Part shown: piece by piece, positions 1-64,000 of the stretch
Layout of the letters: each line of letters begins with the position of its first letter
Numbering within the stretch: position 1 is the stretch's first letter
Assembly: GCF_027497215.1 (NCBI RefSeq)
Contig: NZ_CP114904.1
Location: forward strand, 5,661,001-5,725,000
Length of the DNA stretch: 64,000 bases
Source: Micromonospora sp. WMMD812
Lineage (GTDB): Bacteria; Actinomycetota; Actinomycetes; Mycobacteriales; Micromonosporaceae
Direction of reading: 5' to 3'
Position numbers and translations under genes: made by a program
Notes under the pieces: generated by a model
What the model was told of the DNA's origin: nothing
What the model saw: only the letters and a program-made list of their open reading frames with translations
Databases searched by the model: none

Positions 1-240
1 GAGGTCTACCTGTACCTGGACCTGGAGTGCGCCGACGAGCGACGCACGCTGATCCGCCACCATCTCGACGACTGCGGGCACTGCCTGCGCGAATACGGCA
101 TCGAGCAGGAGGTCAGGGCGCTGGTGGCGCGGTGCTGCGGCAACGAGACCGCGCCCGACGAGCTGCGCGAGCGGCTGCGGATCCGGCTGACGGAGCTGGT
201 GGTCTTCGAGAGCAGCGAGTCCCGCGAGCTGGCCGACTGA
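1..240 (+). CDS. rsrA: RsrA/RshA-type zinc anti-sigma factor (3' part of gene)
   Basis: C-terminal 79 residues of a small mycothiol-system anti-sigma factor; the start lies off the left edge. The readable frame contains an H-x3-C-x2-C zinc motif (His21, Cys25, Cys28 counted from the window edge), the hallmark of ZAS proteins that hold a SigR/SigH-type ECF sigma factor and release it when the cysteines are oxidised. A Cys-Cys pair follows in the segment ARCCGNE. The following genes (bL37, TB7.3-like biotinyl protein and, further on, pdtaS-like and whiB1-like) match the neighbourhood of the mycobacterial sigH-rshA locus, which supports the call. The sigma factor gene should lie just outside the window. 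A perfect inverted repeat at 268-305 ends the transcript. Confidence 0.85.
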   Translation, partial: EVYLYLDLECADERRTLIRHHLDDCGHCLREYGIEQEVRALVARCCGNETAPDELRERLRIRLTELVVFESSESRELAD

Positions 241-267
241 GCCGGTAGCGCACCAACCGAACAACAC

Positions 268-305
268 GCCGGTGGCCCGGGTCGACATCGACCCGGGCCA
301 CCGGC
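268..305. terminator. Perfect 18-bp inverted repeat between convergent genes
   Basis: Arms 268-285 and 288-305 are exact reverse complements with only two bases between them. The repeat lies 28 bp after the rsrA stop and before the end of the convergent bL37 gene, so it can serve both. There is no U-tract, which is common for actinobacterial terminators. Confidence 0.7.
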
Positions 306-360
306 GTCCCGGCCGCCGGCCGGGTGACTGGTCGTCGACGGGCCGTGGCCCGTGGCGAGG

Positions 361-435
361 TCAGGAGTTGGGGCGCTTGCCGTGGTTCGCGCTGCTCTTC
401 TTACGGGCCTTCTTCCTACGGGCCTTCTTCGCCAT
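361..435 (-). CDS. Ribosomal protein bL37 (24 aa, actinobacterial small basic protein)
   Basis: A 24-codon ORF encodes a very basic peptide beginning MAKKARRKKARKK and ending NHGKRPNS, the signature of the actinobacterial 24-residue protein found in mycobacterial 50S subunits and named bL37. The start is fixed by a strong Shine-Dalgarno (GAGGAGGT) six bases upstream. It is convergent with rsrA and divergent from the TB7.3-like gene. Its position next to sigR/rsrA-type genes is, to my knowledge, typical in actinobacteria. It is short enough to be missed by ordinary gene callers. No other function is suggested. Confidence 0.85.
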   Translation of the reverse strand: MAKKARRKKARKKSSANHGKRPNS

Positions 436-653
436 GGTGACCTCCTCGTGATGGCTGATCCGGCTGCGCACGGCCGCGGCGCCGGTGCGCGCACCGGGCG
501 GCCCGGCGACCGGGTCCGACCCGCTGATGCTAGTGCGGCCGGCCTGGGCGGCACCGCGCCGGGGCGTGGACACTACCCGTCCGCTCCGCGCCCGCGGGCC
601 GCCGCCGCATGATTGGATACGTCGGCAGGCAACGCGAGAGGGAGGGCCGTGAG

Positions 654-869
654 ATGGCCGAGGAGATTCGCGCCGAGATGGTGGCGAACGTGTGGAAGGT
701 CGTCGCGTCGGCCGGGGACACCGTGTCCGAGGGCGACACCCTGGTGATCCTCGAGTCGATGAAGATGGAGATCCCGGTCATCGCCGAGTCCGACGGCGTC
801 GTGCAGCAGCTCGCGGTCAACGAGGGCGACGTGGTGCAGGACGGCGACCTGATCGCGGTGATCGGTTGA
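654..869 (+). CDS. Biotinyl/lipoyl-attachment domain protein, TB7.3-like
   Basis: This 71-residue protein is a single biotinyl domain. The attachment motif ESMKMEIPV places the modified lysine at Lys37, and the flanking beta-strand pattern (GDTVSEGDTLVIL, NEGDVVQDGDLIAVIG) is the usual barrel. The start at MAEEIRAEM is chosen because a purine-rich GAGAGGGAGG lies just upstream. In mycobacteria the equivalent (TB7.3, Rv3221c) sits beside the SigH anti-sigma gene, as here. Its partner carboxylase is not in the window. It may act as a free biotin carboxyl carrier; its physiological role is not settled. Confidence 0.88.
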   Translation: MAEEIRAEMVANVWKVVASAGDTVSEGDTLVILESMKMEIPVIAESDGVVQQLAVNEGDVVQDGDLIAVIG

Positions 870-874
870 CCGGC

Positions 875-1372
875 GTGCTGGTCCGCCCCGCGACCCCGGC
901 CGACTTCCCCGCGATCGCCCGGCTGACCCTGGCGGCCTACGAGGCGGACGGGCAGCTCAAGGGCGAACACGGCTACGGCACGGTGCTCGCCGACGTGGCG
1001 ACCCGGGCGGCGGCCGGCGAGGTGCTGGTCGCCGTGGACGAGGCCGGAGCGGTCCTCGGCTCGGTCACGTTCGTGCTCGCCGGCAGCCGCTTCGCCGAGC
1101 TGTCCGGCCCGGGCGAGGCGGAGTTCCGGATGCTGGCCGTCGACCCGGCCGCCCAGGGGCGGGGCGCCGGTGCGGCGCTCGCCCTCGCCTGCGTCGCCCG
1201 CGCCGGCGAGCTGGGCTGCTCGGCCGTGGTGATCTGCGTACGCAGCGGGATGGCCGAGACGGCCCAGCGGCTCTACGAGCGGCTCGGCTTCGTCCGGACC
1301 CCGGAGAAGGACTGGTCGCCGGTCCCCGGCGTGCGGCTGCTCGGCCTGCGCCTGGAGCTGCCCCGACCCTGA
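875..1372 (+). CDS. GNAT-family N-acetyltransferase
   Basis: About 165 residues with the GNAT fold: N-terminal LVRPATPADFPAIARL, a beta strand EFRMLAVDPAAQGRGAGAAL containing the acetyl-CoA pyrophosphate loop (Q/R-x-x-G-x-G/A), and a C-terminal RLYERLGFVRTPEKDW. The start is either GTG at 875 or TTG at 866; the latter overlaps the stop of the biotinyl gene by four bases, so the two are probably co-transcribed and translationally coupled. The substrate cannot be told from the sequence. Confidence 0.85.
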   Translation: MLVRPATPADFPAIARLTLAAYEADGQLKGEHGYGTVLADVATRAAAGEVLVAVDEAGAVLGSVTFVLAGSRFAELSGPGEAEFRMLAVDPAAQGRGAGAALALACVARAGELGCSAVVICVRSGMAETAQRLYERLGFVRTPEKDWSPVPGVRLLGLRLELPRP

Positions 1373-1403
1373 CCCACGCCGGCGCGGCCCTGACCCGAGC
1401 TGG

Positions 1404-2078
1404 TCAGCCGCGGTCCGCCGACTGGGAGTCCGCCGGCCCGCCCTCCGGCGGGCGGCCCGCCGCCGTGTCGCCGTCGGCCGGCTGGCCGATTCGCGCGAGC
1501 AGTTCGTCGGCCACCTCGAGCGCGATCTTCCGGCGCTCGGCGTCGGTGATGTCCGGCGTCCGGACGGCGAACCAACTGGTGTGCACCGCGAAGAGCGAGA
1601 GCGCGGCGCGCAGCTGGGCCGCGGGGGAGTCGTCGCCGCGGCAGAGTTCGCTGGCCAGTCGCATCATCCGGCCGCGCATCTGCTGCCCGGCCGCGAGGCT
1701 CTTGAGCACCGTCTGGTTCTGCTCGAAGAACCGCATCACCGAGGGATGGTCGCCGGCGAACATCGTGTCGGCGTACTGGGCGATCAGTTCCCGCCGCGTC
1801 TCGCGGGTGGCCGGCTGTGACTCGGCCCAGGCGACCAGCGCGTCGATCCGCTCCACCCGGTCGGTCACGAAGCTGGTGACGATCTCGTCCTTGCTCTTGA
1901 AGTGGTAGTAGAGCGCGGCCTTCGTCACGTTCAGCCGCTCGGCGATCTCCCGCAGCGAGGTCTTCTCGTACCCCTGTTCGGTGAAGAGTTCCAGCGCAAC
2001 GGCCTGGATCCGTTCCCGCGTGCCGCCGCTGCTCTCCCTCACTCGTACCACCCAATTCGCTTGACCGTCGTTCGTCAA
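1404..2078 (-). CDS. TetR-family transcriptional repressor
   Basis: 224 residues. The N-terminal domain has the TetR helix-turn-helix at about residues 41-60 (SLREIAERLNVTKAALYYHF), preceded by RERIQAVALELFTEQGYEKT. The C-terminal two-thirds is a ligand/dimerisation domain without assignable specificity. The gene is divergent from an MFS drug exporter at 2158 and the 79-bp gap holds repeated operator-like sequence, so it most likely represses both itself and the pump. The start is placed at MTNDGQANW; a later start near VRVRESSGG would also keep the whole DNA-binding domain. Confidence 0.9.
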   Translation of the reverse strand: MTNDGQANWVVRVRESSGGTRERIQAVALELFTEQGYEKTSLREIAERLNVTKAALYYHFKSKDEIVTSFVTDRVERIDALVAWAESQPATRETRRELIAQYADTMFAGDHPSVMRFFEQNQTVLKSLAAGQQMRGRMMRLASELCRGDDSPAAQLRAALSLFAVHTSWFAVRTPDITDAERRKIALEVADELLARIGQPADGDTAAGRPPEGGPADSQSADRG

Positions 2079-2082
2079 CCAG

Positions 2083-2126
2083 CTTACCGTACGGCAAGTA
2101 AGTAAACTAGCCGGGCGGCAAGTAAG
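2083..2126. promoter_or_regulatory. Probable TetR operator: imperfect palindrome and 24-bp-spaced direct repeat
   Basis: A 16-bp near-palindrome CTTACCGTACGGCAAG occupies 2083-2098 (one mismatched pair). The 11-mer CGGCAAGTAAG occurs twice, at 2092-2102 and 2116-2126, spaced 24 bp. All of this sits in the intergenic region shared by the divergent TetR and MFS genes, where the operator of such pairs normally lies. Confidence 0.6.
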
Positions 2127-2157
2127 TGCGCCGCTCGTCTCCGGGGGGAGCGTACCG

Positions 2158-3741
2158 ATGACTCAGGCAACGCAGGCCGCCGCACGACCCAACGTACGGG
2201 TCGTGCTCTTCGGCCTGATGATCGCGATGATGCTCGCGATGCTCGACAACATGATCGTCAGCACCGCGCTGCCGCGGATCGTGGGCGATTTCGGTGGCCT
2301 CGACCACTTCACCTGGGTGGTCACCGCCTACGTGCTGGGCACCACCGTCTCCACACCGATCTGGGGCAAGCTCGGCGACCTCTACGGCCGCAAGTCGGTC
2401 TTCCTCACCTCGGTCGGCATCTTCCTCGTCGGCTCCGCGCTGTGCGGCATGGCCGGCTCCGGATTCCTCGGTGGCCCGGGCGACGGCATGGTGCAGCTGA
2501 TCGCCTTCCGGGCGGTCCAGGGCCTCGGCGCCGGTGGCCTGATGGTCGGCGTGATGGCGATCATCGGTGACATGGTCCCGCCCCGGGAGCGCGGGCGCTA
2601 CCAGGGCATGATCGCCGGCATCATGGCGATCGCCATGGTGGCCGGTCCGCTGGTCGGCGGCTTCATCACCGACCACCTCTCCTGGCGTTGGGCGTTCTAC
2701 GTCAACCTGCCGCTCGGCGGCGTCGCGCTGGCGGTGCTGATCACGACCATGCACCTGCCGAAGTACCGCACCGAGCACCGGATCGACTGGCTCGGCGCGG
2801 CGCTGCTCTCGGTCGGCATCACCGCGATCGTGCTGATCACCACCTGGGGCGGCAACGAGTACGACTGGGCCTCCGGCCAGATCCTCGCCCTGGCCGCGCT
2901 CGCCGTGGTGGCTCTGGTCGCGTTCGGCTTCGTCGAGCGGCGGGCGGCCGAGCCGATTCTGCCGTTGGGCCTCTTCGCCAACCGCAACTTCGCGCTGATC
3001 TCGGTGATCGGCTTCCTGCTCGGCTTCGCGATGTTCGGCGCGATGAACTTCCTGCCGCTCTACCAGCAGACGGTGCAGGGCGCCTCGGCCACCAACAGCG
3101 GCCTGCTGCTGCTCCCGCTGATGTTCGGCATGCTGGTGGTCTCGCTGCTCATCGGCCGGGCGATCACCCGGACCGGGCGCTACCGGGCGTACCCGATCGT
3201 CGGCGGCGTCGTGATGACCGCCGGCATGGGTCTGCTGACCATGCTGGACGTGACGACCAGCAAGGTCGAATCCTCGCTCTTCATGATCGTGCTGGGCGTC
3301 GGCATGGGTTTCCTCATGCAGACCTCGATGCTGATCGCGCAGAACAGCGTGGAGCAGAAGGACCTCGGCGCGGCGAGCGGCGCGGCCACCTTCTTCCGCT
3401 CGATCGGCGGCTCGTTCGGCATCTCGCTGTTCGGCGCGATCTTCGCCAACCGGCTCGCCGACTCTGGGGCGGGCGCGGCGTTCGGCGGCGGCGGGAGCGG
3501 CGCCGGGATGGACCTGGAGAAGCTCAAGGAACTGCCGGCGCAGACCCGCGAGCTGGTCCTCGGCGGTCTCGCCGACGCCATCTCGCACGTCTTCTGGTGG
3601 GCGGTGCTCTTCACCGTGGCGGTGCCGGTGCTCGCCTGGTTCATCAAGGAGATCCCGCTGCGTACCGCCAACGAGGCGCCCGCGCAGGCCACCCCGGAGG
3701 AGGAGGCCGAGGTAGCCCTGGGCAAGGCCCCGGTAGCCTGA
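2158..3741 (+). CDS. MFS multidrug efflux transporter, DHA2 (EmrB/QacA) family
   Basis: 527 residues, the length expected of a 14-helix drug:proton antiporter. Helix 1 carries the DHA2 pattern LDNMIVSTALPRI (Asp30), and loop 2-3 has motif A, GKLGDLYGRKS at about 70-80. A GPLVGGFI element follows in helix 5. The C-terminus is cytoplasmic and acidic (TPEEEAEV). It is divergent from and probably controlled by the adjacent TetR protein. The exported compound is unknown. The gene ends before a large palindromic repeat at 3768-3830. Confidence 0.92.
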   Translation: MTQATQAAARPNVRVVLFGLMIAMMLAMLDNMIVSTALPRIVGDFGGLDHFTWVVTAYVLGTTVSTPIWGKLGDLYGRKSVFLTSVGIFLVGSALCGMAGSGFLGGPGDGMVQLIAFRAVQGLGAGGLMVGVMAIIGDMVPPRERGRYQGMIAGIMAIAMVAGPLVGGFITDHLSWRWAFYVNLPLGGVALAVLITTMHLPKYRTEHRIDWLGAALLSVGITAIVLITTWGGNEYDWASGQILALAALAVVALVAFGFVERRAAEPILPLGLFANRNFALISVIGFLLGFAMFGAMNFLPLYQQTVQGASATNSGLLLLPLMFGMLVVSLLIGRAITRTGRYRAYPIVGGVVMTAGMGLLTMLDVTTSKVESSLFMIVLGVGMGFLMQTSMLIAQNSVEQKDLGAASGAATFFRSIGGSFGISLFGAIFANRLADSGAGAAFGGGGSGAGMDLEKLKELPAQTRELVLGGLADAISHVFWWAVLFTVAVPVLAWFIKEIPLRTANEAPAQATPEEEAEVALGKAPVA

Positions 3742-3767
3742 CCCACCCCGTCCCCCTGACCGGCCCA

Positions 3768-3830
3768 GGTTGATCATGAAGTTGTTGCCGCGACACGCCG
3801 ACGCGAATGGCAACAACTTCATGATCAACC
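3768..3830. repeat. REP-like palindrome with TTGATCATGAAGTT core, copy A
   Basis: Perfect 22-bp arms at 3768-3789 and 3809-3830 enclose a 19-nt loop containing CGCGACACGCCG. It lies between the convergent MFS and TPR genes and could terminate both. The outer part TTGATCATGAAGTT recurs at 28651-28713, together with the loop-side CCGCGACACGCCG, and a related palindrome is at 23836-23912. This marks a dispersed family, not just a local terminator. Confidence 0.85.
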
Positions 3831-3847
3831 CACTTTGAGGGGTGGGG

Positions 3848-5677
3848 TCAGGGGCGGCGGAGGGGGGCGGTCAGGCGCTGCCAGAGGCGGGCGAGCGGAT
3901 TGCGCGGGCGCGGGACGCCGAGCCCCCCGCCGATCAGTTCGGCGGCGAGCGTGGCCGTCTCCCGGTCCAGGTCGGGGGTGGCCAGGGCCAGATGGGCCAG
4001 CGAGGCGGCGACGGGCATCGGGCGTACCCGGGCCACCGCCGCCGCGTCGGCGAGCCGTTCGGCCACCACCCCGGCCACCTCGGGGCGTACCGCCGGATCG
4101 ACCCAGGCGGCGGTGACCAGGGCGAAGAGCGCCGCCTCGGTGACCCAGTCCTCCACGCCCCAGACCAGGTCGAGCAGCACCCGGCGCCGGGTGGACGAGT
4201 CCCACGGTTCGTCCGTGCGGTGGTGCAGCAGGCCGAGGCAGGCCCAGACCTGCACGCAGCGGACCCAGAGCGACGGGTCCTGCCCGGCCAGCACCCGGCC
4301 GACCGCCGTGGCCGGCGGCTCGGGCGGGTGCGCCAGCAGCCCGACCAGGTCCGCCAGCTCCAGGGTGGCCAGCCCGACCGCCGCGTCGTAGGCGGCCGGC
4401 GGGTGCGGCCAGGCCGGGTGCACCAGCTGGCGGATCCGCTCGGCCGCCGTCGACGACGGCGCCGGGACCGCGGGCGCCACGCTCGTCCCGTCGTAGCGCC
4501 AGAGCGGGCGGACGCCGGGCCGTCGCGGCTCGCGCGCGTCCGGCTCGACGACCCCGGCCATCTCGATCCGCAGCCCGGGCACCGCCGTCGCGACCGTGCG
4601 CAGCGCGCTCGGCGGGGCCGGGGCCGCCAGGCGTACGGCGTCGCCGAGATCGCCGTGATCGCCGACGACCGCCCGGCGCAGCGCGTCGACCGCCGGCCCG
4701 GTCGCGGGGGTGACCTGCCCCAGCCACGGCCGGCTCCGGCAACACTCGGCAAGGTCGCCGTGCTCGTGCGTGTCGTCCGGGTGGTCCCGGACGAAGTCGG
4801 CGAGCGCGACCAGGTGTGCCACCTCGCCGTCCCGCTGGAAGCGCAGCCGGTGCGCCGTGTGCACCGCGCAGTCGAAGGACGGGTCACGGGCCAGCGCCCG
4901 GTCGATCCACTCCAGTGCCTCGTCGAGTCGGCCGGTGTCCGCCAGGGTGCCGGCGATGTCCGCGTAGACGGCGAGGTCGTCGGGGTCGTGCCCGACCGCT
5001 CGGCCGAGCGCCGCGAGCGCCTCCCGGGTCCGGCCGGCGCTGCGGTACGCGTACCCGAGCCACACCTCGCCCATCTTCGACGGCTGCGCGCGGACGCCCC
5101 GGCTGGCCCACCGGATCGCGAGCGCGACCTCGCCGACCCGCCGGGCCAGCGCGGACGCCGCGCCCAGCAGAAGCCCGTGCTCGGGGTGGACGGTGACCGC
5201 GTTGCGGGCCAGCGTGAGGTACGCGGCCAGCGCCGGCCGGCCGGCGCGCGGCACCGGGTCCGGCAGCGCGGCGCAGACCTGCATGAGGATCCGCGCGGCG
5301 TGCTCCGGCGCGAGCCGTTCGGCCAGCTCGGGGGCGGTCACCCAGGGCACACCGGCCCAGTCGGTCTGCGGCGCGTACCCGGTGGCCGCGACGAGCAGGT
5401 CCAGCCCATCGCCCGGATGGCCGGCGGCGGCGAGCAGGTGGGCGCGGGCGACCACCGCGCCGACGAAGGCGTGGTGGTTCAGCGGGAAGAGCTCGACGCC
5501 CCCGCCGTCGGCCGCGGCGAGCCGGGCCAGCGCCTCGTGCACCTCGGGCAGGGTCGGCGCCTGCACCAGCGCGCCGGCGACGTGCCCGGCGGCATGGTCC
5601 AGGTCACCCTCGTCGATCGCGAGTCGGGCCAGGGCCAGCTCCTCCGCCGCGGAGAGCGCGCGATCGTCCTCGGGCAC
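3848..5677 (-). CDS. TPR-repeat protein of unknown function
   Basis: 609 residues starting with GTG (PEDDRALSAAEELALARL). The N-terminal half has degenerate tetratricopeptide-like helices at the start (residues ~10-60) and clearer TPR units at about 195-275 (WLGYAYRSAGRTREALAALGRA; IAGTLADTGRLDEALEWIDR). A long C-terminal part of alpha-helical, Ala/Leu/Arg-rich sequence has no motif I recognise. There is no signal peptide or obvious membrane segment. It faces the MFS gene convergently and is divergent from the SIS gene. TPRs suggest a protein-interaction role; no partner is evident. Confidence 0.75.
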   Translation of the reverse strand: MPEDDRALSAAEELALARLAIDEGDLDHAAGHVAGALVQAPTLPEVHEALARLAAADGGGVELFPLNHHAFVGAVVARAHLLAAAGHPGDGLDLLVAATGYAPQTDWAGVPWVTAPELAERLAPEHAARILMQVCAALPDPVPRAGRPALAAYLTLARNAVTVHPEHGLLLGAASALARRVGEVALAIRWASRGVRAQPSKMGEVWLGYAYRSAGRTREALAALGRAVGHDPDDLAVYADIAGTLADTGRLDEALEWIDRALARDPSFDCAVHTAHRLRFQRDGEVAHLVALADFVRDHPDDTHEHGDLAECCRSRPWLGQVTPATGPAVDALRRAVVGDHGDLGDAVRLAAPAPPSALRTVATAVPGLRIEMAGVVEPDAREPRRPGVRPLWRYDGTSVAPAVPAPSSTAAERIRQLVHPAWPHPPAAYDAAVGLATLELADLVGLLAHPPEPPATAVGRVLAGQDPSLWVRCVQVWACLGLLHHRTDEPWDSSTRRRVLLDLVWGVEDWVTEAALFALVTAAWVDPAVRPEVAGVVAERLADAAAVARVRPMPVAASLAHLALATPDLDRETATLAAELIGGGLGVPRPRNPLARLWQRLTAPLRRP

Positions 5678-5819
5678 GTCGTCCTCTCGTCGTCCGTGGG
5701 CGGGGTCGTGTCGAGCCGGGCCAGACTAGGTGATGACGGGCCGAAGCGCTGATCGACTGCGCACTACTGTTCGTTCGATTGCTCTAACCAGATCAAAGAT
5801 GCAAGACTGAGCAGCAAAC

Positions 5820-5834
5820 GCGCGGCAACCGCGC
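5820..5834 (+). promoter_or_regulatory. Small hairpin just before the SIS gene ribosome site
   Basis: GCGCGG-CAA-CCGCGC forms a 6-bp stem immediately upstream of the Shine-Dalgarno GGGGAGGGG of the gene starting at 5850. The region before it (5740-5815) is relatively A+T-rich and is the likely promoter for the divergent TPR and SIS genes. Confidence 0.35.
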
Positions 5835-5849
5835 AGGGGAGGGGTTTCC

Positions 5850-6902
5850 GTGACGCGTGCAGGGGCCGGTATGGCGGCCGACATCGACGAGCAGCCGGCC
5901 GGCTACGAGCGGCTGCTCTCCACGGAGCACGCGGGCGCGATCGCCCGGGTGGCCGCCGTCATCGCCGAACGACGGCCCCGCCACGTCGTCTTCACCGCCC
6001 GGGGCACCTCGGACCACGCCGCGCTCTACGGGGCCTACCTGACGGAGATCCGGCTCGGCCTGCCCGCGGGGCTGGCCTCGCCGAGCGTGGTGACCCTCTA
6101 CGGCGCGCGGCCCGACCTCTCCGACGCGCTGGTGATCGGGGTCAGCCAGAGCGGCGGCTCGCCGGACCTCACCGAGGTGCTGCGGGAGGCCCGGGCCTCA
6201 GGCGCGCTCACCCTCGCCGTCACCAACGCGCCGGACTCGCCGCTCGCCGGCGTCGCCGAGCTGAGCGTGGACATCGCCGCCGGGCACGAGCGGGCGGTGG
6301 CCGCGACCAAGACGTACACCGCCGAACTGCTCGCCCTGCTCATGCTCGTCGAGGGCGTCCGGGCCGGTGACGGGGTGCTGCCGGCCGAGGAGCGGGCGGC
6401 GCTCGCCGCGCTGCCCGAGCTGGCCGCGCTCACCCTCGCCGACACCACCCCGGCCCAGCTCGCGCCCCGCTACCGCTTCGCCGCCCAGTTGGTCACCACC
6501 GGCCGCGGCTACGCGTATCCGACGGCACGGGAGGCGGCGCTCAAGCTCATGGAGACCTCGTACCTCCCGGCGCTCGCCTTCTCCGGCGCGGACCTGCTGC
6601 ACGGCCCGCTCGCGATGACCGACCCGGACGTGCCGGTGCTCGCCGTGGTCGGGTCGGGGCCCGGTGGCCGGTCGATGGGCGAGGTGTTGCCCCGACTCGG
6701 CGAGCGTCGTGCCGATGTGGTGGTGGTCGGCTCCGCCGACGTCGAGGGCGCGACCCGGATCGCGGTCCCCGAGGTCGACGAGCGGTACGCCCCGCTGTTG
6801 GACATCCTCCCGCTCCAGCGGCTCGCGCTGGCGCTCGCACTGGCCCGCGGCGAGGATCCCGACGCCCCGCGCGGGCTCAAGAAGGTCACCGCGACGAGGT
6901 GA
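5850..6902 (+). CDS. SIS-domain sugar isomerase/aminotransferase-like protein
   Basis: 350 residues with two SIS domains and no glutaminase domain. Typical phosphosugar-binding features are ARGTSDHAALYGAYL (about 50-65), VIGVSQSGGSPDLTEVLREAR (about 95-115), and ATKTYTAELLAL. The C-terminal half carries EAALKLMETSYLPALAFSGADLLHGP, resembling the isomerase half of GlmS. Such proteins act on amino-sugar phosphates (deaminase/isomerase), but the reaction is not certain. The GTG start at 5850 follows a clear ribosome site. It is probably co-transcribed with the histidine kinase that starts 25 bp after its stop. Confidence 0.82.
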   Translation: MTRAGAGMAADIDEQPAGYERLLSTEHAGAIARVAAVIAERRPRHVVFTARGTSDHAALYGAYLTEIRLGLPAGLASPSVVTLYGARPDLSDALVIGVSQSGGSPDLTEVLREARASGALTLAVTNAPDSPLAGVAELSVDIAAGHERAVAATKTYTAELLALLMLVEGVRAGDGVLPAEERAALAALPELAALTLADTTPAQLAPRYRFAAQLVTTGRGYAYPTAREAALKLMETSYLPALAFSGADLLHGPLAMTDPDVPVLAVVGSGPGGRSMGEVLPRLGERRADVVVVGSADVEGATRIAVPEVDERYAPLLDILPLQRLALALALARGEDPDAPRGLKKVTATR

Positions 6903-6927
6903 GGCGCGGCGTGGCACGCTGGTCAGC

Positions 6928-8562
6928 GTGTCCACGCTGCGCGATCTCGCCGAGGAGCACACCCACCTCCGTCCGGCCGACATCGACCACCTGCACCGGA
7001 TCGCCGGAGACTGGCAACTGCTCTCCGACCTGTCCTTCGCCGACCTGCTGCTCTGGGTGCCGGTCGACGCCGAGGGCACGTTCCTCTGCGTCGCCCAGGT
7101 GCGCCCGACGACCGCGCCGACGGCGTACCAGGACGACCAGGTGGGCCGCATCGTCGGCGGGCCGGAGGTCGCACACCTGGAGGTGGCGTACCGGCAGGGG
7201 CGGATCTGGCGGGAGGGCGACCCGGTCTGGTACGGCGACGTGCCCGCCCGGCACGAGGCGATCCCGGTCCGGCTGCGCACCGCCGACGGTGAGGCCGGCG
7301 AGGTGGTGGCGGTGGTCGGCCGGGACACCAACCTCTCCACCGCGCGTACGCCCAGCCAGCTGGAGCTGAACTACCTGACCACGGCGGACGACCTGGCCCA
7401 GATGATCGCCGACGGCACCTTCCCACCGCCCCGGCATCCGGGGGAGACCACGTCCGCTCCTCGGGTCGGCGACGGCCTGGTCCGGCTGGACGCCAACGGC
7501 AAGGTCACCTACGCGAGCCCGAACGCCCAGTCCGCGTACCGCCGGCTGGGCTACGCCTCGCACCTCGTGGGCGAGGACCTGGCGGCACTGCACCGCCGGC
7601 TCGCCGGCGATCCGCTGGAGGGGACCGACGCGGCGAACGCGATCCTGGCCGCGCTGCGCGGCGACGCGCCGCCCCGCCGGGAGATCGACGCCCGCGGCGC
7701 CACCATGCTCACCCGGGCGCTGCCGCTCATGCCGGCCGGCGTGCCGATCGGCGCGCTGGTGCTGGTCCGGGACATCACCGAGGTGCGCCGCCGGGACCGT
7801 GCCCTGATCACCAAGGACGCCACCATCCGGGAGATCCACCACCGGGTGAAGAACAACCTGCAGACCGTCGCCGCGCTGCTGCGCCTGCAGGCCCGCCGGG
7901 TCTCGATGCCCGAGGCCCGGGTCGCGCTGGAGGAGTCGGTACGCCGGGTCGCCTCGATCGCGCTGGTGCACGAGACGCTCTCGATGTCCAGCGACGAGGC
8001 GGTGGAGTTCGATGGCATCGTCGACCGGGTGGCCAGCGCGGCGACCGAGGTGGCCGCGACCGAGGTGACCGTCGGCATGCGCCGCAAGGGCAGCTTCGGG
8101 GTGCTGCCCGCGGAGGTGGCCACCTCGCTGGTGATGGTCCTCAACGAGCTGCTGCTCAACGCCGTCGAACACGGCTTCCCGCCGGCGGACGAGGCGCCGG
8201 CCGAGGCAACCGGCGTGGCCGTGCCGGGCGGTGGCGCCGCCGGCGAGCCGGTCGCTGGCGAGCTCCTCGCCGGCGAGCCGGAGGCTGGCTCCGGCGCGCC
8301 AGGCTCGGCGCCCGAGGTGGTGGTCTCGGCGCACCGGTTCCGCAAGCAGCTGCACGTCACGGTGACCGACAACGGGCGGGGCCTCCCCACCGGGTTCGAC
8401 GCCGAGCGGGGCGGCAACCTCGGGTTGCAGATCGTCCGGGCGCTGGTCACCGGCGAGCTGCGCGGCACGATCGAGCTGCGCCACGGCAGCGGCGGCGGTA
8501 CCGAGGCACTGCTCGTCGTCCCGCTGGGCCGCGGCGCCCCGGACGGTCGCGCGGCGGCCTGA
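6928..8562 (+). CDS. pdtaS: PdtaS-like cytoplasmic sensor histidine kinase
   Basis: 544 residues. The order is an N-terminal GAF-type sensor (about 1-150), a PAS-like domain (about 180-290), an HisKA_2 dimerisation domain with KDATIREIHHRVKNNLQTV (phospho-acceptor His304) and an HATPase domain (VLNELLLNAVEHGF, VTDNGRGLP). There are no membrane helices. This architecture and the neighbourhood match mycobacterial PdtaS (Rv3220c), which phosphorylates an antiterminator-type regulator, PdtaR; no PdtaR is in the window. The ATPase domain holds a Gly/Ala/Pro/Glu-rich insert at about 417-465, between the N box and the next beta strand. The start GTG at 6928 gives the N-terminus STLRDLAEEHTHLRPADIDH. 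Confidence 0.88.
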   Translation: MSTLRDLAEEHTHLRPADIDHLHRIAGDWQLLSDLSFADLLLWVPVDAEGTFLCVAQVRPTTAPTAYQDDQVGRIVGGPEVAHLEVAYRQGRIWREGDPVWYGDVPARHEAIPVRLRTADGEAGEVVAVVGRDTNLSTARTPSQLELNYLTTADDLAQMIADGTFPPPRHPGETTSAPRVGDGLVRLDANGKVTYASPNAQSAYRRLGYASHLVGEDLAALHRRLAGDPLEGTDAANAILAALRGDAPPRREIDARGATMLTRALPLMPAGVPIGALVLVRDITEVRRRDRALITKDATIREIHHRVKNNLQTVAALLRLQARRVSMPEARVALEESVRRVASIALVHETLSMSSDEAVEFDGIVDRVASAATEVAATEVTVGMRRKGSFGVLPAEVATSLVMVLNELLLNAVEHGFPPADEAPAEATGVAVPGGGAAGEPVAGELLAGEPEAGSGAPGSAPEVVVSAHRFRKQLHVTVTDNGRGLPTGFDAERGGNLGLQIVRALVTGELRGTIELRHGSGGGTEALLVVPLGRGAPDGRAAA

Positions 8563-8651
8563 CCGCCGCGCGACCGACCCGACCGTCACCTCGCACCGGG
8601 CCTTCGCCGCACTCGGCCTTCGCCGGGCTGCTGGCCTGCCGGTGTCCTCAT

Positions 8652-10109
8652 GAGCGTTATGACTCTCCGGCATATTTATGGCTCTTGTGACGTGTTGTGG
8701 GTGGTTGGGCGCGTCCTTGATGGCGCACGCCGTTGTCCTGCCTAGGTTCTGGCTTGTCGAGGTCAGAACTGGATGGGCGGGAGAACGGCGTGCGTTCTGC
8801 CAGGGTATGGGCTGGGCTGCTCGGGGTCGAGCAGGCGGTGGTGGAGGGTGTGGAGTTCGATCCGGACGAGTCGGTGGTGGTGGCTCGGGTGCGGGTGCGT
8901 AAGGGCGCGTCGCGGCGGTGTCCGTATTGCCGGCGGCGGTGTGCCCGTTATGACGCTGGGGTGCGTCGTCGGTGGCGGGCGTTGGATCTCGGGACGGTGC
9001 GGGCGGTGATCGAGGCGGACGCGCCTCGGGTGTCCTGTCGGGTGCATGGGGTGGTCGTGGCGGCGGTGCCGTGGGCGCGTCACGGGGCGGGGCACACACG
9101 GGCGTTCGACGCGACGGTGGCGTGGTTGGCGGTGCACACGGCGAAGTCGGCGGTGTCGCAGCTGATGCGGGTCGGTTGGCGCACGGTGGGGTCGATCGTG
9201 GCCCGGGTATGGGCCGATACCGGTGGCCTTGAGGACCGGTATGACGGGTTGCGTCGTATCGGGATCGACGAGGTCAGCTACAAGAAGGGGCACCGGTATC
9301 TGACCGTGGTCGTGGACCATGACAGCGGCCGGTTGGTGTGGGCGGCGCCGGGTAGAAGCGCCACCACGTTACAGGCGTTCTTCGACCTGCTCGGTCCCGA
9401 GCGGGCCGCGAAGATCACGCACGTGTCGGCCGACGGCGCGGACTGGATCACGACGGTCGTGCGGCGCAGGTGCCCGAACGCGGTCCGCTGCGCCGACCCG
9501 TTCCACGTGGTGGCCTGGGCCACCGACGCCGTTGACCGGGTTCGCCGTCAGGCATGGAACGAGGCCACCGGGCGAGGAGCCGGCCGCCGCGGTGTCGCCA
9601 CCGGCGAGGCCCGAGAGCTGAAGAACACCCGCTGGGCGTTGTGGAAGAACCCCGACAACCTCACCGACGCCCAGCAGGCCAAACTCGCCTGGATCGCCAA
9701 GACCCATCCCCGCCTGCACCGGGCCTGGGCGTTGAAAGAGGGCCTACGGCTGGTGTTCACCCTGGCCAGGACCAGCCCGACCACGGCGGTCGAAGCCCTC
9801 GACCGGTGGATCGGATGGGCCCGACGCAGCCGCATCGACGTCTTCGTCGACCTGCAACGACGCGTCACGCGACACCGCGACCAGATCATCGCCGCCATCG
9901 AACACGGCCTGTCCAACGGCCGGATCCAGTCGGTCAACACCAAGATCCGCCTGATCACCCGGATGGCCTTCGGCTTCCACTCAGCCGAAGCCCTCATCGC
10001 CCTGGCCATGCTCAGCCTCGGCGGCCACCGACCCGAACTACCCCGACCATGACCCCGACCCACACATCAATCACAAGAGCCATAAATATGCCTCACAGTC
10101 ATAACGCTC
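8652..10109 (+). mobile_element. ISL3-family insertion sequence, copy 1
   Basis: A 1,458-bp element bounded by inverted repeats of about 39 bp: both ends begin GAGCGTTATGACT and contain GGCATATTTATGGCTCTTGTGA, with a short variable stretch between. One transposase gene fills it. The second copy at 55885-57343 is in the opposite orientation and nearly identical, so both moved recently. I see no direct target duplication at these outer boundaries. If the ends are instead placed at GGCTCTTGTGA, the flanking AT-rich octamers of copy 2 match at 7 of 8 positions. The element lies between the pdtaS-like kinase gene and a glycosyltransferase gene. Confidence 0.92.
8790..10052 (+). CDS. ISL3-family transposase, probably inactive (Glu to Gln at motif E)
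   Basis: 420 residues from GTG 8790, which follows GGGAG; an upstream TTG at 8733 is open but poorly supported. It has an N-terminal zinc finger CPYCRRRCARYD, a helix-turn-helix region, and a DDE core: GIDEVSYKKGHRYLTVVVD, then VRCADPFHVVAWATDAV, then HGLSNGRIQSVNTKIRL. ISL3 relatives have SNGxxEGxN here, the E being the third catalytic acid. This copy reads CAG (Gln380) at 9927-9929, while copy 2 reads GAG. Residue 259 is Ala here and Thr in copy 2. A Gln in place of the metal-binding Glu should abolish catalysis. Confidence 0.9.
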   Translation: MRSARVWAGLLGVEQAVVEGVEFDPDESVVVARVRVRKGASRRCPYCRRRCARYDAGVRRRWRALDLGTVRAVIEADAPRVSCRVHGVVVAAVPWARHGAGHTRAFDATVAWLAVHTAKSAVSQLMRVGWRTVGSIVARVWADTGGLEDRYDGLRRIGIDEVSYKKGHRYLTVVVDHDSGRLVWAAPGRSATTLQAFFDLLGPERAAKITHVSADGADWITTVVRRRCPNAVRCADPFHVVAWATDAVDRVRRQAWNEATGRGAGRRGVATGEARELKNTRWALWKNPDNLTDAQQAKLAWIAKTHPRLHRAWALKEGLRLVFTLARTSPTTAVEALDRWIGWARRSRIDVFVDLQRRVTRHRDQIIAAIEHGLSNGRIQSVNTKIRLITRMAFGFHSAEALIALAMLSLGGHRPELPRP

Positions 10110-10159
10110 AGACGAGCTTGGCCCCCGGCGGCGCGACACGCGGCTCCACCCGGTAGCGC

Positions 10160-11845
10160 TCAGCGGGTGAGGAGCGCGACGGTCAGGCCGGGGCGCTGCC
10201 AGACCTGCTCGACGGTGAAACCGTCCCGTAGTGCCGCACCCTTCGCGCCGGGCACCGTCGCCACCGGGTCGGCATGCCGGCCGGCGACGACCAGCCAGAG
10301 CCGCTGCGTCCCGGCGAGGCACTCGGCGGGACGGTCGCACTCGGCGGCCCAGAGGTCGCCGCGGCGGGCCTGCCCCTCGGTCAGCAGCGCGTCGCGCGGC
10401 CGCTGGCCCCGGAGTTGGTACTCCAGCCCCAGGTCGAGGAAGAGCCAGCTCTGGCGGGGCGAGTAGACGACCGCGTCGCCGGGGCGTTGCCCCTCGGCGA
10501 CGATGCGGGCCACCCCGCGGTAGTCGATCGGAGCGCTGCGCGGCCACTCGTGGGTACGCCTCAGCGCCGCCTGGTCGGGGAGGCCCAGCAGACCGGCCAG
10601 GGCCAGTACGGCGAGCCCGCCCGGCAGTGGCACCGCGGCCAGCGCCGCACCGGCCAGGAGGCAGCCGAACGGCACGACGAACACCAGGTAGCGGGGTACC
10701 CAGAGCGGTACGACCAGACCCGCGGCGAACAGCAGCAGCACCGGCAGCAGCACGGCGCTGCCGGGCAGCAGCGCGCGCCAGCCGAGCCGGGCGGTCCCGA
10801 GCACGGCGAGGCCCACCAGCAGCCCGCCCACGACGCTGCTCTGGGCGACGCCGCCCGGCAGCGCGGTCAGGTCGGTCGGCCGGACCAGGTCCACCCAGTT
10901 CAGCTGCCGGCCCCGCTGGCTCCGGGCGGCCAGCGCCAGCGGGGTAACCAGCAGCAGCGCCGGCAGGACGGCCGGCAGCCACCACCACCGCGGATCCCCT
11001 CGGCGCCCGCCGCCAGCTGACCCGCCGGCGACGCGGACCCCGCTCGGGCCGCTGCCTGAGCCGCCGCCCGACCCGGCGCCGTCGCGGACCCCGCTCGCGC
11101 CGTCGCCCGAGCCGCGGCTGGCGTGCTGGTCCGCGTCGTCGCCGCTCGTGCCGTTGGCCGGGTCGGTCGGGTGGCCTGGACGGGCCGGCGTGAGGCCGGC
11201 GCGGCGGGCGGCGAGCACCGCCAGCGCGTGGGCGGCGAGCAGAGTGAGCGCGATCAGATGGGCCAGGGCGAGGGCCGCGAGGGCGGCGGCGTACCCGGCC
11301 CAACGTCCCCAGCCGGGTCGGCGCAGCGCGTCGACCAGCAGCAGGGTGGCGAGGACGGCGAGGAACGTGGCCAGCGCGTACGGGCGGGCCTCCTGGGCGT
11401 ACCGGGAGGTGCCCGGCAGCAGCGCGAAGAGCAGGCCGGCGAGCAGCCCGACCCGGGCGCCGGCGAGCCGCCGGCCGAGCAGCGCGGTCAGCGCCGCGGC
11501 CCCGGTCATCGCCAGCACCGACGGCAGTCGCAGCGCGGTGACCGAATCACCGACCAGCGCCAACCAGCCGTGCATGAGCAGGTAGTACGGCCCGGTGGCC
11601 GCGTCGATGGTGCCGGACAGCCGGACCAGGTCGCCGACCGAACGGGTGGCCGCGCTCCAGGTCGCCAGCTCGTCGCGCCAGAGCTGGGCCCGGTTGAGCC
11701 CGGCACCCGTGACCACGAGGGTCAGCAGCGCCGGCGGCACCCACACCGGCAGGCGCACGCCGCGGAGGCCGCGCGGTGCGGGGGGACCGTCCGCGCCGGT
11801 CCCGGTCGGGGTCGCCCGATCCCGCCTATCGGACAATTCGCCCAC
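10160..11845 (-). CDS. Polytopic membrane glycosyltransferase (GT39/mannosyltransferase-like)
   Basis: About 561 residues from GTG 11845; the open frame continues upstream but lacks membrane or family features. It begins VGELSDRRDRATPTG, then helix 1 (VWVPPALLTLVVTGAGLN) and the motif LWRDELATWSAATRS, typical of PMT/ArnT-like GT-C enzymes with an acidic residue in the first periplasmic loop. GPYYLLMHGWLALVG and RYAQEARPYALATFLAVL are also characteristic. A disordered, Gly/Ser/Asp-rich cytoplasmic linker of about 60 residues splits the helices. The C-terminal soluble part has DAVVYSPRQSWLFLDLGLEYQL. It probably transfers a sugar from a polyprenyl-phosphate donor; the acceptor is unknown. Confidence 0.75.
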   Translation of the reverse strand: MGELSDRRDRATPTGTGADGPPAPRGLRGVRLPVWVPPALLTLVVTGAGLNRAQLWRDELATWSAATRSVGDLVRLSGTIDAATGPYYLLMHGWLALVGDSVTALRLPSVLAMTGAAALTALLGRRLAGARVGLLAGLLFALLPGTSRYAQEARPYALATFLAVLATLLLVDALRRPGWGRWAGYAAALAALALAHLIALTLLAAHALAVLAARRAGLTPARPGHPTDPANGTSGDDADQHASRGSGDGASGVRDGAGSGGGSGSGPSGVRVAGGSAGGGRRGDPRWWWLPAVLPALLLVTPLALAARSQRGRQLNWVDLVRPTDLTALPGGVAQSSVVGGLLVGLAVLGTARLGWRALLPGSAVLLPVLLLFAAGLVVPLWVPRYLVFVVPFGCLLAGAALAAVPLPGGLAVLALAGLLGLPDQAALRRTHEWPRSAPIDYRGVARIVAEGQRPGDAVVYSPRQSWLFLDLGLEYQLRGQRPRDALLTEGQARRGDLWAAECDRPAECLAGTQRLWLVVAGRHADPVATVPGAKGAALRDGFTVEQVWQRPGLTVALLTR

Positions 11846-12195
11846 GATGCCGAGCCTCGCACACCGTTGTGCCCGACGGGGCCGGAGCGGACGCAGCCGC
11901 CGCCGCTCAGGCCCGTCATGTGGGATCGGGCACGCGGACATTGGCCGGTCTGCTCGGCGTGTGGCAGCATGACGAGCATGACCGCCGCTGTCGTACGCCG
12001 CTTCGTGGCTCGTCGCCACGTCGACTACGGCCGCGTGCGCAGCGCCATCTGTCCGGCCTACTGACGACGCCCGATCATTCTGTCTCGGGCGCGTTCCGCG
12101 CCGGCCCTCCTGACACCGTTGTCCTGAGCCCGTAACTGACGGGCCGCCGTCGCGTACGCGCTCCACCGGCACCGCAGACAACGGAGGACGCCGCG
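11846..12195 (+). other. 5' control region of the sulfite reductase operon
   Basis: 350 bp between the divergent glycosyltransferase and sulfite reductase genes. It holds a 28-codon leader ORF (11978-12064) and, after it, two hairpins: CGCCCGA/TCGGGCG at 12068-12074 and 12085-12091, and GCCCGT/ACGGGC at 12128-12133 and 12139-12144. This arrangement suggests attenuation or translational control of the cys genes. A good Shine-Dalgarno (CGGAGGACG) precedes the ATG at 12196. Confidence 0.55.
11978..12064 (+). CDS. Putative regulatory leader peptide of the cys operon (28 aa)
   Basis: A 28-codon ORF starting MTAAVVRRFVARRHVDYGRV and ending RSAICPAY. The RRHVD...R..SAICP pattern is shared by short leader peptides in front of sulfur-metabolism genes in Streptomyces and relatives. 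A single cysteine lies near the end, so ribosome stalling under cysteine shortage could be sensed. The ORF ends four bases before the first post-leader hairpin (12068) and 131 bp before the sulfite reductase start, an attenuator-like geometry. The mechanism is inferred from position and motif. Confidence 0.8.
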   Translation: MTAAVVRRFVARRHVDYGRVRSAICPAY

Positions 12196-13908
12196 ATGGC
12201 GGTCAGCAGCATCCCGGCCAGGTCCGACGACCCGACGGCACGCCCCACCCGGGCACCGCGGCGCCCTCGTGGAGAGGGCCAGTGGGCCCTTGGCCACCGT
12301 GAGCCGCTCAACCCGAACGAGCGGACCAAGAAGGACGACAACCCGCTCAACGTGCGGGCCCGGATCGAGAACATCTACGCCCACCGCGGCTTCGCCTCCA
12401 TCGACCCGGCCGACCTGCGCGGCCGGTTCCGTTGGTGGGGCCTCTACACCCAGCGCAAGGCGGGCATCGACGGCGGGCGTACGGCCGTGCTCGAGCCGCA
12501 CGAGCTGGAGGACGAGTTCTTCATGCTCCGGGTCCGGGTCGACGGGGGCCAGCTCTCCCTGGCCCAGCTGCGGACGATCGCCGGGATCTCCGAGGAGTTC
12601 GCCCGGGGCACCGCCGACATCACCGACCGGCAGAACATCCAGCTCCACTGGGTCCGGGTCGAGGACGTGCCGGAGATCTGGCGCCGGTTGGAGTCGGTGG
12701 GCCTGCAGACCACCGAGGCCTGCGGCGACTGCCCCCGGATCGTGCTGGGCAGCCCCGTCGCCGGGGTGGCCGAGGCGGAGGCGATCGACCCGACCCCGGC
12801 GATCGACGAGATCGTCCGCCGGTACGTGGGCGACCCGCAGTACTCGAACCTGCCGCGCAAGTTCAAGTCGTCGATCTCCTGGCTCGTGGACACCCCGTAC
12901 GAGGCGAACGACATCGCCTTCCTCGGCGTCGACCACCCCGAGCACGGCCCCGGCTTCGACGTCTGGGTCGGCGGCGGCCTCTCCACCAACCCGATGCTGG
13001 CCCAGCGGCTGGGCGTCTGGGTGCCGCTGGCCGAGGTGCCGGACGTCTGGGCCGGCGTGGTCGGCATCTTCCGCGACTACGGCTACCGGCGGCTGCGCCA
13101 CCGGGCGCGGCTGAAGTTCCTGCTCGCCGACTGGGGCATCGAGCGCTTCCGGGAGGTGCTGGAGAAGGAGTACCTCGGCCGGACGCTGCTCGACGGACCC
13201 GCCCCGCAGCTTCCCGACAAGCCGGTCGATCACATCGGCGTGCACCGGCAGCGGGACGGCCGGCACTACGTCGGCGGCGCTCCGGTCGTCGGCCGGGTCT
13301 CCGGCGGGCAGCTGGCGAAGCTGGCCGACGTCGTCCAGGCGCACGGCAGCGACCGGGTGCGGCTCACCCCGTACCAGAAGCTGCTGGTGCTGGACGTGGC
13401 ACCGGAGCGGACCGAGTCGCTGGTCGGCGCGCTGCGGGAGATCGGCCTGGAGGCCCGCCCGTCGGCCTGGCGGCGCGGCACCATGGCCTGCACCGGCATC
13501 GAGTACTGCAAGCTCGCCATCGTCGAGACCAAGGCCCGGGGCGAGGAGCTGGTGGCCCGGCTCGAAGAGCGGCTGCGCGACTTCGACGCGGACATCTCGA
13601 TCCACCTCAACGGGTGCCCGAACGCGTGCGCCCGGACGCAGGTGGCCGACATCGGCCTCAAGGGCCAGCTGGTGGTCGGCCCGGACGGCCGCCAGGTGGA
13701 GGGCTTCCAGGTGCATCTCGGCGGCGGCCTCGGCATGGCCGCCGGGCAGACGTCGGGCTTCGGCCGCAAGCTGCGCGGCCTGAAGACCACGGCCGAGGAG
13801 CTTCCGGAGTACGTGGAACGGTTGGCCCGCCGCTACCTGGCCGGCCGGCACGAGGGCGAGGCGTTCGCCCAGTGGGTGATCAGAGTCGACGAGGAGGAAC
13901 TGCGATGA
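12196..13908 (+). CDS. sir: Ferredoxin-dependent assimilatory sulfite reductase (NirA/SirA-type)
   Basis: 570 residues that reduce sulfite to sulfide with siroheme and a 4Fe-4S cluster. The four cluster ligands are visible as C-x5-C (ACTGIEYC, Cys432 and Cys438) and C-x3-C (NGCPNACAR, Cys474 and Cys478). Tyr84 (WWGLYTQRK) and Cys176 (TEACGDC) are separated by 92 residues exactly as the Tyr-Cys pair that forms a covalent link in mycobacterial NirA. The context (cysH, siroheme chelatase, leader peptide) argues for sulfite instead of nitrite. An N-terminal extension of about 30 residues is disordered. The stop overlaps the next start (ATGA). Confidence 0.93.
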   Translation: MAVSSIPARSDDPTARPTRAPRRPRGEGQWALGHREPLNPNERTKKDDNPLNVRARIENIYAHRGFASIDPADLRGRFRWWGLYTQRKAGIDGGRTAVLEPHELEDEFFMLRVRVDGGQLSLAQLRTIAGISEEFARGTADITDRQNIQLHWVRVEDVPEIWRRLESVGLQTTEACGDCPRIVLGSPVAGVAEAEAIDPTPAIDEIVRRYVGDPQYSNLPRKFKSSISWLVDTPYEANDIAFLGVDHPEHGPGFDVWVGGGLSTNPMLAQRLGVWVPLAEVPDVWAGVVGIFRDYGYRRLRHRARLKFLLADWGIERFREVLEKEYLGRTLLDGPAPQLPDKPVDHIGVHRQRDGRHYVGGAPVVGRVSGGQLAKLADVVQAHGSDRVRLTPYQKLLVLDVAPERTESLVGALREIGLEARPSAWRRGTMACTGIEYCKLAIVETKARGEELVARLEERLRDFDADISIHLNGCPNACARTQVADIGLKGQLVVGPDGRQVEGFQVHLGGGLGMAAGQTSGFGRKLRGLKTTAEELPEYVERLARRYLAGRHEGEAFAQWVIRVDEEELR

Positions 13909-14066
13909 GCAGCGAGAACCGTGCGGCACCCCTGTACTGCCCCTACTGCGGCGAAGAGGACCTGCGGCCGAGCGAGACGGGCCACGGCGCCTGGGAGTGC
14001 CACGCCTGCGCCCGGGTCTTCACGGTGAAGTTCACCGGCCTGCTCAGCCGGGCGGTGGCCCGGTGA
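13905..14066 (+). CDS. Small zinc-ribbon protein of the sulfite reductase operon (53 aa)
   Basis: A 53-residue protein with two Cys pairs: YCPYCGEEDLRPSETGHG and then WECHACARVFTVKFTG. The spacing is that of a zinc ribbon or rubredoxin-like knuckle. It overlaps the sulfite reductase stop by four bases and has a strong ribosome site (GAGGAGGA), so it is clearly expressed with the operon. To my knowledge a similar small gene lies between sulfite reductase and cysH in Streptomyces. Its function is not known to me. An electron-transfer or assembly role for the reductase is plausible, but only the metal-binding motif is seen. Confidence 0.85.
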   Translation: MSSENRAAPLYCPYCGEEDLRPSETGHGAWECHACARVFTVKFTGLLSRAVAR

Positions 14067-14118
14067 GCGCGAGGAGTGAGCTTGCGGGCCCCGCGGTCGC
14101 GAACCAGAGGAGGCACCC

Positions 14119-14880
14119 GTGAGTCTCGTGTCGGCGGCGGGTCTGGGCCTGGTCGGGATCGGCGGCTCGAAGCCGGCCGGTGTGCCGGGTCGGAGCCCCG
14201 AGGAGCTGCGTGCGCTGGCCGAGGAGGCCGGCCGGGAGCTGGAAGGTGTTCCGGCGCTGGAGATCGCCCGCTGGGCGGCGGAGACCTTCGGTGACCGGCT
14301 CTGCGTGACCAGCTCGATGGCCGACGCGGTGCTGGCTCACCTGGTGTCCCGGGTGGCGCCCGGGGTGGACGTGGTCTTCCTCGACACCGGCCTGCACTTT
14401 CCCGAGACGCTCCGGGTCCGCGACGAGGTCGCCCGGACGCTGCCGGTGACCGTACGGTCGATCCGGCCCCGTCTCACAGTGGGCCAGCAGGACGGGCAGT
14501 ACGGGCCGCGGCTGTTCAACAAGTCCCCGGACGACTGCTGCCAGCTGCGCAAGGTGGAGCCGCTCGAGCGGGCGCTGTCCGGGTACGACGCGTGGGCCGC
14601 CGGGCTGCGCCGGGACGAGTCGCCGACGCGGGCGAACACGCCGGTGGTGGCGTTCGACGCCCGGCGTGGAAAGGTCAAGGTCAACCCGATCGCGACCTGG
14701 ACGCAGGCCGACGTGGACGGCTACGTCGCCCGATGGAACGTGCCGGTCAACGAGTTGTTCAAGCAGGGCTACGGCTCGATCGGATGCTGGCCGTGCACTC
14801 GCCGTACCGCCGCGGGGGAGGACCCGCGGGCCGGGCGGTGGGCGATGTTCGAGAAGACCGAGTGCGGACTGCACGTCTGA
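14119..14880 (+). CDS. cysH: Adenosine 5'-phosphosulfate reductase (4Fe-4S type)
   Basis: 253 residues that reduce APS to sulfite and AMP with thioredoxin as donor. The two Cys pairs of the Fe-S type are present: DDCCQLRKVEPLERAL and GSIGCWPCTRRT. The catalytic cysteine is in the C-terminal ECGLH. VTSSMADAVLAHL is the PP-loop-like nucleotide site. Presence of all cluster cysteines indicates an APS, not PAPS, reductase. The GTG start follows AGGAGGCACCC. It lies 53 bp after the zinc-ribbon gene in the same operon. Confidence 0.94.
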   Translation: MSLVSAAGLGLVGIGGSKPAGVPGRSPEELRALAEEAGRELEGVPALEIARWAAETFGDRLCVTSSMADAVLAHLVSRVAPGVDVVFLDTGLHFPETLRVRDEVARTLPVTVRSIRPRLTVGQQDGQYGPRLFNKSPDDCCQLRKVEPLERALSGYDAWAAGLRRDESPTRANTPVVAFDARRGKVKVNPIATWTQADVDGYVARWNVPVNELFKQGYGSIGCWPCTRRTAAGEDPRAGRWAMFEKTECGLHV

Positions 14881-14897
14881 CCCGACCGGTCCGGCGG

Positions 14898-15794
14898 GTG
14901 GTGAGCGGGGCGGCGGCGCCTCGGCCGTCCGCCGATCCCGTCGTCCTGGTCGCGCACGGTAGCCGTGATCCGCGGGCTGCCGCGGCGACCGGGGCCCTGG
15001 CCCGGGCGGTGTCGGCGGCCCGCCCGGGCACCCCGGTGTCGGCGAGCTGGCTCGACCACACCGATCCGGATCCGGCCGAGGCGCTGCGGGCGCTCGCCGA
15101 CGCCGGTCATCCGCGGGCGGTGCTGGTCCCGGTGCTGTTGACCGCCGCGTACCACCGTCGGGTCGACATCCCGGCGGCGGTCGCCGCGGCCCGAGCCTCG
15201 GCGCCGTCACTGTCCGTACGGGTGACCGACGTGCTCGGTCCGGTTGGCGGGGCGGTGGACGGGAGTCTGCTGGCCGGCCTGCGGCGGCGGTTGGCGGAGG
15301 CGGAGCCGGGTCCGTTCGACGCGCTGGTGCTGGCCGCGGCGGGCACCCGGGACCCTCGGGCCCGCGGCTCGGTGGGTCAGGTGGCCGCCGCCCTCGGCAG
15401 CCGCCTCGGCGTGCCGGTCCGGGTGTCGTACGCCTCGGCCGCCCCGCCGACGGTCGACGCGGCGGTCGCCCGGCTGCGCGCGGAGGGTGCCCGCCGGGTG
15501 GCGGTGTCGGCGTACTTCCTGGCGCCCGGTCTCTTCCACGACGCGGTGACGGTGGCGGCGCGTGCCGCCGGTGCGGTGGCGGTCTCCGCGCCCCTCACCG
15601 ACGCCCCGGAACTCGCGGATCTCGTGCTGCGCAGAGTCGACGCCGCGCTGGCGGGCGGCCTGCCCCGGCCACTGACAACAGCCGTTGGGGCGCGGGTGGC
15701 CCGGAGCGGTGGACCGGGCCTCGGGCTGGTGTCGCGCGCGGCCCGCAGCGGCCGGTCGGCCGGCTCCGGACAGCAGAACGCCCCGGCGGGTTGA
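14898..15794 (+). CDS. Sirohydrochlorin chelatase (CbiX/SirB-like)
   Basis: About 298 residues with two chelatase repeats. The first opens with PVVLVAHGSRDPRAAAATG and contains a PVLLTAAYHRRVDIP loop; the second has DALVLAAAGTRDPRARGSVGQ and SAYFLAPGLFHDAV. These are the metal-binding His loops of class II chelatases that insert iron into sirohydrochlorin to make siroheme (or cobalt for B12). In an operon with a siroheme enzyme, ferrochelation is the likely job. GTG 14898 or 14901 is the probable start; GTG 14862, inside cysH, is also in frame. The stop codon is buried in a terminator hairpin. Confidence 0.85.
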   Translation: MVSGAAAPRPSADPVVLVAHGSRDPRAAAATGALARAVSAARPGTPVSASWLDHTDPDPAEALRALADAGHPRAVLVPVLLTAAYHRRVDIPAAVAAARASAPSLSVRVTDVLGPVGGAVDGSLLAGLRRRLAEAEPGPFDALVLAAAGTRDPRARGSVGQVAAALGSRLGVPVRVSYASAAPPTVDAAVARLRAEGARRVAVSAYFLAPGLFHDAVTVAARAAGAVAVSAPLTDAPELADLVLRRVDAALAGGLPRPLTTAVGARVARSGGPGLGLVSRAARSGRSAGSGQQNAPAG

Positions 15795-15808
15795 ACCCGG
15801 CGGGGCGT
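15778..15808. terminator. Hairpin overlapping the chelatase stop codon
   Basis: ACGCCCCGGCGGGTT (15778-15792) pairs with AACCCGGCGGGGCGT (15794-15808) with one mismatch. It ends the cys operon and, being between convergent genes, may also end the whiB transcript. Confidence 0.65.
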
Positions 15809-15825
15809 GCAGCTGTGTCGGTGGG

Positions 15826-16083
15826 TCAGGCGGAGTGAGCGCGCAGCACCCGGAGGCCGCCGCGACGCTTCACGGCGCGCCGCTCCTCCTCGCTCATCCC
15901 GCCCCAGACGCCCGCGTCCTGACCCGACTCGAGCGCCCACTGCAGGCACTGGTCGGTCACGGAGCAGCGCCGGCAGACGGCCTTGGCCTGCTCGACCTGC
16001 AGGAGAGCCGGTCCGGACGTCCCGATCGGGAAGAACAGCTCCGGGTCCTCGTCGCGGCAGACAGCATGGTGACGCCAGTCCAT
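15826..16083 (-). CDS. whiB1: WhiB1-like iron-sulfur transcription factor
   Basis: 84 residues starting MDWRHHAVCRDEDPELFFP, nearly identical in pattern to mycobacterial WhiB1 and streptomycete WblE. Four cysteines (Cys9, then CRRCSVTDQC) bind a 4Fe-4S cluster that reacts with nitric oxide; the turn GVWGG and a basic tail (RRAVKRRGG) form the sigma-binding and DNA-binding parts. The start at 16083 is preferred because GAGGAG lies 10 bases upstream; an ATG at 16101 would add six residues and has no ribosome site. It is convergent with the cys operon. WhiB1 is essential in mycobacteria. Confidence 0.95.
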   Translation of the reverse strand: MDWRHHAVCRDEDPELFFPIGTSGPALLQVEQAKAVCRRCSVTDQCLQWALESGQDAGVWGGMSEEERRAVKRRGGLRVLRAHSA

Positions 16084-16529
16084 GGCGGCAACACTCCTCA
16101 TTCTGGATGGGTGGCAGATCGTGCTTTGTTGCTTTTCCTATATGCATCCGCAACGCCGGTCGTAACGGTTCGCGTTCGACTATTCGGCATTGCGTGAGCA
16201 GGCTGTTGGCACCGGGGACCTGCCGGAACGGCTCAACGTGCCGAGCATATCCAGGCAATGTCCCGGTAACTCAAGTTCGCTTGTGAATACTTTCACGAAC
16301 TCACACAATGTCAAGGGTGACGCTCGGAAAAACTCCGCGCGGTGAGCAAGCCCACAACCCATTTGTCCGGGTTTCCGAGTGATCCGGTTACCCCGCGTAC
16401 CACAGTCGAGGATCAATATAGTACAGTCCGCGTGACATTGCTGACATTTCCGGCACCTGCCCCTCGGTGTTGCGGCCACCGCGTCGTTGCGGTGTCACGG
16501 CCGCGTCGACCTAGGGCAGTACCCGAGAG
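16084..16529 (-). promoter_or_regulatory. Long 5' region of whiB1
   Basis: About 445 bp without a convincing gene, less GC-rich than its surroundings. Read on the minus strand, a TTGACA hexamer at 16314-16309 lies 17 bp from AGTATT (16291-16286), and a second candidate pair is TTGAGT (16274-16269) with TATGCT (16249-16244). A CRP-like palindrome at 16282-16297 overlaps the first candidate -10. I see nothing identifiable in 16320-16529 beyond A+T-rich patches such as ATCAATATAGTACAG. Confidence 0.5.
16282..16297. promoter_or_regulatory. CRP-like binding site upstream of whiB1
   Basis: TGTGAATACTTTCACG fits the CRP consensus TGTGA-N6-TCACA at 9 of 10 defined bases. The mycobacterial whiB1 promoter is known to be controlled by the cAMP receptor protein Rv3676, so this placement about 200 bp before the start codon is meaningful. 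Confidence 0.65.
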
Positions 16530-17480
16530 CTAGCAGATTACTCTCAGTGCCGCGGGAACGGATGTGAATCTGACTTTTTCCCGCTCGCCGAGGTAGTCGC
16601 CGTCCAGTTGGAACGCCTGCGGACGGCTCGACAGCAGCGTGAACTCCGCAACGTCATGTAGCCGCAACACCTGGCGACCATGCGGATCGGGGTGCCCGGA
16701 GACGAACTGCGTCACTGTCCGTGCCGTGCTGGGCACCCGGAGCTGACGGAAGGCGAGCACGTCCAGGCCCAGGTCGAACGACGCCTCCGGGTTCGGGTTG
16801 ATCTCGCGGTCGCCCAGGTAGGTCCACGGCGCCGTGTTCTGGATGATGGCCGAAGCCAGCTCGCCCTGGCCCGCCTCGCCAGGGCGCTCCAGACTGATCG
16901 CCGGGTGCCGCCGGTCGGAGGCGAAGAAGTACTGGCTCAGGATCGCGCGCAGGTAGAGCCCGGGGCTGGACACCCGCCCCTTCCGGCGGGCCTGCTCCAC
17001 CCGGTGGATCACGGCGGCGTCGAGGCCGAAGCCGGCGCAGAACGTGAAATAGCGGTCGTCGGCGCGGCCGAGCCCGATCGTGCGGTAGCGGCCCAGCCGC
17101 AGCCCTTCCAGGATCATGCTGGTGCCCTCGGGCCACTCCCCGGGCAGGCCCAGCGCCCGCGCGAAGACGTTCGTCGAACCGCCCGGAACGGTGGCCAGCG
17201 CGGGCAGCCGCTCGGCCGGGGGGAGGGCGCCGGGGGCGGTCGGCGGCTCGGCGGCCATCAGCCCGTTGACCACCTCGTTCACGGTGCCGTCGCCACCGAG
17301 GGTGACCACGACGTCGACCCCCTCCTCGGCCGCCTCCCGCGCCAGCGCGGTGGCGTGCCCGCGCCGCCGGGTGTACCGCACGGAAAGGTCGACTTCGCTG
17401 CGCAGCGCCCGGACCAGCACGTCCCGGCTGCGCTCGCTGGTGGTGGTGGCTTTCGGATTGACCACCAGGACGGCCCGCAT
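16530..17480 (-). CDS. Diacylglycerol/lipid kinase (DAGK catalytic domain)
   Basis: 316 residues starting MRAVLVVNPKATTTSERSRD. The nucleotide-binding loop VVTLGGDGTVNEVVNGLM (about residue 60) and PGGSTNVFARALGLP are the DAGK/YegS signatures; FTFCAGFGLDAAVI follows. The C-terminal beta domain ends FQLDGDYLGEREKVRFT. It should phosphorylate diacylglycerol or a related lipid using ATP. A lipid-kinase-like gene next to whiB1 also occurs in mycobacteria. The open frame continues upstream of 17480 but the family N-terminus fixes this start. Confidence 0.9.
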   Translation of the reverse strand: MRAVLVVNPKATTTSERSRDVLVRALRSEVDLSVRYTRRRGHATALAREAAEEGVDVVVTLGGDGTVNEVVNGLMAAEPPTAPGALPPAERLPALATVPGGSTNVFARALGLPGEWPEGTSMILEGLRLGRYRTIGLGRADDRYFTFCAGFGLDAAVIHRVEQARRKGRVSSPGLYLRAILSQYFFASDRRHPAISLERPGEAGQGELASAIIQNTAPWTYLGDREINPNPEASFDLGLDVLAFRQLRVPSTARTVTQFVSGHPDPHGRQVLRLHDVAEFTLLSSRPQAFQLDGDYLGEREKVRFTSVPAALRVIC

Positions 17481-17523
17481 GGGCGGCACTGTACCCCCCG
17501 GTAGCCCGGGTATCGTGGCGCGC

Positions 17524-17916
17524 GTGACCATCGACTCCGACCCGATTCCCGTCACGCTCCGCTGGGCGGTCCGGCTGTTGCGCGGCGAGGCGGTCGCCGT
17601 CGCGCTCATCGCCGTCTGGCTGGTCTGGGCCGACCTGACCGCCGACACCACCGCCGGACTCACCTCGGCGTTGCTGGTGACCGCGTTCGCGGTCGGCGCG
17701 GCGGTCGCGCTCTGGGCACTCGGTGGCGCGCTGGCCCGTTGCCGCGCCGGGGCGCGCGCCCCGGCGATCGTGCTCCAGCTCATGCTGCTGCCGATCGGCT
17801 GGTACATGGTCCAGGGCGGCCTGGGCTGGCTGGGCGTGCCCCTGATGGCGCTCGGCGTCGGGGTCAGCGCGCTCCTGGTGAGCCCGGCCACCACCCGGGC
17901 GCTCGGCTTCTCCTGA
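17524..17916 (+). CDS. Small integral membrane protein
   Basis: 130 residues from GTG 17524 with four predicted helices (about 25-42, 50-75, 85-100 and 102-118) and almost no loops. There is no catalytic motif. It is divergent from the lipid kinase with 43 bp between the starts. Mycobacteria have a small membrane protein at the equivalent place near whiB1, so the position may be conserved. Function unknown. Confidence 0.75.
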   Translation: MTIDSDPIPVTLRWAVRLLRGEAVAVALIAVWLVWADLTADTTAGLTSALLVTAFAVGAAVALWALGGALARCRAGARAPAIVLQLMLLPIGWYMVQGGLGWLGVPLMALGVGVSALLVSPATTRALGFS

Positions 17917-17976
17917 GCCGCCGGGCCGGAGGACCCGCCGTGGCCGCCGCCGGACCGCGCCGCAGCCCGCCGCGGA

Positions 17977-18387
17977 TCAGTAGCCGGAGGAGCGGCGGGT
18001 GAGCAGTGAGATGGTCGCCTGCCCGTCGGTGGCGGTGGCGGACGCCGCCGTGGTCAGCGCGGTGAGCACCTTCCAGGCGAACGACGACTCGGCGGGGAGC
18101 TTGGCGCCCCGGACGATCGGCACCGTCACCTCGACGGTCAGGGCGTCCTCGGTGACCGAGAAACGGCACTCCAGCTCGGCGTCCTTCGTCGCGATGGCGA
18201 GCAGCATCGCGCAGGCCTCGTCGACGGCGATCCGCAGGTCCTCGATCTCGTCGAGCGCGAACTGCAACCGGGCCGCCAGACCGGCGGTGGCGGTGCGGAG
18301 CACGCCCAGGTAGCCGCCGTCGGCGGGCACGGTGAGGTGCACGACGTCGTCGTCGGTGGCCGGCTGGCCGGTCAGTTGAGTCACCAC
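17977..18387 (-). CDS. Anti-sigma-factor-type ATPase (RsbW/HATPase_c family)
   Basis: 136 residues with the short HATPase fold of serine-kinase anti-sigma factors: LRTATAGLAARLQFALDEIE, then the N-box-like LRIAVDEACAMLLAI, and a beta-hairpin LTVEVTVPIV. The Asn usual in the N box is replaced (DEACAMLL), and the glycine-rich ATP lid is poor, so ATP binding is uncertain. No sigma factor or anti-anti-sigma gene is adjacent. GTG 18387 or 18384 is the start. It may regulate a SigB/SigF-like sigma factor encoded elsewhere. Confidence 0.78.
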   Translation of the reverse strand: MVTQLTGQPATDDDVVHLTVPADGGYLGVLRTATAGLAARLQFALDEIEDLRIAVDEACAMLLAIATKDAELECRFSVTEDALTVEVTVPIVRGAKLPAESSFAWKVLTALTTAASATATDGQATISLLTRRSSGY

Positions 18388-18416
18388 TCATCCCCCCGGT
18401 CGCGGACTCTACCCGG

Positions 18417-18941
18417 TCAGGCGCTGGGACGGGTGGGGGCCGCCGCCACCTGGCGGGCCAGCCCGTGCAGCGCCTCGCCGCTGAGCCGGTAGGGGACCCA
18501 CTCGTCCATCTTCTCGGCGCCGATCGCGGCGTAGAAGCCGGCCGCCGGGTTCCAGTTGATCATCCACCACTCGAGCCGGCGGTAGCCGCGCTCGACGCAG
18601 ATCGCGGCGAGGGTGGCCAGCAGCCGTCGACCCGCACCGGTGCCCCGCGCCGTCGGGCGGACGTAGAGGTCCTCCAGGTAGATGCCGTGCACCCCGGCCC
18701 AGGTGGAGAAGTTGAGGAACCAGAGCGCGAACCCGATCGGCTCGTCGCCGGCGTCCACCGCGACGTGCCCGTACAGGGCCGGCGCCGGGCCGAACAGTGC
18801 GGCGGTCAGCTGCTCCGGGGTGAGGTGGCACTGGTCGGGCGCGCGTTCGTACGCCGCCAGTTCGTGCACCATAGCGACGACGGCCGGCACGTCCTCGGGA
18901 CGTGCCGGCCGGATCGTCGGTGCCTGAGCCCCGAGCGTCAC
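18417..18941 (-). CDS. GNAT acetyltransferase, spermidine/diamine N-acetyltransferase-like
   Basis: 174 residues. TIRPARPEDVPAVVAMVHELAAYERAPDQ and LEDLYVRPTARGTGAGRRLL, WWMINWNPAAGFYAAIGAEKMDEWVPYRL closely follow the SSAT/thialysine acetyltransferase subgroup, in which the WxVLxWNxPAIxFYxxxGA signature is typical. It starts with a GTG that overlaps the sodN stop by four bases, so it is translated from the sodN transcript. The substrate may be a polyamine or another small amine, which is inference. Confidence 0.85.
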   Translation of the reverse strand: MTLGAQAPTIRPARPEDVPAVVAMVHELAAYERAPDQCHLTPEQLTAALFGPAPALYGHVAVDAGDEPIGFALWFLNFSTWAGVHGIYLEDLYVRPTARGTGAGRRLLATLAAICVERGYRRLEWWMINWNPAAGFYAAIGAEKMDEWVPYRLSGEALHGLARQVAAAPTRPSA

Positions 18942-19342
18942 GCCTTCTTGGTCTCCCAGAAGATCTTGGCGATCTCGTCGATCTTCTGCAGCAGCTGGTC
19001 GGCGGTGGCCGGGTCGAGGCTGCCCTTGACGCCGCCGGAGCCGGCGAGCTTGGTGGCCTCGTTGAAGAGCTGGTGCAGCTGCGGGTACTTCTCGAAGTGG
19101 GCGGGCTTGAAGTAGTCGGTCCAGAGCACCCAGAGGTGGTGCTTGACCAGCTCGGCGCGCTGCTCCTTGATGATGACCGCGCGGGTGCGGAACTCCGGGT
19201 CGGTGTTCGCCTGGTACTTCTCGCAGATCATTTTGACCGACTCGGCCTCGATCCGGGCCTGGGCCGGGTCGTACACGCCGCAGGGCAGATCGCAGTGGGC
19301 GCTCGCCGTGACACGGGGCGCAAGGATGCGTGGAAGTCGCAT
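18938..19342 (-). CDS. sodN: Nickel superoxide dismutase precursor
   Basis: 134 residues. A 15-residue propeptide MRLPRILAPRVTASA precedes the nickel hook HCDLPCGVY (His16, Cys17, Cys21), which becomes the N-terminus after cleavage. The rest is the four-helix bundle (EQRAELVKHHLWVLWTDYFKP, FNEATKLAG). The start is fixed by GGAGGATCCCGATG. It dismutes superoxide in the cytoplasm. The maturation protease sodX is divergent 85 bp away. Confidence 0.96.
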   Translation of the reverse strand: MRLPRILAPRVTASAHCDLPCGVYDPAQARIEAESVKMICEKYQANTDPEFRTRAVIIKEQRAELVKHHLWVLWTDYFKPAHFEKYPQLHQLFNEATKLAGSGGVKGSLDPATADQLLQKIDEIAKIFWETKKA

Positions 19343-19427
19343 CGGGATCCTCCATGGGAAGTTTGCGATGATCCAAGACGACATTACTCCTGGACCGGCT
19401 CCCCGACCGGATGGAGGTGAAACCGTC

Positions 19428-19775
19428 GTGACCCGTCACCCGGCGGAGGTTTCCGGGCTGCGCCGGCCGCTGACCGCGGTCCTGGTGACCGGCCCGTCCA
19501 TGGCGCCCACGCTGCGGCACGGGGACGCCGTGCTGGTGCGGCGCGGCGGGCGCCCCGTCCGGCCCGGGGACGTGGTGGTCGCCGTCTTCCGCACCCGACC
19601 CGACCTGCTGGTGGTCAAGCGCGCGGTGCGACCGCAGGACGGCGGCTGGTGGCTGCGCGGCGACAACGACCTGGTCACCGACGACTCCCGGGCGTACGGC
19701 GTGGCCGACGTGCGCGGTCGGGTGCTGGCGCGCTACTGGCCCCGCCCCGGCCGGGTGCGGCGGAAGGCATTATGA
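19428..19775 (+). CDS. sodX: Nickel-type superoxide dismutase maturation protease (S26 family)
   Basis: 115 residues similar to signal peptidase. VTGPSMAPTLRHGDAVLV holds the catalytic Ser24 and DLLVVKRAV the general base Lys64, with GGWWLRGDNDLVTDDSR as the third conserved box. There is no membrane anchor, as expected for the enzyme that removes the SodN propeptide. GTG 19428 is chosen because GGAGGT lies nine bases upstream; an ATG at 19368 would add 20 residues without a good ribosome site. Divergent from sodN. Confidence 0.92.
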   Translation: MTRHPAEVSGLRRPLTAVLVTGPSMAPTLRHGDAVLVRRGGRPVRPGDVVVAVFRTRPDLLVVKRAVRPQDGGWWLRGDNDLVTDDSRAYGVADVRGRVLARYWPRPGRVRRKAL

Positions 19776-19916
19776 CCCTCCTCACATCCGGCGGGCACCT
19801 CCGACACTATGCTCGAAACGTGCCCGGGTGACCCCCGCACCGCGTGCCCCTGCTCGCCGCACACCTCGCGGCCGGAGCCGGCCGCCCCGTCTGCTCGACA
19901 GATCCTGGAGTCACCA

Positions 19917-21095
19917 ATGCCTTCGTCCACCGTGGACCCCGCCGATCCCGTCTTCCGGCTGCACCGGGGCGGCAAGCTCGCCGTAACCTCGACGGTCCCG
20001 CTCACCAGCCGCGAGGACCTCTCCCTCGCGTACACCCCCGGGGTCGCCCGGGTGTGCGAGGCGATCGCCGCCGACCCGACGCTGACCGCCGACTACACCT
20101 GGGTGTCGCACACCGTCGCGGTGGTGACCGACGGGTCCGCGGTACTCGGGTTGGGCAACATCGGCCCGCGCGCGGCGCTGCCGGTGATGGAGGGCAAGGC
20201 GGTGCTGTTCAAGCAGTTCGGCGGTGTGGACGCGGTGCCGGTCTGCCTGGACACCCAGGACGTGGACGAGATCGTCGCGATCGTGCGGGCACTGGCGCCG
20301 TCGTTCGGCGGCATCAACCTCGAGGACATCAGCGCGCCGCGCTGCTTCGAGGTGGAGCGCCGGCTCGACGACGCGCTGGACATCCCGGTCTTCCACGACG
20401 ACCAGCACGGCACCGCGATCGTGGTGCTCGCCGCCCTGCGCAACGCCGCGGCGCTGCTCAACCGCAAGCTGGGCGACCTGCGGGTCGCGGTCAGCGGCGC
20501 GGGCGCGGCCGGCGTCGCGGTGACGAAGATGCTGGTCGCCGGCGGGGTGAACCCCGACCAGGTCGTGGTCTGCGACTCCAAGGGCATCCTCGGCCGACAC
20601 CGCACCGACCTCACCGGCACGAAGGCGGAGCTGGCCGCGACCACCAACGCCGACGGTCGCGCGGGCGACATCACCGAGGCGCTGCGCGGCGCGGACGTGC
20701 TGATCGGCGTCTCCGGCGGGCAGATCCCCGAGGCGGCGGTGGCCGGCATGGCGCCCGGCGGCATCGTCTTCGCGCTGGCGAACCCGACCCCCGAGGTGCA
20801 CCCGGAGGTGGCCGCCCGGCACGTCGCGGTCGTGGCCACCGGGCGCAGCGACTACCCGAACCAGATCAACAACGTGCTCGCCTTCCCGGGCGTGTTCCGT
20901 GGCGCGCTGGACGCGCGCGCCACCCAGATCACCGACACGATGAAGGTGGCCGCCGCGGACGCCATCGCCGGGGTGGTCGCCGAGGTGCTGACCGCCGAGG
21001 CGATCGTCCCGTCGCCGCTGGACCCCCGGGTGGCCCCCGCCGTGGCCGAGGCGGTGGCCGAGGCGGCCCGCCGCGACGGCGTCGCCCGCGCCTGA
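19917..21095 (+). CDS. NAD(P)-dependent malic enzyme
   Basis: 392 residues, the short prokaryotic malic enzyme without a C-terminal phosphotransacetylase domain. TSREDLSLAYTPGVARVCEAI, the metal and malate site GGINLEDISAPRCFEVERRL, FHDDQHGTAIVVLAALRNA and the Rossmann motif VAVSGAGAAGVAVTKML are clear. It decarboxylates malate to pyruvate. The ATG follows TGGAGTCACC. A hairpin terminator follows the stop. Confidence 0.93.
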   Translation: MPSSTVDPADPVFRLHRGGKLAVTSTVPLTSREDLSLAYTPGVARVCEAIAADPTLTADYTWVSHTVAVVTDGSAVLGLGNIGPRAALPVMEGKAVLFKQFGGVDAVPVCLDTQDVDEIVAIVRALAPSFGGINLEDISAPRCFEVERRLDDALDIPVFHDDQHGTAIVVLAALRNAAALLNRKLGDLRVAVSGAGAAGVAVTKMLVAGGVNPDQVVVCDSKGILGRHRTDLTGTKAELAATTNADGRAGDITEALRGADVLIGVSGGQIPEAAVAGMAPGGIVFALANPTPEVHPEVAARHVAVVATGRSDYPNQINNVLAFPGVFRGALDARATQITDTMKVAAADAIAGVVAEVLTAEAIVPSPLDPRVAPAVAEAVAEAARRDGVARA

Positions 21096-21099
21096 TCGA

Positions 21100-21139
21100 G
21101 GGCCCTTCCTGTCGCGACCCGCACAGGAAGGGCCCTTCT
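21100..21139 (+). terminator. Rho-independent-like terminator after malic enzyme
   Basis: GGGCCCTTCCTGT at 21100-21112 pairs exactly with ACAGGAAGGGCCC at 21123-21135; a TTCTT run follows. Ten-base loop. Confidence 0.8.
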
Positions 21140-21171
21140 TAACGGGCGCTCAGCTTGTTACCGTGCCGATC

Positions 21172-22125
21172 ATGCGTGCCGCCTTCGCCTCCCGTCTCGA
21201 CGACGACAACCCGCTCGCCGCGCTCACCGTGGGGGAGCGGCCGGAGCCGGTCCACCCGGACGCGGACTGGGTGACCGTGCAGGTCCGGGCCAGTTCGCTG
21301 AACCACCACGACCTCTGGTCGCTGCGTGGGGTCGGCCTCACCGAGGCGCAGCTGCCGATGATCCTCGGCTGCGACGCCGTCGGCCTGGACCCGGACGGCA
21401 ACGAGGTGGTCGTCTACCCGGTCGTCCCCACCCCGGGTGACCCGCGCGGGGTGTCGATCCTCTCCGAGCACTTCCCGGGCACCCTCGCCGAGCGGGTGGC
21501 CGTGCCGCGGGCGAACCTCGTGCCGCTGCCCGAGGGGTTGTCGCTCACGGACGCCGCCTGCCTGCCCACCGCCTGGCTCACCGCCTGGCGGATGCTCACC
21601 ACAAAGGGGCGGGTGGAGGACGGCGACGCCGTCCTGGTGCAGGGCGCCGGCGGCGGGGTGGCGACGGCCGCCGTCGCGCTCGCGGTGGCGATGGGCAAGC
21701 GGGTGTACGCGACCAGCCGGGACGCCGCGAAGCGGGACCGGATCGCCGCCCTCGGCGCGACGGCTGTCGAGCCCGGCGCCCGGCTGCCGGAGCGGGTGGA
21801 CGTGGTGATCGAGACGGTCGGCGCCGCCACCTTCGACCACTCGCTGAAGTCCGCCGCGCCGATGGCCCGGATCGTCGTCTCCGGGGCGACCGCCGGGCAC
21901 CTTCCGACGGTCAACCTGCGCCGGGTGTTCGCCATGCAGCTCGAGATCCTCGGCACCTCGATGGGCACCCCGGGCGAGCTGTACGACCTGCTCGCGTTCT
22001 GCGCGGAGCGGCAGGTGCGCCCCGTGGTGGACAGCGTGGTCCCGTTCAGCAAGGTCGACGAGGCGTTCGCGCGCCTGCACGGCGGGGAGGCCTTCGGCAA
22101 GATCGTGCTCGACCACACGGCCTGA
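21172..22125 (+). CDS. Zinc-binding-type alcohol dehydrogenase/quinone oxidoreductase (MDR family)
   Basis: 317 residues. GroES-like N-terminus with SSLNHHDLWSLRGVGL and LGCDAVGLDPDGNEVVVYP, then the NAD(P) site VQGAGGGVATAAVALAVAMGKRV. The catalytic zinc ligands of classical alcohol dehydrogenases are incomplete, so a zinc-free quinone/enoyl reductase is more likely. C-terminal VVPFSKVDEAFARLHGGEAFGKIVL is typical. ATG 21172 is preferred over GTG 21163. Substrate unknown. Confidence 0.85.
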   Translation: MRAAFASRLDDDNPLAALTVGERPEPVHPDADWVTVQVRASSLNHHDLWSLRGVGLTEAQLPMILGCDAVGLDPDGNEVVVYPVVPTPGDPRGVSILSEHFPGTLAERVAVPRANLVPLPEGLSLTDAACLPTAWLTAWRMLTTKGRVEDGDAVLVQGAGGGVATAAVALAVAMGKRVYATSRDAAKRDRIAALGATAVEPGARLPERVDVVIETVGAATFDHSLKSAAPMARIVVSGATAGHLPTVNLRRVFAMQLEILGTSMGTPGELYDLLAFCAERQVRPVVDSVVPFSKVDEAFARLHGGEAFGKIVLDHTA

Positions 22126-22149
22126 CCGCCAGGGGCACGCGCCCCGCGG

Positions 22150-23118
22150 TCAGAGGTGGTTGTCGAGGGTGGCCAGACCGTCGCGGGCCGCGTCGGTGGG
22201 GATCCGCCGCTTGGCCGCCGCGTCGCCGTACAGCGACCAGCGGAGGAACTCGACGGTGGTGTCCGACACCACCCGCAGCGCGTCGCCGTCGGTCAGCAGC
22301 GCCCGGCCGTGGTCGCCCCTGGTCAGGCTGAGCATGGCCTTCGGCCAGGGCACCGCGTCGTACGCGGCCTTGCCCGCCGCGTACTCCACCACCTCGTCCA
22401 ACTCGCCGTGCACGAAGAGCTGCGGGGCGGCGGCGCCCGCGAAGCCCGTGCCCACGCCGAGTGCCGTACCGGCGAACACCACGCCGGCGTCCAGCCGCTC
22501 GTCGCGCCCCGCCGTGAAGAGACCGATGGTGGTCACGCCGCCGGCCGAGTGCCCGGCCGCGGCCACCCGGTCGCCGGCCAGGTGGCCCCGGAGCGGGTCA
22601 CCGGCCTTCCCGTCGAGCGCGAGCACCTGGGTCAGCGCGTACGACACGTCGGCCGGCTGGTTGAGCACGTCGAGCACGTTGACCTCTGTGCCGCGGGCGG
22701 TGTGCGGGAACGTGGGCGCGGCGACCACGAACCCGGCCGCCGCCCAGCGCGTCAGCAGCGTCGCGTAGTCGTCCGGGCGGCCACCCAGTCCGTGGCTGAA
22801 CATCACCACCGGGAACCGGCCGCCGGCCGCGGTCGCGGATCGCTCCGGGGCGCCGCCGGCCCGGCCCGCCGCCGGGTACCAGACGGTCACCGGCAGCGGC
22901 CGGTCGCCGTCGCGGTTCAGCTTCAGCTGGCGTACGCCGACGGCGAAGCTCTTCTCCGGCGCGGTGCCGGCGGGTACCCGGGGAGCCGGCGTGGCGCTCT
23001 TCGGCGGATCCGCCGGTGGGTTGCGCGGCTCGGCGACCGGGGCGGGCCCCGAGCAACCCACCAGGCCGGCCGTGAGCAGGGCGGCGGTGAGCAGGGCGGG
23101 GGTGCGGCGACGGGACAT
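22150..23118 (-). CDS. Lipoprotein alpha/beta hydrolase (paralogue 1)
   Basis: 322 residues. A lipobox LLTAGLVGCSG in the first 25 residues predicts a lipid anchor. The hydrolase core has FPVVMFSHGLGGRPDDYATLL (oxyanion region) and AAAGHSAGGVTTIGLFT (nucleophile Ser in G-x-S-x-G), with FVHGELDEVVEY and TRGDHGRALL for the acid and His. It resembles PAF-acetylhydrolase/chlorophyllase-like carboxylesterases. The neighbouring gene at 23937 is a paralogue with the same order of motifs, so the pair arose by duplication. Confidence 0.85.
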   Translation of the reverse strand: MSRRRTPALLTAALLTAGLVGCSGPAPVAEPRNPPADPPKSATPAPRVPAGTAPEKSFAVGVRQLKLNRDGDRPLPVTVWYPAAGRAGGAPERSATAAGGRFPVVMFSHGLGGRPDDYATLLTRWAAAGFVVAAPTFPHTARGTEVNVLDVLNQPADVSYALTQVLALDGKAGDPLRGHLAGDRVAAAGHSAGGVTTIGLFTAGRDERLDAGVVFAGTALGVGTGFAGAAAPQLFVHGELDEVVEYAAGKAAYDAVPWPKAMLSLTRGDHGRALLTDGDALRVVSDTTVEFLRWSLYGDAAAKRRIPTDAARDGLATLDNHL

Positions 23119-23268
23119 GAGTTCGATTGTGCCCGGCGCGGTGGCGGCCGAAGGCCCCTTACCGCGCCTGTGGCGCCACGGACTGATCGTTGAGGCGTGG
23201 GCGACTCGACACGCCGCCGGGCGGGTCGCTGAGCCGTCAGCGATCATGACGAGCCCCGCTGGCGTCGC

Positions 23269-23787
23269 TCAGGCGAGTGAGGCGCGCAGCCGCCTGAGGT
23301 CCTCCGCGTCCTTGGGGCGGCGGGGGCGCTCCGGCATCCAGACCGGATACATCTCCTTGAACTCGATCTGCGCGGCGACCGCGATCATCGGCGCGGTGCG
23401 GGGCCCGATCCTGCCGGGCGGGCCGTCCAGCAGGCCGACCGGCAGTGGTGTCCCTTCCCAGGGGCCGGCGCCGACCGTCACCCGGCCGGCCGCGTCCCGG
23501 CCCAGGTAGGCGAAGCTCACCTCGACTTCGTCGCGGAGCAGATCGAGCTGCACCTCGACCGGCATCCGCGGATCGGCCCGCCAACCACGGCCGCTGAGCA
23601 GGGCTTTCAGCCGTGGTGCTTCGGCACGCCAGCAGTACCAGTCGACGTCGACGTGCGGCCGGGTCACCGCGCCGAGGTGGAAGTCCATCGCCCAACCGCC
23701 ACGCAACCAGACGTCGATGCCGGCCGCCCTGACGGTCTCGACCACCTCGCCGATGGCCGCCAACTGCCGCCCCGCCAACCCGTCCAT
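23269..23787 (-). CDS. Nucleotidyltransferase of the aminoglycoside ANT(2'')-like family
   Basis: 172 residues. VWLRGGWAMDFHLGAVTRPHVDVDWYCW has the GGWAxDxxLGxxTRxHxDxD motif of AadB/LinB-type adenylyltransferases, including the metal-binding aspartates. The C-terminal RPRRPKDAEDLRRL matches the same family. Such proteins may inactivate aminoglycosides or lincosamides, but many are uncharacterised, so a resistance role is only possible. It lies between the two hydrolase lipoproteins, on the same strand. Confidence 0.8.
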   Translation of the reverse strand: MDGLAGRQLAAIGEVVETVRAAGIDVWLRGGWAMDFHLGAVTRPHVDVDWYCWRAEAPRLKALLSGRGWRADPRMPVEVQLDLLRDEVEVSFAYLGRDAAGRVTVGAGPWEGTPLPVGLLDGPPGRIGPRTAPMIAVAAQIEFKEMYPVWMPERPRRPKDAEDLRRLRASLA

Positions 23788-23835
23788 GCCGCGACCCTAG
23801 CCCCACCCCTCGCCTTCGCCCGTCCCGTCCATCCG

Positions 23836-23912
23836 CGTCGATCATGGACTTGTGGTGCCCGGCTCATCCCGTTACATCCGGTTCGTTAGGCACCACAACT
23901 GCATGATCGACG
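23836..23912. repeat. REP-like palindrome, copy B (diverged)
   Basis: 24-bp arms at 23836-23859 and 23889-23912 pair with two mismatches around a 29-nt loop. The arms read CGTCGATCATG... and ...GCATGATCGACG, related to the CGTTGATCATGAAGTT arms of copies A and C. It sits between the nucleotidyltransferase start and the end of the second hydrolase gene. Confidence 0.75.
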
Positions 23913-23936
23913 GGGCGGGGGTGGAGGCAAGGCCGG

Positions 23937-24824
23937 TTAGGGGGTGTGGCGGGCGGTGTAGTGGGTCAGGGCGGGGTTGTGGGCGTCGGTCGGGAGGCGT
24001 CGGGCGGCGGTCGGGTCGTCGTACAGGGTCCAGCGAAGGAAGTCGGTGGTGGTCGCGAGGACCTGGGCGAAGCCGGGCCGGCCGGGGGTCAGGTACTCGC
24101 CGTGACCCTGCCCGAGCAGGCTGAGGAACGCGGCCGGGCCCGGGGTGCGGTCGTACGCCGCCCGGCCCACCGTCACCGGCACCACCGCGTCGGCGGTGCC
24201 GTGCACGAAGAGCATCGGGGCGGCCGGTCCGGCGAAGCTGCCGGCGAGCCCACCGCCGGCGATGACCACGCCGGAGCGCAACCGCGGCGAGCGACCGGAG
24301 GTGAACATGCCGGCCGTGGTGAAGCCACCCGCCGAGTGCCCGGCCGCGGCGAACCGGGTCACGTCGAGGTGCCCGGCGAGCGGGTCGCCCGGACGGCCGT
24401 CCAGCCGGACCAGGTGCCGGATCACCCGCCAGCCGTCGGCAGGCTGGTGCCGGACGTCGGCCCGGGTGAAGTGGGCCGCGCCGCGCCGGGTGTGCGGATA
24501 GGCCGGCGCGGCCACCACGAAGCCCGCGGCGGCCCATCTGGTGGTCAACCCGGAGTGCAGCACCGGCAGGCTGTCCAACCCGTGGCTGTAGACCACCACC
24601 GGGAATCGCCCGGGAGCCACCGCGCGGCCCTCCGCCGGGTACCACACGGTCACCGCCAGGGGGCGCGCCGAGCCGGGATCGAGGGTGAACGTACGCACGC
24701 CGACGGCGTACGTGCCCTCGGGCGCGCGGCGCGCCGGAACCGGGCCCCCGGTCGCCGCGGTGGCCGGCGCGCAGCCCGCGAGCAGCGCCGTCACCAGCAC
24801 GGCCGCCAGCCGCTTCGCCCCCAC
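23937..24824 (-). CDS. Lipoprotein alpha/beta hydrolase (paralogue 2)
   Basis: 295 residues, starting MGAKRLAAVLVTALLAGCAPA, with a lipobox LLAGC. FPVVVYSHGLDSLPVLHSGL and AAAGHSAGGFTTAGMFTSG align with paralogue 1, as do RWAAAGFVVAAPAYPHTRRG and TTDFLRWTLYDDPTAARRLPTD. FVHGTADAVVP supplies the acid and GQGHGEYL the His. Substrate unknown; probably a surface esterase. Confidence 0.85.
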   Translation of the reverse strand: MGAKRLAAVLVTALLAGCAPATAATGGPVPARRAPEGTYAVGVRTFTLDPGSARPLAVTVWYPAEGRAVAPGRFPVVVYSHGLDSLPVLHSGLTTRWAAAGFVVAAPAYPHTRRGAAHFTRADVRHQPADGWRVIRHLVRLDGRPGDPLAGHLDVTRFAAAGHSAGGFTTAGMFTSGRSPRLRSGVVIAGGGLAGSFAGPAAPMLFVHGTADAVVPVTVGRAAYDRTPGPAAFLSLLGQGHGEYLTPGRPGFAQVLATTTDFLRWTLYDDPTAARRLPTDAHNPALTHYTARHTP

Positions 24825-24982
24825 CGTTCCACGGTAGGTGGCCGTCCGCCCGTACCGTCCCCACCGTCCGGCTCGGTCCCGCCGTCTTCCGGGCCGGAAG
24901 ACGGTCCGCCGGCCGGGTCCGACCCGTGGGCGCCGGTGACGCCGGACACCCCGGCTCGACAGGCTTCGCTAGGGTCACCGGC

Positions 24983-25159
24983 ATGTCTGAGAACTACACC
25001 GACCCGAGCGGCAACACCGAGGCGTTCCGCGCCTTCGTCCAGACACCGGAGGCCGCCGAGGCGCCCACCGGGACCGCCGGCCGGCTGCCGATGTTCGTCG
25101 GCGCCGCGGTGGTCGCCGTGGTGCTCCTCGCGCTCGCCGTCTGGCTCGCGGTTGGCTGA
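24983..25159 (+). CDS. Small single-span membrane protein (58 aa)
   Basis: 58 residues: a polar, acidic N-terminus (SENYTDPSGNTEAFRAF) and one C-terminal helix MFVGAAVVAVVLLALAVWLAVG. Codon use is like that of its neighbours. The next possible ORF starts at TTG 25152 overlapping this stop. No function assignable. Confidence 0.65.
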   Translation: MSENYTDPSGNTEAFRAFVQTPEAAEAPTGTAGRLPMFVGAAVVAVVLLALAVWLAVG

Positions 25160-25478
25160 GTCCGTCGAGGAGCCGAGGCGGCTCCGATCCCGGTTGCGGG
25201 AGATCCGGCGCGGCCCCGCCGTGCTCGGCCTGCTCGTGCTGCTCGCCGGCCTGTCGTACACGACGGCCGTCGCGAGCTTCAAGTGGCACCTGCACAGCAA
25301 CTCCGCGGGGAGCCGGCTCGCCCCGGATCCGCCGCACCCGCAGCGTCCGGCGGATCCGCGTCCGGCGCCGCTGAACCGGTCAGCCCCGGTCGCCGGCCAG
25401 CTCCCGGGCCGCGCGGGCGATCTCCCGTTCCTCGTCGGTGGCGATCACGCAGACCGCGACCTCGGCTCCGTCCGGTGA
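25152..25478 (+). CDS. Possible small membrane protein overlapping ackA on the other strand
   Basis: An open frame beginning TTG with AESVEEPRRLRSRLREIRRG, then one hydrophobic helix (AVLGLLVLLAGLSYTTAVASF) and a Pro/Arg-rich tail. It overlaps the 58-residue membrane gene by eight bases, which suggests coupling, but its last 99 bp lie antisense to the 3' end of ackA. High GC at third positions supports coding up to about 25380; the tail is doubtful. Confidence 0.45.
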   Translation: MAESVEEPRRLRSRLREIRRGPAVLGLLVLLAGLSYTTAVASFKWHLHSNSAGSRLAPDPPHPQRPADPRPAPLNRSAPVAGQLPGRAGDLPFLVGGDHADRDLGSVR

Positions 25479-26498
25479 GATGACCCGGTCGCCCTCGCCG
25501 GCGTTGCGTGCCGGATCCACCGTGATGCCGAGCCGGTCCAGGCCGGCCAGGGCGGCGGCCCGCACCGGGGCGGCGTGCTCGCCCACCCCGGCGGTGAAGG
25601 TCACCGCGTCGACCCGGCCGAGGAGCGCGTAGTACGCCCCCACGTAGCTGGTGATCCGCCGGCAGTAGACGTCGAAGGCGAGAGCCGCGGCCTGGTCACC
25701 GGCCGCCCGGCGGGCGAGCACCTCCCGCATGTCGTTCGCGCCGGCCAGCCCGAACAGCCCGCTGCGGTGGTTGAGCAGGTCGTCGATGTCGTCCACCGAG
25801 AGCCCGCCCTCGCGGCGCAGGTGGAAGACGACCGTCGGGTCCAGGTCGCCGCTACGGGTTCCCATGACCAGGCCCTCCAGCGGCGACATGCCCATCGAGG
25901 TCGCCACGCTGCGGCCGCCGGCGACCGCGCAGGCGCTCGCCCCGTTGCCCAGGTGCAGGGTGATCGTGTTCAGCTCCGCGTACGGCCGGCCGAGCAGCTC
26001 CGCCGTACGTCGGGAGACGAAATCGTGGGACGTGCCGTGGAAGCCGTAGCGGCGGATGCCGTACCGCTCGGCGGTGTCCCGCTCGATCGCGTAGGTCGCG
26101 ACGGCCTCCGGCAGGGTCCGGTGGAACGCGGTGTCGAAGACCGCGACCTGCGGCACGCCCGGCAGCGCCTCCCGGGCCACGTCGATGCCGGCCAGGTTGG
26201 GTGGGTTGTGCAGCGGCGCCAGCGGGACCAGGTCGCGGATCGCCGCCAGCACCTCGTCGTCGATCAGCACCGGCTCACCGAACCGCTTGCCGCCGTGCAC
26301 CACCCGGTGCCCGACCGCGCCGAGCCCGGACAGGTCCAGCCCGGCCAGGATCTGCCGCACCGCGGTCTCGTGGTCGGCCGGCCCGCCGCCGGGCTCGCCG
26401 ATCCGCTCGACGGTGCCGGTGTCCCGCACCTCGTCGCCGTCGTAGAGCCGGTACTTCACCGACGACGACCCGCAGTTGAGCACCAGCACCCGGCTCAT
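25380..26498 (-). CDS. ackA: Acetate kinase
   Basis: 372 residues. VLVLNCGSSSVKYRLYD opens the ASKHA fold; FDTAFHRTLPE, YGFHGTSHDFV and TLHLGNGASACAV are the acetokinase signatures, and FTAGVGEHAAPVR lies near the C-terminus. It interconverts acetyl phosphate and acetate with ATP. Its ATG overlaps the pta stop by four bases (ATGA), so the two are one operon transcribed pta-ackA. Confidence 0.96.
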   Translation of the reverse strand: MSRVLVLNCGSSSVKYRLYDGDEVRDTGTVERIGEPGGGPADHETAVRQILAGLDLSGLGAVGHRVVHGGKRFGEPVLIDDEVLAAIRDLVPLAPLHNPPNLAGIDVAREALPGVPQVAVFDTAFHRTLPEAVATYAIERDTAERYGIRRYGFHGTSHDFVSRRTAELLGRPYAELNTITLHLGNGASACAVAGGRSVATSMGMSPLEGLVMGTRSGDLDPTVVFHLRREGGLSVDDIDDLLNHRSGLFGLAGANDMREVLARRAAGDQAAALAFDVYCRRITSYVGAYYALLGRVDAVTFTAGVGEHAAPVRAAALAGLDRLGITVDPARNAGEGDRVISPDGAEVAVCVIATDEEREIARAARELAGDRG

Positions 26499-28564
26499 GA
26501 CGACTCCTCCGCGGCGGCCTGGATCGCGGTGATCGCCACCGTGTTGACGATGTCCGGCACGGTGGCCCCCCGGGACAGGTCGTTGACCGGCCGCCGCAGG
26601 CCCTGCATGACGGGCCCGACCGCGACCGCCCCGGCGGAGCGCTGCACCGCCTTGTACGTGTTGTTGCCGGTGTTCAAGTCCGGGAAGATGAAGACCGTCG
26701 CCCGGCCGGCGACCGCACTGCCCGGCAACTTGGTGGCGGCGACCGCCGGGTCGATCGCCGCGTCGTACTGGATCGGCCCCTCCACCAGCAGGTCCGGCCG
26801 GCGCTCCCGCACCAGGGCGGTGGCCGCCGCGACCTTCTCCACGTCCGCGCCCGCGCCCGAGCTGCCGGTCGAGTACGAGAGCATTGCCACCCGCGGCTCG
26901 ATGCCGAAGCGGGCCGCGGTGTCCGCCGACGAGATCGCGATGTCGGCGAGCTGGGCGGCGTCCGGGTCGCGGTTGACGGCACAGTCGCCGTAGACCAGCA
27001 CCCGGTCGGCCAGCAGCATGAAGAAGACGCTGGACGCGACCGAGACGTCGGGCACCGTACGGATGATCTCGAAGGCCGGGCGGATGGTGGCGGCGGTGGT
27101 GTGCGTCGCCCCGGAGACCATGCCGTCGGCGTGCCCGGCGCGCACCATCATCGTGCCGAAGTAGTTGGGTTGGGCCACGATGTCGTACGCCAGCTCCGCG
27201 GTGACGCCCCGGTGGGCGCGCAGCCGCGCGTACTCGGCGGCGAAGTCGTCCCGCCAGCCGCTGGTGAGCGGGTCCACCACGTGCGCGTCGCCGACGTCGA
27301 CGCCGAGCTCCCGGGCGCGCCGGGCGATGTCGTCCGGCCGGCCCAACAGGGTCAGCTCGGCGACGCCCCGGCGCAGCAGCACCTCCGCCGCGCGCAGGAT
27401 GCGCTCCTCGGAGCCCTCGGGCAGCACCAGGTGCCGGCGCCGGGTCCGGGCCCGGTCGATCAGTTCGTTCTCGAACATGAGCGGGGTGACCCGGGTGGCC
27501 CGGCTGACCCGCAACCGGCGGGCCAGGTCGTCGGTGTCCACGCAGCGTTCGAAGGCGCCGAGCGCGGCCTCGACCTTGCGCGGGTTGGCGGCGCTGGGCC
27601 GGCCCTCGATCCGGCTGGACGCGGCCACCGTGCCGTAGCTGTCGGTGGGTACGGAGAGCACCGCGAGGCCGGTGTTCAACTCCTCGACCAGCCGCATCAC
27701 CCGCGGGTCCGGCTGCTCGCCGAGGGTCAGGACCAGCCCGGCCAGGGACACCTGCCCGGCCACGTGCGCGGCGCTCGCCGCCACCAGCAGGTCGGCGCGG
27801 TCGCCCGGCGTGATCATCAGCGCGCCCGGGGTGAGGTGGTCGAGCAGGATCGGCACGTGCGCCGCGCCGACCACGTAGTCGAGGACGTCCCGGCTGAGCG
27901 CGCTCTCGTCACCGGTCAGCACGGTAGCGTCGAGCGCCGCGGCCACCTCGGCCACCGTGGGCGCCGACACGCTCGGCACCTCCGGGATGGCGTATGCGGG
28001 GACGGGCAGGTCCGGCAGCGCCATCGGCCCGGGCACCCGGTTGGCGATCACCGCGAGCACGGTCGCGCCCAGGTCGGCCAGATCGTGGTACGCGCCGCGG
28101 GCGGCCGCCGCGATGGCCGCCGGCTCCTGGCCGAAACCGTCCACCACGGGCACCACGACACTGCCGAACTCGGTGGCCAGCCGGGCGTTGAACGCCAGCT
28201 CGCGGGGGCGGGCCGGGTCGCCGGTGTCGTCGAAGTCGCTGCCCACCACGACCACGGCGGGACAGCGCCGCTCCACCGCCCGGTATCGTTCGACGATGCG
28301 GGAGATCAGCTCTTCGCGGCGGCCGTCGGCGACGAGCGTGGTCGCCTCGGCGTAGGTGGCACCGGCGAGGTCGGCCAGCGGCAGCTCGATCCGGTAGCGC
28401 TCGCTGAGCAGGGCGAGGATCGGGTCCGGGCCGGTGCCGGCGATCAGCGGACGGAACACGCCGATCCGGCCGACCTGACGGGACAGCAGCTCCGCCAGTC
28501 CGAGTGCGATGGTCGACTTGCCCCCGCCCGATCCCACGCTGGTCAGGTACACGCTCCGCGCCAC
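26495..28564 (-). CDS. pta: Phosphate acetyltransferase, long form
   Basis: 689 residues. The N-terminal ~360 residues form a BioD/CobQ-like P-loop domain (YLTSVGSGGGKSTIALGLAELL) and a DRTGG-type middle domain; the C-terminal catalytic PTA/PTB domain begins around residue 365 (LMFENELIDRARTRRRHLVLPEGSEERIL) with GATHTTAATIRPAFEII and FPDLNTGNNTYKAVQRSAG. It makes acetyl phosphate from acetyl-CoA. The long form is often regulated by NADH and pyruvate in other bacteria. Confidence 0.95.
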   Translation of the reverse strand: MARSVYLTSVGSGGGKSTIALGLAELLSRQVGRIGVFRPLIAGTGPDPILALLSERYRIELPLADLAGATYAEATTLVADGRREELISRIVERYRAVERRCPAVVVVGSDFDDTGDPARPRELAFNARLATEFGSVVVPVVDGFGQEPAAIAAAARGAYHDLADLGATVLAVIANRVPGPMALPDLPVPAYAIPEVPSVSAPTVAEVAAALDATVLTGDESALSRDVLDYVVGAAHVPILLDHLTPGALMITPGDRADLLVAASAAHVAGQVSLAGLVLTLGEQPDPRVMRLVEELNTGLAVLSVPTDSYGTVAASSRIEGRPSAANPRKVEAALGAFERCVDTDDLARRLRVSRATRVTPLMFENELIDRARTRRRHLVLPEGSEERILRAAEVLLRRGVAELTLLGRPDDIARRARELGVDVGDAHVVDPLTSGWRDDFAAEYARLRAHRGVTAELAYDIVAQPNYFGTMMVRAGHADGMVSGATHTTAATIRPAFEIIRTVPDVSVASSVFFMLLADRVLVYGDCAVNRDPDAAQLADIAISSADTAARFGIEPRVAMLSYSTGSSGAGADVEKVAAATALVRERRPDLLVEGPIQYDAAIDPAVAATKLPGSAVAGRATVFIFPDLNTGNNTYKAVQRSAGAVAVGPVMQGLRRPVNDLSRGATVPDIVNTVAITAIQAAAEESS

Positions 28565-28650
28565 GCCCCAACCCTAGAAGATCGCGGAGCCCGCCGCCCG
28601 TGTCCTAGGTCCCACCTCACCCGCTGACCGCCCGGCTCCCCGCCGCCGTC

Positions 28651-28713
28651 CGTTGATCATGAAGTTATTGCCGCGACACGCCGTTCCGCCGCGCAATAAG
28701 TTCATGATCAACG
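28651..28713. repeat. REP-like palindrome, copy C
   Basis: Arms at 28651-28671 and 28693-28713 pair with one mismatch. The left arm CGTTGATCATGAAGTTATTG and following CCGCGACACGCCG match copy A closely. It lies between pta and the small gene at 28728. Confidence 0.82.
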
Positions 28714-28727
28714 CGGTGCCACGGGGG

Positions 28728-28907
28728 TTACTCGTCGTCTTCGTCGTCCAGGCGGGCCAGCCAGGTGGCGAAGCGTTCGATCTGGGTCTCGAACTCGGGG
28801 TTCAGGTCGACGAAGTCACGCAGCCGTTCGCCGAGCCACTCCAGGCTGACCTGCTCGTCGCCCCGGCGTTCGACCAGTTCCTCGATGCCGCGGTCGGTGA
28901 AGTACAT
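28728..28907 (-). CDS. DUF6104-like small protein next to kgd (59 aa)
   Basis: 59 residues, MYFTDRGIEELVERRGDEQV..., then ERLRDFVDLNPEFETQIE and an acidic tail LDDEDDE. Shine-Dalgarno AGAGGA precedes it. I recall a similar small protein beside the 2-oxoglutarate dehydrogenase gene in Streptomyces (DUF6104). It is in the same direction as kgd and 109 bp after it, so it may be the last gene of that transcript. Function unknown. Confidence 0.75.
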   Translation of the reverse strand: MYFTDRGIEELVERRGDEQVSLEWLGERLRDFVDLNPEFETQIERFATWLARLDDEDDE

Positions 28908-29016
28908 GGGTACGTCCTCTTGTCGGACCCGGCGCGGGGCCGGGCGGTCCTGTGACGCCAGCCGGGGCAGGGCCGTCACGACGGCCCTGCCCCGGCACTC
29001 GGCGCTTACGGTCAGG

Positions 29017-32000
29017 TCACGGGCGGGGGAGAGCCGCCTCGATCAGCGCGTGCTGCTCGACGTCGTGCATCTTGGCCGAGCCGACCGCCGGGGCGGCCGC
29101 CGCCGGGCGGGAGATGCGGCGCAGCCGCACGTCCGCCAGGTGCTCCAGCAGGTTGAGCGCGACGAACGACCAGGCGCCCTGGTTGGCCGGCTCCTCCTGC
29201 ACCCAGGCGAAGTCCTCGGCGTTCGGGTACTGCGCCAGCGCGGCCCGGACCTCCTCCACCGGCATCGGGTAGAGCTGCTCGATCCGGAGGATCGCGGTGT
29301 CGGTGATGCCACGCTCCTGCCGGGCCTGGAACAGGTCGTAGTAGACCTTGCCCGTGCAGAGCAGTACCCGCTTCACCGACTCCGGCGCCGGGGCGGCCGA
29401 GTCGGGCAGCACCGGCTGGAAGGTGCCGGTGGTGAAGTCCTCGACCGACGAGATGCAGAGCTTGTGCCGCAGCAGCGACTTCGGCGTGAAGACCACCAGC
29501 GGCTTGCGCTTGGGCGACAGGGCCTGGCGGCGCAGCAGGTGGAAGTAGTTCGCCGGGGTGGTCGGGATGGCCACCCGCATGTTGTCCTCGGCGCAGAGCT
29601 GGAGGAACCGCTCCGGGCGACCGGAGGTGTGGTCCGGGCCCTGCCCCTCGTGGCCGTGCGGCAGCAGCAGGGTCACCGCGGAGCGCTGCCCCCACTTGAC
29701 CTCGCCGGAGGAGATGAACTCGTCGATCACCGACTGGGCGCCGTTGACGAAGTCGCCGAACTGGGCCTCCCAGGCGACCAGCGCGTTGATGTTCTCGACC
29801 GAGTAGCCGTACTCGAAGCCCATCGCCGCGTACTCGCTGAGCAGCGAGTCGTGCACGAAGAACCGGGAGCGCTCACCGCCGGCGGTGAGCGACTTCAGCG
29901 GCAGGTAGTCGTCGCCCGTGCGCGCGTCCACGATCGAGGCGTGCCGCTGCACGAACGTGCCGCGGCGCGAGTCCTGCCCGGCGAGCCGGACGGTGACCCC
30001 GTCGTGCAGCAGCGAGCCGAACGCGATGATCTCGCCGAAGCCCCAGTCGATGTTGCCCTCGACGGACATCTTGGCCCGCCGGTCGAGCAACTGCTGGATC
30101 CGCTTGTGCGGGGTGAAGCCCTCCGGCAGGTTGACGTGCGCGTCGCCGACGGCCCGGACCACCGACGCGTCCGTGGCCGTGTCGACCTGCGGCTCCGGCT
30201 CCTCCTCGCGGCGCGGCCGGCTGAGCTGCCGGGGCGTGGAGGCGGCGTCGCGGGTGGCCTTGAAGACCCGTTCGAGCTGCGCCTGGTAGTCGCGCAGCAG
30301 CTCCTCCGCGTCCTCCACGGTGATGTCGCCGCGACCGATCAGCTCCTCGGTGTACAGCTTCCGCACCGACCGCTTCGAGTCGATGATCTTGTACATCTGC
30401 GGGTTGGACATCGACGGGTCGTCGCCCTCGTTGTGCCCGCGCCGGCGGTAGCAGACCATGTCGATGACGACGTCCTTGTTGAACGCCTGCCGGTACTCGA
30501 AGGCCAGCCGGGCGACCCGGACGACGGCCTCGGGGTCGTCGCCGTTGACGTGGAAGATCGGGGCCTGGATCATCCGGGCCACGTCGGTGCTGTAGAGGCT
30601 GGACCGGGAGTATTCCGGGGCGGTGGTGAAGCCGACCTGGTTGTTGACCACCACGTGCACGGTGCCGCCGGTGCGGTAACCGCGCAGCTGGGACAGGTTG
30701 AGGGTCTCGGCGACCACGCCCTGGCCGGCGAACGCCGCGTCACCGTGCACCGCCAGCGGCAGCACGGTGTAGCCCTCCAGCTTGAGGTCGATCCGGTCCT
30801 GCTTGGCCCGGACGATGCCCTCCAGCACCGGGTCGACGGCTTCCAGGTGGGACGGGTTGGCCACCAACGAGACCTTGACCGAGTGCTCGCCGTCCGGCGT
30901 GGTGAACTTGCCGTTCTGGCCGAGGTGGTACTTCACGTCGCCCGAGCCCTGCGTCGAGCGCGGGTCGAGGTGCCCCTCGAACTCCGAGAAGATCTTCTCG
31001 TACGGCTTGCCGACGATGTTGGCCAGCACGTTCAGCCGGCCGCGGTGCGCCATGCCGATGACGACCTCGTCCAGGCCGCCCTCGGCGGACGACTCCAGCA
31101 CCTCGCCGAGCAGCGGGATCAGCGACTCGCCGCCCTCCAGCGAGAACCGCTTCTGGCCGACGTACTTGGTCTGCAGGAAGGTCTCGAACGCCTCGGCGGC
31201 GTTGAGCCGGTTGAGCACGTGCTTCTGCTCGTCGGCGGCCGGCTTCTCGTACCTGCGCTCGATCCGCTCCTGGAGCCAGCGCCGCTCCTCCGGGTCCTGG
31301 ATGTGCATGTACTCGATGCCGACCCGGCGGCAGTACGAGTCGCGCAGGACGCCGAGGATCTCGCGCAGCTTCATCCGCTGCTTGCCCGCGAAGCCGTTGA
31401 CCGGGAACGTCCGGTCCAGGTCCCACAGGGTCAGGCCGTGCTGGAGCACGTCCAGGTCCGGGTGCTTGCGGATCTTGAACTCGAGCGGGTCGGTGTCGGC
31501 CATCAGGTGGCCACGCACCCGGTACGCGTGGATCAGCTCGTGCACCCGGGCGGTCTTGTTGATCTGGCCCTCGCTGTCGACGGCGACGTCGCGCACCCAG
31601 CGCACCGGCTCGTAGGGGATGCGCAGCGAGGTGAAGATCTGGTCGTAGAAGCCGTGCTCGCCGAGGATCAGCTCGTGCATGGCCTTGAGGAACTCGCCGG
31701 ACTGCGCGCCCTGGATGATCCGGTGGTCGTACGTGCTGGTCAGCGTGATGACCTTGCTGACCGCCAGCTCGGCGAGGGTGGCCTCGGACATGCCCTGGTA
31801 CGGCGCCGGGTATTCCATGGCGCCGACGCCGATGATCGCGCTCTGCCCCTGCATGAGCCGCGGCATCGAGTGCACGGTGCCGATGCCGCCGGGGTTGGTG
31901 AGCGAGATGGTGGTGCCGGAGTAGTCCTCCATGGTCAGCTCGTTGCGCCGGGCCCGCCGGACCACGTCCTCGTACGCCTGCCAGAACTGCCGGAAGTCCA

Positions 32001-32769
32001 TCTGTTCGCAGGCCTTGATGGACGGGACCACCAGGTTGCGGCTGCCGTCCGGCTTCACCAGGTCGATCGCGATGCCGAGGTTGACGTGCTCGGGGCGGAC
32101 CAGCGTCGGCTTGCCGTCGACCTCGGCGAAGGAGTTGTTCATCTCCGGGTGCTGGACCATGGCCCGGACCAGCGCGTAGCCGATGAGGTGGGTGAAGCTG
32201 ACCTTGCCGCCGCGCCCGCGGGCGAGGTGGTTGTTGATCACGATCCGGTTGTCCACCAGCAGCTTGGCCGGAACCGCGCGGACGCTGGTCGCGGTCGGCA
32301 CGCTCAGCGACGCGTCCATGTTCTGGACGATCTTCGCGGCCACGCCGCGCAGCGGGGTGGTCTGCGGGCCGGTGACGGTGGGCGCGGTGGCGGCCGGGGC
32401 CTTGGCCGGCGCGGCCGGCTTCGCCGGGGCGGCGGCCTTGGCGGGGGCGGCGGCCTTGGCGGGGGCGGCGGCCTTGGCGGCGGCCGGCTTCGCCGGGGCG
32501 GCCGCGGGCGGCTGCGGCGCGGCGGGCTGGGTGACGGCGGCCACCGCCTCCTGCTGCTCAGCGGGCTCCGGTGCGGCGGCGGCGGGCCTGGCCTCCGGGC
32601 GCGGGGTGCTGGCGCCGGGCGCGGGCCGGTAGTCGGCGAAGAAGTCGTGCCAGGCCGAATCGACGCTCTTGGGGTCGGCGAGGTACCGCTGGTACATCTC
32701 CTCGACGATCCACTCGTTCGGGCCGAAACCCGCCAGTGGGTTCTCCTGCGAAGTCTGCTGGGTCGACAC
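29017..32769 (-). CDS. kgd: Multifunctional 2-oxoglutarate dehydrogenase E1/E2 (Kgd/OdhA type)
   Basis: 1,250 residues, the fused actinobacterial form. The N-terminal peptide ([24 protein letters not shown]) is followed by an Ala/Pro/Lys linker with repeated APAKA units (about 50-115), an E2-type succinyltransferase domain (about 120-370, [34 protein letters not shown]) and the thiamine-diphosphate E1 domain ([59 protein letters not shown]). It has no lipoyl domain, which in actinobacteria is supplied by another E2. It feeds the TCA cycle and is inhibited by GarA/OdhI-type FHA proteins in relatives. Confidence 0.96.
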
Positions 32770-32995
32770 GGCCGGTAATCGCCTCTTTCACGCGGGTTTG
32801 TGTGTCACGCGGCGTCTCCCGCACCCGGTTCCGGACGCGAACGAGACCGCTCCAAGGCTACGCCGTACGGATGCGGCAGGCATTTCCGCCTCGGTTGCGT
32901 GGTCGGATTCACAGAAGATGCCAGAAGTTCCGCAAGCGCTGCGTGTCCCCTCGATGCCTGCTAATGCGCCGTGTCGAGACTGAGTATCCGTACGG

Positions 32996-33379
32996 ATGTC
33001 CTCCCCGCCCGTGGCCGTCAGGATCGACGCCGTGGACGTTACGGGGACGCGCGGGCGGTACGGCCAGAGTCTGGCGGTCGCGACGGGCTGGTACGCCACG
33101 GCGGTGGCGGCGCTCGCCGTGGGCACGCTGAGCGTGCCGAACGCTCCGCCGCAGGACTGCTCCGCCATCTTCAGTTGTCTGTCGCCGGGGGAGACGCTCG
33201 CCGTCGTCGCGCTGGTCTGGGGCGCGCCCGTGTTCGTCGCGCTGATGATCGTCACGGCTGTCGTGACCGCGCTGGTCGCCCGCCGGGTCGCCTCTGCGAT
33301 CGTGGCCGGCACCCTCTCCGCGGCGGTCGCGGTGGCGGTCTGTGCCGTCGCCGCCGCGGCAATCGGAGGGCGGCTGTGA
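32996..33379 (+). CDS. Small integral membrane protein
   Basis: 127 residues with three hydrophobic segments (about 28-45, 66-90, 98-124). Two cysteines lie in the first external loop (PQDCSAIFSCLSPGE). ATG 32996 is used; GTG 33011 is too far to alter the topology. The stop overlaps the GTG of the next gene (GTGA), so the two are coupled. Unknown function. Confidence 0.65.
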   Translation: MSSPPVAVRIDAVDVTGTRGRYGQSLAVATGWYATAVAALAVGTLSVPNAPPQDCSAIFSCLSPGETLAVVALVWGAPVFVALMIVTAVVTALVARRVASAIVAGTLSAAVAVAVCAVAAAAIGGRL

Positions 33380-33840
33380 CCGGCGCGGCTTCGGAGCGCG
33401 TTGGTGAGTCGGCTCGGGCTCGCCAGGCGTCGCTGGCGCGGCGCGGCCTCGGCGCGCTCTTCCTCTGCTGGCTCTACGGGGTGCCGTTCCTGCTGGTCAG
33501 CGGCCTGATCCGGCGGACCTCCACGCCGTACACGCCGACTCGGGAGGCGGCGCGGGCGTTCGGGGCGACCACGGACGCCCTCCTGATCGCCGGGCTCGTG
33601 CTCAACGTGGTGCTCCCGCTCGCCGGGCTGCTGCTCGCCGGGCTGGCCGGCGACGGGTACTGGCGGCGGCACTTCGCCGGGGCGTGCGCGGCGCTGGTGG
33701 TGGTGTACCTGGCCGTGGCGCTCGCCGGCGGCACGGCGACGTCGCCCCTGGTCGGCCACGTCCCGGCCGACCAGGAGCAGACGCCGCGCGTCAGCCACTG
33801 CGTCCCGATCAGCGGCGGCCGGGGTTGCCCCGGCGGTTGA
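33376..33840 (+). CDS. Small integral membrane protein
   Basis: 154 residues from GTG 33376 with hydrophobic segments at about 23-42, 68-92 and 101-121. A polar C-terminal tail (VPADQEQTPRVSHCVPISGG) follows. Coupled to the preceding membrane gene by a four-base overlap. A terminator hairpin follows at 33850-33895. Function unknown. Confidence 0.65.
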   Translation: MTGAASERVGESARARQASLARRGLGALFLCWLYGVPFLLVSGLIRRTSTPYTPTREAARAFGATTDALLIAGLVLNVVLPLAGLLLAGLAGDGYWRRHFAGACAALVVVYLAVALAGGTATSPLVGHVPADQEQTPRVSHCVPISGGRGCPGG

Positions 33841-33849
33841 CGCGTGCCG

Positions 33850-33895
33850 GGCGGCTCCGGGGTGCCGACCGTGCCGCCGCCACCCCGGAGCCGCC
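33850..33895. terminator. Convergent hairpin terminator
   Basis: Perfect 15-bp arms at 33850-33864 and 33881-33895 with a 16-nt loop between the convergent membrane-protein and ABC-permease genes. Confidence 0.75.
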
Positions 33896-33898
33896 AGG

Positions 33899-34723
33899 TC
33901 AGGAGATGTCCCGCCGGCGCAGCGTGAGCGTGCCGACGACGCCGGCCACCACCGCGTACCCGATCAGCACGACGGCGCCCGCCCAGCGCGGCGGGTTGCC
34001 GGGGATCTCGGCGCCGGTGACCATCAGCGACGACGCCAGCGACGGCACCAGCAGCTGAAGGTCGTTGATCCAGTCGCCGAACCGGCTGGCGAGGATGCTG
34101 ATCGCGATCGCCGCGCCGATGGTGCCGCCGAGGTAGAGCAGGATGCCGGTGACCGTGGCGCCGATCTGGCTGCGGATCAGCACGCCGAGACCCACGCCGA
34201 GGATCCCCCAGAGCAGGTACGCCAGCCCGTTGAGCCCGATCGCCTCCCAGGCGGCGCCGTTGTCGAGCTGCGTGCCGACGCCGACCGCCTTCAGGACCGC
34301 CGCACCGGCGACCAGGTTGAGGCCGGTGGTGACCACCCAGAAGAGCAGCGCCAGCAGAGCCGCGGCGACCAGCTTCGCCGTCATCACCGCGCTGCGGTGT
34401 GGCGAGGTGAGGAACGTGGTGGTCACCGTCTGGTGGAAGAACTCGCTGGTCACCACGATGATGCCGAGCAGCATCACGATCAGCAGGCCGAAGAACTGCC
34501 CGGTGGTGAACAGGTTCGCCGACAGCGCGTCCGGGTGGGCCGCCGCCGCGAGGGTGTCGGCCTGGTCGGGCGGCACGTCGCCGAGGTTTCCGCTGGTCAG
34601 CGTGTCCGCCTGGAGCCAGTTGATCAGCAGGGTCAGCGCCCAGAGGGGCACCGAGATGAGCGCGAAGACCCACCAGGTGCTGGTGGTCCGGATCTTGATT
34701 AGTTCGGCTCGGACCAGGTTCAT
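33899..34723 (-). CDS. ABC transporter permease (ABC-2 type)
   Basis: 274 residues starting MNLVRAELIKIRTTSTWW, the usual entry of actinobacterial ABC-2 permeases. Six hydrophobic segments follow, with the TSEFFHQTVTTTFLTSPHRSAVMTAKL cytoplasmic stretch that contacts the ATPase. Its ATG overlaps the ATPase stop by four bases. Transported substrate is not deducible; bacitracin/lantibiotic-type exporters and lipid exporters have this form. Confidence 0.88.
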   Translation of the reverse strand: MNLVRAELIKIRTTSTWWVFALISVPLWALTLLINWLQADTLTSGNLGDVPPDQADTLAAAAHPDALSANLFTTGQFFGLLIVMLLGIIVVTSEFFHQTVTTTFLTSPHRSAVMTAKLVAAALLALLFWVVTTGLNLVAGAAVLKAVGVGTQLDNGAAWEAIGLNGLAYLLWGILGVGLGVLIRSQIGATVTGILLYLGGTIGAAIAISILASRFGDWINDLQLLVPSLASSLMVTGAEIPGNPPRWAGAVVLIGYAVVAGVVGTLTLRRRDIS

Positions 34724-35655
34724 CGGATGCCCGCCTTTCCGGCCGTCAGCTCCAGGAAGACGCCTTCCAGGTCGGGGCGTTCCGTGGTGAGTTCGTGCAG
34801 CTCCACTCCCGCGGCCAGGGCGGTGCGGCCGATCGTCGGGGCGTCCACGCCGGAGACCAGCAGCGTGCCCTGCTCGTCGGTGTCGACGGTCGCCGACTGT
34901 CCCTTGAGCGCGGTAGTCAGCGCCTCGGCCTGCGGGGTGCGGACCCGGACCCGGCCACCCTGCGCCATCGACCCGATCACCTGGTCGACCGGGCCCTGCC
35001 GGACCAGCTGGCCGGCCGCGATGATCACGACGTCGTCGGCGAGCAGCTGCATCTCCGACAGCAGGTGGCTGGAGACCAGCACCGTCCGGCCCTCGTGGGC
35101 CAGGTTCTTGAGGAACCCGCGCATCCACCGGATCCCCTCCGGATCCAGCCCGTTGGCCGGCTCGTCGAGGATCAGTACCCGCGGGTCGCCGAGCATCGCG
35201 GCGGCGATGCCGAGCCGCTGCTTCATGCCGAGCGAGTAGCCCTTGAACTTGCGCTTCGCCGCCGGGGTGAGCCCGACCAGGGCCAGCGCCTCGTCGGCCC
35301 GCTGCTTCGGCAGCCCCGCCGCCGCGCAGATCACCCGCAGGTGGTTGATCCCGGTGCGGCCCTTGTGCGCGCTGGACGCCTCCAGCACCGCGCCGACGTG
35401 CCGCAGCGGAGCGGCGAGGTCGGCGTACCGCTGACCGCTGATGGTCGCCGTGCCGGCGGTCGGCGTGACCAGGTTCAGCAGCATGCGCAGGGTGGTGGTC
35501 TTCCCGGCGCCGTTCGGGCCGAGGAAGCCGGTCACCCGACCCGGCTCGACCGTGAAGGACAGGTTGTTGACCGCCCTGACGTTCTTGTACTGCTTCGTCA
35601 GGCCGGCCACCACGATCTGACCGTCGGTGGTGGGGCTTCGCTGCCCGTCAGACAT
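34720..35655 (-). CDS. ABC transporter ATP-binding protein
   Basis: 311 residues. Walker A GPNGAGKTT, signature YSLGMKQRLGIA, Walker B RVLILDEPANGLDPEG and the switch VLVSSHLL are intact. A C-terminal 80-residue extension (VRVRTPQAEALTTALKGQSA) is typical of the DrrA/CcmA-like exporters. ATG 35655 follows GGGAGGAG. It pairs with the permease at 33899. Confidence 0.92.
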   Translation of the reverse strand: MSDGQRSPTTDGQIVVAGLTKQYKNVRAVNNLSFTVEPGRVTGFLGPNGAGKTTTLRMLLNLVTPTAGTATISGQRYADLAAPLRHVGAVLEASSAHKGRTGINHLRVICAAAGLPKQRADEALALVGLTPAAKRKFKGYSLGMKQRLGIAAAMLGDPRVLILDEPANGLDPEGIRWMRGFLKNLAHEGRTVLVSSHLLSEMQLLADDVVIIAAGQLVRQGPVDQVIGSMAQGGRVRVRTPQAEALTTALKGQSATVDTDEQGTLLVSGVDAPTIGRTALAAGVELHELTTERPDLEGVFLELTAGKAGIR

Positions 35656-35868
35656 CGTTCTCCTCCCGTGCGGTGGCGTCGAGGTGCGCCGTGGCACAGC
35701 GTGACGGGCCGAGGCAACAAGGTCAATCAGGCGCGGTCCGTAGCTTCGTGTCCGTCTCAGGCAGGAGGCGCCTCCTCCTCAGGGACGATGGGCGCGTCAC
35801 CGGTCACGCCCGGGGCGACGGCCGCCCGCGTGGGCCGGCCGCTCGGGCGACTGCGCGTCGCCCGCCGC

Positions 35869-36531
35869 TCAGGGGGTCGCGGGGGCCAGCGCGATCCACG
35901 TCGCCCGGGCGCTGGCGAGCAGCGTGCCGTCCGGGCCGTACAGACTGGTGTGCACCCGGGCCTTGCGCTCCTCGACGTCGACCGTCACGCCGGTCACCAC
36001 GCACTCGTCACCCGGCTGCGGCAGCGCCTCGACCAGCGCGGCGATCCGGCCCAGGACATACGGGCGGCCGGGGGCGATCACCGACCACCCGCCCGGGCAG
36101 TCCAGCGCCGCCCAGGCCGTCGCCGTCGTGACCTGCTCCGGCGCTCGGAACGGCGCGGCCGTCCGGCCGTCCGGCAACCGGCCGGGGAAGATCCGCAGCC
36201 CGTCCGGCCGCTCGGGACCGCAGACGTAGCAGCCGGGGAAGGGGTGGTCGACCAGTCCGGGGTACGCCGCCGAGGCGGCGGTCGCGGTCGCCCGGTCCAC
36301 CGGCGGCACCACCGCGTCGAACCCGGCCGTCGGGCGTAGCTCGGCGACCACCAGCCCGGCCGGGTCGCGGACCTCGCCGTCGACGAGGCTCAGCGGGATG
36401 TCCAGCGGCGGCGGTCGGCGCAGGGTCACCTCCACCGGCCCGGGCACCTCGGCGGCGCCGGCGAAGACCCCGGCGCTCCAGCCGCCGTTTCCCGAGCCGG
36501 GTGGCCCGTTGTAACGGGATTCGATGCGCAT
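35869..36531 (-). CDS. Hotdog-fold/thioesterase-like protein
   Basis: 220 residues. MRIESRYNGPPGSGNGGWSAGVFAG resembles the first part of a hotdog domain; a second half, QVTTATAWAALDCPGGWSVIA and CVVTGVTVDVEERKARVHTSLY, follows. A central segment HPFPGCYVCGPERPDGLRIFP holds a CxxC-type loop. It may bind or hydrolyse an acyl-CoA or similar thioester; no catalytic residue can be assigned. Divergent from the olsB-like gene. Confidence 0.7.
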   Translation of the reverse strand: MRIESRYNGPPGSGNGGWSAGVFAGAAEVPGPVEVTLRRPPPLDIPLSLVDGEVRDPAGLVVAELRPTAGFDAVVPPVDRATATAASAAYPGLVDHPFPGCYVCGPERPDGLRIFPGRLPDGRTAAPFRAPEQVTTATAWAALDCPGGWSVIAPGRPYVLGRIAALVEALPQPGDECVVTGVTVDVEERKARVHTSLYGPDGTLLASARATWIALAPATP

Positions 36532-36693
36532 CGGCGGCCTCCGTGCGGACGCGGCCCGGCGTCGTCGCCGGGCTTCGCCCGGCAGCTTCGCACGGTTCCG
36601 GTGGCCTGGCGCACACGGGCCGCCGACCGCCGTTCACCGGATCGACACTCCTCGCCACCCGGACTGGCAACCCGGGACCCCTACACAGATGCC

Positions 36694-37470
36694 ATGGCCG
36701 TTCTGCACGCCGCTGGGACCCCCCTCTCGACCAGCGGTTACACCCTGTCGATCGCCGATGACCCGACCCAGGTCGCGGCCGCGCAACGCCTCCGTCACGA
36801 GGTGTTCGCCACCGAACTCGGCGCCACCCTGCACCCGGGGAGCGACGGGCTCGACGTCGACCCCTTCGACCAGTACTGCGACCACCTGATCGTCCGGCAG
36901 GAGAGCACGGGCCAGGTGGTCGGCACGTACCGACTGCTGCCGCCGGGCCGGACCGACCGCCGGTACTCCGAGACGGAGTTCGACCTGGCCGCGCACGACG
37001 CGCTTCGGGACGATCTCGTCGAGACGGGCCGTTCCTGCGTCCACCCTGATCATCGCTCCGGCGCCGTGATCAATCTGATGTGGGCCGGCATCGCCCGTTA
37101 CCTGCATCTGCGCGGATCCCGCTGGCTGGGCGGGTGCGCGTCGGTGCCGGTGGCCGACGGCGGCAAGGCGGTGGCCGAGGTGTGGGCCCTGGTCCAGGCA
37201 CGGCACCTGGCGCCGCCGCCGCTGCGCGTCAACCCGCTGCGGCCCTGGTTCGCCGAGGCGCCCGCCGACGGACTGGAGCCGGTCGGCGGTGCGGCCGGTC
37301 GCGCCCTGGTGCCGCCGCTGCTCCGCGGCTACCTGCGGCTCGGCGCCTGGGTGTGCGGCGAGCCGGCGTACGACCCCGACTTCGGCGTCGCCGACTTCTA
37401 CGTGCTCTTCTCCCTGGACCGGATGAACCCGCGTTACCTGCGGCACTTCCTGGGCGGAGCGGACGAGTGA
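36694..37470 (+). CDS. GNAT-type N-acyltransferase, OlsB-like
   Basis: 258 residues. Features of the ornithine-acyl-ACP N-acyltransferase/acyl-homoserine-lactone-like fold: AAAQRLRHEVFATELGA, DPFDQYCDHLIVRQ, VVGTYRLLPPG, VETGRSCVHPDHRSGAVINLMWAGIARYL and FSLDRMNPRYLRHFLG. The overlap with a PlsC-family gene (GTGA) gives the olsB-olsA order known for ornithine-lipid synthesis. The first step would make lyso-ornithine lipid from ornithine and 3-hydroxyacyl-ACP. The function is inferred from the gene pair. Confidence 0.8.
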   Translation: MAVLHAAGTPLSTSGYTLSIADDPTQVAAAQRLRHEVFATELGATLHPGSDGLDVDPFDQYCDHLIVRQESTGQVVGTYRLLPPGRTDRRYSETEFDLAAHDALRDDLVETGRSCVHPDHRSGAVINLMWAGIARYLHLRGSRWLGGCASVPVADGGKAVAEVWALVQARHLAPPPLRVNPLRPWFAEAPADGLEPVGGAAGRALVPPLLRGYLRLGAWVCGEPAYDPDFGVADFYVLFSLDRMNPRYLRHFLGGADE

Positions 37471-38585
37471 CCACGGTGCCGCACGACCTCTGGCGTCCGT
37501 CGTCCGGCTGCGGCGAGCAGTGCCTGCCGGTGCCGGGGGAGGTGCCGACCGTACCGGTCGCCCTACGGCTGGGCCGGATGCTCGCCGGGGCGGGGATGCT
37601 CCTGGCCGGCGCCGGGGTGGCCGCCGCACTGCCGCTGCTGCCGGCGCGGGACGGGCAGGCCGCCGTGCGGGCCTGGGCCCGGGGGACGGCGCGCGCGTTC
37701 GGGGTGCGTCTGCTCGTCCGCGGCCGGTTGCCCCGGCGGCGAGCGCTGCTGGTCGCCAACCACGTCTCCTGGCTGGACATCCTCGCGGTGCTGGCCGTCG
37801 GGCCGGCCCGGATGGTCGCGAAGCACGAGGTCCGGTCCTGGCCGCTGGTCGGGCTGCTGGCCGCCGCGGCGGGCACCATCTTCGTGGACCGGTCCCGGCC
37901 GCGGGAGCTGCCGGCCACGGTGCGCCGGGTCGCCGACGCGCTGCGGGCCGGCCGACCGGTCGCGGCCTTCCCGGAGGGTACGACCTGGTGCGCGGGCGAG
38001 GGCGTGGTGGACTGCCGCCCCGCCGGTGGCTTCCGGCCGGCCGTCTTCCAGGCGGCGGTCGACGCCGGCGCGCCGGTGGTGCCGCTGCGCCTGAGCTACC
38101 GCTCGTCGGCCACCGGGTCGGGCACCACCGCGGCGGCCTTCCTCGGCGAGGACACCCTGCTGCGCTCGGTGCGCCGGGTGGTCGCGGCCCGGGGGCTGGA
38201 GGTCAGGGTGACCGTGGGCGCGGCGCTGCACCCGGGTGCGGACGCGGACCGACGCCTGCTCGCCCGGACCGCCGAGTCGGCCGTACACCTGGTGCCCGCG
38301 CCGCCGGTGCTGGTCCCGCTGCAGCCGGCCGGTGCCCCGACCCCGGCGACCGCACCGGTCCCGGCGACCGCGCTCGCCCCCGCGACCGTGCCGGTCCCCG
38401 CGACCGTGCCGGTCCCGGCGGCGGTGTCGGGCGGCGCGGCCGTGCCGGTCGCGGCTGGCCTGGACGCGCCGCACGAGGCGACCGCGGTCACCGTCCCGGC
38501 CGGGCTGGTCCCGCTGGCCGGGTCCGGCGCCCAGGACGGCGGCGAGCCGGCCGGCACGGGGCGGGGGCTCGACCTGGCGGCCTGA
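37467..38585 (+). CDS. PlsC-family acyltransferase, OlsA-like, with low-complexity tail
   Basis: 372 residues. The catalytic motif NHVSWLDIL (H-x4-D) at about 107-112, FVDRSRPRE and FPEGTTWC are typical of 1-acylglycerol-3-phosphate acyltransferases. Two membrane segments precede it. Residues about 290-350 form a Pro/Ala/Val/Thr repeat (PATAPVPATALAPATVPVP), probably disordered. Translationally coupled to the OlsB-like gene, so it likely completes ornithine lipid by O-acylation; general phosphatidic acid synthesis is the alternative. Confidence 0.82.
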   Translation: MTTVPHDLWRPSSGCGEQCLPVPGEVPTVPVALRLGRMLAGAGMLLAGAGVAAALPLLPARDGQAAVRAWARGTARAFGVRLLVRGRLPRRRALLVANHVSWLDILAVLAVGPARMVAKHEVRSWPLVGLLAAAAGTIFVDRSRPRELPATVRRVADALRAGRPVAAFPEGTTWCAGEGVVDCRPAGGFRPAVFQAAVDAGAPVVPLRLSYRSSATGSGTTAAAFLGEDTLLRSVRRVVAARGLEVRVTVGAALHPGADADRRLLARTAESAVHLVPAPPVLVPLQPAGAPTPATAPVPATALAPATVPVPATVPVPAAVSGGAAVPVAAGLDAPHEATAVTVPAGLVPLAGSGAQDGGEPAGTGRGLDLAA

Positions 38586-38593
38586 CGAGACGC

Positions 38594-38623
38594 GACAGTC
38601 TTGTGCTGTCGCGATGTATCGCG
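38594..38623. promoter_or_regulatory. Probable PadR operator before the DUF4097 gene
   Basis: CGCGATGTATCGCG (38610-38623) is a perfect 6-bp inverted repeat around GT, of the ATGTATCGCGATACAT type seen at PadR-controlled promoters. Just before it GACAG (38594-38598) pairs with CTGTC (38606-38610). It lies about 55 bp upstream of the operon whose second gene is a PadR regulator. Confidence 0.6.
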
Positions 38624-38676
38624 TTATCGTTCGTCCCGTCGGACGCGCCGTCGGCGTGTCGCGAAGGGAGGACGCC

Positions 38677-39504
38677 ATGGCCGGTTGGACGGTCGACAGC
38701 CCACAGCGGCTCACTCTGGACGGCCCGGTCACCCGGCTCGACGTCCGACTGTTCACCGGGCGGCTGAACGTCGTCGCCACGGACGGCCCGGCCCGGGTCG
38801 ACATCACCCGGGTGGGGCGCCGCCCGGTGCTGGTCGAGCACCAGGACGGGCGGCTCTCCGTCCGGCAGGAGCGCGGCCGGCGCTGGTCCGACCTGTTCTG
38901 GTGGGGGCCGTGGGGGTGGCCGCGGGTGGACGTCTCCATCGCGGTCCCCGCCGACGTGTCGGCCGGCCTGCGCCTGGTCGACGGCTCGTTGGTCGTCTCG
39001 GGCCTGCGCCGGCAGACCAAGGCCGACGTCACCTCCGGTCAGATCACCCTGATGGGGCTGCGCGGGATCACCTCCGCGAAGATCGTCTCCGGTCCGGTGG
39101 AGGCGCTCGGCGTGGCCGGCGACCTCACCATGGAGACCGTCTCCGGCGAGGTGATCCTGGCCGACGGCGCCGCGGCGCAGGTCCGGGCACAGACCGTCTC
39201 GGGGGCGATCACCTGCGACCTGGACAACCCGCGACGCAGCGAGATCCGGCTGCACACGATCTCCGGCAGCATCACCGTCCGGGTGCGCGAGGACAGCGAC
39301 CTGGCCGTCCGGCTGCACACCACCGCCGGCCGGATCACCAGCGGCTTCCCCCAGGTGCGCACGGAGTCGACGCTCGGCTCGGTGAGCAACAGCGAGGGGG
39401 TCCTCGGCGCCGGCGCCGGTAAGCTCTGGGCGTCCGCCACGTCCGGCAGCATCGCGCTGCTCGCCCGCCCGGTGGACGAGGACGACGAGGAGGAGCTGCC
39501 GTGA
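38677..39504 (+). CDS. DUF4097-family beta-repeat protein
   Basis: 275 residues of repeated short beta strands: TVDSPQRLTLDGPVTRLDVRLFTGRLNVV, then SGQITLMGLRG, SGPVEALGVAGDLTMETVSGEVILADG, SGAITCDLD and SGSITVRV. The repeated SG-x-I/V pattern is the DUF4097 right-handed beta-helix. A Trp-rich stretch (FWWGPWGWPRV) interrupts the N-terminal part. No signal peptide. It overlaps the PadR gene by four bases. Biochemical role unknown. Confidence 0.8.
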   Translation: MAGWTVDSPQRLTLDGPVTRLDVRLFTGRLNVVATDGPARVDITRVGRRPVLVEHQDGRLSVRQERGRRWSDLFWWGPWGWPRVDVSIAVPADVSAGLRLVDGSLVVSGLRRQTKADVTSGQITLMGLRGITSAKIVSGPVEALGVAGDLTMETVSGEVILADGAAAQVRAQTVSGAITCDLDNPRRSEIRLHTISGSITVRVREDSDLAVRLHTTAGRITSGFPQVRTESTLGSVSNSEGVLGAGAGKLWASATSGSIALLARPVDEDDEEELP

Positions 39505-40112
39505 CGGGCGTGTTCAGTCACGGGCGGCTCCGGCTCTACCTGCTGAAGCTCCTCGACGACGGCCCGAAGCACGGTTACGAGTTGATCCGGCTGCTGGAGG
39601 ACCGCTTCCTCGGCCTGTACGCCCCGAGCGCCGGCACGATCTACCCGCGGCTGCAACGGCTCGAAGCGGAGGGCCTGGTCAGCCACACCGCCGCCGGCGG
39701 GCGCAAGACCTACGAGATCACCGAGGCCGGCCGCGACGAGCTGCGCCAGCGCGCCGGCGAGCTGGTTACCCTCGAGTCGGACATCGCGGCCTCGGTGGAG
39801 GACCTCTCCAGCCTGGCCGGCGAGATCCAGACGGAGGTGCGCGGCTCGGTCCGCGACCTCAAGCGGGAGCTGCGGGAGGCCGCCCGGCAGACCCGGCGGA
39901 CGCGGTGGGAGCCGCCACCGTTCGTGCCGGGCCCGCCGCCGCGCCCCGAGCCCGCCGCGCCCCTGCTCGCCGAGTTCGACGAGCGGCTGGCCACCTTCGC
40001 CGCCGAGGTGGGCCGGCTGGTCCGGGCCCGCCGGTTCAGCGACGCACAGCTGAGCACCGCGATCCGGCTGCTCGACGGCGCCCTGGACGGGCTCCGCCGG
40101 CTGCTGCGCTGA
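39501..40112 (+). CDS. PadR-family transcriptional regulator
   Basis: 203 residues. The winged-helix domain (LRLYLLKLLDDGPKHGYELIRLLEDRFLGLYAPSAGTIYPRLQRLEAEGLVS) is in the first 70 residues. A long helix follows (QRAGELVTLESDIAASVEDLSSLAGEIQTEV) for dimerisation. A Pro-rich linker separates a C-terminal helix pair. It probably represses its own operon through the palindrome at 38594-38623. Confidence 0.92.
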   Translation: MTGVFSHGRLRLYLLKLLDDGPKHGYELIRLLEDRFLGLYAPSAGTIYPRLQRLEAEGLVSHTAAGGRKTYEITEAGRDELRQRAGELVTLESDIAASVEDLSSLAGEIQTEVRGSVRDLKRELREAARQTRRTRWEPPPFVPGPPPRPEPAAPLLAEFDERLATFAAEVGRLVRARRFSDAQLSTAIRLLDGALDGLRRLLR

Positions 40113-40245
40113 CCCCGGCGAACGCGCGGGCGTTTCCGGCATCGGGAGTCGATCAGGCAGACTGTCGGTGCGGGCGCTCGGCGCTCACAGCCTTTTTGCA
40201 GGAAGCGTCCAGCGCGGGCGCAGCCGGGGCACGGATGATGGGGCA

Positions 40246-40947
40246 ATGCCCGCTACCCAGACCGAGGCGCGACTGCTCGTCGTCGAGGACGACCCCAACA
40301 TCCTCGAACTGCTCTCCGCGAGCCTGCGGTTCGCGGGCTTCGACGTGGCGACCGCGACCAGCGGCAGCGCGGCGCTGAACGCCGCCAAGGACCACCGGCC
40401 CGACCTGGTGGTGCTCGACGTGATGCTGCCCGACCTGGACGGGTTCGAGGTCATCCGGATGCTCCGCGAGGGCGGCACGCGTACGCCGGTGGTGTTCCTG
40501 ACCGCCCGGGACGCCACCGACGACAAGATCCGCGGGCTGACCCTGGGCGGCGACGACTACGTCACCAAGCCGTTCAGCCTGGAGGAGTTGACCGCGCGGA
40601 TCCGGGCGGTGCTGCGCCGTACGAGCAGCGGCGAGGCCGCGCCCTCCCGGCTCACCTTCGCCGACCTGGAGCTGGACGAGGAGACCCACGAGGTCTACCG
40701 GGCCGGCCAGCGGGTGCAGCTGTCGCCGACCGAGTTCAAGCTGCTGCGCTACCTGATGCTCAACGCCAACCGGGTGCTCTCCAAGGCGCAGATCCTCGAC
40801 CACGTGTGGAACTACGACTTCCGCGGTGACGACAACATCGTCGAGTCCTACATCTCCTACCTGCGCCGCAAGGTGGACACCACCCAGCCCCGGCTCATCC
40901 ACACCCTGCGCGGGGTGGGGTACGTGCTGCGCAAGCCGGCGGCGTGA
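40246..40947 (+). CDS. OmpR/PhoP-family response regulator
   Basis: 233 residues. The receiver domain has the acidic pocket VVEDDP, phospho-acceptor Asp58 (VVLDVMLPDLDG), and FLTARDATDDKIRGLTLGGDDYVTKPFS; the C-terminal winged helix has LSPTEFKLLRYLMLNANRVLSKAQILDHVW and YISYLRRKVD. It is strikingly similar to mycobacterial PhoP in pattern. ATG 40246 is used. It overlaps the histidine kinase by four bases. Confidence 0.93.
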   Translation: MPATQTEARLLVVEDDPNILELLSASLRFAGFDVATATSGSAALNAAKDHRPDLVVLDVMLPDLDGFEVIRMLREGGTRTPVVFLTARDATDDKIRGLTLGGDDYVTKPFSLEELTARIRAVLRRTSSGEAAPSRLTFADLELDEETHEVYRAGQRVQLSPTEFKLLRYLMLNANRVLSKAQILDHVWNYDFRGDDNIVESYISYLRRKVDTTQPRLIHTLRGVGYVLRKPAA

Positions 40948-42500
40948 ACGCCGTTCACCAGGCGAAGGGGCGGCTGCGGAGCGTACCCCTGCGGGTGAAG
41001 CTGGTCACCGCGGTGCTGGCCCTGGTCGCCGTGGCGCTCCTGGTGATCAGCTCGCTGACCACCTTCTTTCTGCGTAGTTATCTGGTCGGCCAGGTGGACG
41101 GGCAGTTGCAGAGTGCCAGCCGTGCCCTGGGCCCGCTGGTCCCGCTCCTGCGCGCCGGCCAGGTGAAGGCGTCGCTGCCCAGCGACTACGTCGTGGTGCT
41201 CGCCGACCGCGACACGGTGAGCCAGCCCAGCTACGACGACATCGCGCTGGACCCGCCGCAGCTGCCCCGCTTCCCCGCCGACGTGTCGGGGTTCGCCGCG
41301 CGCGAGGGCGAGCCGTTCACCGTGACCTCCCAGGACGGCCGGACCCGCTGGCGGGTGTACTACGCCGCGCTGTCCGAGGACGAGGTGCTGGCGGTCGGGC
41401 AGCCGCTCACCGACGTCGACCGGGCGGTGAAGCGGCTGGTCTGGATAGACCTGCTGGTCGGCGGCGCGGTGCTGGTCATGCTCGCGTCGCTCGGCGCCGC
41501 GATCGTCCGCACCAGCCTGAAACCGCTCGTGGAGATCGAACGCACCGCCGCCGCGATCGCCGGCGGCGACCTGACCCGGCGCGTCCCCGACCCCGAGGAA
41601 GGGCAGGAGTACCCCACGTCGGAGCTGGGCCGGCTGTCCCGGGCGCTCAACGCGATGCTGACCCAGATCGAGGCGGCCTTCACCGCCCGGGCCGCCTCGG
41701 AGACGGCGGCCCGCTCGGCCGAGGTGGCCGCCCGGGACGCGGCCGTCGCCGCCCAGGCGTCCGAGGCGCGGGCGCGGCGCTCGGAGGAGCGGATGCGGCA
41801 GTTCGTCGCGGACGCCTCACACGAGCTGCGTACCCCGCTGACGACCATCCGCGGCTTCGCCGAGCTGTACCGGCAGGGCGCGGCGCGGGCGCCGGAGCAG
41901 ACCGCCGGCCTGCTGCGCCGGATCGAGGACGAGGCGGCCCGGATGGGGCTGCTGGTGGAGGACCTCCTGCTGCTCGCCCGGCTGGACCGGGAGCGGCCGA
42001 TCTCGCTGGCCCCGGTGGAGCTGCCGGTGCTCGCCGGCGACGCGGTGCAGGCCGCCCGGGCGGTGGCGCCGGACCGGCGGATCCAGTTGGAGATCGAGCC
42101 GGGGTCCGGTCCGCTGGTGGTCCTCGGGGACGACGCCCGGCTCCGGCAGGTGATCGGCAACCTGATGACGAACGCGCTGACCCACACTCCGCCGGACGCC
42201 TCGGTGACCCTGCGGCTGCGTGCCGAGCCCGGCAACCTGGCCGTGGTGGAGGTCGCCGACACCGGCCCCGGTCTCTCCCCGGAGCAGGCGGAGCGGGTGT
42301 TCGAGCGGTTCTACCGGGCCGACGCCGCCCGCACCCGGCGGGCCGACGGCAACACCGGCACCGGCCTCGGCCTGGCCATCGTGGCGGCCCTGGTGACCGC
42401 CCACCACGGCATGGTCGAGGTGGGCGAGACGCCCGGCGGCGGGGCGACCTTCCGGGTGCGGCTACCCCTGGTGCCCGAGGCCGCCGAGGTCGTCGAGTGA
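40944..42500 (+). CDS. Membrane sensor histidine kinase
   Basis: 518 residues from GTG. TM1 (VKLVTAVLALVAVALLVISSL), an extracellular sensor of about 120 residues, TM2 (LLVGGAVLVMLASLGAAIV), a HAMP linker, then a coiled helix of Ala/Glu/Arg (RAASETAARSAEVAARDAAV) before the H box FVADASHELRTPLTTIRGFAELYRQG (His293). ATP-binding N, G1 and G2 boxes are intact (DTGPGLSPEQAERVF, GTGLGLAIVAALV). Partner of the preceding response regulator. The sensed signal is unknown. Confidence 0.93.
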   Translation: MNAVHQAKGRLRSVPLRVKLVTAVLALVAVALLVISSLTTFFLRSYLVGQVDGQLQSASRALGPLVPLLRAGQVKASLPSDYVVVLADRDTVSQPSYDDIALDPPQLPRFPADVSGFAAREGEPFTVTSQDGRTRWRVYYAALSEDEVLAVGQPLTDVDRAVKRLVWIDLLVGGAVLVMLASLGAAIVRTSLKPLVEIERTAAAIAGGDLTRRVPDPEEGQEYPTSELGRLSRALNAMLTQIEAAFTARAASETAARSAEVAARDAAVAAQASEARARRSEERMRQFVADASHELRTPLTTIRGFAELYRQGAARAPEQTAGLLRRIEDEAARMGLLVEDLLLLARLDRERPISLAPVELPVLAGDAVQAARAVAPDRRIQLEIEPGSGPLVVLGDDARLRQVIGNLMTNALTHTPPDASVTLRLRAEPGNLAVVEVADTGPGLSPEQAERVFERFYRADAARTRRADGNTGTGLGLAIVAALVTAHHGMVEVGETPGGGATFRVRLPLVPEAAEVVE

Positions 42501-42562
42501 CTTTCAGCCAACTTCCAGTCGGGTTCCAGGCTGGTCGCAGTGGCACGGGAGAAGGTTGATCC

Positions 42563-44203
42563 ATGACCGAGTACGAGTCCGACCCGCAGCGCCGGCCGGC
42601 CCCCACCGACGCCGAGCCGTCGCACCCCACCGCCGAGCTGCCGCGCGTGGAGCGCGCGCAGTCCGACTCCCCGACCACCGAGCCGGCCGTGGCCGGCACG
42701 GTTGCCCGGGACAACGACCAGACCGTCGCTGACGACGCCCCGGGCGCCATCACCCCGGAGCCCGCCCGCGTCGACGTCTCCGGCGCGACCGGGACCGGGC
42801 CGGACGCCGACCCGACGGTGCCGGTCGCGACCGCCGGCGGCGCTCCCGTCGGCCCCCACGCGGCCTACCAGCCGCCGGCCGCCGTCCCCGCCCAGCCCGG
42901 CCACCCCGTCTCCGGGCAGCCCGGCCACCCGATCTCCGGTCACCCGGCGCCCGGCCACCCGCAGCCGGCGGCCGGCGGCTACTCCGGCGGCCACTGGTAC
43001 CCGGGCCAGCAGTCCGGCTGGACCGGCGGGGGTCAGCCGGGTGCGTACGGGCAGCAGCCGCAGCACGCGGCGCACCCGGGACCGTACGGACAGCCGCAGC
43101 ACGCGGGTCAGCCCGTACCGCCGTGGACGCCGGGCGGCCAGCACACCGGGCCGCGTCCCGGTCGGGTCGCCAAGTTCGCCGGCGCCGGCGTCGCGGTGCT
43201 CGCCCTGATGCTCGGCTCCGGCGTCGCCGGCGGCGCGCTCGCGCTCGCCGTGGACGGTGACGGCGGCGGCATCACCCGCACGTACTCCGCCGCCCCGGTC
43301 ATCAACGGCGCCGACCTGCCGCGGATCGCCGCCTCGGTGCAGGACAGCGTCGTCTCCATCGCCACCGAGAACGGCGAAGGCTCGGGTGTGATCCTCACCG
43401 CCGACGGCTACGTGCTCACCAACAACCACGTGGTCGCGTCGGCCAACGGCGACACCGTGCGGGTGGTCTTCGCCGACGGCAAGAGCGCCGAGGCGGAGAT
43501 CAAGGGCACCGACCCCAAGACCGACCTCGCGGTCGTCAAGGCCAGCGGGGTGAGCGGCCTGAAGCCGGCCACCTTCGGCGACAGCGACGGGATGCAGGTC
43601 GGCGACCAGGTGCTCGCGCTGGGCAGCCCGCTCGGCCTGCAGGGCTCGGTCACCGCCGGCATCCTCAGCGCCCGGGACCGCACCATCCAGGCCGGTGAGG
43701 GCCAGGAGCAGGACCCGCGCCAGGGGGCGAGCTCCATCGCCGGGCTGCTGCAGACCGACGCGCCGATCAACCCGGGCAACTCCGGTGGCGCGCTGGTCAA
43801 CACCCGGGGCGAGGTGATCGGCATCAACACCGCGATCGCCACCTCCGGGCAGAGCACCGGCAACATCGGCGTCGGCTTCGCCATCCCGAGCAACAAGGCC
43901 AAGGACGTCGCGGGCAAGCTCCAGCGCGGCGAGAAGGTGAGCCACCCGTCGCTCGGCGTCAGCGTGAACATGGCCGAGGGCGGCGGCGCGCTGGTCGCGG
44001 CGGTCACCTCGGGCAGCCCGGCTGAGAAGGCCGGCCTCCAGCGCGGCGACGTCATCACCCGCTTCGGCAACACGATGATCAACGACTCGGACGACCTGGT
44101 CGGCGCCGTCCAGGCCGGCAAGGTCGGCGACCGGGTCGAGGTGCACTACAAGCGGAACGGTTCCGAGGCGACGGCGACCGTGACGCTCGCCGAGACGTCC
44201 TGA
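42563..44203 (+). CDS. HtrA/PepD-like membrane serine protease with PDZ domain
   Basis: 546 residues. The N-terminal ~195 residues are cytoplasmic, Pro/Gly/Gln-rich, with repeated GQPGHP and QPQHAA elements. One helix (FAGAGVAVLALMLGSGVAGGALALAV) then anchors the trypsin-like domain: catalytic His289 (LTNNHVVAS), Asp321 (KTDLAVVK) and Ser407 (NPGNSGGALV). The C-terminal PDZ is HPSLGVSVNMAEGGGALVAAV. Envelope quality control. It follows the kinase by 62 bp and is likely under its regulator's control. A palindromic terminator follows. Confidence 0.94.
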   Translation: MTEYESDPQRRPAPTDAEPSHPTAELPRVERAQSDSPTTEPAVAGTVARDNDQTVADDAPGAITPEPARVDVSGATGTGPDADPTVPVATAGGAPVGPHAAYQPPAAVPAQPGHPVSGQPGHPISGHPAPGHPQPAAGGYSGGHWYPGQQSGWTGGGQPGAYGQQPQHAAHPGPYGQPQHAGQPVPPWTPGGQHTGPRPGRVAKFAGAGVAVLALMLGSGVAGGALALAVDGDGGGITRTYSAAPVINGADLPRIAASVQDSVVSIATENGEGSGVILTADGYVLTNNHVVASANGDTVRVVFADGKSAEAEIKGTDPKTDLAVVKASGVSGLKPATFGDSDGMQVGDQVLALGSPLGLQGSVTAGILSARDRTIQAGEGQEQDPRQGASSIAGLLQTDAPINPGNSGGALVNTRGEVIGINTAIATSGQSTGNIGVGFAIPSNKAKDVAGKLQRGEKVSHPSLGVSVNMAEGGGALVAAVTSGSPAEKAGLQRGDVITRFGNTMINDSDDLVGAVQAGKVGDRVEVHYKRNGSEATATVTLAETS

Positions 44204-44290
44204 CCGACACCTGAACCTGCCTCCTCCCTCCGGCGGCGGGTGACGGGGCCAAGGGGGTTGGCTCCGTCGCCCGCCGCCACCCTTCCCGCC

Positions 44291-44325
44291 GACGGCGGTT
44301 CACCCGATCCGGGTGAACCGCCGTC
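44291..44325. terminator. Perfect 16-bp hairpin after htrA-like gene
   Basis: GACGGCGGTTCACCCG at 44291-44306 pairs exactly with 44310-44325 across a 3-base ATC loop. Confidence 0.8.
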
Positions 44326-44372
44326 ACCCGTAGCGGGGGCAGTCTCGGCGGGACCGGTGAGGGGAGGGCGGG

Positions 44373-45044
44373 ATGAGCACGGCAGCCGAGGCCCGCGAGG
44401 ACCAGCGGATCCAGCAGGACGTCCTGGCCGAGCTGGCCTGGGACGCCGAGGCGCAGCCGAACGAGATCGGCGTGAGTGTCGAACGGGGTGTGGTCACCCT
44501 GACCGGCTGGGTGGACAGCTCCGCCCGCCGATGGGCCGCGACCCGCTGTGCGCAGCGCGTACGCGGGGTGCGGGCGGTCGCCGACGACATCGAGGTGGAC
44601 CTGCCCGGCAGCCCGGGCGCCACCGACCCGGAGATCGCCATCGCCGCCGGCCGGGCGCTGGAATGGGACAGCTTCGTGCCCGCCGAGCGGCTCGACGTGA
44701 CGGTGGCCAACGGCTGGGTGATGCTCCGCGGCGAGGTCGAGTTCGGGTGGCAGCGGCGCGCCGCCGAGCGGGAGCTGCGCCGGCTGCGGGGAGTCCGCGG
44801 GATCACCAACCTCATCGAGGTACGGCCGCCCGCCCCGACGGACACCGACCGGATGCTCCGCGACGTACGCCGGGCGCTGGGCCGCGCCGTCGGCACCGAG
44901 CGGGTGTCGGTGGCCGTGGACGGCGACACGCTCGTCATCAGCGGGGTCGTGCGCTCCTGGTGGGAACGGGACCAGGCGGAACGGGTGGCCTGGTCGGCTC
45001 CTGGCGTCCGGGCGGTGGAGGACCAGCTGCTCGTCGGCGAGTGA
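44373..45044 (+). CDS. BON-domain protein (three BON units)
   Basis: 223 residues without a signal peptide. Three BON-like units are visible: IQQDVLAELAWDAEAQPNEIGVS..., EIAIAAGRALEWDSFVPAERLDVT... and RRALGRAVGTERVSVAVDGDTL.... Each has the VxVxxGxVxLxGxV pattern (GVVTLTGWVDS; GWVMLRGEVEF; DTLVISGVVRSW). BON domains bind membranes or small ligands. ATG 44373 follows GGGAGGGCGGG. Probably a stress-related cytoplasmic or peripheral membrane protein. Confidence 0.85.
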   Translation: MSTAAEAREDQRIQQDVLAELAWDAEAQPNEIGVSVERGVVTLTGWVDSSARRWAATRCAQRVRGVRAVADDIEVDLPGSPGATDPEIAIAAGRALEWDSFVPAERLDVTVANGWVMLRGEVEFGWQRRAAERELRRLRGVRGITNLIEVRPPAPTDTDRMLRDVRRALGRAVGTERVSVAVDGDTLVISGVVRSWWERDQAERVAWSAPGVRAVEDQLLVGE

Positions 45045-45155
45045 CCACACGTCCGGGTTGTCCGGTTTATCATCGATGCCATCGGGGAAAGCGGCGGCGA
45101 CCACGCGTACCGGCAGCCAGCGGAGGGCCCACTCCGGGGACCAACGGGAGGACTC

Positions 45156-46274
45156 GTGGCCGTGAACCACCCGCCGACCGGTCGCCCAGACGACCGGCCG
45201 CTGCGGATCGCCATGGTCGTCCCGCCGTGGTTGACCGTGCCCCCGCCCGGCTACGGCGGGTTGGAGCAGGTGGTGGCGGGGCTGGTGGACGCCCTCACCG
45301 ACCAGGGGCACGCGGTGACCCTGTTCGGCACCGGCGACCGGCACGGCACCGCCGCGCAGGGCTTCGTCTCGACGGAACCGGCCGTGCAGTACGAGCGACT
45401 CGGCGAGGCGCTGCCGGAGCTGGCCCACCTGGCTCGGGTGCGGCGTCGCATCGGTCCGGCGGACTTCGACGTGATCCACGACCACACCACCATCGGTCCG
45501 CTGGTCGCCGGGCGGCGGGCGGTGCCGACGGTGGCGACGGTGCACGGCAACCCGGTGGGCGAGTACGGCGACGTGCTCAGCGACACCGACCAGGGGGTCG
45601 GCCTGGTCGCCATCTCACACGCCCAGCGTCGGCTGAACCCGGGACTGCCCTGGGTCGGCACGGTGCACAACGCGCTTGACCTGCGGACGCTCCCGCGGAA
45701 GACCGCGCCCGGCCCGGGGCCGGTGCTCTGGCTCGCCCGGTTCAGCCCCGACAAGGGGCCGGACGTCGCGATCCGCGCCTGCCGCGAGGCCGGGCTGCCG
45801 CTGCTGCTGGCCGGCAAGTGCAACGAGCCGCCCGAACGCCGCTACTACGACGAGGTGGTGGCGCCGATGCTCGGCGACGACGTCGAGGTGGTGCTCAACG
45901 CCGATCGGGCGGCGACGCTGCGGATGCTGGTCGACGCCCGCTGCCTGATCATGCCGATCCAGTGGGAGGAGCCGTTCGGCATGGTGATGGTGGAGGCGAT
46001 GGCGACGGGCACGCCGGTGGTCGCGCTCGGCCGGGGCGCCGTGCCGGAGCTGGTCCGGGATGGGGTGACCGGGCTGATCTGCCGCGGTGCCGCGGAGTTG
46101 CCGGCGGCCCTGCGGGCGGTGGAGCGGCTCGACCCGGCCGACTGCGTGGCGCACGTGGCGGAGAACTTCTCGACCACCCGGATGGCGGAGGGCTACACGG
46201 CGGTCTACCGGCTGGTCGCCGCCGGTGCCACCGCGCTCGGCGTACGCGAGCCGGCGCCGGTCAGCGTCCGCTGA
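45156..46274 (+). CDS. Glycosyltransferase family 4
   Basis: 372 residues from GTG (AVNHPPTGRPDDRPLRIAMV). The GT-B features are PPPGYGGLEQVVAGLVDALTDQGHAVTLF, FDVIHDHTTIGPL, and in the C-terminal half PVLWLARFSPDKGPDVAIRAC with PIQWEEPFGMVMVEAMATGTPVVALGRGAVPELV. Donor probably a nucleotide sugar; acceptor unknown. GGGAGG precedes the start. Confidence 0.9.
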   Translation: MAVNHPPTGRPDDRPLRIAMVVPPWLTVPPPGYGGLEQVVAGLVDALTDQGHAVTLFGTGDRHGTAAQGFVSTEPAVQYERLGEALPELAHLARVRRRIGPADFDVIHDHTTIGPLVAGRRAVPTVATVHGNPVGEYGDVLSDTDQGVGLVAISHAQRRLNPGLPWVGTVHNALDLRTLPRKTAPGPGPVLWLARFSPDKGPDVAIRACREAGLPLLLAGKCNEPPERRYYDEVVAPMLGDDVEVVLNADRAATLRMLVDARCLIMPIQWEEPFGMVMVEAMATGTPVVALGRGAVPELVRDGVTGLICRGAAELPAALRAVERLDPADCVAHVAENFSTTRMAEGYTAVYRLVAAGATALGVREPAPVSVR

Positions 46275-46406
46275 CGCCGATTCAGACCCGGGCGGCGGCC
46301 AGCCCGGCGATCGCCGCGTCCAGCCGGACGGCGCCGGCCCGTCGCGAGCGCGGCCGGGGTCGAGCCGGCGACCGGGCCGGCCGCCGCGCGGCACGGTCGT
46401 GCCAGG

Positions 46407-47246
46407 ATGAACGGCATGGCGGGGGGACCGGTGGCGTTCGTGCTCGGGGGCGGAGGTGTGCTCGGGGCGGTCGAGGTCGGCATGCTGCGCGCCCTGTTCC
46501 GCGCCGGCATCCAGCCCGATCTCGTGCTCGGCACGTCGATCGGCGCGGTCAACGGCGCGCTGGTCGCCGCCGACCCGTCCGAGGCGGTCACCGACCGGCT
46601 GGTCCGGCTCTGGGCCTCGCCGGAGGCGAGCGAGGTGTACGGCGACTCGGTGGCCCGGCAGCTGCGCCGGTTCGCGGCCCGGACCCACCTGCACTCACCC
46701 CGACCGCTGCGCCGGCTGCTCGAGGCCGAGCTCGGGCCCGACACCACCTTCGCCGACCTGCGGGTGCCCTTCCGGTGCTGCGCGGCGCACATCGAGCGCG
46801 CCGCCGAGCACTGGTTCGACAGCGGGCCGGTGGTTCCGGCGGTGCTGGCGTCCGCGTCGGTGCCCGGCCTGCTCCCGCCCACCGAGATCGACGGCGCGCA
46901 CTACATCGACGGCGGGATCGTCAACTCCATCCCGATCGGCGAGGCGGTCGCCGCCGGGGCCACCCGGGTCTTCGTCCTCCAGGTCGGCCGGATCGAGCGG
47001 GAGCTGTCGCCGCCCCGCCGGCCCTGGGAGATCGCCCAGGTCGCCTTCGAGATCGCCCGGCGACACCGGTTCTTCCGCGAGATGGCAGCCCTGCCCGACG
47101 GGGTGGAGGTGCACGTGCTGCCCACCGGTGGGCTGAATCCGCGCGACGACACGCCCTGGGCCTACCGGGACATGGCGGCGGTGGGACGGCGGATCAGCCG
47201 GGCCTACACCGCCTCCCGGCGGTACCTGGCCAACCTGGAGCGTTGA
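46407..47246 (+). CDS. Patatin-like phospholipase
   Basis: 279 residues. The oxyanion loop VLGGGGVLGAVEVG, nucleophile Ser44 in GTSIG and catalytic Asp168 in YIDGGIV form the patatin Ser-Asp dyad. There is no signal peptide. It overlaps the downstream acyltransferase by one base (TGATG), so hydrolysis and re-acylation of lipids could be coupled. ATG 46407; ATG 46416 is also possible. Confidence 0.92.
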   Translation: MNGMAGGPVAFVLGGGGVLGAVEVGMLRALFRAGIQPDLVLGTSIGAVNGALVAADPSEAVTDRLVRLWASPEASEVYGDSVARQLRRFAARTHLHSPRPLRRLLEAELGPDTTFADLRVPFRCCAAHIERAAEHWFDSGPVVPAVLASASVPGLLPPTEIDGAHYIDGGIVNSIPIGEAVAAGATRVFVLQVGRIERELSPPRRPWEIAQVAFEIARRHRFFREMAALPDGVEVHVLPTGGLNPRDDTPWAYRDMAAVGRRISRAYTASRRYLANLER

Positions 47247-48268
47247 TGCCACTGCCACCGCGGTGGGTACGGCGGGTGCTGCTGGCGCCCGCCGTGGTGG
47301 TCCTCGCGTTCGCGGTGGTCACCACGCTGCCGGTCTGGGCGCTGCTCGCGGTGGCCCTGTCACCGCTGGTCCCGGGCCGGCTGCGCCCGCTGCGCCTGCT
47401 CTGGATCGGCTGCGTCTACCTGGTCTGGGACGCGGCAGCGCTGCTCGCGCTCTTCGCGCTCTGGCTCGCCGCCGGCTTCGGCCTCCGGGAACGCTCGCCG
47501 GCCTTCCAGCGCGCCCACTACCAGCTCGCCGGCTGGTTCCTGCGCGTGCTGTTCTGGCAGGCCCGGTGGACGCTGCGGCTGCGGATCGACGTGGTCGGCA
47601 CCGACCCGGACACCGCGCTGCCCGGCCGGCCGGAGCTGGTGCTCTGCCGGCACGCCGGGCCCGGCGACTCGTTCATCCTGATCCACGCGCTGGTGAACTG
47701 GTTCCGACGCGAGCCGCGGATCGTGCTGAAGGAGAGCCTCCAGTGGGACCCGGCGATCGACGTGCTGCTCAACCGGTTGCCGAACCGCTTCATCGCGCCA
47801 CCGCGGGACGGCGACCAGGGAGAGGAGCTGCTGCGGCAGATCGCGCACCTCGCGACCGGGCTGGACGACGACGACGCGTTCGTGATCTTTCCGGAGGGCG
47901 GCAACTTCACCCCTCGCCGACGGCTGCGCGCCATCGCCCGGCTCCGCTCGCTCGGTCTGGAGCGGATGGCGCGGCGCGCGGAACGGATGCGGCACGTGCT
48001 CGCCCCGCGGCCCGGCGGGGTGCTGGCCGCGCTGGACGCCGCGCGGGAGGCCGGGGTGATCTTCGTGGCGCACACCGGGCTGGATCGGATGATCACCGTC
48101 ACCGATGTCTGGCGCGAGTTGCCCATGGACAAGCGGATCGTGATGCGGTTCTGGTCGGTGCCGCCGGAGGAGGTTCCGGCCGACCGGCAGGAGCGCATCG
48201 ACTGGCTCTTCGACTGGTGGGCGCGGATCGACGAATGGATAGCGGCCAATCATGACGGCGCCGCGTAG
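47246..48268 (+). CDS. PlsC-like lysophospholipid acyltransferase
   Basis: 340 residues. Two N-terminal helices (VRRVLLAPAVVVLAFAVVT, LVWDAAALLALFALWLAAGF) and then a degenerate acyltransferase: H-x4-D in LCRHAGPGDSF, VLKESLQWDPAIDVLLNRLPNRFI and IFPEGGNFTPRRR. It is larger than classical PlsC. It is translationally coupled to the patatin gene. Likely role: acylation of lysophospholipids in the inner leaflet. Confidence 0.88.
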   Translation: MPLPPRWVRRVLLAPAVVVLAFAVVTTLPVWALLAVALSPLVPGRLRPLRLLWIGCVYLVWDAAALLALFALWLAAGFGLRERSPAFQRAHYQLAGWFLRVLFWQARWTLRLRIDVVGTDPDTALPGRPELVLCRHAGPGDSFILIHALVNWFRREPRIVLKESLQWDPAIDVLLNRLPNRFIAPPRDGDQGEELLRQIAHLATGLDDDDAFVIFPEGGNFTPRRRLRAIARLRSLGLERMARRAERMRHVLAPRPGGVLAALDAAREAGVIFVAHTGLDRMITVTDVWRELPMDKRIVMRFWSVPPEEVPADRQERIDWLFDWWARIDEWIAANHDGAA

Positions 48269-48277
48269 GGTGCGGTC

Positions 48278-48598
48278 GTGGACCAGATCAGCGTGGTGAC
48301 GACGGTGGTGGACGCGCGCTCGGTCGCCGACGTGCTGGCGGCCGCCGCCGTCGCCGGCCGGCTGGCCGCCTGCGCGCAGGTGGGCGGGCAGGTGGACAGC
48401 ACGTACTGGTGGCGCTCCGGGGTGGAGACCAGCACCGAGTGGTCGGTCCAGTTCAAGACCGCGCCGGACCGGGTGGTCGCGCTGGTCGAGCAGATCCGGG
48501 CCAGCCACCCGTACGAGGTCCCGGAGATCCTGGTGACCCGGGTGGAGAGCGGCGACCCGGCGTACGCGACCTGGGTGTACGAGCACACCCGTTCCTGA
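48278..48598 (+). CDS. cutA: CutA1-like divalent-ion tolerance protein
   Basis: 106 residues from GTG. The family marks are VVTTVVDARSVADVLAAAAV, LAACAQVGGQVDSTYWWRSGVETSTEWSV and HPYEVPEILVTRVESGDPAYATWV. A trimeric small protein originally linked to copper tolerance; its precise role is unclear. It starts nine bases after the acyltransferase stop. Confidence 0.93.
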   Translation: MDQISVVTTVVDARSVADVLAAAAVAGRLAACAQVGGQVDSTYWWRSGVETSTEWSVQFKTAPDRVVALVEQIRASHPYEVPEILVTRVESGDPAYATWVYEHTRS

Positions 48599-48646
48599 GT
48601 ACGCGCACTCTGGTCCGGGCACCCGGCGGGTGTCCACGATGGCCCG

Positions 48647-51600
48647 GTGGAGAACAGCCCCTACCCCTGCCCCGCGTGCGGCGCCCCGGCCGACCTGATG
48701 GGCGGCTGCACCGGCTGCCGCCGGCCGCCCGACCGGGAGGCCGCCGAGGTGATCCGGCTCGACCGGGACCTCGTCGCGCTCGGCGCGGACGTGGAGCGGG
48801 CGCGGCTCGCGTACGCCGAGCTGGCCGCGCGGTTCCAGCACACCCGGCAGCGCCGGGCGGAGTTGGCCGACCGCGTCCGAGCCCGGGTGGCCGCGCCGGT
48901 CGTACCGCTGCCGGAGCGGCTGCCGCCGCGGCCCCCCGCGGATCCCGGGCAGCCGGAGACGTCGGCCCGTACGATGCAGGGTCTGCTCTTCGTCCTTGGT
49001 GGACTGCTGCTCGGCACCGCCGCGGTGGTCTTCACCGCGGTGGCCTGGGCGTCCGTCGGGATCGTCGGGCGGGCGCTGATCCTGGCCGCGTTCACCGCGC
49101 TCGCCCTGACCGGGCCGCTGGTCGCGGTGCGGCGCGGGCTGCGCGGCACCGCGGAGACGTTCGCCGCGGTGGGGCTGCTCCTGGTGCTCCTCGACGGGTA
49201 CGCCGCCTGGTCGGTGGATCTGGGCGGAGTGGCCGACTGGCCCGGCACCCGCTACGCCGCGCTGGTCGGGGGGGCCAGCGCGGCGGTGGCGGCGGGGTAC
49301 GCCCGGCTCAGCCGGTTGACCGGGCCGTGGTTCGCGGCACTGGTGGCGGCCCAGCCGGTCCTGCCGCTGCTCGTCGCGGAGGCCGGGCCGGCCGCTGACG
49401 GCTGGGCGGCGACGCTGGTCGGCGTGGCGCTGCTGGACCTCGCGGTGCTGGCCGCCCTGACCCGGGGGGCGGCGCGCGGCGGGGCGGCGCTGGTCGCCGG
49501 GCGCGTGCTGGCCTGGACGGGGTTCGGCCTGGCGCTGGTGGCGGCAGCCGGCGGCGCGCTGGTGTCGCTAGGGCAGGGCCGGGCGGCGGGCACGCCGCTG
49601 CTGGCCGGCCTGCCGCTGCTCCTGGTGGCCGCCACCGTGGCCGGCGCGGCGCTGCTCGCTGGTGACCAGACGTTCCGGCAGGTGGCCATCGGGGCGCTCG
49701 TGCCGGTGCTCGGGGCCGGGCTGCTGCGCCCGGTGGCCGAGCTGCGCCCGTCCGAGCTGCTGCTGGCCACGGCGGTGGTCGCGGCGGGGCTGGCCGGGGG
49801 CGTCGTCCTGCTCCCGACCGGATGGCGTCGCGGCCCGCGGGTCGCGGCGCTGCTGGTGGCGGCCGGCGCGACGGCGGTCACCGTCGTGCTCACCGCCCTG
49901 TTCGCACTCAACACCGTCGGCCGTTCACTGCCGCCGTGGGGTGGCGGCGGCCTTGGTCCGGATCTCGCCTGGGGCTGGCAACTGCCGGTCGCCGTGGCGC
50001 TGGCCGTGGCCGCGGTGTCGCTGTCGGCGCCCCGCGCCGTGCGGTCGCTGGCCGGGCCGGTCGGCCTGGCGGTGACCCTGCTCGCGGTGCCCGCCGGCTG
50101 GCCGTCGCCGTGGCCGGCGGTGGTCGCCGTCGACCTGGTCGGAGCCGCGGTGCTGCTGCTCGCGGTGGCCGGGCGTCCTCGGTGGGCCGGTCCGGTGCCG
50201 GCCACGGCCGCCGCGGGGGCGCTGCTGCTGGGGCACGGGCTGCTCGTGGCGCTGGCCGCGCCGGTCGGGGCGCTGACCGCACTCGGGTCGGTGGTGGTGC
50301 TCGGGCTGGTGGTGGCCGCCCTCGGCCGTCGGGCACCCGCGGCACCGGTCGCGGTCACCGGGCCGGCCCTGACCGCCGCGCTGCTCGCGGTGCCGGCCGG
50401 TGTCGCCGTCGCCCTCCTCGCCAGCGGCGCGCCCTCCTGGTGGCAGTCCCGGGGCGCGTTGGCCGCCGCCGGGCTGCTGTTCGCGGCGCTGCTCGCGGTC
50501 CGCCGCCACTGGCCCGAGCTGGGCGGGTACGCCTCGACCGCGCTCGCCGCCGCGCTGACGGTGGCCGGCGTCGCGCCGGTGCTGGTGCCCGCCGACGAGC
50601 CGGTGGCGCTCTACGCCGCGCTGGCGGTGCTGCCGCTGGCGGCCGGTCTGCGATCCCACGGCGACGACGTGCTTCGGACGGGCGGAAGCGTCCTCGTGGT
50701 GGTGACCGGGGCCGCGGCCGCGCCGGCGCTGCTGGCGGCGCTGGTCACCCCGTACGGGCGGACGGTCGCGATCTGGTCCGGCCCGCCGGTGGCGGACGCG
50801 GTGCCGGCGTCCCTCCCGTCCGGGCTGGCCCTGGTGGTGCTGGCGGTCGCCGCGGCGCTGGCCGGTCGGGCATACCGCGCGTCGCGGTGGACGGCGCTGC
50901 TCGCCGCCCTGCCGTTCGCCGCCGCCGCGTGTCCGGTGCTGCTGGTCGCGGCCGGAGCGCCCTGGCCGGTGACGCCGGCGGTCTCCCTGCTCCTCGGTGT
51001 GGCGGCGCTCCTGGCCGCGGCCCTGGCCGCCCCACGCCGGCTGCTCGTCCCGGTCACCGTGCCGGTCGGGCTGCCGCTGGTGGCCGCCAGCCTGGCCGGG
51101 CTGGTCGCCACCCGGGCGGGCACGCTCGCCGGCCTGGGCGTGCTGGTGGTCGCCGCGACGGTGGCCGGCGCGGCGGGACGGCGGGTCGAGGCGCGGATCG
51201 TCGGCAGCCTGGCGGCGGTAGCGGCGGGCGTGGCCTTCGCGCTCGCCGCGTCGCTCGCCGGGGGGCTGCCGCTCCGCGAGGCGGCGTTCGCCGTGCTCGG
51301 CGTGGCCGCGCTGACCCTGGCCGCGGCAGCGGTGACCGCCGGAGCGGCATCGCGTCGGCGGGTGCTGGACGTCGCGGCCCAGGCGGTGGCGCTGGTCGCG
51401 CTCCTGCTCGCCGTCGGCGCGTTGCGGCACGCGGCGGCGATCTGCGTCCTGTGGGGTGCCGCGGTCGGCGTACGGGTGCTGCGCCGGGGTGAGCCGGTCG
51501 ACCGGCGCTGGGCCTTCGCCGGCATCGCAGGCGGCAGCGAGCTGATCGGCGCCTGGCTGCTGCTGGCCAGCGGCGGGGTGGTGCTGCTCGAGGCGTACAC

Positions 51601-52012
51601 CCTGCCGGCGGCGGCGCTCGCCCTCGCCGCCGGTCTGACGGCGTTGCGGAGCCGGCCGGAGCTGACCAGTTGGCTCGCGTTCGGCCCGGGGCTCGGCGCG
51701 GCCCTGTTGCCCGGCCTGGTGTCGGTGCTGGTGGCGCCGGAGCCGCAACCGTGGCGGCGGCTGCTGCTCGGCGTCGCGGCGCTCGGGGCGGTGCTCGGCG
51801 GCTCCACCCGTCGCTGGCAGGCCCCGGTGCTGCTCGGCGGCGCGACCCTGGCCGTGCTCGCGCTGCACGAACTGGTCCGCGGCTGGGACCTGCTACCCCG
51901 GTGGATCTTCCTGGCGGCCGGTGGCCTCGCGCTCATCGGGCTGGCCGCCACCTACGAGCGCCGCCGGCGGGACCTGCTCCGGCTTCGGGGCGCGGTGGGC
52001 CGGATGGGCTGA
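48647..52012 (+). CDS. Very large polytopic membrane protein with N-terminal zinc ribbon
   Basis: 1,121 residues. The first 30 residues hold a zinc ribbon (YPCPACGAPADLMGGCTGCRR), followed by a coiled-coil-like helix (VIRLDRDLVALGADVERARLAYAEL) and, from about residue 110, some 25-30 hydrophobic helices of extreme Ala/Leu/Val bias with almost no polar residues. No transporter motif is recognisable. GTG 48647. Similar proteins (SCO7460-like, annotated permease or DUF2157-like) are known only as conserved actinobacterial membrane proteins. Function unknown. Confidence 0.8.
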   Translation: MENSPYPCPACGAPADLMGGCTGCRRPPDREAAEVIRLDRDLVALGADVERARLAYAELAARFQHTRQRRAELADRVRARVAAPVVPLPERLPPRPPADPGQPETSARTMQGLLFVLGGLLLGTAAVVFTAVAWASVGIVGRALILAAFTALALTGPLVAVRRGLRGTAETFAAVGLLLVLLDGYAAWSVDLGGVADWPGTRYAALVGGASAAVAAGYARLSRLTGPWFAALVAAQPVLPLLVAEAGPAADGWAATLVGVALLDLAVLAALTRGAARGGAALVAGRVLAWTGFGLALVAAAGGALVSLGQGRAAGTPLLAGLPLLLVAATVAGAALLAGDQTFRQVAIGALVPVLGAGLLRPVAELRPSELLLATAVVAAGLAGGVVLLPTGWRRGPRVAALLVAAGATAVTVVLTALFALNTVGRSLPPWGGGGLGPDLAWGWQLPVAVALAVAAVSLSAPRAVRSLAGPVGLAVTLLAVPAGWPSPWPAVVAVDLVGAAVLLLAVAGRPRWAGPVPATAAAGALLLGHGLLVALAAPVGALTALGSVVVLGLVVAALGRRAPAAPVAVTGPALTAALLAVPAGVAVALLASGAPSWWQSRGALAAAGLLFAALLAVRRHWPELGGYASTALAAALTVAGVAPVLVPADEPVALYAALAVLPLAAGLRSHGDDVLRTGGSVLVVVTGAAAAPALLAALVTPYGRTVAIWSGPPVADAVPASLPSGLALVVLAVAAALAGRAYRASRWTALLAALPFAAAACPVLLVAAGAPWPVTPAVSLLLGVAALLAAALAAPRRLLVPVTVPVGLPLVAASLAGLVATRAGTLAGLGVLVVAATVAGAAGRRVEARIVGSLAAVAAGVAFALAASLAGGLPLREAAFAVLGVAALTLAAAAVTAGAASRRRVLDVAAQAVALVALLLAVGALRHAAAICVLWGAAVGVRVLRRGEPVDRRWAFAGIAGGSELIGAWLLLASGGVVLLEAYTLPAAALALAAGLTALRSRPELTSWLAFGPGLGAALLPGLVSVLVAPEPQPWRRLLLGVAALGAVLGGSTRRWQAPVLLGGATLAVLALHELVRGWDLLPRWIFLAAGGLALIGLAATYERRRRDLLRLRGAVGRMG

Positions 52013-52137
52013 GGGTAGGGCCTGCCCTACCCCTCATTCGGGGGCTGTCAGGGTTACTCAGCGCAACCGATCTCCGGAGACTCGATGATGGGGGTCGAGC
52101 CGTACGGGCGGCCGGACCACGAGGAACGGGAGCGGCG

Positions 52138-53187
52138 ATGGTGCTCGGAGCGGTGGCGGATCCGCCGGTACGACGGGGGAGTGACTACGCACAGTTGTCG
52201 CGGCGGATCAGTCAGGCGGGCCTGCTGGAGCGGCGTCCGGGCTGGTACGCGACCCGGATCGTGCTCACCGTGGGCGCCTTCGTCGCCGGCTGGGTCGCCG
52301 TGGTCCTGGTCGGGGACTCGTGGTGGCAGGCGCTGGTCGCGGTCGGGCTGGCGGTGGCCACCACCCAGGTGGCGTTCCTCGGCCACGACGCGGGGCACCG
52401 GCAGATGTTCCGTCGGAGGGGGCCGAGCGAGGTGGTCGGCCTGGTCGCCGGCAACCTCGCCGTGGGGCTCAGCTACGGCTGGTGGGTCGACAAGCACAAC
52501 CGGCACCACGCCAACCCGAACCACGAGGACGAGGACCCGGACGTCGGGGCCGGCGCGCTGGTCTGGACGTACGAGCAGGCGCGCGACACCCGGGGCTTCG
52601 GCCGCTGGCTGGCCCGCCAGCAGGCGTTCCTGTTCTTCCCGATGCTGCTGCTGGAGGGTCTGAACCTGCACGTCGCCAGCGTCCGGGCGGTCGTCGGGCG
52701 GGAACCCGCCGGCGGGTTCAGCACCCCGATGCGGCACCGGGTCGTCGAGGCGCTGCTTCTCGGCGCGCACACCCTCGGCTACCTGGCCGTCCTGCTGCTG
52801 GTCATGTCACCCGGGAAGGCGCTGGTCTTCGCCGCCGTCCACCAGGGACTGTGGGGCCTCTACATGGGCTGCGCGTTCGCCCCGAACCACAAGGGCATGC
52901 CGATGCCGACGGCGGAGGACGACCTCGACTTCCTGCGCAAGCAGGTGCTCACGTCGCGCAACGTGCGGGGCGGCCGGTTCGTCGACACGGCGTTGGGCGG
53001 GCTCAACTACCAGATCGAGCACCACCTCTTCCCGAACATGCCGCGGGCGAACCTGCGCCGGGCCCAGCCGATCGTGCGGGACTACTGCGCCGAGCGAGGC
53101 ATCCCGTACGAGGAGACCGGGCTGGTCGACTCGTACCGGCAGGCGCTGGGCCACCTGCACGAGGTGGGCCGACCGCTGCGCGGGTGA
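52138..53187 (+). CDS. Membrane fatty-acid desaturase
   Basis: 349 residues. The three histidine boxes are HDAGH (83-87), HNRHH (120-124) and IEHHLF (His295-His296), with the membrane pairs between. The start MVLGAVADPP follows GGGAGCGGCG. It is of the acyl-lipid/linoleoyl type (delta-6/9/12). The boxes are complete, so it should be active with di-iron. It ends next to a convergent hairpin terminator. Confidence 0.92.
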   Translation: MVLGAVADPPVRRGSDYAQLSRRISQAGLLERRPGWYATRIVLTVGAFVAGWVAVVLVGDSWWQALVAVGLAVATTQVAFLGHDAGHRQMFRRRGPSEVVGLVAGNLAVGLSYGWWVDKHNRHHANPNHEDEDPDVGAGALVWTYEQARDTRGFGRWLARQQAFLFFPMLLLEGLNLHVASVRAVVGREPAGGFSTPMRHRVVEALLLGAHTLGYLAVLLLVMSPGKALVFAAVHQGLWGLYMGCAFAPNHKGMPMPTAEDDLDFLRKQVLTSRNVRGGRFVDTALGGLNYQIEHHLFPNMPRANLRRAQPIVRDYCAERGIPYEETGLVDSYRQALGHLHEVGRPLRG

Positions 53188-53205
53188 GCCCGGCGGGTGA
53201 ACGAC

Positions 53206-53239
53206 GGTGGGGGCGGTGCCGGTCGGCGCCGCCCCCACC
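53206..53239. terminator. Convergent terminator between desaturase and lipoprotein
   Basis: Arms 53206-53220 and 53225-53239 pair over 15 bp with one G-T wobble; four-base loop. Confidence 0.75.
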
Positions 53240-53253
53240 CGTCCGGGCCGGAA

Positions 53254-54015
53254 CTACCCGTTCAGGGCCTTGATCAGCTCCTCCGGAGCCTCCTCGGTCT
53301 CACCCGCGGCCGGCTTCGCCACCTTGACCGCCGTGCCGAAGTCGGAGTAGGTGGTCACCATCTTGCCGAGCGACTCGTGCAGCACGCTGGTGTCCACGGT
53401 CATCTCGGTGAGGCGACCCTCGGCGTCCACCTTCGCGGTGAACGGGACGGCCTTGGCCTTGTCGCCGAGCGCCTGGATGTCCTTGTCGTTCGGCACGGTG
53501 CGGGTGTAGTCCATGGTGCCCGCGTACGTGCCCTCGCCGGTCTTCTGCACGTCCACCACGCTCTTGACGAGCTTGTTGGCGCCGACCGGGTCGTCCTTGG
53601 TGATGACGCTCAACTGGCTGTTCTCACTGAGCGCGGCGGTGTTCACGTGCAGCCAGTTCTTCGACGCGCCGGGAACTCCGCTGATCTTCAGGTAGGAGTC
53701 GTCGCCGACCGTCCGGACGCCGAACGTGCCACCGCCCGCGGTCATCGTCATCTCCGCGGTCATGGTCTTCGGGTCCAGCACCCCGTCGCCCTTGAGCACG
53801 CTGGATTCGATCTTCATCCGAACGCTCTGCTCGTTGAGCTTCAGCGCGGCGGCGTTCAGCGCGGCACGCGGGTCCGCCGGGGCGCTCGTGGCGGGTGCCG
53901 CGTTGCCGTTGGCGGCTGGATCGTCCGCTCCCGACTGGTTACCGCAACCGGTCAGACCGAGTCCGAGTGCTGCGACGAGCGCGACCCCCGCGGTCGCCAG
54001 CCGTCGACTTCTCAT
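53254..54015 (-). CDS. LppX/LprG-like lipoprotein
   Basis: 253 residues. Signal peptide with lipobox LGLGLTGCGN, then a Ser/Ala/Asp linker and a beta-rich domain with AALNAAALKLNEQSVRMKIESSVL, GGGTFGVRTVGDDSYLKISG, and GTYAGTMDYTRTVPND. Members of this family carry lipids or act as periplasmic carriers in mycobacteria. No substrate can be inferred here. Confidence 0.82.
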   Translation of the reverse strand: MRSRRLATAGVALVAALGLGLTGCGNQSGADDPAANGNAAPATSAPADPRAALNAAALKLNEQSVRMKIESSVLKGDGVLDPKTMTAEMTMTAGGGTFGVRTVGDDSYLKISGVPGASKNWLHVNTAALSENSQLSVITKDDPVGANKLVKSVVDVQKTGEGTYAGTMDYTRTVPNDKDIQALGDKAKAVPFTAKVDAEGRLTEMTVDTSVLHESLGKMVTTYSDFGTAVKVAKPAAGETEEAPEELIKALNG

Positions 54016-54260
54016 GATGGATTACTCCTCGTGAAGGTTGGGCCGGGCGACGACGTCAGTCGATCCCGACCGGGCCGCTGGCCAGCCTAGCCAAACTGTT
54101 CCAACAGGGCGCGTCGATACCTGGGCGTGGCGCCCGCCGCTCGCGGCCGCCCACCGGCCGGCTCGGGTGGGGGCCGATTCGGCGGGTGACCGACCTCGTG
54201 CCCCGCCGGCCGGAGACCGCCTGTCGATGCCCCGCCGCCTCGCACCGGTAGGGTCTGGGC

Positions 54261-54554
54261 ATGGCAGACGTGCTCACCGCGGAGGCGGTGGAAGACGAGC
54301 TGGGCGGGCTGACGAGCTGGTCGGGAGACCCCACCGGCATCAGCCGCACGGTGGAGTTGGCCAGTTTCCCGGACGCCATCACGGTGGTGGACCGGGTCGC
54401 GGCGACGGCCGAGGAGCTCGACCATCACCCCGACATCGACATCCGGTGGCGGACCCTGACCTTCCGTTGCGTCACCCATTCGGCCGGCGGGGTCACCGAC
54501 CGTGACGTCGCGTTGGCCCGTCGGATCGACGAGATCATCCGGAGTGCCCGATGA
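54261..54554 (+). CDS. Pterin-4a-carbinolamine dehydratase
   Basis: 97 residues. EELDHHPDIDIRWRTLTFRCVTHSAGGVTDRDVALARRIDEI matches the PCD fold, with the catalytic His pair in LDHHPDI. It would recycle pterin after phenylalanine hydroxylase; no hydroxylase is in the window. Its stop overlaps the FHA gene by four bases, an unusual pairing. Confidence 0.92.
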   Translation: MADVLTAEAVEDELGGLTSWSGDPTGISRTVELASFPDAITVVDRVAATAEELDHHPDIDIRWRTLTFRCVTHSAGGVTDRDVALARRIDEIIRSAR

Positions 54555-55702
54555 GATTCGAGATCAGCAAGGTGCTGGACGCCATCGAGGGCCGCGTCTG
54601 CATCGACCCGTCCCTGGCCCGGGCCGTCGTCGACCTCGCGGAGGTGATCCGCTTCCAGGACCTCGACGGCGGCCGCCCGGCCAGCCTGCTCCGGCTCGGC
54701 ATGGTGATCGACGCGCTCTCCCGGCAGCTCGAAGAGGACAGCGTCCAGGTCTACGCCGTGGTGCACCGCGCCCTCCTCTCCGACGCCGACCTGACCTCGA
54801 ACGAGCGGATGGTGGTCCGCCGGTGGGCCGACGACGGGTTGGTCGAGGTGCTCGACAACCCGGGTGACCGGATGCTGGAGGTCGCCGACCTGCTCGGGCT
54901 GCCGGTGCTCAGCCGGGTCCGATTCGACGGCCTGCGGGGCCGGTTTCCCTGGCTGGTCGAGCAGGCCGGCCGGGTTCTCGCCCCGGTGCCCGGCGCCGGC
55001 GGACCGGCCTTCATCGCCCACGTCGGCGGCGGTGACAAGCCGGTGTCGGGCAGCCGGTCGCCGGCCGGGGTCAAGCTCCTGGCCCGCCGGTGGCGGTGCC
55101 CGGAGCCGGGCTGTGCGCTCTTCGGCGGGGGCGGTGGCGGCGGCGCCTTCGCCGACCTGGCCCGGGTGCAGAGCAGCCCCGTGGGGCAGGCGCCGCCCAC
55201 GCTGCGCGGTGGCGTGCCGACCTGTCCCCGGCACGGCGCCCGGCTCAGCGACGCCGGCCCGCGCCCGCGGTCCGAGGTGCTCGCGGTGCGGATCGGCGGA
55301 CTGGTCCGACGGCGGTTCGTGCTCACCGAGGAGCAGCCGGTGCTGGTCGGCCGGGCGCCCGAGCGAGACGGTGGGATCACGCTCGGGCAGTGGCTCAACG
55401 ACGAGGCCCGGCGCTGGATCAGCCGCAGCCACGTCCAGCTCGAGCTGCGGGTCGGCGAGGTGATCGTGACCGACGTCAGCACGAACGGCTCGGGCATCCG
55501 GCCGGGCGGCTCGATGACCGAGTCGGAACGCGTTCCGCTCGCCCCACAGCAGTCCCGGGTGCTGGCCGAGAACGACATGGTGGAGCTCTACCCTGGCGTG
55601 CAGGTCGGCCGGGCCGAGGAGCTGCCCACCGGTGCGCCCTTCACCCCCGCCTCTGTGATGGCCGAGGCACCGACGATGGCGATGCGCCTACCCCGTCCCT
55701 GA
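54551..55702 (+). CDS. FHA-domain protein with N-terminal helical region and central Cys pairs
   Basis: 383 residues. The N-terminal 120 residues are helical (IEGRVCIDPSLARAVVDLAEV). A middle part has two Cys pairs, CPEPGC and CPRHG, with a Gly-rich run (FGGGGGGGAF). The C-terminal FHA domain (about 275-365) has the phosphothreonine-binding marks VGRAPERDGGITLG, RRWISRSHVQLEL and VTDVSTNGSG. It may read Ser/Thr kinase phosphorylation. Co-translated with the pterin dehydratase gene. A 23-bp tandem repeat starts 10 bp after its stop. Confidence 0.85.
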   Translation: MRFEISKVLDAIEGRVCIDPSLARAVVDLAEVIRFQDLDGGRPASLLRLGMVIDALSRQLEEDSVQVYAVVHRALLSDADLTSNERMVVRRWADDGLVEVLDNPGDRMLEVADLLGLPVLSRVRFDGLRGRFPWLVEQAGRVLAPVPGAGGPAFIAHVGGGDKPVSGSRSPAGVKLLARRWRCPEPGCALFGGGGGGGAFADLARVQSSPVGQAPPTLRGGVPTCPRHGARLSDAGPRPRSEVLAVRIGGLVRRRFVLTEEQPVLVGRAPERDGGITLGQWLNDEARRWISRSHVQLELRVGEVIVTDVSTNGSGIRPGGSMTESERVPLAPQQSRVLAENDMVELYPGVQVGRAEELPTGAPFTPASVMAEAPTMAMRLPRP

Positions 55703-55712
55703 CCGCCCTGCC

Positions 55713-55850
55713 CGGGTCCGAGGCTCCGCTCCGCCCCGGTCCGACGTCCCGCTCCGTGCCGGTCCGACGTCCCGCTCCGCCCGGGTCAGACGTCCCGGTC
55801 CGTCCGGGTCCGGCGTCCCGCTCCGTCCGGGTCCGGCGTCGCCGGCCCGG
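55713..55850. repeat. Tandem repeat of 23 bp, six units
   Basis: Six adjacent units of 23 bp, consensus CGGGTCCGACGTCCCGCTCC plus three variable bases; units 2 and 3 (55736-55758, 55759-55781) differ only at the last two bases. The tract begins 10 bp after the FHA stop and ends 34 bp before IS copy 2. Confidence 0.85.
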
Positions 55851-55884
55851 CCCGGACGCGCCCCCGGGCGGCCAACCAGCTCGC

Positions 55885-57343
55885 GAGCGTTATGACTCAG
55901 AGGCATAAATATGGCTCTTGTGATTGATGTGTGGGTCGGGGTCATGGTCGGGGTAGTTCGGGTCGGTGGCCGCCGAGGCTGAGCATGGCCAGGGCGATGA
56001 GGGCTTCGGCTGAGTGGAAGCCGAAGGCCATCCGGGTGATCAGGCGGATCTTGGTGTTGACCGACTCGATCCGGCCGTTGGACAGGCCGTGTTCGATGGC
56101 GGCGATGATCTGGTCGCGGTGTCGCGTGACGCGTCGTTGCAGGTCGACGAAGACGTCGATGCGGCTGCGTCGGGCCCATCCGATCCACCGGTCGAGGGCT
56201 TCGACCGCCGTGGTCGGGCTGGTCCTGGCCAGGGTGAACACCAGCCGTAGGCCCTCTTTCAACGCCCAGGCCCGGTGCAGGCGGGGATGGGTCTTGGCGA
56301 TCCAGGCGAGTTTGGCCTGCTGGGCGTCGGTGAGGTTGTCGGGGTTCTTCCACAACGCCCAGCGGGTGTTCTTCAGCTCTCGGGCCTCGCCGGTGGCGAC
56401 ACCGCGGCGGCCGGCTCCTCGCCCGGTGGTCTCGTTCCATGCCTGACGGCGAACCCGGTCAACGGCGTCGGTGGCCCAGGCCACCACGTGGAACGGGTCG
56501 GCGCAGCGGACCGCGTTCGGGCACCTGCGCCGCACGACCGTCGTGATCCAGTCCGCGCCGTCGGCCGACACGTGCGTGATCTTCGCGGCCCGCTCGGGAC
56601 CGAGCAGGTCGAAGAACGCCTGTAACGTGGTGGCGCTTCTACCCGGCGCCGCCCACACCAACCGGCCGCTGTCATGGTCCACGACCACGGTCAGATACCG
56701 GTGCCCCTTCTTGTAGCTGACCTCGTCGATCCCGATACGACGCAACCCGTCATACCGGTCCTCAAGGCCACCGGTATCGGCCCATACCCGGGCCACGATC
56801 GACCCCACCGTGCGCCAACCGACCCGCATCAGCTGCGACACCGCCGACTTCGCCGTGTGCACCGCCAACCACGCCACCGTCGCGTCGAACGCCCGTGTGT
56901 GCCCCGCCCCGTGACGCGCCCACGGCACCGCCGCCACGACCACCCCATGCACCCGACAGGACACCCGAGGCGCGTCCGCCTCGATCACCGCCCGCACCGT
57001 CCCGAGATCCAACGCCCGCCACCGACGACGCACCCCAGCGTCATAACGGGCACACCGCCGCCGGCAATACGGACACCGCCGCGACGCGCCCTTACGCACC
57101 CGCACCCGAGCCACCACCACCGACTCGTCCGGATCGAACTCCACACCCTCCACCACCGCCTGCTCGACCCCGAGCAGCCCAGCCCATACCCTGGCAGAAC
57201 GCACGCCGTTCTCCCGCCCATCCAGTTCTGACCTCGACAAGCCAGAACCTAGGCAGGACAACGGCGTGCGCCATCAAGGACGCGCCCAACCACCCACAAA
57301 CACGTCACAAGAGCCATTAATATGCCTCTGAGTCATAACGCTC
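55885..57343 (-). mobile_element. ISL3-family insertion sequence, copy 2 (inverted)
   Basis: A 1,459-bp element in the opposite orientation to copy 1, with ends GAGCGTTATGACTCAGAGGCATA... at 55885 and its inverse ending 57343. The two ends share 23 identical outer bases. It differs from copy 1 by a one-base indel near the left part of the gene's upstream region, a few terminal bases and two amino-acid changes. The bases at the GGCTCTTG inner boundary (ATAAATAT left, ATTAATAT right) agree at 7 of 8, the size of an ISL3 duplication. Confidence 0.92.
55942..57204 (-). CDS. ISL3-family transposase, intact copy
   Basis: 420 residues from GTG 57204 (upstream TTG 57261 is less likely). It has the zinc finger CPYCRRRCARYD, GIDEVSYKKGHRYLTVVVD, CADPFHVVAWATDAV and SNGRIESVNTKIRL, so the DDE third acid is Glu380 (GAG on the coding strand, 56065-56067), unlike copy 1. 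Residue 259 is Thr. This copy looks functional and could mobilise copy 1 in trans. Confidence 0.92.
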   Translation of the reverse strand: MRSARVWAGLLGVEQAVVEGVEFDPDESVVVARVRVRKGASRRCPYCRRRCARYDAGVRRRWRALDLGTVRAVIEADAPRVSCRVHGVVVAAVPWARHGAGHTRAFDATVAWLAVHTAKSAVSQLMRVGWRTVGSIVARVWADTGGLEDRYDGLRRIGIDEVSYKKGHRYLTVVVDHDSGRLVWAAPGRSATTLQAFFDLLGPERAAKITHVSADGADWITTVVRRRCPNAVRCADPFHVVAWATDAVDRVRRQAWNETTGRGAGRRGVATGEARELKNTRWALWKNPDNLTDAQQAKLAWIAKTHPRLHRAWALKEGLRLVFTLARTSPTTAVEALDRWIGWARRSRIDVFVDLQRRVTRHRDQIIAAIEHGLSNGRIESVNTKIRLITRMAFGFHSAEALIALAMLSLGGHRPELPRP

Positions 57344-57359
57344 GCGGAGTTGGTCCCTC

Positions 57360-57415
57360 GCGTCCGAAGCCCGGCGTCCGAAGCCCGGCGTCCGAAGCCC
57401 GGCGTCCGGTGCCCG
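57360..57415. repeat. Tandem repeat of 14 bp, four units
   Basis: GCGTCCGAAGCCCG occurs three times without change (57360-57401) and once with two changes (57402-57415). It lies 17 bp outside the right end of IS copy 2, opposite the 23-bp repeats on the left. Confidence 0.85.
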
Positions 57416-57473
57416 GCGGGCAACGGGGGCCGGGGGAGGGCGCTCGGGGCCGGCCTCTCCTACGACAGGCATA

Positions 57474-57518
57474 ACGACGGCGGGCGTCCGGGACCAGATC
57501 CCGGACGCCCGCCGTCGT
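57474..57518. terminator. Perfect 20-bp hairpin after ornithine aminotransferase gene
   Basis: Arms 57474-57493 and 57499-57518 are exact complements with a five-base loop. It is 11 bp after the rocD stop on the minus strand. Confidence 0.82.
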
Positions 57519-57528
57519 AGTACGACGT

Positions 57529-58739
<1,211 letters not shown>

Positions 58740-58743
<4 letters not shown>

Positions 58744-59561
58744 TTGCCTGCCTTTCCCTGTCGGAGTCGCAACGTGCAGCACTTCGGTCCGCCGCCGGCC
58801 TTACGCAGCTCCGACAGGTCGACACCGATGGTCTCGTAGCCCCGGTCGCGCAGCTTGGCGGCCAGGTCGGTGGCCTGCGCGGGCAGCACCACGTGCCGAC
58901 CGTCGCTGACCGCGTTCAGGCCGAGCACCTCCGCGTCGGCCATCGTGGCGTGCACCGCGTCCGGGAAGAGCCGGCGCAGCACGGCCTGGCTGCCGGGCGA
59001 GAAGGCCTCCGGCAGGTACGCCACCGTGCGCTCGTCGAGCACGGTCAGCGCGGTGTCCAGGTGGTAGAAGCGCGGGTCGACGAGCTGCATGGTGATCACC
59101 GGGTAGCCGAAGACCTCCTGCAGCTGGGCGTGCGAGGCGTGCGCGGTCCGGAAGCCGGTGCCGGCGAGCAGCAGGTCACCGGCCAGCAGGACGTCGCCCT
59201 CGCCCTCGTTGACGTGCTTCGGGTCGGACAGTTCGAAGCCGGCGGACTCGAACCAGGCCCGGTAGGCGGGGGCCTCGTCGGCGCGCTGCGGGTCTCGGAA
59301 CTGCACCGCCATCGCCCGACCGTCGATCACCGTGCCGCCGTTCGCGGCGAAGACCATGTCGGGAAGGCCGGGCACCGGGGTGATCTCGTCGACGGTGTGG
59401 CCCAGGTCGCGGTAGACCTGCCGCAGCTGCTCCCACTGGCGGATCGCCAGGCCGGCGTCGACGGGCGCGGTCGGGTCCATCCACGGGTTGATCGCGTAGT
59501 CCACGGCGAAGTACGTCGGCCGGCACATCAGAAAGCGCTGGCGGGTGGCGTCCATCGTCAT
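58740..59561 (-). CDS. Dimethylarginine dimethylaminohydrolase-like/arginine amidinohydrolase
   Basis: 273 residues. FLMCRPTYFAVDYAINPWMDP, VPGLPDMVFAANGGTVIDG, EGEGDVLLAGD, VDPRFYHLDTALTVLD and the catalytic Cys in GGPKCCTLRL define the guanidino-group modifying (amidinotransferase) fold. DDAH makes citrulline from dimethylarginine; relatives act on arginine itself. Coupled to rocD, it may supply ornithine or citrulline. ATG 59561 follows GGGAG. Confidence 0.88.
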
Positions 59562-59895
59562 TGTCGTGCTCCCAGGGTCGGGCGCGCCCGGCCACCGTCG
59601 GCCCACGGGCTGGCGCCGTTGTTCAACGTTATGCGGCGTCGTCGGCAGGATCCACCGCTGACACTTGCACGAGGCGGCTGTTCGTTGCGTCTGAGTGACG
59701 ATCAGCATCGGATCGTTGCGCCAGCGCGGGGGCCACGCGCGTGGGGGCCGACCCCGGACAGACTTCAGGGGCGGCGAACCGCCGCCCCTGAATGGGTGTC
59801 TGCCCGGCTGGTGAACCACCAGGCTGGTCGGGCTGTGGCCGGTGCACCACCGGCGCTGGTCGCCGGCGCATCGCCGGCGAGCCGGACAGTGCCCG
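59562..59895. other. Intergenic region with four consecutive tri-loop hairpins
   Basis: 334 bp with no gene. It contains the 5' region of the DDAH-like gene and, at 59764-59880, four hairpins in a row with three-base loops: 59764-59792 (13-bp stem, loop AAC), 59808-59822 (6 bp, AAC), 59838-59854 (7 bp, CAC) and 59860-59880 (9 bp, CAT). The first looks like a terminator for the upstream minus-strand gene ending at 59896; the others are too many for that alone. Confidence 0.7.
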
Positions 59896-60705
59896 CTAGA
59901 ACCGGTCGACAAACTGTGAGTCAAGCCACTCCCGGAACCGCGGGACCCAGTCGCCGTCGGTGGTCGGCCAGTCGAACTGGCCGGTCATCGCGAGCACGCC
60001 GAGGACCACGGCGCCGAGCCCGAAGACGATGCCGAACAGCGCGTCCGTCTTGCCGGCGACGTGCCGCCGACGGGTGGCGACGAGCCCGAGCACGGAGAGC
60101 ACCGCGCCGACCGCGCCGAGCCCGATGCCGTACCCGGCGAGGGTGCCGGTGAGCACGAACAGCGCGCCGGCGACGCCGATCACCAGGCCGAGGGTGGCGA
60201 GCAGGCTGGCCCGCGGCCGGGGGCCGCGCACCACGGGTCGCGCCGGCTCGACCCGGTCGGCGTCCGTGGCGACCTGCTCGGTGCCGTCCGGGCGCGCCGT
60301 CCGGTCGCGGTCGACGTCGGAGCCGCGGTCGACGGTGCGCTCCGGGGTGGTTTCCGGGTCGCGTCGCGCTCCAGCGTCGGCCGGGCGGGCGGTGGCCGCA
60401 CGCGCCACGGCGCCCCGCTCCGCGGCCCGCCGCTCGGTGTCGGTGACCGCCTCGCCGCCGGGCGCGGCATTGCCGCGGTGCGTCGACCGGTCGGCGTCCC
60501 GGTCCGTCCGCGCCGGGGCGGGGCTGGTCGGCGCCGTCCGGTCCGCGCCGGCCGGCGTCGATCCGTCCGGGCCGGTGGCGACCGGCGTGGATCCGTCCCG
60601 GCCGCTGGTGGCCGGGGCGTCGCGGCCGTCGATGCGGCCGTCGAGGTTCTCGTCCCGCGTCGGCGCCGGTTCCGACCGGCGCGACAGCGAAGGAATCTTG
60701 ACCAC
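59896..60705 (-). CDS. Membrane protein with DUF4190-like C-terminus and dockerin-like motif
   Basis: 269 residues from GTG 60705, which follows GGAGG. The N-terminal ~170 residues are disordered and highly charged (repeated GPDGSTP, TARPDGTEQ). It contains DENLDGRIDGRDA near residue 18, the DxNxDG pattern of EF-hand/dockerin loops. Three C-terminal helices (LLATLGLVIGVAGALFVLTG, GYGIGLGAVGAVLSVLGLVA, ALFGIVFGLGAVVLGVLAM) follow. Function unknown. Confidence 0.78.
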   Translation of the reverse strand: MVKIPSLSRRSEPAPTRDENLDGRIDGRDAPATSGRDGSTPVATGPDGSTPAGADRTAPTSPAPARTDRDADRSTHRGNAAPGGEAVTDTERRAAERGAVARAATARPADAGARRDPETTPERTVDRGSDVDRDRTARPDGTEQVATDADRVEPARPVVRGPRPRASLLATLGLVIGVAGALFVLTGTLAGYGIGLGAVGAVLSVLGLVATRRRHVAGKTDALFGIVFGLGAVVLGVLAMTGQFDWPTTDGDWVPRFREWLDSQFVDRF

Positions 60706-60872
60706 AACACACCTCCTGAGGAATGCGGGGTGGCCGTGGAACGGGTGGCACCCACGCGATGCGTACCCGGAATACCCAACTGACCGTTTGCCGACACCCG
60801 GTGTGCTGGTCGACGATGGACCGCCGGCGCACGTGCCCGCGCCGGCGGCCCGTCGTGGCTGGTCCGGGACCG

Positions 60873-62771
60873 TCAGGCGGGCACGGTCCACTTCTGGTTG
60901 GCGCCCCCGGTGCAGGCCCAGATCTGGGTCGGCGTGCCGTTGGCGGAGGTGTTGCCGACCACGTCCAGGCAACTGCCGGCGCTGGCGCTGACGAGGTCGC
61001 GGGCCGCGGTCGCGGTCCAGCGTTGGTTCGCCGCGCCGGTGCAGCTCCAGATCTGCACCGGGGTGCCGTTGGCCGTGGCGTTGTCCCGTACGTCCAGGCA
61101 CTTGCCCAGGGCCCGGACGGTGCCGTCGGTGCCGAGCGTCCACTGCTGCGCGGCGGTGCCGTTGCAGTCGTACAGCTGGACCGGGGTGCCGTCGGCGCTG
61201 TTCGCGGCGGCGACGTCGAGGCACTTGCCGGCGAGCCCCACGATCGGGCCGGTCCGGCCGCCGCCCGACTGGTTGCCGGACCAGGTGAAGGTGGCGGTGG
61301 TCCGGGCCGGCAGCGAGTAGGTGAAGGACTGGCCGCCCCACATCACCTTGATCGACTGGGCGCCGGTTCCTCCATTGTGCGCGATCAGCGCCTTGGACCC
61401 GTCCGGGTTCACGTACGCCACGTTCGGCACCGTGCCGTTCGCGGTCGAGTCGATCCGGTACGCCCCGGGCCGGACGAACTTGGTCAGGTGCCCGGTGGTG
61501 TAGTACTCGATCGTGTAGTCGACCTGGCCGGCACGCGGGCCGCCCTCCTGCACCGTGACCAGCCCGGTGCACACGTCGCAGCCACCGTTGTGCGGCCCCA
61601 TGTTCTGGTTGAGCGCGAGGCTCCACTTGACCAGGCTGCCGGAGTAGTTCCGGGCGTAGTTGACGATGTCGGCCAAATCCTCGTTGTGCTGATTGCCGAT
61701 CCACGTCCCGCCGGAGTGCTCGGTGCTGAACTGGCGCACCGCCGGGTACTGGTTGCGCACCTGGGTGCCCACCGCCGGGTCGCCGAAGTAGCCGTGCCAG
61801 GCGATGCCGCCGAAGAGCGGGTCGTTACGGATGCCGGCGTCGGCCAGCAGCACCGCGCCGAAGTTGGGGTAGTCGCCGTAGTTCCAGTCGTGCACCAGCA
61901 CCTTCGTGCTGAGGCCGGCCGCCCGCAGGGCGGGGTAGAGGTGGTTCTTGGTGAACTCGACCAGGCCGGAGCCGTTCCAGCTCATGCCCGGGTAGTTCAT
62001 CGCTGTCGGGTTGCCAGCCTGGCAGCAGTTCGGCTCGTTCTGCACCGACAGGTAGTTCACCGGTATGCCGGCGGCCTGGTACGTCTGCACGTACCGCACC
62101 AGGTACTGGGCGTACATCGGGTAGTACTCCCACTTGAGCCAGCCCATCTGGTCCATCCGGCCGTTGTCCTTCATCCAGCCGGGCGCGCTCCACGGCACGC
62201 CCATCACCCGCAGCGCCGGGTTGAGCGACCGAGCCTGCGCGGTGAGCAGCCGGACGTTGGTGTCGTAGCCGTTGGCGTAGAAGTCGTTGAGGTCGCAGCA
62301 GGTGTCGTCGAGGGAGACATTGCCCGGCCGGGAGAGGTCCGAGGCGCCGATCGGGTTGCGGACGAAGGAGAGCCCGATGCCGTCGGTGGGGGAGAACAGC
62401 TTGCGCATCACCTCGTCGCGGGTGGCCGCGCTGATCGGGCCGCCCCGGAACAGGTACGCCGTGGTGTCGGTGATCGACGCGCCGCCGCCCTCGAACTGCT
62501 GGTAGCGCGTGTTCTCGTTGACCGTGATGGTGTGCGTCGCGCCGCCGCTGGTGGCGGCGAAGGCGGTGGGCGCCTGCTGCTGGAGTCCCCGGGTGACCTG
62601 CCGGCCACCGCTGTCCGAGGTGGTGGTCAGCCAGACGTTCACCGGTTCGTTCGAGGCGGCGGCCGGAGCCGGCAGGGCGAACGCGGCGGCGGCCGCGGCG
62701 GTGCCGAGCGCGAGCAGGCCGGCACCGATCGACCGACGGCGGGGTGGCGGTGGTACGGCGGAGGTGGGCAT
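60873..62771 (-). CDS. Secreted GH30 glycoside hydrolase with ricin-B (CBM13) domain
   Basis: 632 residues. An N-terminal signal (RRRSIGAGLLALGTAAAAAAF, Tat-like RR) is followed by the GH30 domain: QFEGGGASITDTTAYL, SFVRNPIGASDLS, VMGVPWSAPGWMKDNG, acid/base Glu246 in VQNEPN and nucleophile Glu351 in FSTEHSGG. A beta-sandwich follows. The last ~130 residues are three ricin-B repeats (GKCLDVAAANSADGTPVQLYDCNGTAAQQW and two more). Likely cleaves beta-1,6-galactan, beta-1,6-glucan or glucosylceramide-like glycans. Confidence 0.94.
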   Translation of the reverse strand: MPTSAVPPPPRRRSIGAGLLALGTAAAAAAFALPAPAAASNEPVNVWLTTTSDSGGRQVTRGLQQQAPTAFAATSGGATHTITVNENTRYQQFEGGGASITDTTAYLFRGGPISAATRDEVMRKLFSPTDGIGLSFVRNPIGASDLSRPGNVSLDDTCCDLNDFYANGYDTNVRLLTAQARSLNPALRVMGVPWSAPGWMKDNGRMDQMGWLKWEYYPMYAQYLVRYVQTYQAAGIPVNYLSVQNEPNCCQAGNPTAMNYPGMSWNGSGLVEFTKNHLYPALRAAGLSTKVLVHDWNYGDYPNFGAVLLADAGIRNDPLFGGIAWHGYFGDPAVGTQVRNQYPAVRQFSTEHSGGTWIGNQHNEDLADIVNYARNYSGSLVKWSLALNQNMGPHNGGCDVCTGLVTVQEGGPRAGQVDYTIEYYTTGHLTKFVRPGAYRIDSTANGTVPNVAYVNPDGSKALIAHNGGTGAQSIKVMWGGQSFTYSLPARTTATFTWSGNQSGGGRTGPIVGLAGKCLDVAAANSADGTPVQLYDCNGTAAQQWTLGTDGTVRALGKCLDVRDNATANGTPVQIWSCTGAANQRWTATAARDLVSASAGSCLDVVGNTSANGTPTQIWACTGGANQKWTVPA

Positions 62772-62941
62772 GCGTCTTCCTCTCCCAGGAGGCGGTGGGG
62801 TGGCGGTGCCGAGGCCCGAGCGAAGCGCGCGCTGATGTCACGGATTGCCCCGACCTGCGGCATCCGTGGATACAGTTAATATTCCTTAGTAATAGAAGTC
62901 AATGATTACGTCGTGATCGTTGACGGCCCGGCTGTCGGGCA
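62772..62941. promoter_or_regulatory. A+T-rich promoter region of the GH30 gene
   Basis: 170 bp between two minus-strand genes, with an unusually A+T-rich segment at 62872-62910 (GTTAATATTCCTTAGTAATAG) in a window otherwise about 70-75% GC. Ribosome site GGGAGAGGAAG precedes the start of the GH30 gene. The A+T-rich part may hold its promoter; I did not identify an exact -35/-10 pair. Confidence 0.5.
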
Positions 62942-64000
62942 TCACGCGACCGGCCACCATGTCTGCCCCTCGGGGGCGTCCTTGACGATCACGATCGCGT
63001 CGTAGCTCGCCAGGTGTGCCGGGTCCAACGGGGAGTAGCCGAACCAGGGGGATACGCGGGGAGCGGGCGTCGCGTCGCCGAGGACGGCGGCCAGTCGGCG
63101 GGCGTCGACGACGTACCGGTCCTCCGGGAGCGCGTGCAGGAGCCCTTCGACGGTGTCCGGGGACGGGGTCTGCACACCGTGGTGGCGGATCGTGCCGAGG
63201 GCCGTGGCCAGGAAGGCGTACGCCCCGCCCAGTCGGGCCTCGACGATCGCCCCGGCGCTCCACCATTCCAGCGGCAGGTCGCCCATCCGCATGGTGCTCC
63301 TGTCCCGCTGGAGATGCCCGTTGTGGGCGAACACCAGCGTCGGGCCCCGCTCGGCGAGGGCGAGCAGGTTGCCGGCCATCATCGTCGCCCGCTGGCCCAG
63401 CAGGCGCGACAGGCGGCCGGATGTCGTGTCGGCCATCCAGGAGTGGTACCGCAGCAGCCCGGTGGCGGTGCGACCGTACAGGCGCGCCCGGTCCCAGTCG
63501 TCCTGTGCGGAGGCCGCGATCAGGTGTGGTGTCTGCGCGTCCAGCAGGGCCACCAGGTCGTCGGCGAGCAGCCGCAGCTGGTTGGCCTCGGACGTCCGCC
63601 CCACTGACTGGGACGGGTCCATCATCGCGGCGGGATTGGGCCACCGGTCGTCGCCACCGAGCAGGCGGTCGAGCGTGTCCACGGTGCAGGGAAGAAGATC
63701 GGGGTCGACCCGGGCGGCGAGGTAGGCGTGAAGTGCGGTGAGGGCCGGCCGGGGGCTCGCGGCGCCGGTGATCTCCAGCGGGCCGTCGAAGCCGGCGAAG
63801 CGCACCCGCTCGGACATGGGCCGGCCGTCGTTGTACGCGCGCATCCAGCGCACCAACTCCCGGTTGGCCGCGGACGCGCCGAACCCGTGGCTGAAGCCAC
63901 GTTCCATGACCTCGTCCAGGGTGCCCGTGCCCGACGTGACGTGGTCGTCGACGACCAGGCCCATCAGGCAGTCGCTCTCGATCGCGATCGTCCGGTAGCC
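62942..64000 (-). CDS. Erythromycin esterase-like protein (5' end off the window)
   Basis: At least 352 codons, open to the right edge, beginning in the window with GYRTIAIESDCLMGL. The Ere-family features are IAIESDCLMG, FGASAANRELVRWMRAYNDGR, VRFAGFDGP, and FAHNGHLQRD in the C-terminal half. EreA/B hydrolyse macrolide lactones, but many homologues (succinoglycan biosynthesis-type) have no known substrate. A resistance role is not supported beyond family membership. Confidence 0.85.
   Translation of the reverse strand, partial: GYRTIAIESDCLMGLVVDDHVTSGTGTLDEVMERGFSHGFGASAANRELVRWMRAYNDGRPMSERVRFAGFDGPLEITGAASPRPALTALHAYLAARVDPDLLPCTVDTLDRLLGGDDRWPNPAAMMDPSQSVGRTSEANQLRLLADDLVALLDAQTPHLIAASAQDDWDRARLYGRTATGLLRYHSWMADTTSGRLSRLLGQRATMMAGNLLALAERGPTLVFAHNGHLQRDRSTMRMGDLPLEWWSAGAIVEARLGGAYAFLATALGTIRHHGVQTPSPDTVEGLLHALPEDRYVVDARRLAAVLGDATPAPRVSPWFGYSPLDPAHLASYDAIVIVKDAPEGQTWWPVA

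Follow-up and report, generated by a model that had tools for sequence, protein, structure and literature searches.

The sirA leader and its gene region

The window (the whole 64-kb stretch of DNA analysed here, from a genome of 7.1 Mb) carries on its plus strand a short leader ORF in front of a group of sulfur genes. The leader ORF extends from 11978 to 12064 and comprises 28 codons plus UGA (ATG at 11978, UGA at 12062–12064); the peptide read from it, MTAAVVRRFVARRHVDYGRVRSAICPAY, has a single Cys codon, UGU at 12050–12052. Downstream lie the Shine-Dalgarno GGAGG of sirA (12183–12187, read from the sequence, in a conserved context) and sirA itself (12196–13908), encoding a sirA/nirA-type sulfite (nitrite) reductase of 570 aa with PF01077 and PF03460 domains, for which the best NCBIfam match, PRK09566, fell below its cut-off. 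These are followed on the same strand by cysH (14119–14880), a phosphoadenylyl-sulfate/adenylyl-sulfate reductase gene (NF002537, 268 bits against a cut-off of 154), and by a gene for a CbiX-type sirohydrochlorin chelatase (14898–15794; PF01903), whose start codon is uncertain. Between sirA and cysH, also on the plus strand, is a Cys-rich, zinc-ribbon-like ORF of 53 aa (13905–14066) that gave weak Pfam zinc-ribbon matches, all below cut-offs, and whose start overlaps the end of sirA. Upstream of the leader, at 8733–10052, we noted an ORF of 439 aa that appeared transposase-like by eye.

The first-pass annotation had placed a 28-codon ORF at exactly this position before the sulfite reductase operon, and comparison with relatives bears this out. 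Over codons 2–27 in 54 same-genus loci there were 168 synonymous versus 14 non-synonymous departures among 1404 cells, an excess which indicates that the leader peptide is under selection. NCBIfam searches matched the leader to NF042936, leader_Ms4527A (20.2 bits, E-value 3.1e-4), and to NF042934, cis_reg_atten (14.5 bits, E-value 0.021); as these scores lie below the curated cut-offs of 45 and 27 bits, respectively, the sirA leader is filed under neither model, though it is plainly related to both. Judged by the synonymous to non-synonymous count together with the NF042936 match, the leader ORF is far beyond chance, and by this match it is a homolog of the mycobacterial cysteine attenuator Ms4527A, which also precedes a sulfite reductase. 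Our own leader profile matched the site with an E-value of 3.6e-13, the profile itself including this leader.

A conserved promoter-like element, TGTGGCAGCAT, is located at 11960–11970 on the plus strand, with its CAGCAT at a distance of 7 nt from the start codon, a placement equal to the -10 position of a leaderless transcript. A loose form, GTGN[ACG]A..[ACT]T at 5–8 nt before the start, was found in 54/54 genus, 39/50 family and 34/41 order loci (0.1 in shuffles), although the family and order counts are partly circular, as starts there were chosen by a matrix of the same element, while the genus start is fixed by position. The strict form was present in 42 genus, 13 family and 4 order loci. 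The placement of the element makes 11978 a more likely leaderless start than the AUG at 11969.

Distribution of the leader

The sirA matches were drawn from 61 genus, 61 family and 81 order genomes, some genomes being in more than one draw; approximately 176 genomes had a sirA match, of which about 14 were left out, and 163 upstream loci were inspected (one locus being present under two designations). Conservation among relatives had been proposed in the first-pass annotation as a check on the leader, and a leader was found upstream of sirA in 158 of these 163 genus, family and order loci, 145 by a strict pattern, a further 12 by a relaxed pattern, and one, L160, as a variant; in the remaining five it was found by neither pattern. 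We also assembled a named set, consisting of the best 80 of 591 loci and picked by sirA alone (species overlap with the other set is possible), and 79 of these 80 had the leader before sirA. Within this named set (best 80 of 591), the sirA of the present genome is most similar to that of Micromonospora. The named carriers among these best 80 of 591 include Micromonospora, Actinoplanes, Glycomyces, Kribbella and Jiangella, as well as Streptomyces.

A profile built from 20 leaders matched 85 of the 98 class genomes, with a maximum of 14 matches per genome. The class loci used below comprise 60 retrieved in addition to an initial batch, among the matches listed, and 11 of 98 class-scan loci, L204 among them, had no match to the pattern. 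Altogether 238 leaders were collected, which after removal of 15 repeats gave 223 distinct leaders. The leader is one member of a group of related leader peptides located before sulfur genes across the actinobacteria.

The genome examined here has three such leaders, all with UGU: that of sirA, one that precedes a rhodanese gene (L061; PF00581) and passes the NF042934 cut-off with 37.7 bits, and one upstream of an amino-acid ABC transporter (L204). The last of these is on the minus strand (G000:C1:260318-260380) and ends ...RRRHVDMMWVCSAACRPSAGR, and the transporter downstream of it (PF00497, PF00528) has subunits that resemble cystine and other amino-acid transporters in NCBIfam, below the cut-offs of those models. 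In three further genomes the leader before sirA lies back to back with a second leader on the other strand, which precedes a gene that appeared by eye to be CysC-like, chelatase-like or PAPS-reductase-like.

A single cysteine codon held at UGU

The first-pass annotation had doubted a simple stalling model since the peptide has only one Cys, and this worry was not sustained. One Cys is the usual state, found in 50 of the 79 leaders of the named set (best 80 of 591; the count of Cys begins 12 residues ahead of the motif and runs to the stop), and position 25 was Cys in 222 of the 223 distinct leaders, the exception being one leader without Cys at the aligned place. Clusters of Cys on the same core were found in four leaders of one family (f8), which is probably mycobacterial. 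As a single Cys in a fixed position is the common arrangement and its codon is held at UGU, we do not favour the earlier suggestion that the peptide "may sense something else".

The codon of Cys25 (12050–12052, plus strand) was UGU in 217 and UGC in 5 of these leaders; in comparison, UGU made up 41 of 611 Cys codons (6.7%) of sirA in the genus, family and order loci (Fisher p 2e-149, for sequences that are related and hence not independent). The same contrast was present within the leaders. In the class set, among the matches listed, the aligned Cys was UGU in 78/79 versus 4/52 at other leader Cys codons, and in the family in 49/49 versus 2/12, while in the order set the contrast was weak (36/40 versus 10/18) and, with UGU at 10 of those 18 other codons, is not clean. 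The genus leaders had no further Cys codon within the part counted; in the rhodanese leaders of the genus, the aligned Cys was UGU in 25/25 versus 3/50 at other Cys codons. UGU was also present in 11 of the 12 leaders identified with the relaxed pattern, and in L204. In the named set (best 80 of 591) UGU was found in 67/79 leaders versus 21/439 sirA Cys codons, and of the 12 leaders with UGC, 11 were from Pseudonocardiaceae genera and one from Cellulomonas; one clade thus seems to have relaxed the UGU constraint. The 11 Pseudonocardiaceae loci include Kutzneria, Lentzea, Saccharothrix, Saccharopolyspora and similar genera, and one Pseudonocardia locus (L363) retains UGU.

To what extent U in the third position is particular to this codon can be seen from its neighbors. 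Among the 13 motif codons before Cys, the third base was T in 322 of 2899, and in the class set (among the matches listed) the third base of the Cys codon carried 1.90 bits of information against at most 1.29 bits at neighboring third bases. With no neighboring third base equally conserved in the class set, we did not favour the idea that UGU is held as a piece of an RNA helix. Some constraint at the RNA level is possible, since certain codons of the leader are U-richer than those of sirA (GAU at D16 in 70/223 leaders, 31%, versus 4.5%; CGU at R12 in 70/223, 31%, versus 6.8%) and since Ser22 (12041–12043 and relatives) is AGC in 185/202 leaders versus 27% in sirA. This use of AGC may be due either to inertia or to RNA constraint, as AGC to UCN takes two steps. 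The base after UGU was C in 66/79 class leaders, among the matches listed, and codon positions 1 and 2 of Ser22 and Val20 nearby were conserved to about the same degree.

The residue after Cys was Arg in 39, Pro in 18, Leu in 9, Cys in 5, a stop in 3 and another residue in 5 of the class leaders (among the matches listed). The Cys codon was the last codon in 7 of the 223 distinct leaders, from which we conclude that nothing 3' of Cys is needed. At least two tRNA-Cys genes were identified in this genome, both with anticodon GCA (the search pattern could miss others), so that UGU would be read by wobble; synonymous codons that are read by the same tRNA can differ in speed, as reported in the available portion of PMC4046918. 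The UGU constraint is therefore indicative of A-site decoding, and it suggests that a single rare UGU in the leader acts as a gauge of cysteine supply that is read by the ribosome.

A putative nascent-peptide element at fixed spacing

A second conserved feature of the leader is the putative nascent-peptide element R12-R-H14-V-D16-Y-G-R19 (12011–12034, plus strand), in which the amino acids are conserved while the synonymous codons vary. R12, D16, R19 and Cys25 are at fixed spacing, and the codons of the first three are synonymously variable (R12: CGC 98, CGU 70, CGG 35, CGA 18 and AGG 2; D16: GAC 153 and GAU 70). The conservation of these four residues is partly built in, as the strict pattern demands R, Asp/Glu, R and Cys. 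R19 was replaced by Leu in L160 and by Trp in L204, and H14 by Ala (the rhodanese type), Glu or Tyr. A separate proposal, that HVD is conserved as RNA only, was rejected, as its codons vary synonymously. Taken from these sequence patterns, the evidence favours a gauge that would combine one slow codon dependent on Cys-tRNA with a nascent-peptide element, over the sensing of "something else".

RNA structure between the leader and sirA

The distance from leader stop to sirA start is 127–138 nt within the genus. Both stem-loops that had been described before the structural gene are present, and they differ in conservation. Hairpin 1 (12068–12091; 12068–12074 pairing with 12085–12091, 7 bp) had its core GCCCG..CGGGC in 52/54 same-genus and 16/46 same-family loci, whereas the second hairpin (12128–12144; 12128–12133 with 12139–12144, 6 bp), which was read from the sequence, is variable inside the genus and was not supported as a conserved part. 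A competing hairpin GGCGCG/CGCGCC at 12088–12102 (12088–12093 with 12097–12102), all three being on the plus strand, overlaps and excludes hairpin 1; its string was found in 40/54 genus and 16/46 family loci. The RNA tests left out 17 loci lacking a clear sirA start.

A longer-range pairing is also available, between the CCGGC of the Pro-Ala codons (12053–12057, plus strand) and GCCGG at 12100–12104, and by exact string this pair was present in 54/54 genus and 25/46 family loci. We aligned 46 Micromonosporaceae sequences (14 genus, 32 family) chosen for an ordinary length of 100–150 nt; ten odd family loci, omitted by hand, and L141 are outside this alignment, a selection which favours common structure. 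RNAalifold predicted eight pairs on it, with CCGGC/GCCGG enclosing a GCCC/GGGC hairpin and one pair changed on both sides. The four consensus pairs of CCGGC/GCCGG were formed in 44–46 of the 46 sequences with no compensatory change, and where covariation is lacking, conservation of this kind is poor evidence of pairing.

The stretch from -12 to +45 nt of the leader stop folded better than shuffled sequences. Its mean z was -1.97 in the genus (54 loci) and -1.48 in the family (49), with -0.87 in the class (79, among the matches listed) and only -0.22 in the order (41); in a control stretch 250–360 nt past the stop the values were +0.11, -0.08, -0.52 and -0.53 for genus, family, class and order, respectively. 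A hairpin after the leader stop is conserved, and the -12 to +45 stretch is over-structured in genus, family and class, the order sample being the exception.

Release of the sirA ribosome site was not seen in our folding and co-variation tests. With one ribosome placed at Cys25, opening of the sirA start became cheaper by 1.04 kcal/mol for the genus (54 loci), by 0.26 for the family (46) and by 0.13 for the order (24); under the equilibrium folding used, larger effects were obtained when the ribosome stood at the leader stop (in genus and family) or at the leader start (in the genus). Closure of the sirA start region exceeded that of shuffles in the genus (n=19, 15.4 versus 13.8, p 0.03), with p 0.08 in the family (n=46) and no excess in the order (n=24, p 0.92). 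In swap tests for co-evolution of segments, 29 of 30 gave p ≥0.22, the exception (p 0.023) being the test of the leader 5' end with the ribosome site within the genus. That pairing, between TGACCGCC at the leader 5' end and GGCGGTCA at the sirA start, was strong in the genus and was rejected, as the low swap p was absent in family and order. A helix sequestering the Shine-Dalgarno, CCGTTGTC/GACAACGG, was dropped as a switch (exact in 30/54 genus loci and 1/46 family loci, swaps flat), and with it a near-copy in the D-Y-G codons (GACTACGG) that had been considered as its switch partner, for which the swaps were likewise flat.

We found no intrinsic terminator, i.e., a hairpin with a U-run, in 11850–12250, and Rfam gave no match at gathering score in the window and none with an E-value up to 1 in 11930–12240.

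The gap also contains a palindrome, GACACCGTTGTC, at 12112–12123, which could be an RNA mini-hairpin or a DNA operator. Its general form GAC[AG]N4[CT]GTC was found 42–63 nt past the leader stop and was present in the leader-sirA gap of 52/54 genus (0.7 in shuffled sequences), 18/46 family (0.4) and 1/28 order loci (0.1); instead of forming an RNA hairpin, it may serve as an operator in the DNA. The string ACACCGTTGT has just two copies in the window, one on either side of the leader (11861–11870 and 12113–12122); the upstream copy is not common to the genus, a near form being found in 1/54 loci.

Proposed mechanism and alternatives

Cysteine- or sulfur-responsive attenuation, as put forward in the first-pass annotation, is the best-supported reading of the locus, based on the homologous leaders at nirA/Msmeg_4527 and cysA2 and on the rhodanese and transporter copies; the hairpins may have a part in it, the second of them not being conserved. 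The overall explanation we prefer, with a probability of roughly 60%, is attenuation of sirA-cysH by cysteine through the single UGU, with refolding of the leader. The transcript would be leaderless, with its 5' end at or beside the AUG at 11978. With the ribosome at Cys25, the RRHVDYGRV segment would lie in the exit tunnel and the single UGU in the A site, where tRNA-Cys(GCA) would read it by G-U wobble. If Cys-tRNA were scarce, the ribosome would wait at UGU, its footprint would mask the Pro-Ala codons at 12053–12057 and so prevent their pairing with 12100–12104, and the RNA from leader to sirA would refold, giving more sirA-cysH translation; if Cys were plentiful, the ribosome would finish the leader, the closed fold would form, and the operon would remain low. 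A halted ribosome may raise sirA by releasing the Shine-Dalgarno, by causing a queue of ribosomes that masks the 5' end of the leader, or by protecting the RNA from Rho.

The peptide element invites a different view of the signal, in which the leader would be an arrest peptide like TnaC, with R12, D16 and R19 forming a tunnel site for free cysteine, O-acetylserine or sulfide, and arrest would depend on this ligand and not on tRNA charging. The fixed spacing of these residues to Cys25 is as expected for such a site, and their distances of 12, 8 and 5 residues before the P site equal those of TnaC, a likeness that was noticed post hoc and serves as a lead. Such a site would leave the choice of UGU over UGC unexplained, however, and it has to accommodate seven leaders that end at Cys as well as the replacement of H14 by Ala, Glu or Tyr; we regard it as unlikely. 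We give slightly less weight to a coupling of translation to Rho-dependent termination, in which a stalled ribosome would keep Rho away from the stretch of RNA that separates the leader from sirA. The 127–138 nt gap, the absence of an intrinsic terminator from 11850–12250 and the weak RNA-structure support for release of the Shine-Dalgarno would all suit it, although a conserved hairpin directly past the stop is unexpected for a Rho site.

Strong conservation of the peptide would also be expected of a small protein that acts in trans, and leader translation could conceivably tune only the stability of the mRNA, with no sensing at all. Against either, the leader has sulfur genes as neighbors in each setting examined (sirA, rhodanese, transporter), carries a fixed Cys near its end with a constraint to UGU, and is homologous to attenuators, and we consider this very improbable.

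Returning to cysteine attenuation through the single UGU, a broader form of it would be a cysteine gauge common to the whole actinobacterial class, in which a UGU that is rare against the codon bias would be combined with a tunnel element R-x-[HA]-V-D-x-x-R that sharpens the sensitivity to Cys-tRNA; it would serve many sulfur operons and be ancestral, with the mycobacterial Cys runs coming later. We offer this extension tentatively, as somewhat less probable than not.

Relation to known leader peptides

Cysteine attenuators as a kind are already known, as is the NCBIfam naming of a "putative leader peptide". In mycobacteria, Cys-rich small ORFs are located before cysA2, Rv0485 and nirA, and attenuation is offered as a guess in the part of that study available to us (Shell 2015, PMC4633059). 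According to the accessible portions of two further sources, cysteine governs how fast ribosomes move along such leaders, and this speed regulates downstream translation (PMC9031893; PMC13236596). As far as these partial texts describe them, the mycobacterial sORFs of nirA/Msmeg_4527 and cysA2/Msmeg_5788 are similar to the leaders described here in having the same downstream genes (sulfite reductase, rhodanese) and, probably, a leaderless-type start; they are also alike in that the peptide is related by the NF042936 model and that cysteine attenuation has been proposed. The sirA leader differs from the mycobacterial Cys cluster in having one Cys, with UGU at one aligned position, and in its score below the NCBIfam cut-off. 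The "putative leader peptide" of NF042934 has the same core as the sirA leader, and the NCBIfam table seen gives no mechanism for it.

Canestrari 2020 reportedly tested cysteine attenuation by mycobacterial Cys-rich leaders. Among the features of leaders of the Canestrari type, the sirA leader has a position upstream of Cys/sulfur genes (sirA-cysH here, rhodanese and ABC transporter genes elsewhere) and, with its one Cys, no run of Cys codons. Further marks of that type are a short ORF with a leaderless start, for which the -10-like element near the start is suggestive here, an RNA fold hiding the ribosome site that a ribosome at Cys would relieve, for which the folding and swap tests above gave weak or negative signals, and expression that responds to cysteine.

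In Streptomyces lividans, trpL, ilvL and leuL are short leaderless leaders with codons for the product of their pathway, and trpL2 has one Trp (PMC8079986, in the part available). The sirA leader is likewise short and probably of leaderless type, with the difference, relative to what that part describes, that no terminator hairpin with a U-run is found here. The same 2021 survey presents, in its available part, eight leader peptides, none assigned to Cys (PMC8079986). Streptomyces sirA loci in our named set (best 80 of 591) do carry the sirA leader.

In TnaC, W12, D16 and I19 are 12, 8 and 5 residues before P24, W12 and D16 lying close to the constriction (PMC10941005, in the part available). 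If Cys25 is in the A site, the sirA leader would have an Asp and two further conserved residues that are equally far from the P site; unlike it, TnaC, as described there, belongs to a catabolic operon and is arrested by free Trp, and we claim no sequence homology between the two. The aligned Cys held at UGU and the R/D/R element at fixed spacing appear to be new, and neither the single-UGU constraint, nor the fixed R/D/R element, nor the spread of these leaders was found in the open-licence literature, a scope outside which Canestrari 2020 lies.

Attenuators are usually spotted by runs of the amino acid they sense, and here one codon seems to be enough; if a class-wide gauge exists, surveys for codon runs would miss such leaders. 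As the synonymous choice is strongly selected and a retained peptide motif accompanies it, it becomes testable whether a nascent peptide sharpens the response to one hungry codon. Such a gauge would carry a mycobacterial regulon over to a large part of the actinobacteria, among them producers of antibiotics.
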